Part shown: piece after piece, positions 1 to 25,027 of the stretch
How positions within the stretch are numbered: position 1 is the first letter of the stretch
Layout: every line of letters begins with the position of its first letter
Source of the DNA: a virus
Reading direction: 5' to 3' (one strand)
Length of the DNA: 25,027 nt
Virus record (IMG/VR): IMGVR_UViG_3300042505_001542
Span: 1-25,027 of that record
Translations under genes and position numbers: made by a program
The notes under the pieces: model-generated
Database searches by the model: none
What the model was told of the DNA's origin: nothing
The model's input: only the letters and a program-made list of their open reading frames with translations

Positions 1-127
1 AGCACGGCATTCGTGAATGGTGTTCCAGAATCGTAGGAAGTGACGCTGTAAGCGCCCAATGCGGCCACGGCACCTTCCGGGTCGCCAATTTTGATGATCT
101 CAGCAGCACCAGTGGCGGCAGTGTGAG
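1..127. repeat. Terminal direct repeat (circular closure), copy 1
   Basis: The first 127 bases are identical to the last 127 (24901-25027). The repeat lies inside a continuous reading frame that makes sense only when the ends are joined, so this is an assembly overlap of a circular molecule of 24,900 bp rather than a true terminal repeat. A linear genome with direct terminal repeats or a permuted genome could give the same picture but is less likely at this exact k-mer length. Confidence 0.93.
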
Positions 128-290
128 TGAATGAAATAGGCGAATTGAAGCCCAAAGATGGTTTGCCTACTCCACGGATCTGCGAAGTTGGTCCAAAGGT
201 TTCAACTGATTTGCCTTGAATTTGAATGCTTGAAGAAAGGTCTGCTTCTGCCTTGGCAGCAGCTCCTGCGTATTTTGAAAGTTCGGCCAT
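1..290 (-). CDS. Candidate major capsid/virion protein, N-terminal part (continues at the window end)
   Basis: This is the 5' part of a 197-residue protein that crosses the closure point: it starts at the ATG at 290, runs to base 1 and resumes at 24900, ending at 24597. The start was chosen as the first ATG after a promoter-like region (MAELSKYAGAAAKAEADL). The protein has an alanine-rich helical start, then alternating hydrophobic beta-like segments, with no signal peptide and no membrane segment. It is the only gene with a terminator on each side (422-446 upstream, 24533-24571 downstream) and its own promoter-like region. That is what a protein needed in very high copy would show, so I infer a capsid protein. 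The length would suit a single jelly roll rather than a double one (usually 300 or more residues). No family is recognised. Confidence 0.6.
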   Translation of the reverse strand, partial: MAELSKYAGAAAKAEADLSSSIQIQGKSVETFGPTSQIRGVGKPSLGFNSPISFTHTAATGAAEIIKIGDPEGAVAALGAYSVTSYDSGTPFTNAV

Positions 291-329
291 GATAGCTCTG
301 ATTTTTAAGTGATTGTTTGATTTACACCA

Positions 330-359
330 CAAAATTCAGAACATGGCAGCGGCTAACAA
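330..359 (-). promoter_or_regulatory. Promoter of the candidate capsid gene
   Basis: Read on the minus strand, TTG (357-359) is followed after 19 bases by GAATTTTG (330-337), which matches the Bacteroidota primary sigma pattern TTG / TAnnTTTG at seven of eight positions in the -7 box. It lies 40 bases upstream of the ATG at 290 and downstream of the terminator at 422-446, so it would drive the capsid candidate alone. Confidence 0.5.
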
Positions 360-421
360 TGAATGTTGCACAATGCGAACGGGGCATATTTTTGCTACGA
401 GTGCAAACATTTGAACACAAA

Positions 422-446
422 AAAAGCCCCGAAATTCGGGGCTTTT
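422..446 (-). terminator. Rho-independent terminator after the lipoprotein gene
   Basis: This is a perfect 12-bp stem, AAAAGCCCCGAA / TTCGGGGCTTTT, with a one-base loop as drawn (in practice a small loop), followed on the minus strand by a T-rich run. It lies 24 bases past the stop at 471. It closes the 6733-471 operon and insulates the capsid candidate from it. The flanking A and T tracts mean it could work in both directions. Confidence 0.88.
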
Positions 447-470
447 CGTATATTGCTGGCTTTTGCTTTT

Positions 471-863
471 TCAGTTCATATTGAAAACGCAGTAAACGCT
501 CTGGCCGTTGTTCACGGTGGTATGCACCATGCTTAACTGGCCATTGCTTAGGCTGCCGCCACCATGCACGGTGTAGGTGGTGCCATTGTACACATAGCTT
601 TGCGTGGGTATATCAAAATGGTTCTGGCTGTCCAGTTCACCGTAAATAAGCCCGTCAATGCGTATGCGTGTGGGTGTTTCTGCGCTTATGCTGCCAATTA
701 CCGTCTGGTTTCCGCTGCCGCAGTCTATGGTTCCTATCCAGCTACGGTCAAATGCAGCAGACCATTCTGTGGAGCAGTTGTCTCCGGTAAAACCGTGATC
801 GCATTCTTTTTGGCATGCTGCCAATGTGGTGGCCAATGCAATGGCCAGAAGTATCTTTTTCAT
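471..863 (-). CDS. Small secreted lipoprotein with EGF-like cysteine motif
   Basis: The protein has 130 residues. It starts MKKILLAIALATTLAAC, a lipoprotein signal with lipobox LAAC and the lipidated Cys at 17. The CDHGFTGDNC stretch (21-30) directly behind it resembles the short EGF-like knots seen in many Bacteroidota lipoproteins. The rest is polar and beta-rich, with two further cysteines (48 and 125). It is last in its operon, just before the terminator. It probably sits in an envelope membrane of the infected cell. Possible roles are superinfection exclusion, host surface alteration, or an outer-membrane partner in lysis. The lipoprotein call is firm, the role is not. Confidence 0.8.
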   Translation of the reverse strand: MKKILLAIALATTLAACQKECDHGFTGDNCSTEWSAAFDRSWIGTIDCGSGNQTVIGSISAETPTRIRIDGLIYGELDSQNHFDIPTQSYVYNGTTYTVHGGGSLSNGQLSMVHTTVNNGQSVYCVFNMN

Positions 864-919
864 CTGTCTGAGTTTGGCTACAATATAGCAATTGATATGC
901 CATGCAGCTAACTGTGGCC

Positions 920-1084
920 CTACGTTCCCTTCCTGGTGCCGGTATTGGCTCCATGAATGCCAAGCGGCACGGTAAGAAGTTTAACCATTGGCCGGTTGCA
1001 GCACATGTAGGTTGGCTGCTCGTTCATGCCGTGCTGCATATCTTCGGTATGCTGGCACTGCTTGCATTTGTAGGTGTATGTCAT
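920..1084 (-). CDS. FmdB-like zinc-ribbon protein
   Basis: This is a 54-residue protein with one zinc ribbon: CKQC at 7-10 and CC at 28-29, spaced as in FmdB-type ribbons (aromatic, C-x2-C, spacer, cysteine pair, then a basic hydrophobic LLT). The ATG at 1084 overlaps the TGA of the upstream gene (AATGA). A longer frame upstream is an artefact of reading through the neighbour. Small ribbons of this kind bind nucleic acid or proteins; the target is unknown. It is translationally coupled to the spanin-like pair. Confidence 0.65.
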   Translation of the reverse strand: MTYTYKCKQCQHTEDMQHGMNEQPTYMCCNRPMVKLLTVPLGIHGANTGTRKGT

Positions 1085-1539
1085 TTTACGGTCTGGTAAA
1101 TGATATATGCGGCCTCGGTGGCGGCAATGATGCCAAGAATGAACGCGGTAAAATCTTTCCACTTGTTGCGGAACCACTGATCTATTCGCTGCAGCCTGTT
1201 CAGCGTTTCGCGCACCTGCTCCACTTCTGCAATCGCAGCGGTGGCCGTATCTACATGGGCCAGTGCGGTTTCAAGATCCGTTATTTTCAATTCCAAGGTG
1301 GCCACCTGCAGCAGCAGCGTGTGGTGGTCGGTAATGCAGCCTTTGGCGCGCTCCAGGTTCTTGGCTATTGCCAGCATCTGCTGCCGTGGTGCCACGTAAT
1401 AGTCACCGGCTGCGGTCCATACTTCCGAACTTGGCAGCTTTATTTCAGTACCAGGCGCTATGAAGAAAATGGAGCTGGTCTGTGATGTAGCCGCCAAGGC
1501 TATCTGCAGGCAGGCCATCAATAGCATTGACTTTTTCAT
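1081..1539 (-). CDS. Spanin-like envelope protein with signal peptide and C-terminal anchor
   Basis: The protein has 152 residues. It begins with an export signal (MKKSMLLMACLQIALAATS), then a soluble segment, a long heptad-rich coiled coil (about 55-120) and a C-terminal hydrophobic helix (about 130-148) ending in a lysine. The gene overlaps the 3' end of the upstream TM-plus-coiled-coil gene by 95 bases in another frame, the arrangement of Rz/Rz1-type spanin genes. I infer a role in outer membrane disruption at lysis. The terminal anchor is unusual for an outer spanin; a single-protein spanin or a different envelope scaffold are alternatives. A cysteine at 10 could form a short, atypical lipobox. 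Confidence 0.55.
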   Translation of the reverse strand: MKKSMLLMACLQIALAATSQTSSIFFIAPGTEIKLPSSEVWTAAGDYYVAPRQQMLAIAKNLERAKGCITDHHTLLLQVATLELKITDLETALAHVDTATAAIAEVEQVRETLNRLQRIDQWFRNKWKDFTAFILGIIAATEAAYIIYQTVK

Positions 1540-1798
1540 GTGTGGTAATCTTGTTGTTTTTCAGTTTCAGTTTCAGTTCGTCCAGTTGCTTGTCTTTGGC
1601 CATGGCCTCACGCCTATAGTGTGCGCTTGTCCGGTAGGCGGCCTCGGCACGCTCTTGCCAGAGGGTTGCGTTAGCCTGCAGTTGCCGTTCTCTTTTGCTC
1701 GGACCAGTGTCCTGAATGCTTAGCACGATGAACGCGCCCAAGGACATTACAGACATTATCAATGCTGCTATGTGTGCTATATGCTGCCAGCGGCTCAT
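1445..1798 (-). CDS. Rz-like inner-membrane spanin candidate
   Basis: The protein has 117 residues, with an N-terminal membrane helix (about 9-28, IAALIMSVMSLGAFIVLSI) followed by a charged coiled coil (about 35-85) and a short conserved-looking tail (LPADSLGGYI). One TM plus periplasmic coiled coil is the i-spanin plan. It overlaps the next gene by 95 bases. Its start overlaps the stop of the glycosyltransferase gene upstream. With the holin (17210-17689) and lysozyme (19586-20050) it would complete a lysis set that is split around the circle. Confidence 0.6.
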   Translation of the reverse strand: MSRWQHIAHIAALIMSVMSLGAFIVLSIQDTGPSKRERQLQANATLWQERAEAAYRTSAHYRREAMAKDKQLDELKLKLKNNKITTHEKVNAIDGLPADSLGGYITDQLHFLHSAWY

Positions 1799-2436
1799 TT
1801 TTCGTGGGTTTGGTAGTATTCAAAGAACTTCGCGGCATGTTCGCGGTCTATCAGCTCTGGCACCACTTCATTTTCCAGCACCATGGGCAGCAGTATCTGG
1901 TCGCGGGTTATATGCTCCAGCATTTGTGTGAGGTGCCAAAAATGGCCATCCCAATCTGCAAAGTCAGCAGCGGTAGTATTGAAGTAAAGCAGGCCATTTT
2001 CCCAAAGGCCTTGCGGGCCTGTCTCCATGTCCACAAGCTGGTCCACAATAAATAAGGCTTCCTCTGGTGTTATCTTTCCTTGATCCAGGCATGCCTGCGT
2101 TTCTTGCATAATGCTCTTTCTGCTTGGGTGCAAGCGGGTTGCAAACGCAGCGGCCTCAAACGGTTTAATGTATTCGTCCAAATTTCCAATTACCTGAAAA
2201 TTGCCATCGTGGTAAACTCGTTTTTGCGCTCGGTGTGGGTTAACGCTCCACTTCCATTTTTTAGCGTCAACCATATAGTAAGCCTCGGTTAAAAAGACGC
2301 GCATGGGTCTATATACTGTTCCTCTGCAGATCCCTGGCTTATCTGTGAAGCAAACGTATTCCCATCCCGGAGTTATTACGGTCGGGTTTCGCAGTTTGTC
2401 GTAATTACCAAGTATTACGGTGTAGCAGGTTTTCAT
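1795..2436 (-). CDS. DUF616-type (TOD1/MUCI70-like) glycosyltransferase
   Basis: The protein has 213 residues. The N-terminus MKTCYTVILGNYDKL, followed by TPGWEYVCFTD, matches the start of DUF616 glycosyltransferase-like proteins. A later YHDGNFQVIGNLDEY stretch (about 79-93) is the expected place of the D-x-N/D metal and nucleotide-sugar motif. The start chosen is the ATG at 2436, which overlaps the TGA of the upstream gene; the frame is open further upstream but that is coding sequence of the neighbour. No signal or TM, so cytoplasmic. Paired with a GT-B enzyme upstream, it may glycosylate a virion protein, host surface glycan or viral DNA. Confidence 0.7.
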   Translation of the reverse strand: MKTCYTVILGNYDKLRNPTVITPGWEYVCFTDKPGICRGTVYRPMRVFLTEAYYMVDAKKWKWSVNPHRAQKRVYHDGNFQVIGNLDEYIKPFEAAAFATRLHPSRKSIMQETQACLDQGKITPEEALFIVDQLVDMETGPQGLWENGLLYFNTTAADFADWDGHFWHLTQMLEHITRDQILLPMVLENEVVPELIDREHAAKFFEYYQTHEK

Positions 2437-3398
2437 CATTGCAAGGTCTGTAGTCGTTGTATGGCCCAATCTTCGGGGTTGAACATATTTTTCACGTATT
2501 CCTGCAGGCTGCAGCTCAGATCGTAGGCTTTAGAAGGGTTGGCATGCAGGTCTGTTATATGCCGGTACCAGTCCATCTGCGTGGTGGCCTTCAAGCAGTT
2601 CTGGTTGTGTATAAAATCGGAGTATGGCGGCTGGTCTGAGCAAATGAACGCGCAGCCTGTAGCCCCTGCTTCTATGGCCTTCAATGCGCTCTTGTAGCCA
2701 TTGAATGGTGTGGGTGCCAAGGGTGCCAGCGCCACGTCCATGCTTTGAAAATGCCACCAATAGCTTGCGCTCGGCAGGTACTGCGCCATAAAACAATTAC
2801 CGGCCAGTTCCAGTATTTCGCGCATTTTTTGATCTTGCTCGGTATTGCGCATGCCGCACCATCCTATCTGCGCGGTGGAGTTTTCGCGGCCTAGCCTGGT
2901 GAACGCTTTGCGCATCAGCTCTGCATCATTCAAATGGTCGGCTGCGGTGGCCACGTAGCCGAATCGTCTGCCTTGGCTGCGCGCCACCTGCCAGTGCGTG
3001 GCGTAGGTGTTGGGTATGTAGTGGCTGTCCTTGTTCAATGGCAGGCAGGCATCCAGCAGGGCCTTGCTTGCGCACCAGACCACATCAGCATCCTTTATGG
3101 CCTGTGGAACCAGTGCCGCATAGTTGCTGGCCTTTAGTCTGGCATAGCGGCTGTTGTGTGGCGGAACATGCCAGTGGTCGTCTATGTCCAGAACGAGCTT
3201 GATTCCTGTGGCGCGCAGGGTCTTGAACGTGCCAGGGTCGGCATAGGCTGCATTGAGCACTATATGCGTAGTTTCGGGCGGCAGTTCTGTAAAGTTCTGC
3301 GGCAAGAGGAATGCGGCAGGTATGGCTGCTGCCGGTGTTATTACGCGGTGCAGGTTAATGCCATCGCTAGCTGCTGGCGCAAAGGCTGGTCTTATCAT
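2436..3398 (-). CDS. GT-B fold glycosyltransferase (GT4-like)
   Basis: The protein has 320 residues. VLDIDDHWHVPP (69-80) is the hallmark acidic segment between the two Rossmann halves in many phage and Bacteroidota GT-B enzymes. The C-terminal half has PFNGYKSALKAIEAG (around 231-245), matching the donor-binding E-x7-E-like region, followed by PPYSDFI. Its length is slightly short for GT4 (350-400), with the N-terminal acceptor domain compact. No TM. It is coupled to the DUF616 gene by overlapping stop and start, which suggests sequential sugar additions. Confidence 0.75.
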   Translation of the reverse strand: MIRPAFAPAASDGINLHRVITPAAAIPAAFLLPQNFTELPPETTHIVLNAAYADPGTFKTLRATGIKLVLDIDDHWHVPPHNSRYARLKASNYAALVPQAIKDADVVWCASKALLDACLPLNKDSHYIPNTYATHWQVARSQGRRFGYVATAADHLNDAELMRKAFTRLGRENSTAQIGWCGMRNTEQDQKMREILELAGNCFMAQYLPSASYWWHFQSMDVALAPLAPTPFNGYKSALKAIEAGATGCAFICSDQPPYSDFIHNQNCLKATTQMDWYRHITDLHANPSKAYDLSCSLQEYVKNMFNPEDWAIQRLQTLQ

Positions 3399-3543
3399 GG
3401 TCTGAGGTATGAAAGAGGTTTTTACATTTGAATGGCCACAATAGCCACTGCAGGCTATAGACTGCCGTGCCGACCATTAGAAAGCCAAGGCAAACAAGCA
3501 GGCCACCGGCTATGTATATTATGGCGGTCAGTAGGGTTTTCAT
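3367..3543 (-). CDS. 58-residue membrane protein
   Basis: The ATG at 3543 overlaps the TGA of the ATPase gene (AATGA). The frame encodes MKTLLTAIIYIAGGLLVCLG at the N-terminus, with one or two hydrophobic helices (about 4-30 and 29-38), then a short basic tail. It overlaps the first 32 bases of the glycosyltransferase gene. Function unknown. It fits the genome-wide habit of tiny coupled membrane proteins, and the gap between ATPase and glycosyltransferase would otherwise be empty. Confidence 0.6.
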   Translation of the reverse strand: MKTLLTAIIYIAGGLLVCLGFLMVGTAVYSLQWLLWPFKCKNLFHTSDHDKTSLCASS

Positions 3544-4181
3544 TTTGGTACTGCTCCTGTTGTTGGGTGCTTTCCGAACTTATCTACGCCAAAGAATCTA
3601 TGAAAGCGGTTCTCGTTTTTGGCGCGCAGCTTATCCTCATTGGCCAGCTTCTGCCATTTGGCCAGATTAACGGCTGCATCGCGGCTGCCTATCTCCCTTG
3701 CTCGTTCTTCCGGGCTGCCAGATGCTGGTCCTATCTCCCAAAAGTCAGTGAATCGGCAGCAGCTTGCGGCTGCTTCCATCCAACTGTGGGCGGTTGTCAG
3801 AACGTCAATGCCACCTTGGCGCTTGCGTTTCAAAAAGTAGCGGATATCATCCTCTGGATCTGGCACGCCATACGTGTTTAGGTCGTCTAGCACCATCATG
3901 TAATTGATCAACTTCTTTTCCTCTGCCCACTTGCGCAGCCATTTGAAGGTGTGGCCCTTCACGTATGGAATAACCACCACGCCTTTGAATTTCAAGTTTC
4001 GCTCCAGTTTGCGCACATCGTCCAGATATAGAAACTGCGTCCAGGCATCTTCTCCACCGTCCGGGTCTATTACTATGGCCCTATCGCCTTTGCCTATTCT
4101 GGCCTTGATATGAGCAATAAGGCGGCTGGTCTTTCCGCTGCCCGGTTCGCCAACTATGGTGAACATTTTAGGTTGTCGCAT
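3540..4181 (-). CDS. Small P-loop ATPase, FtsK/HerA superfamily (genome packaging or Zot-like)
   Basis: The protein has 213 residues. Walker A is GEPGSGKT at 11-18. A strand with AIVIDPDGG follows (35-43). Walker B is NYMMVLDD at 93-100 with paired acids, and a polar sensor-like segment DVLTTAHS lies at 126-133. This compact one-domain layout matches the A32-like packaging ATPases of tailless membrane viruses (PRD1 P9 is of similar size) and also Zot proteins of filamentous phages. No membrane segment is present, which argues against the typical Zot/pI form. It is the best virus hallmark in the window; I infer it drives DNA into preformed particles. The next gene upstream, 4184-5260, ends 2 bases before it and has a membrane helix. 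Confidence 0.75.
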   Translation of the reverse strand: MRQPKMFTIVGEPGSGKTSRLIAHIKARIGKGDRAIVIDPDGGEDAWTQFLYLDDVRKLERNLKFKGVVVIPYVKGHTFKWLRKWAEEKKLINYMMVLDDLNTYGVPDPEDDIRYFLKRKRQGGIDVLTTAHSWMEAAASCCRFTDFWEIGPASGSPEERAREIGSRDAAVNLAKWQKLANEDKLRAKNENRFHRFFGVDKFGKHPTTGAVPK

Positions 4182-4183
4182 GG

Positions 4184-5260
4184 CTATTTCTTGTTTTTCT
4201 TGGCTCGGTCCTTATAGAAACCACTGTTCCATAACCATTTCTGGAAGGTGGCCTGTGTTCTGAATGTCTTGGCCGGCACGCGGTAAATGGTGGTCTGGTT
4301 TGGCGCTGTTCGCTCCCAATCTATGCTGGGCATGCCATCTTCTTTGGCAAATGGTACGCCATCAATGGGGTCTTGCAGGTCCTTGCTGCCCGGTATTGGT
4401 GGCGGAACGGGTGCCAGCACCACTTCTGCTTTTTGTGCCGGTGGTTCTGGTGTTGGTTCTGGAGCTTTTACCACTTGCATTTTGGCGGGCTGTGGCTGCG
4501 TCTGCGCTTGTGCCGGTGTTGCTCTGGCTGCGCTCGGTGCGGGTGTATAATCCTCATCCATTAAGGCCATTTCTGCTGCAGAATATTGCGGCTGTGGTCG
4601 CTGTGGTGCCTGCTGTGTAAATTGTGGCTCTTTGGTCTTTTTACCGAACATGGTAAACGGCCAGAACGTAGGCCACTGGAAGGTGCCTGCCATTACGCGG
4701 CCAAATACCTTCCAAACGCCCACCACTATGTTTTCGATATAGAGCATGACGATAACGGCCAGCAGCCCTTGCTTATCGTCCATGGCCGGCAGCACCTTGC
4801 GCAGAAACGCCATCCAAGCGAGCTTTAGCTTATCGCGCCTGGTAGGTGGCAGCTTGAATCTGGTATGATCATCTTCTGCATGCAGATACTTCAAGAGGCG
4901 CGGCATGGCCTCGTCCGTCAGCTCTACTCCTGCCCATGCGAAAATTTCCAGCCACTCTTCGCTTATCTCGGTCTGAGCTGGCGCTTCCACTGTTTCGGTG
5001 GCGGTATATTCGCCATTGTCAGAATAACCTGCTTCGCCAAGCAGCTCTGCATCTACAAACTCATTCGCCTCTAGCTTTTTTCGCGCCCCGGTGCTGGCAC
5101 CTTCGCGCGGTTGGGCTATATAGTCGGCCATATCAAAGGCATCCACGCCACCGGCATGGCCTGTGGGCATGTTTTCAGGGTTTTTGTGTTCCTGTTGTGC
5201 TTGAACTACTGGCTTTTCGGCCTTTGGCTCGGCATCTGGTTGGCTGAATTGTCTAGGCAT
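4184..5260 (-). CDS. Unknown membrane protein with proline/glutamine-rich linkers
   Basis: The protein has 358 residues in three parts: a disordered acidic N-terminus (1-100); a conserved-looking helical core (about 100-200: SEEWLEIFAWAGVELTDE, a basic helix, and one hydrophobic helix LLAVIVMLYIENIVVGVW near 166-183); then a long Pro/Gln/Ala linker (about 215-300) and a basic C-terminal module (RVPAKTFRTQATFQKWLW). It abuts the ATPase gene. I do not recognise the family. A membrane-anchored partner or vertex component for the ATPase is a reasonable guess from position only. Confidence 0.6.
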   Translation of the reverse strand: MPRQFSQPDAEPKAEKPVVQAQQEHKNPENMPTGHAGGVDAFDMADYIAQPREGASTGARKKLEANEFVDAELLGEAGYSDNGEYTATETVEAPAQTEISEEWLEIFAWAGVELTDEAMPRLLKYLHAEDDHTRFKLPPTRRDKLKLAWMAFLRKVLPAMDDKQGLLAVIVMLYIENIVVGVWKVFGRVMAGTFQWPTFWPFTMFGKKTKEPQFTQQAPQRPQPQYSAAEMALMDEDYTPAPSAARATPAQAQTQPQPAKMQVVKAPEPTPEPPAQKAEVVLAPVPPPIPGSKDLQDPIDGVPFAKEDGMPSIDWERTAPNQTTIYRVPAKTFRTQATFQKWLWNSGFYKDRAKKNKK

Positions 5261-5593
5261 TTATTGGGCTTTAATGATCAATGCTACGCTGCGCTCCTTG
5301 TCTCCTTGCAATGGCATGCGCAGTGGTGTGCTCATGTATTTTTTATGTTGGCGCAGCTCGTTTTCAATTTGGTCTATGCGCATGCTATATGCTGAAACGA
5401 CCAGGTACTGCATGCTGATTGAAGTAGGCGGGCTGGCCACTGTGTTCAGCTCTAGGTTCAGTTCAATGTCGTCCGGGTCGCTGGTGGTGCCAAGGTTCCA
5501 AACTTCGTGAAGCAGGCCAGCGGCAAGCAGGCGGTTAAGCTCCTGCTGCAGTGCGCCTGCGCTGCCGCGTATGGTCTTACGTTGTAGGCTCAT
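5261..5593 (-). CDS. Unknown 110-residue protein
   Basis: This is a soluble protein starting MSLQRKTIRGSAGALQQEL, with an N-terminal helix, a central acidic beta-like part (DPDDIELNLELNTVAS) and a C-terminal helix with RIDQIENELRQHKKY. The start overlaps the end of the upstream gene by 17 bases, and its stop precedes the next ATG directly. No family recognised. It lies between unknown genes leading to the ATPase, so a virion or assembly role is possible. Confidence 0.55.
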   Translation of the reverse strand: MSLQRKTIRGSAGALQQELNRLLAAGLLHEVWNLGTTSDPDDIELNLELNTVASPPTSISMQYLVVSAYSMRIDQIENELRQHKKYMSTPLRMPLQGDKERSVALIIKAQ

Positions 5594-6245
5594 TTTCCTT
5601 TTCGCATGCCTCGTCCAGTTCTTGGTTCTTTGCTTCTATCCAATCCAGAACGGTGTCGCGGTTATCGCTGCCATACCATACAAGATATTCGTTTGATAGT
5701 GGCGGTTGAATGAGGCCAAACCGATTGCCCACGCGCACGGCCAGCCACGGATAGTGTGCGAAGTGTTTATGCAGGCGCTTCACATCGTCCATTTCCTCAA
5801 ACTTTTGCAGATCAATTGCAGGTGCGGTCCTTACCTTTTCAGATAAGGCATGCAGCCTGGTGTTGTCCATCGGTATCTGTAGCGGCTCGGCCTTGCCTTT
5901 TGATAGGCTTTGAAGCACGCTGGCGAAAAACTGCTCCTGCGTGACGGTTTCCAGAACTGCCGATATTTCTACATTCCAATCGTCTTTGTCGGTTCTTTCG
6001 TGGGTGAGCACTACCCAATCAACCTGCAGTTGACCGTTTCGCTTGGTGACGAATGCGGCAATTTCCTCCCGAAAATTATCATCATGAATAAGCGGCCCAC
6101 TATCGGCATTTTCAAGCTCCAGCACTTTGCTGTCGAATGCTTCAATAATCTTAGGGCTGGCATCTTTGATGATGCCAGGCAGCATAGGGCCTATCATGGC
6201 GCTTACGTCTATGCCACCGAACAATTTTGCGAAAGGGTTAAACAT
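5577..6245 (-). CDS. Unknown 222-residue protein with amphipathic N-terminus
   Basis: It starts MFNPFAKLFGGIDVSAMIGP, an amphipathic segment that could touch a membrane, followed by a mixed alpha/beta region (QLQVDWVVLTHERTD; WNVEISAVLETVTQEQF) and an acidic C-terminus. There is no full TM or signal. It overlaps its upstream neighbour by 8 bases. The fold looks like a compact cytoplasmic or virion-internal protein. No family recognised. Confidence 0.55.
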   Translation of the reverse strand: MFNPFAKLFGGIDVSAMIGPMLPGIIKDASPKIIEAFDSKVLELENADSGPLIHDDNFREEIAAFVTKRNGQLQVDWVVLTHERTDKDDWNVEISAVLETVTQEQFFASVLQSLSKGKAEPLQIPMDNTRLHALSEKVRTAPAIDLQKFEEMDDVKRLHKHFAHYPWLAVRVGNRFGLIQPPLSNEYLVWYGSDNRDTVLDWIEAKNQELDEACEKENEPTT

Positions 6246-6528
6246 TGTAGTAGATTTTGATGATTTTGGTTTTGCGCACGGTCAGTGCTTCTTTGATGAT
6301 CACTTTCTTATCCAGGTCGATAAGTTGTACCGTTGGAATGCAGTTGCGAATGCGGCAGTAAAGCCTTCTGCGTTCCTCGGTGTCGGGTTTCCACTCCGGG
6401 TGCATGTCTATAATGCGGTCACGCAGCATGGGCAGCGTTAGAAAGGTTTCCCGGTCTGCGTTTTCTCTGATTATGCCAAGCACAATATTTGGCAAGGCCG
6501 GTGCTTCGGTGGTCTTAGGCGGCTGCAT
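6238..6528 (-). CDS. Unknown basic 96-residue protein
   Basis: The protein is rich in Arg/Lys (DTEERRRLYCRIRNC, VRKTKIIKIYY). The helical middle followed by a beta hairpin (VQLIDLDKKVIIKEALTV) is compatible with a winged-helix DNA-binding fold, but no specific family is recognised. It is second gene of the operon starting at 6733, with a 14-base overlap. A regulator or nucleoprotein is possible. Confidence 0.5.
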   Translation of the reverse strand: MQPPKTTEAPALPNIVLGIIRENADRETFLTLPMLRDRIIDMHPEWKPDTEERRRLYCRIRNCIPTVQLIDLDKKVIIKEALTVRKTKIIKIYYNV

Positions 6529-6733
6529 GCTCTACCCTGGTCACGTTTATATCCACCAGCGTAGAATCGACCACTGAAAAGGTATAAATGGCCGTGGTGG
6601 TCTTATTCAGCAGCAGCTTGCGGCCTATCATGGTGGTGTGGCGCTCGGCCAGCTTGGTTGCATCTTTGATAATGGCAGCCATGTGGCTCTTGGCAAGAGG
6701 CTTGCCGCTGTTGTTCTTTAGGCTTGTTTTCAT
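6515..6733 (-). CDS. Unknown 72-residue protein, first gene of the operon
   Basis: This is a small basic protein (MKTSLKNNSGKPLAKSHM, then a helix and a beta hairpin TTTAIYTFSVVDSTLVDINV). It is the first gene behind the operator-covered promoter at 6756-6785, with a leader of roughly 20 bases. As the first product of a repressible operon it could be regulatory. No family recognised. Confidence 0.55.
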   Translation of the reverse strand: MKTSLKNNSGKPLAKSHMAAIIKDATKLAERHTTMIGRKLLLNKTTTAIYTFSVVDSTLVDINVTRVEHAAA

Positions 6734-6752
6734 GGTTTAAATGTTAGAACGG

Positions 6753-6766
6753 TTGCAAATATGCAT
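6753..6766. promoter_or_regulatory. Operator-like palindrome over the -7 box
   Basis: TTGCAAATATGCAT is one of six TTGCA-N4-TGCA sites. It covers the -7 element of the leftward promoter at 6756-6785, so binding of a repressor here would block the 6733-471 operon. Confidence 0.55.
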
Positions 6767-6785
6767 ACAAAGGTATGCCACCAAA
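6756..6785 (-). promoter_or_regulatory. Leftward promoter of the 6733-471 operon
   Basis: On the minus strand TTTG (6782-6785) is followed after 18 bases by CATATTTG (6756-6763), seven of eight matches to TAnnTTTG. The ATG is at 6733. Both boxes touch operator-like palindromes (6753-6766 and 6785-6798). Confidence 0.5.
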
Positions 6786-6798
6786 TGCATACGTGCAA
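6785..6798. promoter_or_regulatory. Operator-like palindrome at the -33 box
   Basis: ATGCATACGTGCAA reads TTGCA-CGTA-TGCAT on the minus strand. Its edge touches the TTTG box of the leftward promoter. With the site at 6753 it makes a pair 32 bases apart centre to centre, about three helical turns, suiting cooperative binding. Confidence 0.5.
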
Positions 6799-6839
6799 TA
6801 GGCATGGCATGAATACTTAAACTTTCTGAGGTAGATGTT

Positions 6840-6920
6840 ATGGTAAGGTCGAAATTTACTTACCATGTGGCAAAACCAATGGTGGCGAGGCTTTTGGCGA
6901 TTATCTAGGTAATGGTAAGT
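6840..6920. repeat. ATGGTAAG iteron cluster
   Basis: ATGGTAAG occurs at 6840-6847 and 6912-6919, and inverted (CTTACCAT) at 6859-6866. The inner pair forms an 8-bp inverted repeat with an 11-base spacer. The same octamer recurs inverted at 11412-11419. It lies in the non-coding gap 6734-7048, which is AT-rich on its right side (6920-6970). This is the layout of initiator-binding sites. Confidence 0.45.
6852..6895. repeat. Bipartite repeat, copy 1
   Basis: Box A AAATTTACTTACCATGT (6852-6868) and box B TGGTGGCG(A)GGCTTT (6880-6894) recur in the same order and orientation at 11405-11459, with one mismatch in box B. The spacer is 11 bases here and 23 there. The two copies bracket the helicase and regulator module. 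Confidence 0.6.
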
Positions 6921-6994
6921 CGTTTATGATTATAGCTAAAGCTAAAGAAAGAGCAAAGATTATAGATAGAGGGCCGGCCATTTTTCTGGAGCAT

Positions 6995-7008
6995 TTGCAT
7001 AAATGCAA
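6995..7008. promoter_or_regulatory. Operator-like palindrome beside the helicase terminator
   Basis: TTGCATAAATGCAA matches the TTGCA-N4-TGCA pattern and is almost self-complementary. No convincing TAnnTTTG box lies next to it on either strand, so it may be an auxiliary site that supports looping between 6753/6785 and 10087. Confidence 0.4.
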
Positions 7009-7031
7009 AAGCCCCGGCAATTTGCCAGGGC
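7007..7031 (-). terminator. Terminator after the helicase operon
   Basis: On the minus strand GCCC-(T)-GGC pairs with GCC-(G)-GGGC around a five-base loop and runs into TTTT. It lies about 75 bases beyond the helicase stop and behind a larger hairpin. It separates the early operon from the one starting at 6733. Confidence 0.55.
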
Positions 7032-7048
7032 CTTCTCGGTTGTGGTGG

Positions 7049-7107
7049 TGATAACTGTGGCTTTGTGCAAGTCCGAAAATGGACCAGCACAAAGCCATTA
7101 GTTATCA
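7049..7107. other. Large hairpin starting at the helicase stop codon
   Basis: Arms 7049-7068 and 7087-7107 pair as TGATAACT + TGGCTTTGTGC, 19 base pairs with one small internal mismatch. The 18-base loop contains a second pairing GTCC/GGAC. One end overlaps the helicase TGA. It lacks a T tract, so it is not a standard terminator. It could stabilise the mRNA end, bind a protein, or be a cruciform or origin element next to the helicase gene. Confidence 0.6.
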
Positions 7108-8526
7108 AAAGTCACTTTCCAGCTCATCCAGATCAATGCCGGTCTGGTGGCCTTTCGCTTTATCGGCCTTGGCTCTGGCCAGTTGCGCCAGCAGCTCGTT
7201 CTGGTCGCTTACTCGGTTGGCTCCATCGGTTATCTGCTTCACCATGTAGGCTTTCACAGAGTTTCCATTTATGTAGCTGGAGCGCTTCTGAAAACCATGT
7301 TTTCGTAGCAGCCCGCCTAGTCGTTTGTCGCTCAGGTTCCTAAACACTTGCTCTTCCTTCATCAAATGGGCCAGCATCATGGTGGCCGTCATTCGGTTGC
7401 TGTTGCTTTCTGGTCCGTCCACAGCCTCATTCCATGGCCTGAAATGCTGCAGCAGCAGGCCTTCTTCTGTAAACTCTACGGCAAAGTGTTCCTTGTAGAG
7501 TTTCAGACTCTGCTCTTCATCATAGCCTATCCACCAGTTAAGATCCTTTCGCATGTAGTGCTGCATGGCCTCGGCCCATACATCGTGCTTGTTCACTTTT
7601 TCGTAGGCAGCCCAATCTATGCTGCTCAACTCAAACGGCATGAATCTTCTGGCACCGGTGGTGTCGGTAATAAAATCCGGCTCATTTACAGTGGCAATGA
7701 AACTGGCGCGGTGTGGCAGCACCATGTCCATGCGCTGGTATGGCAGTCTTATTTTCACGTCCGGGCAAGTAATGGCGTGCTTTATGGCATCGGCATCCTT
7801 CATGTTCATTCCCTTCAACATATCGTCCAGGTGAATCAGCCAATAAGTACCAATGGCTGCCAGGCAGTCTTTCTTGTGCGGGTCGAAATTGCCATCTGTT
7901 CGCACGTATTGGCTGCCTATGGCATCTTGAATAAGGTGCTCGATCCAAAAGCCTTTGCGCAGCCCTTGGTCGCCCACCAGAACCAGACAAACGTGGTTTT
8001 TGCAGTTGTGGTCCTCCAGCGCATTGGCCACGGTGGCCACCAGCCACTTGCGCAGGTAGGTTTCCCAATACTTGCGCTGCACTTCATTATACCACGGTGC
8101 CAGTTTAATGGTGTTGGCCAGTTGGTTTATGGCGCTGCCATCGTAGGCTTGGTATGGCAGTTTCTGCAGGTAGTCTTTGATCACATCGGTGCGCGGAGAA
8201 AAGTTACTTTCTATGGTTTCGTGCAAGTTGCCAACGGTGGTGCTCAAATAGGTTTTCTTTTCTTTCCAGGTGCCATCTTCCTTCTGCTCTTTGGTCAGAT
8301 ACCATTCATCGCGCAGCTGTCTTTTTATGGTGTTCAAATAGTAATTGTCCAACGGTTTCCAGGCGCTACCGGTCTTTTTCCGGTATTCGCTTACGTGTTT
8401 CACTTCGTTGTAACGAAATTCCCACTGCTCAGTTAGCCACTGCTCAATGCGCTGGCCTTTGGTCAATTGTGTTTCGCCATCTGCGGCAATGGCCGCAAAA
8501 TCGTCTAAGGTTTCTGGCAGGTTCAT
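7105..8526 (-). CDS. VirE-type replicative helicase (P-loop ATPase)
   Basis: The protein has 473 residues. A helical N-terminal region (1-175) precedes an ATPase core: Walker A region LVLVGDQGLRKG (181-192), Walker B YWLIHLDD (228-235), and HRASFIATVNEPDFI then TGARRF (272-295), the sensor and arginine-finger block typical of virulence-associated E proteins. Walker A is odd: GDQGLRKG has Arg where Gly is usual and Gly where Ser/Thr is usual. No primase domain is visible. The start at 8526 overlaps the previous TGA; a longer open frame upstream is shadow. It should unwind viral DNA in the cytoplasm. Confidence 0.85.
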   Translation of the reverse strand: MNLPETLDDFAAIAADGETQLTKGQRIEQWLTEQWEFRYNEVKHVSEYRKKTGSAWKPLDNYYLNTIKRQLRDEWYLTKEQKEDGTWKEKKTYLSTTVGNLHETIESNFSPRTDVIKDYLQKLPYQAYDGSAINQLANTIKLAPWYNEVQRKYWETYLRKWLVATVANALEDHNCKNHVCLVLVGDQGLRKGFWIEHLIQDAIGSQYVRTDGNFDPHKKDCLAAIGTYWLIHLDDMLKGMNMKDADAIKHAITCPDVKIRLPYQRMDMVLPHRASFIATVNEPDFITDTTGARRFMPFELSSIDWAAYEKVNKHDVWAEAMQHYMRKDLNWWIGYDEEQSLKLYKEHFAVEFTEEGLLLQHFRPWNEAVDGPESNSNRMTATMMLAHLMKEEQVFRNLSDKRLGGLLRKHGFQKRSSYINGNSVKAYMVKQITDGANRVSDQNELLAQLARAKADKAKGHQTGIDLDELESDF

Positions 8527-9002
8527 GCAGCTTCTTTCTGTTGTGTCTGTTGGTTGGTTCGGATATGCTCCAGCGCATTGGCATGTGCGCAGCCATATAT
8601 CAGCGCCATGCAAACGGCCTGCATGGTTGTAAGGTCTGGAAAGTAGCTGCGCCACTGTTGGGCATGGCCGCATATTATTATTTCATCGGTGCTCATATTG
8701 TCCAGTTCTTCATCGGTGTAGTTCAGTGGGTCTTTGGCTATGCAATTGCTTCGGAAACCCTGGTAAAGACCGGTGTACCAATCGGCCAGCTTGGTAGCTT
8801 CGCGCAGCAGTTGGTAGAAGGTATCAATGGCCTCGTTGCGTTGACTTATTCGCTCCTCCAGTTGCTCTTGCAGAATTATGGCCATGGCCGGTTGCTCTTT
8901 GCATTTTTGCTCGGTGGCCTGTTCATCCCACCGGTTCTGCTTTTCCACTTTGAATTTCATGGCCTTAATGGTTTCCGCGGCCTTGCGCTGTGTTGCTGTC
9001 AT
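8523..9002 (-). CDS. Unknown helical protein of the replication block
   Basis: The protein has 159 residues and is predominantly alpha-helical. It has a charged coiled-coil-like first half (KVEKQNRWDEQATEQKC, LQEQLEERISQRNEAI), a central YTDEELDNMSTDEII segment and a cysteine/histidine-rich end (AVCMALIYGCAHANALEH). No catalytic motif is seen. It is coupled to the helicase by an ATGA overlap, so a helicase loader or accessory factor is possible. No family recognised. Confidence 0.55.
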   Translation of the reverse strand: MTATQRKAAETIKAMKFKVEKQNRWDEQATEQKCKEQPAMAIILQEQLEERISQRNEAIDTFYQLLREATKLADWYTGLYQGFRSNCIAKDPLNYTDEELDNMSTDEIIICGHAQQWRSYFPDLTTMQAVCMALIYGCAHANALEHIRTNQQTQQKEAA

Positions 9003-9301
9003 ATCGTCAGCACCTTTTGCACTGGTTCAAACTCATCTTTGATGTTGCTGCACCTTTGCGCCATGTGTTTATTATACCGAAGTCTAAAAAGCGCGCACCA
9101 CGTTCCGCAGGTTACTCTTCGCGGTTGGTTGTCAGAAATTGGGCTTGGCTGCTGGCCGCCTATTGTTAGGCGGGTGTCAGGGTAAAGCACTTGCGTTACG
9201 CTTCCACCGGCAGCAAATGGGCAGGCCAGCGGTTGGCCGTCCTCGTTATGCAAGTAGTAATTAGGGTCTTCCTGGTTAAATCGTTTCAGTTTTAGGCTCA
9301 T
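8999..9301 (-). CDS. Unknown 100-residue protein with cysteines
   Basis: The start was placed at the ATG at 9301 (MSLKLKRFNQEDPNYYLHNE), which overlaps the TGA of the upstream gene. Cysteines occur at LACPF, CGTWC and QRCSN, possibly a zinc site. It has beta-like character with basic loops. Coupled on both sides. Function unknown. Confidence 0.5.
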   Translation of the reverse strand: MSLKLKRFNQEDPNYYLHNEDGQPLACPFAAGGSVTQVLYPDTRLTIGGQQPSPISDNQPRRVTCGTWCALFRLRYNKHMAQRCSNIKDEFEPVQKVLTI

Positions 9302-9528
9302 AGTGATTTCATTAGGTTGGTTTCTATTTTGGCTCTTTGGCGCAGAACATTTGCGGTAATGGTGTCGGGTTGAATTACTGCCCACGTAAAATGCAGCCTA
9401 CTGAGCACTGGCTGCTGATACTTGCCGCAGCAGTAGCATATACGGTAAACGGGCAGCTCCATGGCATCAAACTCCGTGAACCAATCGTGGCCCACCAGCA
9501 GGCATTTAGCTTTTTGTAAATAGGCCAT
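9298..9528 (-). CDS. DUF1660-like small zinc-finger protein
   Basis: The protein has 76 residues. KCLLVGHDWF followed by YRICYCCGKYQ gives C-x4-H ... C-x2-C, the pattern of small prophage proteins of the DUF1660 kind, which look like single zinc knuckles. The C-terminal part is basic. It probably binds nucleic acid or a protein early in infection. It overlaps its neighbours on both sides. Confidence 0.55.
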   Translation of the reverse strand: MAYLQKAKCLLVGHDWFTEFDAMELPVYRICYCCGKYQQPVLSRLHFTWAVIQPDTITANVLRQRAKIETNLMKSL

Positions 9529-9787
9529 GGGTAAGGTTGTTAAAGTGTGAGTTTATCTTCTGCACAATATCCCTTGCACCAACTATGAAGGTGTTGGCAT
9601 TGGGTCCGTCAAGTTGTTGCTTAACGGTGGCCAATGCTTCTGGCATTGGGCTGTGAAATACGGTAAGGGTGTAAACGTCTTTGGTGCCAAAAACGGTGGC
9701 CGTGGCCGTGCTTACATGGCTGAACAAGTAGAGCTTTTCACCGTCCTGCATGTAAATAGCCGTTTCTGAGGTTATGTGCGATTTCAT
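9506..9787 (-). CDS. Unknown 93-residue protein
   Basis: This is a soluble, beta-rich protein (MKSHITSETAIYMQDGEKLY; DVYTLTVFHSPM) with a C-terminal helix (ARDIVQKINSHFNNL). Second gene of the early leftward operon, coupled to the Cro-like gene by a 4-base overlap. No family recognised. Confidence 0.5.
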   Translation of the reverse strand: MKSHITSETAIYMQDGEKLYLFSHVSTATATVFGTKDVYTLTVFHSPMPEALATVKQQLDGPNANTFIVGARDIVQKINSHFNNLTHGLFTKS

Positions 9788-10023
9788 GGCTGCAGCTCTT
9801 TGCCGTTTGCATTAAGATGCAAATTCAGTTGTATTCTGAATTGTTCCTGCCAAATTTTAGGAATACTATTCTGGCGCAGCCATCGGTGAAATGTCTCCTT
9901 GCTTATTCCTAGCGCCACTATGCTTTCGCGCATTTGCCGCTTCTGGTCTTGGGTCAGCAGCGCATAGGCTTCTTTAAACGTGAATGATTCGGGCAATAAT
10001 GTAAGCCCTACGACTTTTGGCAT
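9784..10023 (-). CDS. Cro-like small HTH protein
   Basis: The protein has 79 residues. TFKEAYALLTQDQKRQMRES is followed by IVALGISKETFHRWLRQNSI (about 36-55), which reads as helix-turn-helix (LGISKETFHRWLR as turn and recognition helix). It is the first gene of the leftward early operon and faces the repressor gene across a shared operator region, the classic place for Cro. An autoregulator or early activator is likely. Confidence 0.6.
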   Translation of the reverse strand: MPKVVGLTLLPESFTFKEAYALLTQDQKRQMRESIVALGISKETFHRWLRQNSIPKIWQEQFRIQLNLHLNANGKELQP

Positions 10024-10068
10024 GATATTATACTGTTAGATTGGCACAACGGTTTAAAATGACATCGG

Positions 10069-10100
10069 CAAACATAAGTATATAAATTGCATATATGCAA
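10069..10100 (-). promoter_or_regulatory. Leftward early promoter with perfect TAnnTTTG box
   Basis: On the minus strand TATGTTTG (10069-10076) matches the Bacteroidota -7 consensus exactly. TTG (10098-10100) lies 21 bases upstream, slightly longer than usual. The -33 box is inside the palindrome 10087-10100, so the bound repressor would shut off the Cro-helicase operon. Confidence 0.6.
10087..10100. promoter_or_regulatory. Perfect 14-bp palindromic operator
   Basis: TTGCATATATGCAA is fully self-complementary and is the best member of the TTGCA-N4-TGCA set. It sits between the divergent Cro-like and repressor genes, over the leftward -33 box and near a weak rightward TATAAATTG box, so the repressor would control both directions including itself. 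Confidence 0.7.
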
Positions 10101-10128
10101 GTGGTGTATGCAAAAAAAAACACGAATC

Positions 10129-10698
10129 ATGAAAAATGTGTATGATTATTTCAATCCGGCCATGGTCGAGCTATTTGCCGTTGCCAAGTATGGAAGTATG
10201 GCCAAGTTCTTAGCGGCCACTGGTCGCGAAGCAAGCTGGTGGCACCGGAGCAAAAAAAAGGCAACCATCAAACTTCGCGATGTGGAGCAGTTGGCAGAAT
10301 CGCTAGACTGCCATCCGTGCGATTTTATGGAGGAAGGTCTTTCTGGCAATATGCTAGATCAGGAAAGAGCAGCTTACTCATCTGCAAGCGCGCTTATTTC
10401 AGACCGGATTCAGATTCTCATAACGACCAAGGCAGCAGGCAGTCAGGTTAGGTTTGCCGAGGCTGTCGGAATTGGCGAAAGTCAGGTTAGCAATATCACT
10501 ACCAAAAAACATGCGCCCGGTTTTCAAACGCTATCCAGAATAGTTGGTGCCTATCCAGACATAAACGCCAGGTGGTTGCTCACTGGTCACGGCAGCCCCA
10601 CGGCCTCTGATCGTGAAGATTCTACTTTACGCGATCTTCTGGAGAGTAAGGACGAGATAATAAGACTGCTGAAACTGCAACTTCAATCTAAATCGTAG
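10129..10698 (+). CDS. Tandem-HTH repressor (XRE/CI-like)
   Basis: The protein has 189 residues from the ATG at 10129; an in-frame ATG at 10108 would add seven residues. Two HTH modules are visible. The first (about 10-60) has GSMAKFLAATGREASWWHR then LRDVEQLAESLDCHPCDFM. The second (about 85-150) has QVRFAEAVGIGESQVSNITT and ends in INARWLLTGHG, the ending usual for Bacteroidota prophage repressors. The last 20 residues form a charged helix, probably for oligomerisation. There is no peptidase domain, so no LexA-like self-cleavage. It likely binds the TTGCA-N4-TGCA palindromes. Being one of only two plus-strand genes, it can stay on when the rest is off. Confidence 0.75.
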   Translation: MKNVYDYFNPAMVELFAVAKYGSMAKFLAATGREASWWHRSKKKATIKLRDVEQLAESLDCHPCDFMEEGLSGNMLDQERAAYSSASALISDRIQILITTKAAGSQVRFAEAVGIGESQVSNITTKKHAPGFQTLSRIVGAYPDINARWLLTGHGSPTASDREDSTLRDLLESKDEIIRLLKLQLQSKS

Positions 10699-10886
10699 CT
10701 GGTCAGCATATTAGCATCAATGTAGGCATCTAAGCATTGAGACTTTCCTATTTCATTGCAAAAATGCAGTAAATCAGTTGTATAGGTGTTGACATACTAT
10801 TAATTATAGACGTTTTCAAAACCATATATATATTGATAATCAATTAGTTACGGATAAGTAGGAAACATTTAATTAAAACTTGCCTC
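10699..10886 (+). promoter_or_regulatory. Intergenic leader region of the 10887 gene
   Basis: This is a 188-base AT-rich gap. It contains one operator-like palindrome (10756-10769) and the AT-rich stretch 10796-10850. A TTGACA is present at about 10789 but the expected Bacteroidota -7 box is not clear. No terminator hairpin or tRNA is seen. It probably holds the promoter for the 10887 gene. Confidence 0.4.
10756..10769. promoter_or_regulatory. Operator-like palindrome upstream of the 10887 gene
   Basis: TTGCAAAAATGCAG fits TTGCA-N4-TGCA. It lies 58 bases past the repressor stop and about 120 bases before the next plus-strand gene, which puts that gene under the same inferred control. Confidence 0.45.
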
Positions 10887-11405
10887 ATGCAGAAAATCGA
10901 GCTGATACATTACACGCCACCGCGCTATGATACGAGCTATACGAAGGACAAGCAATACCATGTTTTCTTAAACGATAAAACAATCTATTTCAAGAGCAGA
11001 AAAGCGTTACTGGCGTGGCTGGCAGACGTAAATAGGCAATTGAACACGCACGCGCATGCCCTTAATAGGCTAACTGGTGAACTGGCAATGGAATATAGAT
11101 ACTACTTTTTTCACATGGACCAGACGCAGCGCAACGTGCTGCAAAGTGAATTTGAGGGCCTAGATAGGTTATTTGGCCTTTTGGTGACGCGGAGCCAATC
11201 TGCTAACGGTAACTCATTCACTTTTGACCGGTTGCATAAGATCTGCGATACGATGCTGCGCATTGTGCAAACTCTGGACCTTCATCCGATGAATAAACTG
11301 GCCACGGTTCAGCGCTATCGGCTTGCTTCGCTGGAAATGACGATAAAAACGGCCAGAATGGCCATTGATACGCTACCGGATAAAAAACAAAATTTGAAAG
11401 TTTAA
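10887..11405 (+). CDS. Unknown 172-residue protein, second plus-strand gene
   Basis: It starts MQKIELIHYTPPRYDTSY. The N-terminal part is a small beta domain (QYHVFLNDKTIYFKSRKALL) that leads into a helical bundle (KALLAWLADVNRQLNTHAHA; later helices to 165). The layout of a strand pair followed by KALLAWLADVN recalls small Bacteroidota phage proteins of unknown role. No TM, no catalytic motif. It is expressed with or beside the repressor, so a maintenance or immunity function is plausible. Its stop codon overlaps the start of the second bipartite repeat. Confidence 0.6.
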   Translation: MQKIELIHYTPPRYDTSYTKDKQYHVFLNDKTIYFKSRKALLAWLADVNRQLNTHAHALNRLTGELAMEYRYYFFHMDQTQRNVLQSEFEGLDRLFGLLVTRSQSANGNSFTFDRLHKICDTMLRIVQTLDLHPMNKLATVQRYRLASLEMTIKTARMAIDTLPDKKQNLKV

Positions 11406-11459
11406 AATTTACTTACCATGTTACCAGAAAACGCTTAAACCCACTGGTGGCGCGGCTTT
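11405..11459. repeat. Bipartite repeat, copy 2
   Basis: Box A (11405-11421) is identical to 6852-6868, and box B (11445-11459) has one mismatch to 6880-6894. The spacer is 23 bases against 11 in copy 1. It fills most of the 152-base gap between the convergent genes ending at 11405 and 11558, and begins at the last base of the upstream stop codon. Confidence 0.6.
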
Positions 11460-11469
11460 CAGCGTGGTT

Positions 11470-11499
11470 GGTATGTAAAAAGGCAAGATTTCACATACC
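11470..11499. other. Small inverted repeat in the convergent gap
   Basis: GGTATGT (11470-11476) and ACATACC (11493-11499) form a 7-bp stem with a 16-base loop. It lies between two converging transcription units but has neither GC-rich arms nor a clear T tract, so it is a weak terminator candidate or part of the repeat-bound structure. Confidence 0.35.
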
Positions 11500-11557
11500 T
11501 AGACTTTAAAAGTTACATTTTTCAGTCAAAAGTAGCACTGGCCTTGGTTGGCAAGGT

Positions 11558-11827
11558 TTATCTGGTGTATTTCCACGCTACAAAAAGCAGCAGCAGAATG
11601 GCTGCCAAGGTCAGCAGCATGTAGTTCTTTACTATCCAGGTGAACGGCCCCGGCATCATTTGCCAGCTATAACTGCCGCCATCCTGCGCGCTGAGTTTCA
11701 TGATCATTTTGGGTGCCATGATAATGCTGGCGCGGGCCTCTGCCTCTGCCAGTGTTGGGTGCATGGAGCTGTGAAGCTGGCCAGCATCTATCCATGCCAG
11801 CTTGTAGGGTTCAATAACGCACTGCAT
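11558..11827 (-). CDS. Tail-anchored 89-residue membrane protein
   Basis: It has a soluble N-terminal part with a small alpha/beta look (PTLAEAEARASIIMAPKM) and a C-terminal membrane helix (about 68-86, NYMLLTLAAILLLLFVAW) ending in KYTR. It is the last gene of the long leftward array. Its ATG overlaps the stop of the gene before it (TAATG). Function unknown; the soluble part should face the cytoplasm or virion interior. Confidence 0.65.
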   Translation of the reverse strand: MQCVIEPYKLAWIDAGQLHSSMHPTLAEAEARASIIMAPKMIMKLSAQDGGSYSWQMMPGPFTWIVKNYMLLTLAAILLLLFVAWKYTR

Positions 11828-11934
11828 TACTTCATGTTCGGGTGCTTATCCAGATTCTTATCCAGATAGCCATGAACAAAATAGGCGGCAATTGCGCCAA
11901 TCAATGCCGCAAGGGCCAAGTTTTCGATTTTCAT
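11827..11934 (-). CDS. 35-residue membrane peptide
   Basis: ATG at 11934; sequence starts MKIENLALAALIGAIAAYFV and ends in a charged tail (YLDKNLDKHPNMK). One N-terminal membrane helix. The stop overlaps the next start by TAATG. It resembles small holin-like or virion membrane peptides in size only. Confidence 0.5.
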   Translation of the reverse strand: MKIENLALAALIGAIAAYFVHGYLDKNLDKHPNMK

Positions 11935-11938
11935 TGTA

Positions 11939-12070
11939 TTATGGTTTATTGTGAAACGATTGTGTGTGCTCTTTCATAAACTGCTTATCCATCCACCGTG
12001 TCAGAAAATACGAAACAATGGTGCTGATGATCACGGTGATCACTATGAGCTGTATCTGTTGCCTGTTCAT
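11939..12070 (-). CDS. 43-residue membrane peptide
   Basis: ATG at 12070; MNRQQIQLIVITVIISTIVS begins a single membrane helix (about 6-23), followed by a basic, His-containing tail. It lies five bases after the LRAT-like gene and four before the next start. A short helix plus charged tail would suit a holin accessory or minor virion membrane protein. Confidence 0.5.
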   Translation of the reverse strand: MNRQQIQLIVITVIISTIVSYFLTRWMDKQFMKEHTQSFHNKP

Positions 12071-12075
12071 TGGTA

Positions 12076-12474
12076 TTAGAGTATTTTGATTGCTTTAAGT
12101 AGCACAACAACGGCCAGCACATATAAAATTGCTTTTCTCGGCTCCTTCATCCCGGTGCCGTTGCGTGCCATACTGTGCGCCCACTTTTCGCAATTGTTCA
12201 TTAATATATTAAAATCATCATTTGCCTTATTGCCAAAGTGCGCGAGCATTTCTTGGGTGCTACTTCCACTAAGCACTGTTTTTTCGCTGCCTTGCAGTTC
12301 TCTTTTTTCCAAAAACATTTTTAACGAAATAATACTAGCGCCACCGCCACCGCAACTGCTATGCTGTGCTATCAGCTCTGCTCCTGTGGTGTTATCTATT
12401 ACAATTCCGTAATGCCGGAAAAGCGGATTCCCAAGCATTTGCCGCCAAATAATATCGCCATTTTGCAATTTCAT
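12076..12474 (-). CDS. LRAT/NlpC-P60-like cysteine hydrolase with C-terminal membrane anchor
   Basis: The protein has 132 residues. NGDIIW near the start, RHYGIVID with His21, and NNCEKWAH with Cys95 follow the order of the LRAT (H-rev107) fold: H-box first and NCEHF-like box last, the permuted form of NlpC/P60. A membrane helix closes the protein (about 115-130). LRAT-type enzymes transfer or cleave acyl chains of phospholipids, and bacterial relatives cleave amide bonds. Tail-anchored in a membrane, it could remodel lipid during virion entry or assembly, or cut cell-wall peptides. The motifs are seen; the substrate is inferred. The EKW in place of EHF is a deviation. Confidence 0.7.
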   Translation of the reverse strand: MKLQNGDIIWRQMLGNPLFRHYGIVIDNTTGAELIAQHSSCGGGGASIISLKMFLEKRELQGSEKTVLSGSSTQEMLAHFGNKANDDFNILMNNCEKWAHSMARNGTGMKEPRKAILYVLAVVVLLKAIKIL

Positions 12475-12668
12475 CGGTATGGTATTAGATCATTCAGCAC
12501 CTGCTGGCGTGCTGCGCAGCCGCATTGTGGCGTTTTCTTGGCTCCAAAGAATGCGGCAAGGTTGGCCACGCTATCGCCAAGGCCTTTGCTGCCGTTACTT
12601 GTCTTATCGTAGTGGGCGGCCAGTAGCAGCAATGCCACTACCAGCGCCAATACGGTCCATCGGTTCAT
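12471..12668 (-). CDS. 65-residue membrane protein with CGC-x2-R-x3-LN motif
   Basis: It has an N-terminal membrane helix (about 4-19, WTVLALVVALLLLAAH), a polar linker, then CGCAARQQVLNDLIPY at the end. The Cys-Gly-Cys, Arg and LN-x2-IPY pattern resembles a motif at the ends of other small phage proteins I have seen, but I cannot name a function. Four-base overlap with the LRAT-like gene. Confidence 0.6.
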   Translation of the reverse strand: MNRWTVLALVVALLLLAAHYDKTSNGSKGLGDSVANLAAFFGAKKTPQCGCAARQQVLNDLIPYR

Positions 12669-12669
12669 C

Positions 12670-12774
12670 TTAGCCGATACGTTGCATAGCGAAGATCGCT
12701 AGGCAAGCAGCCAGAAAAACAACTACAAAACTGCGAACGTCTGCCGCTGTAGGTTTCATTTCTTCGGTTGTCAT
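12670..12774 (-). CDS. 34-residue membrane peptide
   Basis: ATG at 12774; MTTEEMKPTAADVRSFVVVF leads into one membrane helix (about 14-30) and ends MQRIG. It fills the gap between the polyvalent gene ending at 12793 and the next start at 12668, one base away from that ATG. Function unknown. Confidence 0.5.
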   Translation of the reverse strand: MTTEEMKPTAADVRSFVVVFLAACLAIFAMQRIG

Positions 12775-12792
12775 GGTATTTGGGTTTTAAGA

Positions 12793-13635
12793 TTACTTTT
12801 TCAAGAGCCGCGCCCAGAAGATCTCCTTTTTGATCTTTAGGTCTGCAGTCGGGTTATTCTTCTCAAAGGTGTCAATTCCTATAAGGTCGTACTTGCCTGG
12901 CTCCTTCATCCAGCGCACCAGGTTTTCCGGTGTTGGTGTCAGTCGCTTTTTATTGTCTGCCCCTTCATCTACAAATTGACTGTATAACGAACGGTTTGCC
13001 TCAAATGATTGCGCTACTTCCAGTATTTGTGACATGCTGAGTTTAGCAAACTCGCCTGCGCTTCCCATTTCGGAAAGTTTGGCCACTTCTGCCTTGGCCG
13101 CTGCTTTTTCGCTATCGCTACGCTTGGCCTTTTCTGCTTTGCCAGACTTGCTGCCGGTGGCTTTATTTGGCGCTTCTTTGTGGTAGCCAGGATAATATTT
13201 ACGGGTTAAGGTAATTTCTTGAAAGCCATTTTTAGGCCTGCCGGTCTTTACAAAGTCTTTTTCGGATAGCTCCTTGATAGCTGCATCTGTATCGGCCTCA
13301 TCGCTTCCTTTTCTTGCCGTGAATGATGAACTAAATAACTCGTGGCCCTGACCACGCCTATGTATCAGCATTTTTAAAGTGCGCTCAGCATTTAATGAAA
13401 GTCGAGGACCTTCAACATTTACTTTGGCCTTCTTTGCCGCTTTCGGCTTTGCCTTGCTCAATTGATCATTAAGCGCGGCCACGTAGTTGTCAATGCCAGC
13501 TTTAAAGTCGCCACCTTCTGAATAGAATGGTGCCACGGCTTTGAGTTGTTCACCGTCCTGCTTCATGCTGGCCGGTAGTTTGGACCAATCTACCTTGGAT
13601 AGATCTGCCGCGAATTGTTCTGCTCTTACTTTCAT
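12793..13635 (-). CDS. Basic polyvalent-type protein
   Basis: The protein has 280 residues, Lys/Ala-rich, with linkers (KPKAAKKAKVNV; KAEKAKRSDSEKAAAK) that separate small modules: about 1-60 helical, 75-145 a winged-helix-like part (RTLKMLIHRRGQGHEL, then QEITLTRKYYPG), 195-280 helical. No TM. It starts within the stop of the 868-residue gene (GAATGA). Its make-up and place suggest a protein that travels with DNA into the host, as proposed for polyvalent proteins. No specific enzyme motif recognised. Confidence 0.55.
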   Translation of the reverse strand: MKVRAEQFAADLSKVDWSKLPASMKQDGEQLKAVAPFYSEGGDFKAGIDNYVAALNDQLSKAKPKAAKKAKVNVEGPRLSLNAERTLKMLIHRRGQGHELFSSSFTARKGSDEADTDAAIKELSEKDFVKTGRPKNGFQEITLTRKYYPGYHKEAPNKATGSKSGKAEKAKRSDSEKAAAKAEVAKLSEMGSAGEFAKLSMSQILEVAQSFEANRSLYSQFVDEGADNKKRLTPTPENLVRWMKEPGKYDLIGIDTFEKNNPTADLKIKKEIFWARLLKK

Positions 13636-16238
13636 TCTGCTGCGTATTTGTATTTCATGGCCATGGCCACTGCCAAGGCGCGTGCTTTTATCTTTTCAAT
13701 AGAATCGGTTGGTGGCTCCACCAGCGGCTTTGCGTAATATCGTTCTTTGGCCACTTTATCCACGGCCAGTGTTATGCTTCCATTGCCAGATAGCAGCAAG
13801 TTGCCCTTGCCACCTTCTATGCGGTATTTATTGCCTTTGGGCATTGGTATTTCCATTACCACCACGCTTTTGGTGTTCCATACCTCAAATGCCTTCTTGT
13901 CAATGTTCCAGTGTACTGTCCAGCCATATTCCTTCACTCCTTCGTGAATCAGTTTGCCAAACGCTTCTGCAGAAATTGGGCTTTCTTGCGTTCCGGGTGC
14001 TTCATTTTTCTGAAATAGCCTTTCAAATGTCTGTTGGGCGTTCAGACCTTCGGTCCATGCTTGTTGCAGTTCAAATTCTTTCGCTTGCAGCATTCCGGTG
14101 GCATCGCTTCTGTCTACGCCAATATCGTTTTGAATACGAAATAGCATTTTCTCGTACCAATTGCCATAGGGTTCAGGCTCTGCCTTTTGCAAAGTGTTAA
14201 CGCTCATAAATCGCTCCTGGTTCCCGTCCTGTACCTTGGCCACGCCTTCTTGGTCCATTTCTATAAACGTGACAGAAGTCATACCATGATCCTTGAACTT
14301 TTTCTCTAGCGTATCGCCTTTCTTCCAGCCCTTTGGTGCTTTGATTGGTGGTTTGCTGTCGGCTCCGGCAAAGGTGTTTGCGCTGGCCTCGTCTTTGAAG
14401 ATAAAACCAGGCACGGCACCGTTGCCACGGAAACTGCTGTAGTATGCTCCTGCTGCTTTGGCCTTGTTTCTAAGCTCGTTAAAATCTTCTGCAGATACGC
14501 GCCCGGTCATGGTAACGGTCCAAATGTCGCTGCCCGTCTTGGTGTGCTTTCCTGCTACTACATTAAATTCAATGTCGGAAGCTGAAACGATTGGCTTAGT
14601 GCTTACCGGCTTTTTATCTGGCTGCGTTACTTTCTTTTGCGCTTTTGGCTGATCAACTATGCCTGCAATCTGCCTTGCGTTTTTCCATGCGCTTTCTACT
14701 CGTTTGCCATAGTATTCTTCAAATTGATCTTGCTTGGTGTAGCCATAAAGTTTCATGGCCAGCCCTTTGTATTCTGCCAAACTCATGGCAGCAGCATCCT
14801 TGTCCAGCTCTATAGAAGATATGGAAGCGGTCAATTTATCTTTGAACGCATACCCTTTTTTCGGGTGCTCTGGTGGAATAAAACGTATGTCATAATCCAT
14901 AGACCACCTGCTGCGTCCGTTTGGCGCTTTGGTAATAATGGCCGAAATGGTTTTTTTACCTAGTTCGTTCCAATCCCTTGTATATTTTACAATGGTCCAT
15001 TTTGGAACCAGCCCAAGTTCTTGTTTGACTTTGGCAGCTTCTTCGCTTCGCTTCTTGGTCTGTGCATCCCACTTCTCGGAGGATTGCTTCCAATCTTCCA
15101 CTTCCTTTTTCCGGTCTGCAAATAGTTTTGCATCCCAATCGTCCGTGTTTATATCAACATGGTCGTAAAAATTGGTATTGAAATAATCAATCTGACCATC
15201 AGAATCACTAAAACGGTACTGCTCCAGAATGTTCTTAGCAATAGCCTCATCTTTCAGGTACTGAGCACTGTATATTGTTTTATAGTGACCATGGTAACGA
15301 TCATGGTTTCTGGCCTTATGATAGCCACCTAGCTCATTGGCCAGATCAATAAACTCTTGTGCATAAGGGTTATGCGGATAATTGGTGCCATTTGCACTTA
15401 TGCTGGCACCGCCAGAAAAAACATCTGTGGTAACGCTCCACTTCATTTCTGGAAACGTGACCTTGTACTCTTCTCTGGCCAGCGCGGCAATGTCCTTGGT
15501 GGCCAGTCCTCGCGTGTTTTTGTACGCGGAACCTTCCCACCTGTAGCCTGTATATCCACGGTCTGGCTCCTTGAATAAATAAGGCTTAGTGGCTTTTAGC
15601 ACCGGTGTTACTGACCTGAAAAACTGGTCGGTCATTTGCTTTACAAATTCATCGCTGGAGTAAGTGCTCCAGTCGGCACCTTCTGCAGTTGCTTTATCGA
15701 CAAAGTTGAAACCGGCCAGAAGGTTGGCATCATTCTGCACGCTGCCCTTTATCTTCAATCGGTGCTCTGTGAAAAATGCCTTATCCACGATAATGCCCGG
15801 TGCTTTCGGTTCGTCCTGCTTGTCGTTGTTCAGCGCATCTTTCCATGCATCGCCTATGTGGCTATCGCCATCGCCCTCACTTTCTGTAAGGCCAAAGGTA
15901 TTGGCACTGAAACCGGAACCGGGTTTAGGTTGGTCGCGTTGCGGCACTTCGCCTGCATCGAGCTTCTGCTCAAATATGGCCACGGCCTTGTAATGTTCGG
16001 CCTTAACGGTGGCCTCAGTTGCGCTGCCTGTTACTTCGCCAAGCTCAATTTTTGGAGCCCTGAACATATTCCATACCAGAGAACCATCTTCGTATTGCCA
16101 AGCAGTTGCGTAGCTGGCAATTTTGCCGCTGCTGCGTTTTAAGGTGGTTATTTTCCATGTATATTCATCCTGGTCGCCCGGAAAACTTGTTTCTCCGGTC
16201 CATCCGTGGCTGCCTTTATATATTTTAGATAAACTCAT
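13632..16238 (-). CDS. Large multidomain polyvalent protein
   Basis: The protein has 868 residues, the largest product here. Modules by eye: 8-95, a WKITTLKRSSGKIASYATA domain common in Bacteroidota mobile-element polyproteins; 247-330, KDIAALAREEYKVTFPEMKW then SVTTDVFSGGASI, matching LPD29; about 395-470, an alpha/beta stretch; about 575-640, YYSSFRGNGAVPGFIFKDEA, another segment frequent in such proteins; about 650-690, a small beta barrel; and a C-terminal tag ALAVAMAMKYKYAAE. No catalytic site is clear. Polyvalent proteins are thought to enter the cell with the genome and counter defences. It is flanked by a 38-bp direct repeat. Confidence 0.7.
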   Translation of the reverse strand: MSLSKIYKGSHGWTGETSFPGDQDEYTWKITTLKRSSGKIASYATAWQYEDGSLVWNMFRAPKIELGEVTGSATEATVKAEHYKAVAIFEQKLDAGEVPQRDQPKPGSGFSANTFGLTESEGDGDSHIGDAWKDALNNDKQDEPKAPGIIVDKAFFTEHRLKIKGSVQNDANLLAGFNFVDKATAEGADWSTYSSDEFVKQMTDQFFRSVTPVLKATKPYLFKEPDRGYTGYRWEGSAYKNTRGLATKDIAALAREEYKVTFPEMKWSVTTDVFSGGASISANGTNYPHNPYAQEFIDLANELGGYHKARNHDRYHGHYKTIYSAQYLKDEAIAKNILEQYRFSDSDGQIDYFNTNFYDHVDINTDDWDAKLFADRKKEVEDWKQSSEKWDAQTKKRSEEAAKVKQELGLVPKWTIVKYTRDWNELGKKTISAIITKAPNGRSRWSMDYDIRFIPPEHPKKGYAFKDKLTASISSIELDKDAAAMSLAEYKGLAMKLYGYTKQDQFEEYYGKRVESAWKNARQIAGIVDQPKAQKKVTQPDKKPVSTKPIVSASDIEFNVVAGKHTKTGSDIWTVTMTGRVSAEDFNELRNKAKAAGAYYSSFRGNGAVPGFIFKDEASANTFAGADSKPPIKAPKGWKKGDTLEKKFKDHGMTSVTFIEMDQEGVAKVQDGNQERFMSVNTLQKAEPEPYGNWYEKMLFRIQNDIGVDRSDATGMLQAKEFELQQAWTEGLNAQQTFERLFQKNEAPGTQESPISAEAFGKLIHEGVKEYGWTVHWNIDKKAFEVWNTKSVVVMEIPMPKGNKYRIEGGKGNLLLSGNGSITLAVDKVAKERYYAKPLVEPPTDSIEKIKARALAVAMAMKYKYAAE
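13638..13675. repeat. 38-bp direct repeat, copy 1
   Basis: Identical to 16238-16275, exactly 2,600 bp away. It encodes the final residues (ALAVAMAMKYKYAA, part) of the 868-residue protein. Copy 2 encodes the same ending of the preceding protein. Confidence 0.9.
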
Positions 16239-16792
16239 GCTGCGTATTTGTATTTCATGGCCATGGCCACTGCCAGAGCTTTGGCGTGTTGGTATGCGTC
16301 AAGGTCAAATGCAGGCGTGTCGCCAATGCATTCGTCTTTGAACTGCTCCAGCTTTTCGTCTATTTCGTGTTCGATCTGTCCTACATCGGTAAGGATCTGC
16401 GCACGGTATTTCACCTTGCCTATTTTCAGGATCTCAATGATCTCTTGGCGTATGCGCTGCTCGTCAAAGTCTGGCGGCAGCAGGTTATCGGCCTCTGGCC
16501 CGTAACGCTCATAGATCTCTTCTGCGGCACGCTCAACGGAAACGCCACGTTTGCTTACCAGGTTTATGTTGATATCGCCACGGGTGCCAACTTTGCCGCC
16601 CGTTTCGCGCTTGGCGCTGGCAGGCGTAATCTTTGGCATGCGCTCCAAAACCACAAGCTCCGGAACGTGATCTTCTGCATAGAGCTGCGCTATCTCCAGC
16701 ATATCTTTTTCGCGCTCCAGTTCGGCCACGTCCAGTTTAAGGCTGTCGCAGTGTTCGTCTTTGGTGCAAGTATGGCAGGTTTCCGTATGCAT
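16235..16792 (-). CDS. Polyvalent-type protein with Cys-rich N-terminus
   Basis: The protein has 185 residues. CHTCTKDEHC at 6-15 may bind zinc. A coiled-coil segment follows (about 18-45), then VSKRGVSVERAAEEIYERYG (about 84-103), like small modules of polyvalent proteins. The acidic helical end carries the tag ALAVAMAMKYKYAA, shared with the 868-residue protein. The ATG at 16792 lies inside an operator-like palindrome and five bases after a TATCTTTG box, so this gene probably starts its own transcript. Confidence 0.6.
   Translation of the reverse strand: MHTETCHTCTKDEHCDSLKLDVAELEREKDMLEIAQLYAEDHVPELVVLERMPKITPASAKRETGGKVGTRGDININLVSKRGVSVERAAEEIYERYGPEADNLLPPDFDEQRIRQEIIEILKIGKVKYRAQILTDVGQIEHEIDEKLEQFKDECIGDTPAFDLDAYQHAKALAVAMAMKYKYAA
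16238..16275. repeat. 38-bp direct repeat, copy 2
   Basis: Identical to 13638-13675. It begins at the first base of the 868-residue gene's start codon and codes for the C-terminus of the 185-residue protein upstream. Confidence 0.9.
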
Positions 16793-16805
16793 TTATGCAA
16801 AGATA
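16787..16805 (-). promoter_or_regulatory. Internal promoter and operator-like palindrome before the polyvalent genes
   Basis: On the minus strand TATCTTTG (16798-16805) matches TAnnTTTG exactly, and the palindrome TTGCATAAATGCAT (16787-16800) overlaps it and the ATG at 16792. The -33 box is weak. If used, the transcript would be nearly leaderless. It would let the polyvalent genes be controlled with the early genes. Confidence 0.4.
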
Positions 16806-16812
16806 ATTCTAT

Positions 16813-17196
16813 TTATGCAGTCACAGTAACGCCATTAAGCTCAGAATAGTATTCTGCAGTTTGGCCGTCAAGGTCAAGCACGTACACTTCTGAAAATACA
16901 CTGCCCACCTTATGCAGCAGCGTTACCACCACTTTATTGCCCGGCACGCGGTTCCAGCCTAGCTGCAGCTCGTCTGTGTTGGCCAGTTGGTGGTAAGCTC
17001 CTTCGGTGGCCATTGGTGCCACTATGTTGTGCTTTCCAAGTGCCGGGTGCGAAAAGGTGAACTTCTGCGCGCTCCAATCGGCCCACTGCAGGCGAAACGC
17101 CACTGTGCTGGTGTCCAGCTTCGCTTTCTTGCGAAGGAGTAGGATAACGGCCAGCGCCAAGGCCAGAAGCATGATAATTTTCGTGTTCGTGTTCAT
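16813..17196 (-). CDS. N-anchored beta-rich membrane protein
   Basis: The protein has 127 residues. It has an N-terminal membrane helix (about 7-22, IIMLLALALAVILLLR) with a basic stop (KKAK), followed by a beta-rich soluble domain (VAFRLQWADWSAQKFTFSHP; KVVVTLLHKVGSVFSEVYVL). The plan repeats the N-anchored proteins at 20930-22052. Gap of 13 bases to the holin stop. Candidate virion membrane protein. Confidence 0.6.
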   Translation of the reverse strand: MNTNTKIIMLLALALAVILLLRKKAKLDTSTVAFRLQWADWSAQKFTFSHPALGKHNIVAPMATEGAYHQLANTDELQLGWNRVPGNKVVVTLLHKVGSVFSEVYVLDLDGQTAEYYSELNGVTVTA

Positions 17197-17209
17197 GGCT
17201 TAAAGGGTG

Positions 17210-17689
17210 CTATTCGTTGATCTTGCCATCTTCGTCAAAATCTTTGAGTCGCTTCAATATCCATGAAGGAATCAGGCCGGGCTTAATGGCACCAAGGTTT
17301 TCAATAATGCTTATCGCTTCCCGAACAATTACGGCTGCATAGCCTAAAGTACCTATCCAATCAAATGCCGCTATAACCAGAGGCTTGTTGCTGAAACATT
17401 GCAGTATGTGAACGAGTATTACAAAAACGCCATATACAAAGCCTTTCAATATAACGCCTGTGAAGCCTGAGCTTGATACAGTGCCTTTCATCCACGCCTT
17501 GACAAAGCCCGTAACCGTGTCCAGGAATACCATAACGGATAGGAATATCAGAAACTCCCAATCAGCAAAAACGTACTTGCCGAACACGTCAATGACCGGT
17601 GCGATTATCAATGCTCCGAATATCGGTAACTTGAATTTAGCGGGTTCTACTTGCTCAATCAATCCCGTCCATAGCTGCATCAACTTCAT
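17210..17689 (-). CDS. Phage holin (toxin secretion/phage lysis holin family)
   Basis: The protein has 159 residues. FLIFLSVMVFLDTVTGFVKA (about 48-67) followed by SSSGFTGVILKGFVY is the signature of the phage_holin_4 group: a hydrophobic helix with D-x2-TG-x-h-KA, then S-x4-G-x2-K. Further hydrophobic helices lie at about 20-40, 80-100 and 105-125. It would form inner-membrane lesions that release the GH24 lysozyme. It is 2.4 kb from the lysozyme gene, in the same array. Confidence 0.82.
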   Translation of the reverse strand: MKLMQLWTGLIEQVEPAKFKLPIFGALIIAPVIDVFGKYVFADWEFLIFLSVMVFLDTVTGFVKAWMKGTVSSSGFTGVILKGFVYGVFVILVHILQCFSNKPLVIAAFDWIGTLGYAAVIVREAISIIENLGAIKPGLIPSWILKRLKDFDEDGKINE

Positions 17690-17741
17690 GTCTTTTTATG
17701 CTGGTTCAGTGTTCCAATCCTGCCAACGGGTTAATTACAGG

Positions 17742-17933
17742 TCAATCATTCGGTAATTCAGTCACGCATGCTGCCAGTTCCTCTTCACTCAGCCCCTGTC
17801 CGTCATTTACAAATAGGGCTGTCGTGCCATTTTCAAGGTCTTTAGATTCCCAAAGCCATTGGCTGACCAATCCATCAGACTGTATGGAGTTTCGCTCTTT
17901 CGCTTCTGCTGTGGGTAGTATTAGATATTTCAT
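17742..17933 (-). CDS. Unknown 63-residue protein
   Basis: Soluble, acidic (MKYLILPTAEAKERNSIQSD; LSEEELAACVTELPND). Its start overlaps the stop of the attachment-protein candidate by one base. Small proteins of this look after a receptor-binding gene can be chaperones or minor spike parts; there is no direct evidence. The 52 bases after it (17690-17741) contain nothing recognisable. Confidence 0.45.
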   Translation of the reverse strand: MKYLILPTAEAKERNSIQSDGLVSQWLWESKDLENGTTALFVNDGQGLSEEELAACVTELPND

Positions 17934-19015
17934 CAGATGTCGTATAGTTCCATTAATAGTGCCTCAACTGTCGTACTTAAATCGCCTGCATCAATGCAGT
18001 AGGCGTAACTTGCCGCCTCATTTGCTCTGAAATTCCCGCCATTATCACCGTACAGATATTTGATCGTGTATGCCTTTGTTAAAAATGCTGCGGCTGATCC
18101 GCTTGATACTGTCAATGTTTGAGCAACTCCGTTATACTTAACTATTGGGGCTGCGTTCTTAAACTGCGCGCTTAATAGGTGTCTCGATGTCAACCGAAGT
18201 GCGGGTGTGTAAACCACATTGGACGAGTCGTACATACTGATACTGTTTGCCGATCCGACAAGTGCAGAATTGATAAACATTGTAGTGCCAGAATCGGTTG
18301 TAATCCTCGTGTTACTGGTAATGTTGAAGCTCATTTTCTGTATTAGATACTCGGTGCTTGTCTGATTTGCTGCCAGTCCTGAAACCAATGTAACAGGCAT
18401 TCTTTGCGCAACTACACCGTACCACTCTGGAAACACGTCAAACGAATCACCTTTTAAAACGGGTTGTAGGCTTGCAGTGGTCTGCGTCATATCACCATTG
18501 GAAGCCTGGTTGTAACGGGTTACGACCGTGAAAGCAGAGGTGCCAACGAATGTGGTTATAGCGGATATATCACCTACTCCGTTTGTATATGGAATGTCTG
18601 ATTCAGCCCCTGTGTCCGTCCGTCTTATCCTTATCCATTGACCTGCGTATGCAGAAATCAATTTGTAGTAGCTGAATACTGCTTTAGGGCTTACAAATGG
18701 AAGATCTACGGTGGTCGTTACTGAGACTGAATTAGCGGCAATTGTTACCCCGTCCGTGGCCGTTACGACAATATTATCAGTGCCTATGTTATTAGCCGTC
18801 CACACATAGACGTTTGATGCCTGAGTAACCGGTACCAGATTGCCATTCTTATCGGGAAGCCCGAATGTGTAGCTTGTACCCAAGAATCCCGACACTGTTA
18901 TGGTAACTGCATCACCAAAGTTAGGCGTTGAATCGCTTAGTGCTATACTCAAAGACCCACCAGGCGCACCACCACCTGGCTGCTGTAATGGTTTTGGGTT
19001 TTCGTTCAGTATCAT
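17933..19015 (-). CDS. Candidate receptor-binding/spike protein with Ig-like domain
   Basis: The protein has 360 residues. A Pro/Gly-rich N-terminus (NPKPLQQPGGGAPGGSL) may attach it to the particle. An Ig-like domain follows (about 22-105: IALSDSTPNFGDAVTITVSG ... VTATDGVTIAANSVSVTTTV), then a large beta domain (about 110-340) resembling concanavalin-like or LamG-like shells found on phage adhesins (SAYAGQWIRIRRTDTGAESD). The amino-acid and codon texture differs from its neighbours, with fewer GGC/GCC codons, which suggests later acquisition. No TM. Host attachment is inferred. Confidence 0.6.
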   Translation of the reverse strand: MILNENPKPLQQPGGGAPGGSLSIALSDSTPNFGDAVTITVSGFLGTSYTFGLPDKNGNLVPVTQASNVYVWTANNIGTDNIVVTATDGVTIAANSVSVTTTVDLPFVSPKAVFSYYKLISAYAGQWIRIRRTDTGAESDIPYTNGVGDISAITTFVGTSAFTVVTRYNQASNGDMTQTTASLQPVLKGDSFDVFPEWYGVVAQRMPVTLVSGLAANQTSTEYLIQKMSFNITSNTRITTDSGTTMFINSALVGSANSISMYDSSNVVYTPALRLTSRHLLSAQFKNAAPIVKYNGVAQTLTVSSGSAAAFLTKAYTIKYLYGDNGGNFRANEAASYAYCIDAGDLSTTVEALLMELYDI

Positions 19016-19021
19016 GGCCTA

Positions 19022-19351
19022 TTATCTAAGCTGCCAAAGAATCCAATGCACTGTGGGCTGGGTAGCATCCGCACTTGCTAATTTTACCAGATCAACTTCT
19101 ACATCGTAAAGTTCCAAGCTGTCGCCATCGTAAATAGGATAGCCATTAGCAGATGTTGGGGCAGCTCCGTCAAATGTGAGCCAAGCAATTGGTGTGGTGC
19201 CACCTGTTTGCGATGCGTGTTTTACAAATCGAGCGCCTGCGCCATTTGCCAACAGATTATTATTTAGAGTAGTGCTTCCGCCACTAACTGGAATGGCTAA
19301 AACGCCTTGGTCTATGAATGTCTGCGATGAATAGCCTCCTACTTTTTGCAT
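19022..19351 (-). CDS. Unknown beta-rich 109-residue protein
   Basis: MQKVGGYSSQTFIDQGVLAI is followed by regular beta-like segments and an end of VHWILWQLR. No TM or signal. It lies directly upstream of the attachment-protein gene (6-base gap) and after a tail-anchored peptide gene. A minor capsid or spike base protein of small jelly-roll type would fit the size. No family recognised. Confidence 0.5.
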   Translation of the reverse strand: MQKVGGYSSQTFIDQGVLAIPVSGGSTTLNNNLLANGAGARFVKHASQTGGTTPIAWLTFDGAAPTSANGYPIYDGDSLELYDVEVDLVKLASADATQPTVHWILWQLR

Positions 19352-19358
19352 GGTCTTT

Positions 19359-19523
19359 TCACTTTCTGGTTACTGTATTTGCCAGCATTGTGGCTAAAAA
19401 TATGGTTACGAAAAAAACGCCTGCCACGGTCAGCAGTTCGCTCATTGGCACGCGAGCATCCACCTGTATGCTTTTCTTCCCGGAAAGCACTTCGTTCACG
19501 TTAATCATCGTTTCGTTCAGCAT
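19359..19523 (-). CDS. 54-residue tail-anchored membrane protein
   Basis: ATG at 19523; MLNETMINVNEVLSGKKSIQ then a membrane helix (about 31-50, LTVAGVFFVTIFLATMLANT) ending TRK. It fills the gap between the lysozyme and the 109-residue gene. Its start overlaps by a few bases the end of the lysozyme -1 frame (stop at 19533-19535), leaving ten bases between them. Confidence 0.6.
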   Translation of the reverse strand: MLNETMINVNEVLSGKKSIQVDARVPMSELLTVAGVFFVTIFLATMLANTVTRK

Positions 19524-19532
19524 GCCTAGGCT

Positions 19533-19601
19533 CTATTTATTTTTGTAGATTAAAAACACAATTGCTGCTATCATGAATACAATGGCTATGATGTAGGCTT
19601 T
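19533..19601 (-). CDS. Membrane-anchor extension of the lysozyme (-1 frame)
   Basis: A -1 slip on the A10 tract would replace the last four residues of the lysozyme by 22 residues, KAYIIAIVFMIAAIVFLIYK plus NK. This is a typical membrane helix with a basic end, just like the tails of the neighbouring proteins, and it is open exactly until the next gene. Without the slip the 50 bases between lysozyme and next gene would be idle. Alternatives: one missing base in the assembly, or transcript slippage. Confidence 0.5.
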   Translation of the reverse strand, partial: KAYIIAIVFMIAAIVFLIYKNK

Positions 19602-20050
19602 TTTTTTTCATCTGTAAAAAATAGCTCTGCTTCGGCCTTCCTTCTATTGGCAAGTCCTTGCACGAATCTTCCACCTGCCCGGTTCCAACGCAGCCACGCT
19701 TCTGTAATGCGCTCCTGAGTGTCATAAGCATTAATGCGTTCTTTCAGCGTGCTATCGCGAAAAGCAGCGCTGCCTATATTGAAGATGAGCGAAACAAGCG
19801 CATCAAACTGGTTCTGGTTCAATGGTGCCAATACCTGCCCACGAATGGCAGCTTCTGCAATACCGGCATCCTTCTTTTTCAGCGCCATTGCATCTACCTT
19901 GGTCAAGGTGGCGCTCATAAGGTGCTGCTCGTTCGGCAATATCAAATGGCCATAGCCAATGGTCCAGTAGCCTGCCACGTCCTTATAGGCTGTGGGGCTG
20001 AACCCTTCCCATTGGGTAATGAACTTAATGCCGTTGTCAGATAGTGTCAT
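19586..20050 (-). CDS. GH24 (T4-type) lysozyme, endolysin
   Basis: The protein has 154 residues. WEGFSPTAYKDVAGYWTIGY gives the catalytic set Glu15, Asp24, Thr30 of T4-type lysozymes, followed by GH. LNQNQFDALVSLIFNIG (about 79-95) and WNRAGGRFVQGLANRR (about 122-137) are the usual C-terminal GH24 blocks. No signal peptide or SAR helix at the N-terminus, so release depends on the holin, unless the virion carries it. The end DEKKKPTS lies on a 10-A tract where a -1 shift adds a membrane helix. Start overlaps the previous stop. Confidence 0.92.
   Translation of the reverse strand: MTLSDNGIKFITQWEGFSPTAYKDVAGYWTIGYGHLILPNEQHLMSATLTKVDAMALKKKDAGIAEAAIRGQVLAPLNQNQFDALVSLIFNIGSAAFRDSTLKERINAYDTQERITEAWLRWNRAGGRFVQGLANRRKAEAELFFTDEKKKPTS
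19599..19608 (-). other. A10 slippery tract at the lysozyme 3' end
   Basis: On the minus strand GAA AAA AAA AAG: the heptamer A-AAA-AAA stands in the zero frame, the canonical form for -1 frameshifting, and the tract is long enough for polymerase slippage. The T10 in the plus strand is also a place where an assembly could lose a base. Confidence 0.6.
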
Positions 20051-20370
20051 GCCAACTTGTAAAGTATTAGAGCCACCACAACCAGAATAATGATCATAGT
20101 GGTCTTTGATTCAGCGGGTAGCGGTAGCTCCACAATGGGTCCTGTTTCAATCTGAATATCGTTCTTATTCAATCTGATAAGACTTTGTGCATTGCCACGC
20201 CCTTGACCTGACTGTGGCTGGGCAATGCGCGGAAAGTAGTTGCTTGGGTATGGGCTTTGTCCACAAGGCCATGAGCCGGATTCTACCCAACCGACCGATG
20301 ATTCGACCAATCTTCGGTGGGTGCATCCGCCCCCTACTGTTGTAATTGTCTGAAATCTAAATCGTGCCAT
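20047..20370 (-). CDS. Tail-anchored 107-residue protein
   Basis: It starts MARFRFQTITTVGGGCTHRR, with a Gly/Pro/Gln-rich middle (YFPRIAQPQSGQGRGNAQSL) and a C-terminal membrane helix (about 90-106, TMIIILVVVALILYKLA). Two cysteines. It overlaps the lysozyme start by four bases. Likely a virion membrane protein; no family recognised. Confidence 0.6.
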   Translation of the reverse strand: MARFRFQTITTVGGGCTHRRLVESSVGWVESGSWPCGQSPYPSNYFPRIAQPQSGQGRGNAQSLIRLNKNDIQIETGPIVELPLPAESKTTMIIILVVVALILYKLA

Positions 20371-20405
20371 CTCTTATGTTTTTCGGATTATGCTTTGGGC
20401 TGTTA

Positions 20406-20483
20406 TCATGGCCTTAATACTTTAATGGTGATAAGCAGAGCCGCAATAATGGCCCACCTTACCATGCAGGTGTTGTCTTTCAT
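20406..20483 (-). CDS. 25-residue membrane peptide
   Basis: MKDNTCMVRWAIIAALLITI, then KVLRP. The ATG overlaps the TGA of the preceding mini-gene (ATGA). One short hydrophobic helix. Its coupling supports translation, but at this size chance cannot be excluded. Confidence 0.35.
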   Translation of the reverse strand: MKDNTCMVRWAIIAALLITIKVLRP

Positions 20484-20581
20484 CTGTCTGAGATAATTGA
20501 TACCAGGACCATAGCGCTCACTATTACAAAGAATAGTGTGAGGCTATCTTCCCACTGTTTTTTTTGGCAATTTTCGCACAT
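20480..20581 (-). CDS. 33-residue CxxC membrane peptide
   Basis: MCENCQKKQWEDSLTLFFVI continues as a membrane helix and ends SDR. CENC at 2-5 could bind metal or form a disulfide. It starts three bases before the stop of the upstream frame at 20584 and is coupled to the next mini-gene. With it, the 210 bases between 20370 and 20584 are almost fully coding. Confidence 0.4.
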   Translation of the reverse strand: MCENCQKKQWEDSLTLFFVIVSAMVLVSIISDR

Positions 20582-20583
20582 GG

Positions 20584-20748
20584 CTATCTATTTAATAGGT
20601 CGGCAATAATGGCTTGGTCAGCATTCGGTTCGTCTGCCAGTGCCATGTATGTGGCTGTGCTATCACGCACCAGCTCATCTACACTATATGCACCGGCAGA
20701 CTGATCCGAAAGTGGTACGCTTACGCTGCTACATCTGCCTCTGCGCTT
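20584..20748 (-). CDS. Acidic C-terminal extension reached by -1 shift on A9
   Basis: After residue 49 of the 20894 gene a -1 slip would continue with KRRGRCSSVSVPLSDQSAGA and on to a stop at 20584, 54 residues in all, acidic and low in rare features (SVDELVRDSTATYMALADEP). The frame has no good start of its own (only a TTG at 20778) and the stretch would otherwise be a 137-base gap in a gapless array. The fused product would have 103 residues. Confidence 0.5.
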   Translation of the reverse strand, partial: KRRGRCSSVSVPLSDQSAGAYSVDELVRDSTATYMALADEPNADQAIIADLLNR

Positions 20749-20894
20749 TTTTTTTCGTAGAGGTCGTAGCCTAGCCAAGCAGCAAGGGCCAAACCAACGT
20801 ACAAAGCATAGGTGTACTTCTTGGCGTAAACCAAGTAGGCACCTACAGCAGCGAGTGCAAACGGAGCCATACTCTTCAATTGGGCAGTTTCCAT
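20721..20894 (-). CDS. 57-residue membrane protein with slippery end
   Basis: METAQLKSMAPFALAAVGAY starts a protein with two hydrophobic stretches (about 10-23 and 28-43, split by KK) and a charged end (YEKKSAEADVAA). The size and Ala-rich helix recall small membrane-embedded coat proteins. The A9 tract at 20747-20755 lies under codons GAA AAA AAA. It could be made in two lengths, 57 and 103 residues. 35 bases separate it from the stop of the upstream gene. Confidence 0.6.
   Translation of the reverse strand: METAQLKSMAPFALAAVGAYLVYAKKYTYALYVGLALAAWLGYDLYEKKSAEADVAA
20747..20755 (-). other. A9 slippery tract
   Basis: GAA AAA AAA AGC on the minus strand contains A-AAA-AAA in the zero frame. 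It is the same context (GAA, run of A, GC) and the same shift direction as at 19599-19608. Confidence 0.6.
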
Positions 20895-20929
20895 TTTTAC
20901 TGTTGTTTAGGGTTAATAAATCGGGTTAA

Positions 20930-21223
20930 TTATCCTCTAAGCACCACGCTATAAGACGTAGAAGCTATATTAAAACTGTTGTCTTGACCTGCAGAAGAAC
21001 GCGCATCTGCAGAGCTTACCGGTGTGCGGCTGCCAATGGTGTTGATCGTTGCGGGTGTGCTCCTGTCTGTAATGGTGTTTACTCCATCGCGTATTTCGTC
21101 AGCAAGGTCGATTATAGGTCGCCCGCTATTGGTAGTGGTCGGCTTCACAATGCTGCGAAAAAAGTAGTAATAGATCAGAAGAGCTGCGCCCACAAGTAGG
21201 GCAATTTTGGTGGTGTTGTTCAT
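20930..21223 (-). CDS. N-anchored 97-residue membrane protein
   Basis: MNNTTKIALLVGAALLIYYY gives an N-terminal membrane helix (about 6-23) with FFR behind it, then a polar Ser/Thr/Asp-rich region without cysteines. The K-x-A-x2-VGAALL start resembles the next two genes upstream (21226-21699 and 21699-22052), so they may be old paralogs. Likely exposes its soluble part on one face of a virion or cell membrane. Confidence 0.6.
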   Translation of the reverse strand: MNNTTKIALLVGAALLIYYYFFRSIVKPTTTNSGRPIIDLADEIRDGVNTITDRSTPATINTIGSRTPVSSADARSSAGQDNSFNIASTSYSVVLRG

Positions 21224-21225
21224 GG

Positions 21226-21699
21226 TTAGAATTGAAAGTTTATTCCTTTGTTTGCAATGATCTCGTTAACTTCTGCATAGCCATCTTGGCCTATCCAGCT
21301 TTCGTGTATAAAACTCTGGCCAAGGCCAAGCGGGCCAGAAGGCACGCCAAATATTCGTAGGTTACGGGTGCCGTATGCGTTCACCAATGCGGCAAGGTCG
21401 GCTGCTGTGCTCATTTGTTCAATGATGCTATAGACCGTGCTCCAGCGGGTGCCGCTGTAGTTCATCGCTTCGTGCAGGCTGTCGGCATACATCAAATAGC
21501 GCTCTGGCGGATAACTTAACTGCGAAGTTTGAACCGGCAGCTCGTTATCTTCATTTACTGCCGTTTCGCCCGGACCGGTGAATGCTTCTGTAATGCTGCT
21601 GCCCCAACTTCCTAGCTTATCCATGATAAGCCAAACGCCAAGCAGCACCAATAAGGCGGCACCAACGTAAAAAGCTACTTTTTTCTGGTTCTCGTCCAT
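21226..21699 (-). CDS. N-anchored 157-residue membrane protein
   Basis: MDENQKKVAFYVGAALLVLL starts a membrane helix (about 8-28), then a helical soluble domain (about 60-150: YPPERYLMYADSLHEAMNYS; VYSIIEQMSTAADLAALVNA; NLRIFGVPSG). DLAALVNAYGTRN followed by an FG motif recalls small helical modules of phage structural proteins. One-base overlap with the gene upstream. Function unknown. Confidence 0.6.
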   Translation of the reverse strand: MDENQKKVAFYVGAALLVLLGVWLIMDKLGSWGSSITEAFTGPGETAVNEDNELPVQTSQLSYPPERYLMYADSLHEAMNYSGTRWSTVYSIIEQMSTAADLAALVNAYGTRNLRIFGVPSGPLGLGQSFIHESWIGQDGYAEVNEIIANKGINFQF

Positions 21700-22052
21700 T
21701 ATGCGCGTTTGATTCTGCCAGCGTGGTCAGGGTTGCTGGCCGGTGCTTTCAGGTTGGTAATGATGAAATGCGCTCCAGCCTTATTCACAATGTCAAGCAC
21801 CTGCGCATTGCCCTTTGGTGTTTCCGAGTTGTCGTGGTCAATCACTATGCTGTCGCCCACCTTTAGGCCATGGCCATCGTTTGGCATCTGCAGCCCTAAT
21901 CGGGCATCATTGTACCTGGTAGGCAGCCAGCGGCTGTCTCCAATGTTCACAAACGGTTTCCACTGGCTGCGCCAGAAATAATAGCCCACTATAGCGGTAA
22001 GCAGAAGCGCTCCAATGCCAATGGCATATTTTTGTGTGGTTGTCAGTGTCAT
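21699..22052 (-). CDS. N-anchored 117-residue membrane protein with beta domain
   Basis: MTLTTTQKYAIGIGALLLTA opens a membrane helix (about 9-26) with WRSQWK after it. The rest looks like a small beta barrel (GDSIVIDHDNSETPKGNAQV; AHFIITNLKAPASN). It overlaps both neighbours. Same plan as 16813-17196. Candidate virion membrane protein. Confidence 0.6.
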   Translation of the reverse strand: MTLTTTQKYAIGIGALLLTAIVGYYFWRSQWKPFVNIGDSRWLPTRYNDARLGLQMPNDGHGLKVGDSIVIDHDNSETPKGNAQVLDIVNKAGAHFIITNLKAPASNPDHAGRIKRA

Positions 22053-22498
22053 TTTTTGAATATAAAGTAGCCGATTCCTAGTAGAACGATAACCAATATG
22101 CCTACGGTCATTTTTGACATGCCTAGGATAGTCGTTTGCGAATCGTCCGATTCTCCGTAATTCGGTTCCTCGTAAGTTTCTCCTGGTCCGGTTTCGGTAG
22201 GTGGGGCAGGTGGTAGATTAACACTGCCACCAACTCTCGATATGCTGGCATTTTCCAGTCTTAGGGTTTTTAGTACCGGAATGCCCATAGACGGAAGCGT
22301 TACCGTAACTTTTTGAAGTCCGTCCTCGTTAGAGTTGGAACGTATCGGCAGAGGAATGTCGTTTAATATCCAGCCCGAAGTAATCCCGGACAACTTAATA
22401 AAGCCAGGTGCTTTAATTATGTTTCTCAGAGGGTCATTGACCCACATTGTAAGAACAGAGCCTTCTTTCTGGTAAATAAGTACGGGTGTCTGTGTCAT
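22049..22498 (-). CDS. Tail-anchored 149-residue beta protein
   Basis: It has a beta-rich soluble domain (MTQTPVLIYQKEGSVLTMWV; GLQKVTVTLPSMGIPVLKTL), a Pro/Glu/Gly linker (PPAPPTETGPGETYEEPNYG), and a C-terminal membrane helix (about 131-147) ending FKK. Domain, linker, anchor is the order expected for a peripheral virion protein held on an inner membrane. Confidence 0.65.
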   Translation of the reverse strand: MTQTPVLIYQKEGSVLTMWVNDPLRNIIKAPGFIKLSGITSGWILNDIPLPIRSNSNEDGLQKVTVTLPSMGIPVLKTLRLENASISRVGGSVNLPPAPPTETGPGETYEEPNYGESDDSQTTILGMSKMTVGILVIVLLGIGYFIFKK

Positions 22499-22749
22499 TT
22501 AAGTGCGTATTTGTAGATGAGAAAACCGACCACCAGCACCACGGCCAGCGTCAATAGGTCGTTTTTTGGCTCCACTGGTTTGTTCTGCACGCTCAATTGT
22601 CGGCCACTTCCACCAGTGCCACTGGCACGGCCAAACACTCGATCATAGCAGGCGGCTTTGCGCTCTGCGCTTGCTCCGTGCGGCCAGCCTGTCAGCTCTG
22701 CCCACCAGAGGCACCTTTCCAATCTTGCTTGTGGTCCAAATAATGCCAT
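22495..22749 (-). CDS. Tail-anchored 84-residue protein
   Basis: MALFGPQARLERCLWWAELT then a CYDRVFGR segment and a polar linker. The C-terminal membrane helix (about 65-80, LLTLAVVLVVGFLIYKY) ends ALK. Two cysteines (13, 34) flank a helical hairpin-like domain. Coupled to the next gene by four bases. Confidence 0.6.
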   Translation of the reverse strand: MALFGPQARLERCLWWAELTGWPHGASAERKAACYDRVFGRASGTGGSGRQLSVQNKPVEPKNDLLTLAVVLVVGFLIYKYALK

Positions 22750-22754
22750 GTTTT

Positions 22755-23183
22755 CTATTTCAAGTTTATGGTTACAACTGCAGTAAGTAGCACAACGGCC
22801 ACTGCTAGCAGAATCAAATTCCTTTTTGTGTTATCTGATGTCGTGAATAAGGTTATCTCTGTATCTGTAGGCCCTGAAAATGGGTCGGTAACGGGTTCGG
22901 GTGTAGGTTCTTGGTAAGGTCCTTGCTGCCATGCTCGGTTCCAATCGGCCTCTGATGCCGGTGAAGGGTTGCCAAAGGTGTTGGCCGCTGCATCGCGGTC
23001 TGCCCACTGGTAAACTTTATCGCCTGCCCATCTGATGCCGAGCACATCTTCAATAATGTTGAAGCGCACCACGTAACGCTGGCCGCGCGGACCTTGCGCA
23101 ACGGTGGGGCCATAGGCATCCTGTCTGTAGATGCCATGGCCAGTGCTGTAGGTGTTCGGGTAACTTCCTGCCTGCCAGCTCAT
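22755..23183 (-). CDS. Tail-anchored 142-residue protein
   Basis: MSWQAGSYPNTYSTGHGIYR begins a Gly/Tyr/Trp-rich soluble region, a central RYVVRFNIIEDVLGIRWAGD segment, a Pro-rich linker and a C-terminal membrane helix (about 122-139) ending INLK. Aromatic content is high. A candidate virion protein with the same plan as its neighbours. Confidence 0.6.
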   Translation of the reverse strand: MSWQAGSYPNTYSTGHGIYRQDAYGPTVAQGPRGQRYVVRFNIIEDVLGIRWAGDKVYQWADRDAAANTFGNPSPASEADWNRAWQQGPYQEPTPEPVTDPFSGPTDTEITLFTTSDNTKRNLILLAVAVVLLTAVVTINLK

Positions 23184-23482
23184 CTTACGTTGCGGTAAAT
23201 GTTGAAAACGAAGAGCACAATGGCCGCAATGATCAGCGGATTGATCAACGGCTTGAACCAGTCATCTATCAGCACATGGTCTGGCAAATGTTCGGTTATC
23301 AAATTGCCGCCACACGTAGGTATTCTGGTTCCGTTTCCAAGCTCAATAAAGCCCGGCCTCAAAGCACCACAACCACCAGGCACATTGGCATCCTCAGCAT
23401 TATCGTACAGATAATAGCCTGCTGCCAGATTAGCGTCTGCATCCACCCGCTGGCCTAGCATATTGTAAACGATGCCGCTCAT
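23180..23482 (-). CDS. Tail-anchored 100-residue protein
   Basis: MSGIVYNMLGQRVDADANLA is followed by GGCGALRPGFIEL and RIPTCGG, whose two cysteines may bond, and then a C-terminal membrane helix (about 80-95, INPLIIAAIVLFVFNIY) ending RNVR. Overlaps its neighbours by four bases on each side. Confidence 0.6.
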   Translation of the reverse strand: MSGIVYNMLGQRVDADANLAAGYYLYDNAEDANVPGGCGALRPGFIELGNGTRIPTCGGNLITEHLPDHVLIDDWFKPLINPLIIAAIVLFVFNIYRNVR

Positions 23483-23739
23483 TTTCTAGTAAATAGATAA
23501 ACGACAAAGACCACCACTGCTGCTGCAAGCAGATAGCCTGTCGTGGTGTAGCCGGTTGTTTCGTTGTACTTCTTGCCCGGTATGCAGCGAATGCTGTTAA
23601 GGTTGCTGCTCGGTGGTATGAAACTGGCCACCAGCCCACCAATAACCGGAAAGCTGGCCACTCCTTGCTGAAAGGCTCCTATCCAGGCGTTATCTTCGTC
23701 TGGCGTTGCCCATGTTTCGCCACAAGGTAGCTGGCTCAT
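23479..23739 (-). CDS. Tail-anchored 86-residue protein
   Basis: MSQLPCGETWATPDEDNAWI, a moderately hydrophobic stretch (VASFPVIGGLVASFIPP, about 27-43) that could be a fusion-peptide-like or second membrane segment, and a C-terminal membrane helix (about 68-83) ending FTRK. Two cysteines. Coupled on both sides. Confidence 0.6.
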   Translation of the reverse strand: MSQLPCGETWATPDEDNAWIGAFQQGVASFPVIGGLVASFIPPSSNLNSIRCIPGKKYNETTGYTTTGYLLAAAVVVFVVYLFTRK

Positions 23740-23939
23740 TTTTTGGCAGTAGTGGCAAACACGGCAAAAAGCGCAATGGCAATGGCCAATATCAAGTAGA
23801 TATAAACCACTGGCATTACCTTGCTTTCGGCAGTGTAAACCGGGTTATTGTAAACGGTTTCCGAAGCATTCACGCCCTTGCCTGCTGTTCCCAAAATGCC
23901 GGAGAACATGCCTACAATGGTATTTATTGCCTCATTCAC
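23736..23939 (-). CDS. Tail-anchored 67-residue protein, GTG start
   Basis: It starts at a GTG at 23939 (reads MNEAINTIVGMFSGILGTAG); no in-frame ATG serves it. The frame is the same as that of the gene upstream, which ends in TAA 25 bases before, so read-through would fuse them. C-terminal membrane helix (about 45-62) ending TAKK. The amphipathic N-terminus plus anchor suits a small membrane-bound coat component. Confidence 0.55.
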   Translation of the reverse strand: MNEAINTIVGMFSGILGTAGKGVNASETVYNNPVYTAESKVMPVVYIYLILAIAIALFAVFATTAKK

Positions 23940-23963
23940 GATGTCAAAGAACGTGCGGCACTG

Positions 23964-24509
23964 TTACTTGCGCATGGCAATCACAATGGCCACTATCACT
24001 ACTAGCACGGCTGCGCCAACGGCCAGCCACTGTGCGTTTATTCCTGTTGTTGGTCCGTCCTTGTCTCCTGCAGGCGGTGGTGTGGTGGTGCTGCCACCGT
24101 TTCCGGTGTTGCCAATGGTCGTATTGATGCCACCGAAGATGGAATCAATGATGCCGCCCCAATCCATTTCAGAGTACCAAGACTGGTCCGATCCTTGGCC
24201 GTCCGTGGTTCGCAATTGTGGTGGCGCTGGTCGTCCAGTAATGGCCTCATCGAAACCTGCAGGCAACACGCCATACTTGTATTTCACGTTGCGGATAAGG
24301 CCAAGCGCCTGTGCCTTAATTTGGCCACCGGCATTGTAGGCTCTCACAAGCTCAGAAACCATTTGCTGTGCGGTGCTGTCGCTTTGCGTCAGGCCCCACG
24401 TTTGCATTTGGTTAGAAACGCCCTCGGTGTTGTTCTCAACCACGATGGTAAATAGGTGCAATGGGCTGTTAAGATCTCTCCTTAATGCCGCTTTTTCAGA
24501 TGCTGTCAT
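23964..24509 (-). CDS. Tail-anchored 181-residue protein
   Basis: First gene after the capsid candidate's terminator. The helical N-terminal domain (about 1-110: MTASEKAALRRDLNSPLHLF; VSELVRAYNAGGQIKAQALG) is followed by a Gly/Thr/Pro linker (GNGGSTTTPPPAGDKDGPTT) and a C-terminal membrane helix (about 161-178) ending AMRK. It likely links a membrane to the shell. No promoter box was clear between it and the terminator, so it may depend on read-through. Confidence 0.6.
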   Translation of the reverse strand: MTASEKAALRRDLNSPLHLFTIVVENNTEGVSNQMQTWGLTQSDSTAQQMVSELVRAYNAGGQIKAQALGLIRNVKYKYGVLPAGFDEAITGRPAPPQLRTTDGQGSDQSWYSEMDWGGIIDSIFGGINTTIGNTGNGGSTTTPPPAGDKDGPTTGINAQWLAVGAAVLVVIVAIVIAMRK

Positions 24510-24532
24510 TTTCTATGGTGTTGGGTTAACAA

Positions 24533-24571
24533 AAAAGGCCAGATGCCAGCATTGCGGCAGTCTGGCCTTTT
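24533..24571 (-). terminator. Terminator after the candidate capsid gene
   Basis: Arms AAAAGGCCAGA (24533-24543) and TCTGGCCTTTT (24561-24571) pair perfectly. The loop contains an extra TGCC/GGCA stem. On the minus strand a T6 run follows. It is 25 bases past the stop at 24597. Partial read-through would set a high ratio of capsid candidate to the downstream membrane proteins. Confidence 0.88.
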
Positions 24572-24596
24572 AGGTTCAACCTCAGACGGTTATTGT

Positions 24597-25027
24597 TTAC
24601 TGCTTTACAGCGGCAGGATTCACGGTGAACTGCGTGATGGTTCCACCAGCGGCACATGTGATGAAAAGCGCATTTCCAGAATCAAGCACAATGCCTTGGC
24701 CAGAGAAGTCCAGCGTAAGCAGCAATGAGTTCTGCTGCGTGTTTCGCTTCGATGCCTGAATGATGTTCTGCAGCGGTCGCTTGCTGAATGTTCCACCCAA
24801 GTTCACTGAACCGTAGTCAATTGCTTGGCTGAACTGTGATGCGGCACCGACTTCGTAGTTAACCTCACCGATTACCATACCTTTACGCAACATGGCGTTA
24901 AGCACGGCATTCGTGAATGGTGTTCCAGAATCGTAGGAAGTGACGCTGTAAGCGCCCAATGCGGCCACGGCACCTTCCGGGTCGCCAATTTTGATGATCT
25001 CAGCAGCACCAGTGGCGGCAGTGTGAG
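24597..25027 (-). CDS. Candidate major capsid/virion protein, C-terminal part
   Basis: This continues the protein that starts at 290. It contributes residues from about 55 onward here (bases 24901-25027 repeat 1-127). GMVIGEVNYEVGAASQFSQA, NSLLLTLDFSGQGIVLDSGN and GGTITQFTVNPAAVKQ are alternating hydrophobic beta-like strands. No TM or catalytic motif. A GTG at 24966-24968 is not the start. The strong terminator 25 bases after the stop supports a separate, abundant message. Confidence 0.6.
   Translation of the reverse strand, partial: HTAATGAAEIIKIGDPEGAVAALGAYSVTSYDSGTPFTNAVLNAMLRKGMVIGEVNYEVGAASQFSQAIDYGSVNLGGTFSKRPLQNIIQASKRNTQQNSLLLTLDFSGQGIVLDSGNALFITCAAGGTITQFTVNPAAVKQ
24901..25027. 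repeat. Terminal direct repeat (circular closure), copy 2
   Basis: Identical to bases 1-127. Remove one copy to obtain the 24,900-bp circle. Confidence 0.93.

Follow-up and report, generated by a model that had tools for sequence, protein, structure and literature searches.

An exact 38-bp direct repeat gives two adjacent genes of an apparently tailless phage the same C-terminal peptide, possibly a virion tag

Two neighbouring genes of a virus, coding for unrelated proteins of 185 and 868 amino acids, carry near their ends the same 38 nucleotides, read in one frame and giving the same C-terminal peptide. The favoured reading, held at somewhat less than even confidence, is that this peptide is a tag on two late proteins, recently copied as DNA and used most likely for virion incorporation. 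The locus was studied in a window of 25,027 nucleotides, which is the whole stretch of DNA analysed, and it looks more like a pair of tagged genes than like a cassette that is still mobile. Its features are listed here in window coordinates.

16235..16792, minus strand: 185-aa gene, ending ...AKALAVAMAMKYKYAA
16238..16275, minus strand: upstream copy of the 38-bp repeat, the final 38 coding nucleotides of the 185-aa gene before TGA
16235..16238, minus strand: ATGA stop/start overlap from the 185-aa to the 868-aa gene
13632..16238, minus strand: 868-aa gene, encoding a polyvalent protein, ending ...ARALAVAMAMKYKYAAE
13638..13675, minus strand: downstream copy of the 38-bp repeat, C-terminal codons of the 868-aa gene, followed by GAA TGA
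13632..13635, minus strand: ATGA stop/start overlap from the 868-aa to the 280-aa gene
12793..13635, minus strand: 280-aa gene, untagged, lying downstream of the segment and coupled by ATGA to the 868-aa gene

The two copies of the repeat, TGCTGCGTATTTGTATTTCATGGCCATGGCCACTGCCA, found by repeat search, are 100% identical and lie 2600 bp apart from start to start, as the first-pass annotation of this DNA had claimed. No exact repeat in the circular genome is longer, and its shuffles (n = 30) reach 13-17 bp. Similarity stops abruptly at their edges, the 60 bp on either side having 27% and 35% identity, which is the chance level. That annotation had also placed the repeats at the start codon of the 868-aa gene and near its stop, and the position holds, the last base of the upstream copy being the A of the ATG and the downstream copy stopping 6 nt (GAA TGA) short of the ORF end. 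Both copies are coding on the minus strand, in the same frame and for the same C-terminal peptide, (K/R)ALAVAMAMKYKYAA, and after each copy the gene overlaps the one downstream through ATGA.

As seen by BLAST of the proteome against itself, the only match between the 185-aa and 868-aa proteins is this tail (residues 170-185 against 852-867, E about 6e-5 to 3e-4). The four residues that precede the DNA identity are also alike, AKAL against ARAL (A[KR]AL), with all four codons differing, a likeness that proteome 4-mers give by chance with a probability of 0.0005, or 0.0065 given the Leu. Inside the repeat all 12 codons are identical, for which the probability under independent choice is about 8e-5, indicating that one copy was made from the other; since identity is complete over the 38 nt, purifying selection is unmeasurable within the repeat. 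The common frame, the C-terminal position and the A[KR]AL residues with different codons together point to a peptide-level reason for the shared tail. In addition, the 868 tail IKARALAVAMAMKYKYAAE resembles IKAQALGLIRNVKYKYGVL, an internal stretch (residues 63-81; 24267..24323, minus strand) of a 181-aa tail-anchored protein, a likeness reached in 0 of 400 shuffles for the 868 tail and 19 of 400 for the 185 tail, and this is treated as no more than suggestive. Structure models of the tail are of low confidence in both proteins; the single-sequence AlphaFold2 model of the 185-aa protein, itself of low confidence, predicts the tail as a helix. Profile and sequence searches gave no family and no relative for the 185-aa protein, and the guess that its core is a common polyvalent domain was without support when checked.

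The 868-aa protein is built of an N-terminal domain, LPD29, an FRGNGAVPGF-type (FRG-type) domain, a C-terminal part without assigned family, and the tag. The domains are located as follows.

15927..16229, minus strand: N-terminal domain, residues 4-104, common to the two 868-like relatives (L100 and L022), with a high-confidence model
15282..15503, minus strand: LPD29, 30.4 bits in the whole-genome search, above the Pfam cut-off of 27
14364..14588, minus strand: FRGNGAVPGF-type domain, approximately residues 551-625, most of whose occurrences are in giant polyvalent proteins of phages

By hmmscan, LPD29 in the same protein scored 26.9 bits against the cut-off of 27. The first-pass description of this gene as one of the polyvalent kind is borne out by its LPD domain and by the combination of several distinct domains in a single chain. 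The FRG-type domain, over which no Pfam or NCBIfam family was reported in the 868-aa protein, lies mostly within single proteins of 2400-5600 aa (about 100 loci) and matches gp60 of Pseudomonas phage H66, a virion protein by mass spectrometry, as well as gp43 of Salisaeta icosahedral phage 1 (SSIP-1), annotated as structural. Polyvalent proteins (Iyer et al. 2017, PMC5512222), including SSIP-1 gp43 and PLxRFG-annotated phage proteins, share LPD29, the FRG-type domain and the late-gene context with the present protein; however, most of these relatives are single chains of 2400-5600 aa, whereas here there are 868 aa and separate small coupled neighbours. Fold comparison of the 868 model gave nothing in the PDB at E 0.001 and, in a viral library, mostly uncharacterised or methylase-associated proteins.

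Two shorter proteins resemble the 868-aa protein, one of 438 aa from a Flammeovirgaceae MAG (L100) and one of 431 aa from a viral contig (L022), both having its N-terminal and FRG-type domains; LPD29 is a weak match in L022 and was undetected in L100. They terminate right past the FRG-type domain, without the 240-residue C-terminal part and without the tag, so within what was seen the tail appears peculiar to this virus. Of about 100 loci that carry an FRG-type domain, this window alone was found to have such a tail common to unrelated ORFs. As side observations, this domain of about 70 residues occurs in about 90 viral and bacterial loci; small stand-alone LPD29-like genes are present in the Mycobacterium phages Phabba (gp38; L011:6049-6534) and Myrna (gp34; L012:5956-6438); and, downstream of the 431-aa protein and separated from it by a 290-aa ORF, L022 has a methyltransferase-type gene (L022:12057-13559), coding for a 500-aa protein that matches DUF4942 (E 1.1e-25) and, weakly, the MTS methyltransferase family.

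Regarding the genome, the source record is a virus contig, and the repeat search found the first and last 127 bases of the window to be identical, indicating a circular genome of 24,900 bp. Genes for a VapE-type helicase (profile search), a phage lysozyme, a holin, a glycosyltransferase and a Cro/CI-type regulator were recognised, together with a P-loop ATPase by weak profile matches only. Many small proteins have a single strongly hydrophobic segment at one end, and the scanned proteins, a subset of the ORFs, included none recognisable as a tail protein, portal or prohead protease; the virus looks like a tailless, membrane-containing phage. Its host is likely a member of the Bacteroidota, judging by VapE matches that include phages of Cellulophaga, Flavobacterium and Bacteroides. 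No near DNA match was found among GenBank phages, and a defence-system model search gave no match. At 20047-24509 there is a row of small genes, most of them with one strongly hydrophobic C- or N-terminal segment, often Lys/Arg-ended, and the row resembles the set of membrane proteins of a phage with an internal membrane. The 132-aa protein at 12076-12474 has a hydrophobic segment at its C-terminus and a weak LRAT match (E 0.0009, below cut-off).

According to the favoured reading, the 3'-terminal 38 nt would have been recently copied between the two genes, by short duplication or gene conversion, over an older or selected peptide likeness, and the peptide would have been retained as a short C-terminal sorting tag, through which the two proteins would be loaded into the particle as cargo and injected along with the DNA. 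Its action would be like that of the T4 capsid-targeting sequence or the P1 DarB packaging signal, at the C-terminus and in an apparently tailless membrane-containing phage. For the 868-aa protein the signs of packaging are indirect, namely the likely late operon and the FRG-type domain shared with H66 gp60 and SSIP-1 gp43. In favour of such a tag are the in-frame, C-terminal position of both copies, the lack of any other match between the two proteins, the AKAL/ARAL likeness, the FRG-type domain known from virion proteins, the tail-less L100 and L022, the similar stretch in the 181-aa membrane protein, and the sufficiency of 30 residues for packaging of P1 DarB. The identity of the repeat, the common frame, the ATGA couplings and the 868 domains are observed, and from the minus-strand gene order (holin, 127 aa, 185 aa, 868 aa, 280 aa) we infer that the 185-aa, 868-aa and 280-aa genes belong to a late operon. 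Against it, the tail is certain in two adjacent proteins only, the 280-aa neighbour is without it, the 185-aa protein matches no family, the tail models are of low confidence, no relative was found in which the peptide is conserved over drifting DNA, and the capsid-targeting signals of T4 and P1 DarB are N-terminal.

The close rival is an insertion scar, where either the 868-aa gene (or a forerunner of it) came in at the 3' end of the 185-aa gene, or this 3' end was duplicated as a new gene arrived. The repeat would then be a by-product, comparable to an attachment or junction sequence that has been duplicated, and the peptide would be functionless; we regard this as possible but on balance doubtful. 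The exact 38-bp direct repeats flank a segment whose sole ORF is the 868-aa gene, and the clean excision proposed by the first-pass annotation was reproduced, as in silico removal of the 2600 bp gives a 186-aa ORF (185 plus Glu) with an ATGA overlap with the 280-aa gene. The absence of the tail from L100 and L022 also agrees with a scar, as the tail may be a gain in this genome, and so does the shift in GC3 from 0.60 in the 185-aa gene to 0.48 in the 868-aa gene. However, this break is one-sided: G+C is 0.468 in both the 868-aa and 280-aa genes and 0.526 in the 185-aa gene, and GC3 is 0.47 in the 280-aa gene, so that the 868-aa gene is not marked as foreign on both sides. Composition is weak evidence here, given its wide gene-to-gene spread. 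Moreover, the insert reads on into the tail in the correct frame, and the pre-repeat residues are alike with different codons. The segment has no recombinase or transposase domain, the proteins scanned include no recognised integrase, transposase or recombination gene, none of the inverted repeats detected in the genome marks the borders of the segment, and no relative with an empty site was found.

A live exchange cassette, as suggested in the first-pass annotation, would go further, with crossing-over between the repeats, by homologous recombination or a phage recombinase. The 868-aa gene, on this view an optional anti-defence module, would still be lost or swapped within the population, and this is very improbable. 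In its favour, the deletion product is well formed and 38 bp is within the length range usable by phage recombinases. Nevertheless, no deletion variant and no other gene in the slot was seen, the 38-mer matched no contig of the viral contig collection (a search that may hide very near records), and the scanned proteins included no recognised recombination gene. The optional-cassette reading is thus partly supported, by geometry only: the excisable arrangement stood, and nothing observed shows that the gene arrived by insertion, can still be exchanged or serves as an optional anti-defence module. An empty site, a recombinase, inverted repeats at the borders and a composition break on both sides all went unseen. 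The missing empty site itself carries little weight, as relatives of the virus were also not found: searches of the viral contig collection with the 868-aa, 185-aa, 280-aa, ATPase and capsid-like proteins and with a relaxed tag pattern gave none, the 868-aa protein as a single query gave none in the genome contig collection, the 185-aa protein had no match in 390 genomes, and the 868-aa protein matched two of 395 genomes, by domain matches only.

The DNA itself, instead of the peptide, could also have been kept as a translation-initiation element, because the A-rich end of the repeat, AAATACAAATACGCA, stands just ahead of the next coupled start in both copies and could serve as a ribosome-entry or coupling leader, the peptide then being incidental. 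A 12-mer inside both 38-bp copies, TACAAATACGCA, has a third exact copy at 22504-22515 (minus strand), five bases ahead of the ATG of another ATGA-coupled gene, and A-rich sequence is found upstream of many starts in the genome. However, this third copy also encodes YKYA in the same frame, close to the C-terminal end of an 84-aa protein with a single TM segment, and is therefore compatible with the peptide and the initiation readings alike. In addition, about 15 nt would be enough for such an element against the 38 present, folding showed no RNA structure above shuffles across the repeat, and other coupled starts are without a leader of the AAATACAAATACGCA type, all of which makes an initiation element unlikely.

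Returning to the tag, phage cargo packaging signals are known in few systems, and those of T4 and P1 are N-terminal and from tailed phages. The T4 signal is removed by the prohead protease, and the present phage differs from T4 in that no tail, portal or prohead protease is recognised among its scanned proteins. As in the T4 internal proteins with the capsid-targeting sequence, which are injected anti-restriction proteins, a short terminal peptide alone is common to otherwise unrelated proteins (PMC3012670); however, the T4 signal is N-terminal (PMC9024508), whereas the present tag is C-terminal. The P1 protein DarB is likewise a large polyvalent-type protein and is packaged into the virion via a short terminal signal, for which 30 residues suffice, but its signal is also N-terminal, against C-terminal here, and the Dar proteins have no common signal by BLAST, in contrast to the exact tail sharing of the 185-aa and 868-aa proteins (PMC9024508). 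The 868-aa protein further differs from DarB in that no methylase or helicase was recognised in it. The shared tail is not a member of the T4 or P1 signal kinds, and, as both copies are C-terminal, it is not filed as a T4-type capsid-targeting sequence.

If the favoured reading is true, this small and apparently tailless phage would offer a directly testable signal, a C-terminal tag on two unrelated proteins, and with it a means to list further cargo; if the repeat is only a duplication scar, it would be an ordinary event of genome evolution. As a more speculative and quite unlikely extension, the 38-nt 3' end may be a portable C-terminal virion-cargo tag, where a new gene becomes cargo by acquiring the gene end via recombination, and the phage would build its set of injected effectors by tag capture and not as a giant polyvalent fusion.

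Among the minor observations, the palindrome TGGCCATGGCCA, present in the two repeat copies only, was considered as a recombination site and set aside, as GGCC-type words are enriched genome-wide. Compared to dinucleotide expectation, GGCC occurs 194 times against 118 and TGGCCA 46 times against 12.6 in the genome, the second-order expectation for TGGCCA being 31.6, and GGCCATGGCC occurs 5 times in the window against 0.06.

Follow-up and report, generated by a model that had tools for sequence, protein, structure and literature searches.

A GH24 lysozyme gene in a virus genome with an A10 tract and a C-terminal membrane helix in the -1 frame

A tailless phage has to attack the cell wall enzymatically at two stages, locally on entry and in bulk for lysis. 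GH24 lysozymes are known in membrane-linked form as the SAR endolysins, which carry an N-terminal signal-anchor. In phage PRD1, one muramidase gene supplies both the virion-associated enzyme and the endolysin; its product is P15, which works with the holin P35 (PMC6356626). The title of Rydman and Bamford (2002), as listed in PMC5380687, places the PRD1 muramidase with the viral membrane. The lysozyme gene described here may serve the same two purposes.

Bacterial RNA polymerase classically adds bases at runs of at least nine A residues, and the 9 A of Thermus dnaX give ∼50% shifted product (PMC1088944). In tssM1 of Citrobacter rodentium, the gene is interrupted just after a run of 11 A, and an added A leads to short and long proteins; 20–25% of the product is shifted and both forms are required (PMC4256274). 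The heptamer A_AAA_AAG is the natural shift site of E. coli dnaX, and in Ebola virus GP editing, polymerase slippage on an A run picks between a soluble and a transmembrane form (PMC5009743). The lysozyme gene has slippery sites of the same kinds as those used by RNA polymerase in Thermus dnaX and by the ribosome in E. coli dnaX (PMC1088944, PMC5009743).

The genome and the genes around the lysozyme

The window, meaning the whole stretch of 25,027 nucleotides analysed, comes from IMG/VR as a virus record, and its first and last 127 bases are identical (1–127 and 24901–25027). This terminal repeat makes a complete circular genome, 24,900 bases long, the most likely reading. Circular contigs carry an exact 127-base repeat when a short-read assembler with a top k-mer of 127 has built them, and the length of the repeat thus suggests that Illumina data lie behind the contig. 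Genes are tightly packed and nearly all are on the minus strand. For a VapE-like helicase (PF05272), most of the best matches among GenBank phages are to phages that infect Bacteroidota, which makes this the probable host phylum.

Candidates for structural and packaging functions are present. A 211-aa major capsid protein (MCP) candidate, which in a PRD1/PM2/FLiP-type phage would be a jelly-roll protein, spans the contig ends at the circular join and has no sequence match of any kind. A 213-aa packaging ATPase candidate, for which the FtsK/HerA type was considered, has a Walker A motif and weak matches only. Structure predictions made without alignments for this protein and for the product of 21226–21699 (minus strand) were both too poor for use; the latter has an N-terminal helix, and its later part, DSLHEAMNYSGTRWSTVYSIIEQMSTAADLAALVNAYGTR, appears annexin-repeat-like by eye, with no Pfam match. 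Elsewhere, at 13632–16792 (minus strand), adjoining 868-aa and 185-aa proteins share the C-terminal peptide ALAVAMAMKYKYAA(E), possibly a common C-terminal signal.

Positions 16813–24509 encode a series of many small proteins that have a single membrane helix at one end. A small-membrane-protein cluster is a trait of tailless membrane-containing phages of the PRD1/PM2/FLiP type, and we infer that the virion has a membrane. The first-pass annotation spoke of virion membrane proteins around the lysozyme. Its neighbours are indeed small one-helix proteins; they match no family, and their place in the virion is presumed. Two tiny overlapping one-helix open reading frames, MCENCQKKQWEDSLTLFFVIVSAMVLVSIISDR (33 aa) and MKDNTCMVRWAIIAALLITIKVLRP (25 aa), lie at 20406–20581 (minus strand) between larger membrane-protein genes.

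The lysozyme gene (19586–20050, minus strand) has a zero-frame product of 154 aa, a muramidase of the T4-lysozyme type with a complete GH24 domain (Pfam PF00959, E 2.1e-38, profile positions 2–125 of 125). The solved lysozyme 6et6 aligns with it over residues 2–145. A catalytic triad of E15, D24 and T30 is read from the sequence and is aligned in 6et6; its E-9-D-6-T spacing is identical to the 9 and 6 of the T4 lysozyme triad, E11/D20/T26. The product has no N-terminal helix, and the zero frame ends 9 residues past the domain. A second lysozyme was not recognised among the proteins scanned. Since a holin-like protein (17210–17689, minus strand; PF05105, E 1.7e-15) is encoded in the same gene cluster, an endolysin role for the lysozyme is sensible.

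Helices at the C-terminus are a common property of this genome: 12 proteins other than the lysozyme end in a helix 0–7 residues from the C-terminus. Upstream of the lysozyme, a small protein with a C-terminal helix (...MIIILVVVALILYKLA) is encoded at 20047–20370 (minus strand), and its stop overlaps the lysozyme start (ATGA). Downstream, 19359–19523 (minus strand) encodes a 54-aa protein that also has a C-terminal helix. These tail anchors often end in aromatic and basic residues, for example GFLIYKYALK and IGYFIFKK, to be compared with VFLIYKNK in the tail found in the -1 frame of the lysozyme gene. The gene at 12076–12474 (minus strand) encodes an LRAT-like protein with an in-frame C-terminal helix (residues 114–132). 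The match to PF04970 is weak (E 9e-4, below its cut-off), and this protein is a possible in-genome precedent for a tail-anchored enzyme.

The A10 tract and the helix in the -1 frame

The lysozyme gene has an A10 tract at the junction between domain and putative anchor (19599–19608, minus strand; T10 on the plus strand), the sole run of at least 10 in the window. The zero frame reads GCA GAG CTA TTT TTT ACA GAT GAA AAA AAA AAG CCT ACA TCA TAG and terminates four codons past the tract (stop 19588–19586); the first-pass annotation of a GH24 frame ending GAA AAA AAA AAG was right to the base. The -1 frame reads AAA AAA AAA GCC TAC ATC ATA GCC ATT GTA TTC ATG ATA GCA GCA ATT GTG TTT TTA ATC TAC AAA AAT AAA TAG. 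Its product, KKKAYIIAIVFMIAAIVFLIYKNK, is a lysine-flanked membrane helix with a basic end. Past the tract, the tail AYIIAIVFMIAAIVFLIYKNK and its stop occupy 19533–19598 (minus strand; stop 19535–19533) and encode a predicted single C-terminal transmembrane helix. The clean membrane helix noted at first pass as lying just before the next gene is thereby confirmed, the stop being 9 nt from the next ATG (19523). If the tail is left out, a 62-nt gap follows the lysozyme, whereas most neighbouring genes overlap or are less than 15 nt apart.

The -1 frame is closed by a TGA immediately ahead of the tract (19608–19610, minus strand). Because this stop abuts the A10, the full helix cannot be translated separately from an upstream start; within the tail, an ATG at 19574 is the one available start and leaves 13 residues. 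On the reading frames alone, the full helix can be reached only by a change of frame, by the ribosome or in the transcript, in or just after the A10.

Scored by the codon usage of the other genes of this genome, the 21-codon tail has log-odds of +11.8 bits, compared with a median of 5.6 for in-frame stretches of the same length; of 3749 out-of-frame windows free of stops, none scores as high. The best 19-residue hydropathy of the tail is 2.49, and among 200,000 sequences drawn from a first-order Markov model of the genome none was both open and this hydrophobic. These two results argue that the tail is not a product of chance, and the helix very probably belongs to the lysozyme gene. The opposing view detaches the helix from the lysozyme and treats it as a mini-gene of its own or as a hydrophobic stretch that arose by chance. 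Such a mini-gene could begin at the internal ATG, at the cost of all but those 13 residues, and the tail does share its frame with the next gene; but the full helix has no start, the TGA closes its frame at the tract, and both the coding score and the fit to the tail-anchor pattern of the genome go against this view, which we regard as highly improbable.

The tract itself has properties expected of two kinds of shift site. In the zero frame, A AAA AAG has the X XXY YYZ form of a slippery heptamer for -1 ribosomal frameshifting. For transcriptional slippage, the A10 lies within the coding region and reaches the ∼9 or more A/T associated with this process, and one added A gives access to a coding extension. 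Stimulatory signals are lacking: the 81 nt downstream fold no better than shuffled sequences (z +1.29), and no Shine-Dalgarno-like (AGGAGG-like) stimulator is seen upstream by inspection. A ribosomal shift would therefore be weak. The length of the tract is unsurprising, as the probability of A10 or more is ∼0.18 given E-K-K-K and the lysine codon choice of the genome; 0.84 runs of at least 9 are expected in genes and two are seen. The notion that the tract is statistically preserved was dropped, as A10 is no rarer than lysine codon choice predicts.

Slippage and competing readings of the tract

The most likely reading is slippage on the A10, by RNA polymerase or ribosome, such that one gene yields a soluble and an anchored lysozyme. 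We consider this slightly better than an even proposition. Unshifted messages would give the soluble 154-residue GH24 enzyme. One extra A added by RNA polymerase, or a one-base backward slip of the ribosome on A AAA AAG, would carry reading into KKKAYIIAIVFMIAAIVFLIYKNK and yield a tail-anchored lysozyme. With RNA structure and an obvious upstream stimulator both absent, RNA polymerase is favoured over the ribosome as the slipping agent. Slippage would have to occur at a useful rate, and the chance that both forms are made in a meaningful ratio is about one half.

The two forms may differ in function. The soluble form would be the endolysin, released by the holin encoded at 17210–17689. In the anchored form the enzyme would face the host cytoplasm and leave the wall unharmed; this form might then enter the virion membrane, if virions have one, and open the peptidoglycan at entry. 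This fuller proposal, in which slippage lets a single lysozyme gene supply both an endolysin, soluble and acting at lysis, and a virion enzyme, tail-anchored and acting at entry, is tentative and falls a little short of even odds. The two-form reading was already put forward in the first-pass annotation. What stands of it is a helix that is coding by its codon usage, resembles a tail anchor and is reached only via the tract, along with a soluble reading that has a complete GH24 domain and its catalytic residues; an RNA structure that might stimulate a ribosomal shift is missing.

The main rival is that the tract in the contig is off by one A and that the lysozyme is a plain tail-anchored protein with no regulated soluble form; the first-pass annotation had itself named one A lost in assembly as the alternative. 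The codon scores fit such a miscount: the tail is coding straight from the tract, whereas the three zero-frame codons that follow it (CCT ACA TCA) score -1.9 bits and show nothing to suggest that the short form is under selection. The genes on either side encode proteins with in-frame C-terminal helices, and long A runs are places where counts go wrong. Against a miscount, the exact 127-base end repeat points to assembly from short reads, and short reads seldom miscount A10. Moreover, constitutive anchoring would leave no obvious soluble endolysin, as no other lysozyme was recognised among the proteins scanned.

A second A run bears on the same question. The gene METAQ...LYEKKSAEADVAA at 20894–20721 (minus strand) carries an A9 (20747–20755). 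A -1 open reading frame at 20745–20587 (...VPLSDQSAGAYSVDELVRDSTATYMALADEPNADQAIIADLLNR, stop 20584–20586) scores +13.2 bits, with none of 567 out-of-frame windows as high; it lacks a convincing start and stops immediately ahead of the next ATG (20581). In a codon-by-codon comparison, coding character in the zero frame of the A9 gene lasts up to that frame's stop, and in the -1 frame it sets in only after ∼20724. The gene was thus dropped as a second case of shifting or as a sign of a general undercount of A, since its zero frame stays coding past the tract. The A9 seems correctly counted, and this argues mildly that A runs in the contig are counted correctly. On balance a miscount in the lysozyme gene is unlikely, although it keeps appreciable weight. 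The slippage and miscount readings overlap, as some of both products is to be expected from an A run near this length, whatever the exact count.

Alternatively, the A10 may be genuine but a variant arising from replication slippage: the anchor may have been lost recently, or the enzyme may alternate between anchored and free forms by phase variation. Runs of at least nine A are prone to slip in replication as well as in transcription (PMC1088944), and the tail still looks intact, so any loss must be recent. On the other hand, IMG/VR yielded neither a second copy of the window's junction nor a record in which the tract has another length, and slippage is still to be expected on message made from an A10 template. 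A variant tract appears improbable, more so than a miscount.

Relatives of the virus were sought with several of its proteins. None was found in IMG/VR with the MCP candidate, the ATPase, the 868-aa protein or the VapE-like helicase, in GTDB genomes with the ATPase and holin, or among GenBank phages and plasmids with the structural proteins; these scans rely on exact 8-residue words or tblastn similarity, and distant kin could be missed. The first 80 GH24 relatives in IMG/VR end at the domain with no helix fused in frame, and no other gene of the window was detected in their loci; those inspected for context are tailed phages. A query of the domain end joined to the -1 helix gave 37 loci, among which the five tail-region matches of longest length are from tailed phages, share no other gene with the window and have no helix fused in frame to the GH24 end. 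All IMG/VR contigs were scanned for GH24 C-termini with a run of at least 9 A no more than 30 bases further on, with a pattern confirmed to match the window itself. Eleven stretches were found, 10 of them GH24, and in all 10 the tract (A9–A11) is past the stop and no helix is present in the shifted frames. The arrangement of lysozyme, A10 and -1 helix has thus been seen once so far, and this single occurrence neither supports nor refutes programming.

Comparison with known systems

The locus differs from each of the systems it resembles. SAR endolysins are anchored at the N-terminus, whereas the window lysozyme has no N-terminal helix and its putative anchor is C-terminal; it is therefore not of the SAR type. 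The long tssM1 product restores a normal full-length protein, whereas the extension here is a membrane anchor only, and a predicted one. Compared with dnaX, the window has no stimulatory structure, and here the shift would extend the protein by a domain rather than truncate it. Ebola virus GP belongs to an unrelated virus and involves an unrelated polymerase and protein, so that only the logic is common. PRD1 P15 does both jobs as one product and is not known to have a frameshifted helix; in the window lysozyme the anchor is in another frame, and the membrane virion is itself presumed.

Even with a miscounted tract, the layout would be unusual, a GH24 enzyme anchored at its C-terminus and encoded amid genes for small membrane proteins, and no other GH24 gene with such an anchor was seen in the loci examined. 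In the literature searched, no description was found of a slippage-based location switch for a phage cell-wall enzyme. Double use of a muramidase is already known from PRD1; what would be new is an anchor reached by a frameshift. Placed where enzyme and anchor meet, a slippery run would fix the proportion of soluble to anchored lysozyme without a second gene, promoter or protease.

Follow-up and report, generated by a model that had tools for sequence, protein, structure and literature searches.

In the stretch of viral DNA considered here (the window, which is the whole record of 25,027 bases), a minus-strand open reading frame of 57 residues and a second frame of 54 residues lying at -1 to it would best be read as one gene, expressed by transcriptional slippage at a run of nine adenines (A9), and the same would apply to a phage lysozyme gene close by, where the run is of ten (A10). 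The probability of this reading can be put at roughly one half, a figure set by the considerations that the evidence for a genuine short product turns on amino-acid content and that the basic patch encoded at the A9 tract is an ordinary feature; these same considerations leave appreciable, though lesser, weight with the idea that both tracts are simply one base short. The features concerned are collected in Table 1.

Table 1. Positions of the two frame-broken genes, their A-tracts and their neighbours (0 frame, frame in which each gene begins).
Feature	Position	Strand	Remarks
57-residue 0-frame ORF	20721..20894	-	Two moderately hydrophobic segments, tail SAEADVAA
A9 tract	20747..20755	-	GAA AAA AAA AGC in 0 frame, 23 nt before 0-frame stop
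-1 extension	20584..20748	-	54 residues and a stop; coding-like; head lacks an ATG
33-aa membrane protein, next gene	20480..20581	-	Starts 2 nt past the -1 stop; intact A8 tract
Two tiny ORFs, 25 and 11 aa	20374..20483	-	ATGA overlap, reach down to gene at 20370
Phage lysozyme, PF00959, 154 aa in 0 frame	19586..20050	-	Family match
A10 tract in lysozyme gene	19599..19608	-	GAA AAA AAA AAG in 0 frame
Lysozyme -1 extension, KAYIIAIVFMIAAIVFLIYKNK	19533..19601	-	Membrane-anchor-like; ends 9 nt before next ATG (19523)

In all likelihood the record represents an entire circular genome, 24,900 bases long, because its first and last 127 bases (positions 1-127 and 24901-25027) are an identical terminal repeat; a 197-aa ORF spans the join. 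The G+C content is 48.7%, nearly all genes lie on the minus strand, and those that could be recognised encode the lysozyme (PF00959), a holin (PF05105) and a VapE-like helicase (PF05272), the match for an ATPase being weak. Many of the small proteins contain one strongly hydrophobic segment, and many of the C-terminal segments end in K or R. Cores resembling a Shine-Dalgarno (SD) sequence lie upstream of just one of 43 starts, which suggests a host among the Bacteroidota, where such a figure would be suitable.

The context of the tract in the 57-residue ORF is TACGAAAAAAAAAGCGC, its nine A's appearing as T9 on the plus strand. From the tract the -1 frame encodes KRRGRCSSVSVPLSDQSAGAYSVDELVRDSTATYMALADEPNADQAIIADLLNR and stops at TAG (20584-20586), and re-reading a single A would join 49 residues to these 54, giving 103. 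The sequence-only reading, in contrasting a protein of 57 residues with one of 103, was thus correct as to both lengths, and correct also in describing the extension as protein-like and lacking any start of its own; its statement that the shorter protein ends on the tract does not hold, since eight further codons (SAEADVAA) precede the stop TAA at 20721-20723. In the lysozyme gene, the end of which reads GAT GAA AAA AAA AAG CCT ACA TCA TAG, codon scores locate the switch of frame at the A10 tract. Tract context, direction of shift and C-terminal position are indeed common to the two genes as had been proposed, each extension needing one extra A. The distance of 0.7 kb given between them is right for the genes themselves (about 0.67 kb), the tracts being about 1.1 kb apart.

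How closely tract and frame break go together can be judged from the rest of the genome. Among the 41 genes examined there are exactly two coding-strand tracts of at least nine A's, both of them at orphan extensions, and these coincide with the only two clear start-less coding segments found in a scan of all six frames. This one-to-one match means that the tract and the break are linked. All 75 in-gene homopolymers of 5-8 nt lie in intact genes, a control that is partial (the genes having been chosen for their open frames) and is backed by the scan for orphan segments; taken with the match, it means that the cause depends on tract length, be it that RNA polymerase or the ribosome slips there, or that a base has been lost from the tract, in the DNA or during sequencing. 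The presence of the tracts does not in itself speak for selection, since shuffling of synonymous codons leads one to expect 0.83 tracts of at least nine A's in the genes, with a probability of 0.19 for two or more.

Evidence that the extension is coding comes from a codon model trained on 39 genes of this phage, both of the genes under test having been left out. The 44 codons in the -1 frame past the 0-frame stop score +0.379 bits per codon, as against a median of 0.287 for in-frame controls and a maximum of 0.214 for off-frame ones; none of 2016 overlapping off-frame windows matches this score. When synonymous codon choice only is considered, the extension scores 0.10, a weak and not decisive signal lying between the off-frame and in-frame medians (-0.01 and 0.17, the off-frame 95th percentile being 0.21), and the coding signal of the -1 peptide is chiefly an amino-acid composition typical of the phage's own proteins. 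The arrangement of the genes points the same way: without the extension a gap of 139 nt would remain before the 33-aa gene, so that tiling of the operon is complete only with a coding extension. Gaps in this short-spaced run of late genes are of -4 to +52 nt, while elsewhere in the genome they reach several hundred nt.

In the six-frame scan, carried out over sequence outside the accepted genes, the last 32 codons of the extension rank second of the 18 segments listed, after a plus-strand repressor-like gene, and the lysozyme extension is also among those listed. Several of the other segments have an ATG of their own, while the rest, judged by eye, are short, weaker, or represent other frames or strands of genes. 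Those at 923-1093, 9002-9337 and 11830-11952 (-) are in the former group and are probably small genes, one of them zinc-ribbon-like by eye. The repressor-like gene (10087-10698) has a further A9 tract (10112-10120, +) in the region of its start, and its true start may be at an ATG just 5' or 3' of that tract.

Whether the short form of the 57-residue protein is a real product is a separate matter, and the sole internal evidence for it is the stretch of seven codons that follows the A9 tract. Here the 0 frame outscores the -1 frame, as would be expected of a genuine short product, and only 4 of 6409 windows are equally extreme. However, this inversion rests on the content of arginine and cysteine, and it disappears when synonymous choice alone is scored (-1 frame +3.71, 0 frame +0.59).

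The most serious competitor is the possibility that these are single genes whose standing tracts are one A longer, the assembled or sampled genome being one base short in each, either through replication slippage within the phage population (resembling phase variation) or through contraction during PCR, sequencing or assembly. Such a loss would account equally well for the dependence on length, the direction of shift, the intact extensions and the tiling; moreover, the basic patch EKKKRRGR that would result is natural after a hydrophobic segment in a membrane protein and scores well on synonymous codon choice. Set against this, both genes would need to have lost one base simultaneously, and the 0-frame tail after the A9 tract is coding-like, if by amino-acid content only. 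The terminal repeat of 127 nt, in addition, suggests that the record comes from a short-read k-mer assembly (it is from this repeat that assembler and read type are deduced), and consensus errors at A9 are uncommon in assemblies of that kind. On balance a missing base seems a good deal more credible than any of the explanations that remain, while falling short of the slippage reading. The preference of the sequence-only reading for a shared mechanism over two independent errors is tentative.

Programmed -1 ribosomal frameshifting, on A AAA AAA in the 57-residue gene and on A AAA AAG in the lysozyme gene, is improbable, even though both heptamers sit in the 0 frame and A AAA AAG is a classical slippery heptamer of bacteria. 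The downstream folds are no better than those of shuffled sequences (z 0.80 and 1.60), and an SD stimulator is unlikely in a host where so few starts are preceded by SD-like cores, the test for stimulators having consisted of pseudoknot-free downstream folds and of SD-like cores at gene starts. The lack of any RNA fold beyond that of shuffles is what slippage without a ribosomal signal would be expected to show.

Harder still to credit is a change of frame near the stop of the 57-residue gene (at about 20724-20733), brought about by the loss of one base outside any homopolymer. The codon score does reach its maximum at codons 55-57 (27.2 bits, compared with 16.7 at the tract), and a switch there gives SAEADVAA followed by SVPLSDQ. 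Although 10.5 bits ahead, it was dropped as the main reading because the gain lies in amino-acid content and not in codon choice; it would in addition reduce the A9 tract, and with it the similar situation in the lysozyme gene, to coincidence. Least likely of all are a frame open by accident and an independent small gene with an internal GTG as its start, for although the -1 frame is open over the entire 57-residue gene and its GTG would yield an ORF of 28 residues, chance was rejected on the off-frame windows described above, and the 16 codons between the 0-frame stop and the GTG score +0.52 per codon.

Transcriptional slippage, then, fits the direction of shift, the length of the tracts and the missing signals for ribosomal frameshifting. 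RNA polymerase would stutter on the A9 tract and add one A in part of the transcripts; the shorter, 57-residue protein would come from unslipped RNA and the 103-residue one, with its soluble C-terminal part, from RNA carrying ten A's, while stuttering at the A10 tract of the lysozyme gene would give a soluble lysozyme together with a form having a C-terminal membrane anchor. The tracts, the open -1 frames, the coding-like content of both extensions, the tiling and the match of long tracts with orphan segments are observed; slippage, its transcriptional nature, the ratio of products and any role in the virion are inferred. For slippage to yield two products one looks for an A/T run of about nine or more before a stop, here A9 and A10, and for a coding-like frame opened by the added base, which is what was found, mostly by way of amino-acid composition. 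In E. coli and Buchnera, insertions during transcription are described as occurring mainly in A/T runs, mostly as single nucleotides, and as increasing exponentially with the length of the run (PMC5574713).

The nearest parallel among the systems compared is tssM1 of Citrobacter rodentium, for which an A11 tract 28 nt before the stop, rescue by added A's and slippage of about 20-25% are reported in PMC4256274. As in that account, a premature stop follows the A-tract within a few codons (after 23 nt in the case of A9), an added A opens a C-terminal part, and ribosomal stimulators are lacking; unlike it, the tracts here are A9 and A10, they belong to late genes of a phage, two genes in one operon are involved, and the case is known from sequence alone. 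There is a likeness also to the endosymbiont genes, cited in PMC5009743, whose DNA frame is broken at poly(A) runs with coding continuity kept, although the genomes in question are AT-rich and reduced whereas the G+C content here is close to one half. The sequence-only reading had looked instead to the minor coat or tail proteins that other phages make by frameshifting. These do resemble the present case in that long and short forms with a common N-terminus would result; however, the examples of tailed phages treated in PMC5009743, such as the coat extension of phage T3 (G-T), are of ribosomal frameshifting, and here no stimulator and no homology to coat or tail proteins was found. With no stimulatory RNA structure found and almost no SD-like starts that analogy is weak, and transcriptional slippage would appear to be the better analogue. 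Among the open-licence papers listed, no description was found of slippage with an endolysin or in membrane-containing phages that matches the case, nor, for phages with an internal membrane, of such a C-terminal membrane segment on a lysozyme.

As regards function, the 57-residue protein is likely to be a membrane protein, judging from its best 17-residue hydropathy mean of 1.54 and from a second hydrophobic segment read by eye, and the predicted long form would carry some 50 further residues as a soluble C-terminal part. Its division into a major short form and a minor long one would be conjectural. The earlier description of it as a coat protein is unsupported: hydrophobicity is only moderate, and there is no convincing family match (the best in PHROG, at E 0.046, is of unknown function). 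For the lysozyme extension the 17-residue hydropathy mean is 3.09, a value that falls among those of the C-terminal segments in the phage's other small proteins. Neither a hydrophobic C-terminal tail nor a run of at least eight A's near the stop occurs in any of the 80 lysozyme loci kept from viral contigs, which implies that the lysozyme of the 0 frame is complete and soluble, and that the anchor is this phage's addition among the lysozymes compared. None of the other window proteins (41 compared) matched those 80 loci.

Searches for relatives, which may leave out near-identical records, gave none in viral_contigs by way of the 57-residue protein, its extension, the ATPase, the coat candidate, the VapE-like helicase or the 868-aa protein, and none in genome_contigs with other proteins as queries; the tract context had no exact counterpart in viral_contigs, and no closely similar DNA turned up in the phages collection. 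That collection did yield distant matches for the lysozyme, for parts of the 868-aa protein and, at less than 60% identity, for the VapE-like helicase, those for the ATPase being at E 0.02 or worse. Salisaeta icosahedral phage 1 (NC_017983) likewise has a circular genome, one rich in small structural genes, and shares one segment of the 868-aa polyvalent protein (E 9.6e-14), as do other phages; its next best match to a window protein (E 0.011) is unconvincing, and overall relatedness is not implied. A membrane-containing tailless phage would be recognised by a packaging ATPase, small membrane proteins and a jelly-roll coat protein, whereas here the ATPase matches are weak, one-segment hydrophobic proteins are many, and the model of the coat candidate (pLDDT 35.6) is of no use. 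The 868-aa protein and a 185-aa protein, encoded by neighbouring genes, share a C-terminal peptide, ALAVAMAMKYKYAA (in one copy then followed by E), through a 38-nt repeat with identical copies at 13638-13675 and 16238-16275 (-); this is possibly a C-terminal tag, and none of the seven Salisaeta phage 1 proteins inspected has it.

If slippage is not the explanation, the case is a caution that tracts of at least nine A's break genes in viral contigs and conceal C-terminal anchors from annotation. If it is, two structural or lytic proteins would be made at a fixed ratio of short to long forms set by tract length alone, with no need of ribosomal signals in a host seemingly lacking Shine-Dalgarno starts; this would be recoding of a known kind, notable for involving two genes in one late operon. 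It is tempting, if rather speculative, to see in the stuttering at A9 and A10 a device of the late operon as a whole, supplying anchored and soluble lysozyme, and a small membrane protein that either has or lacks a soluble C-terminal domain, the proportions being governed by the length of the tracts. The anchored lysozyme may then be a virion or membrane-bound form beside the soluble endolysin, and the pair would be a simple way of serving both entry and lysis.
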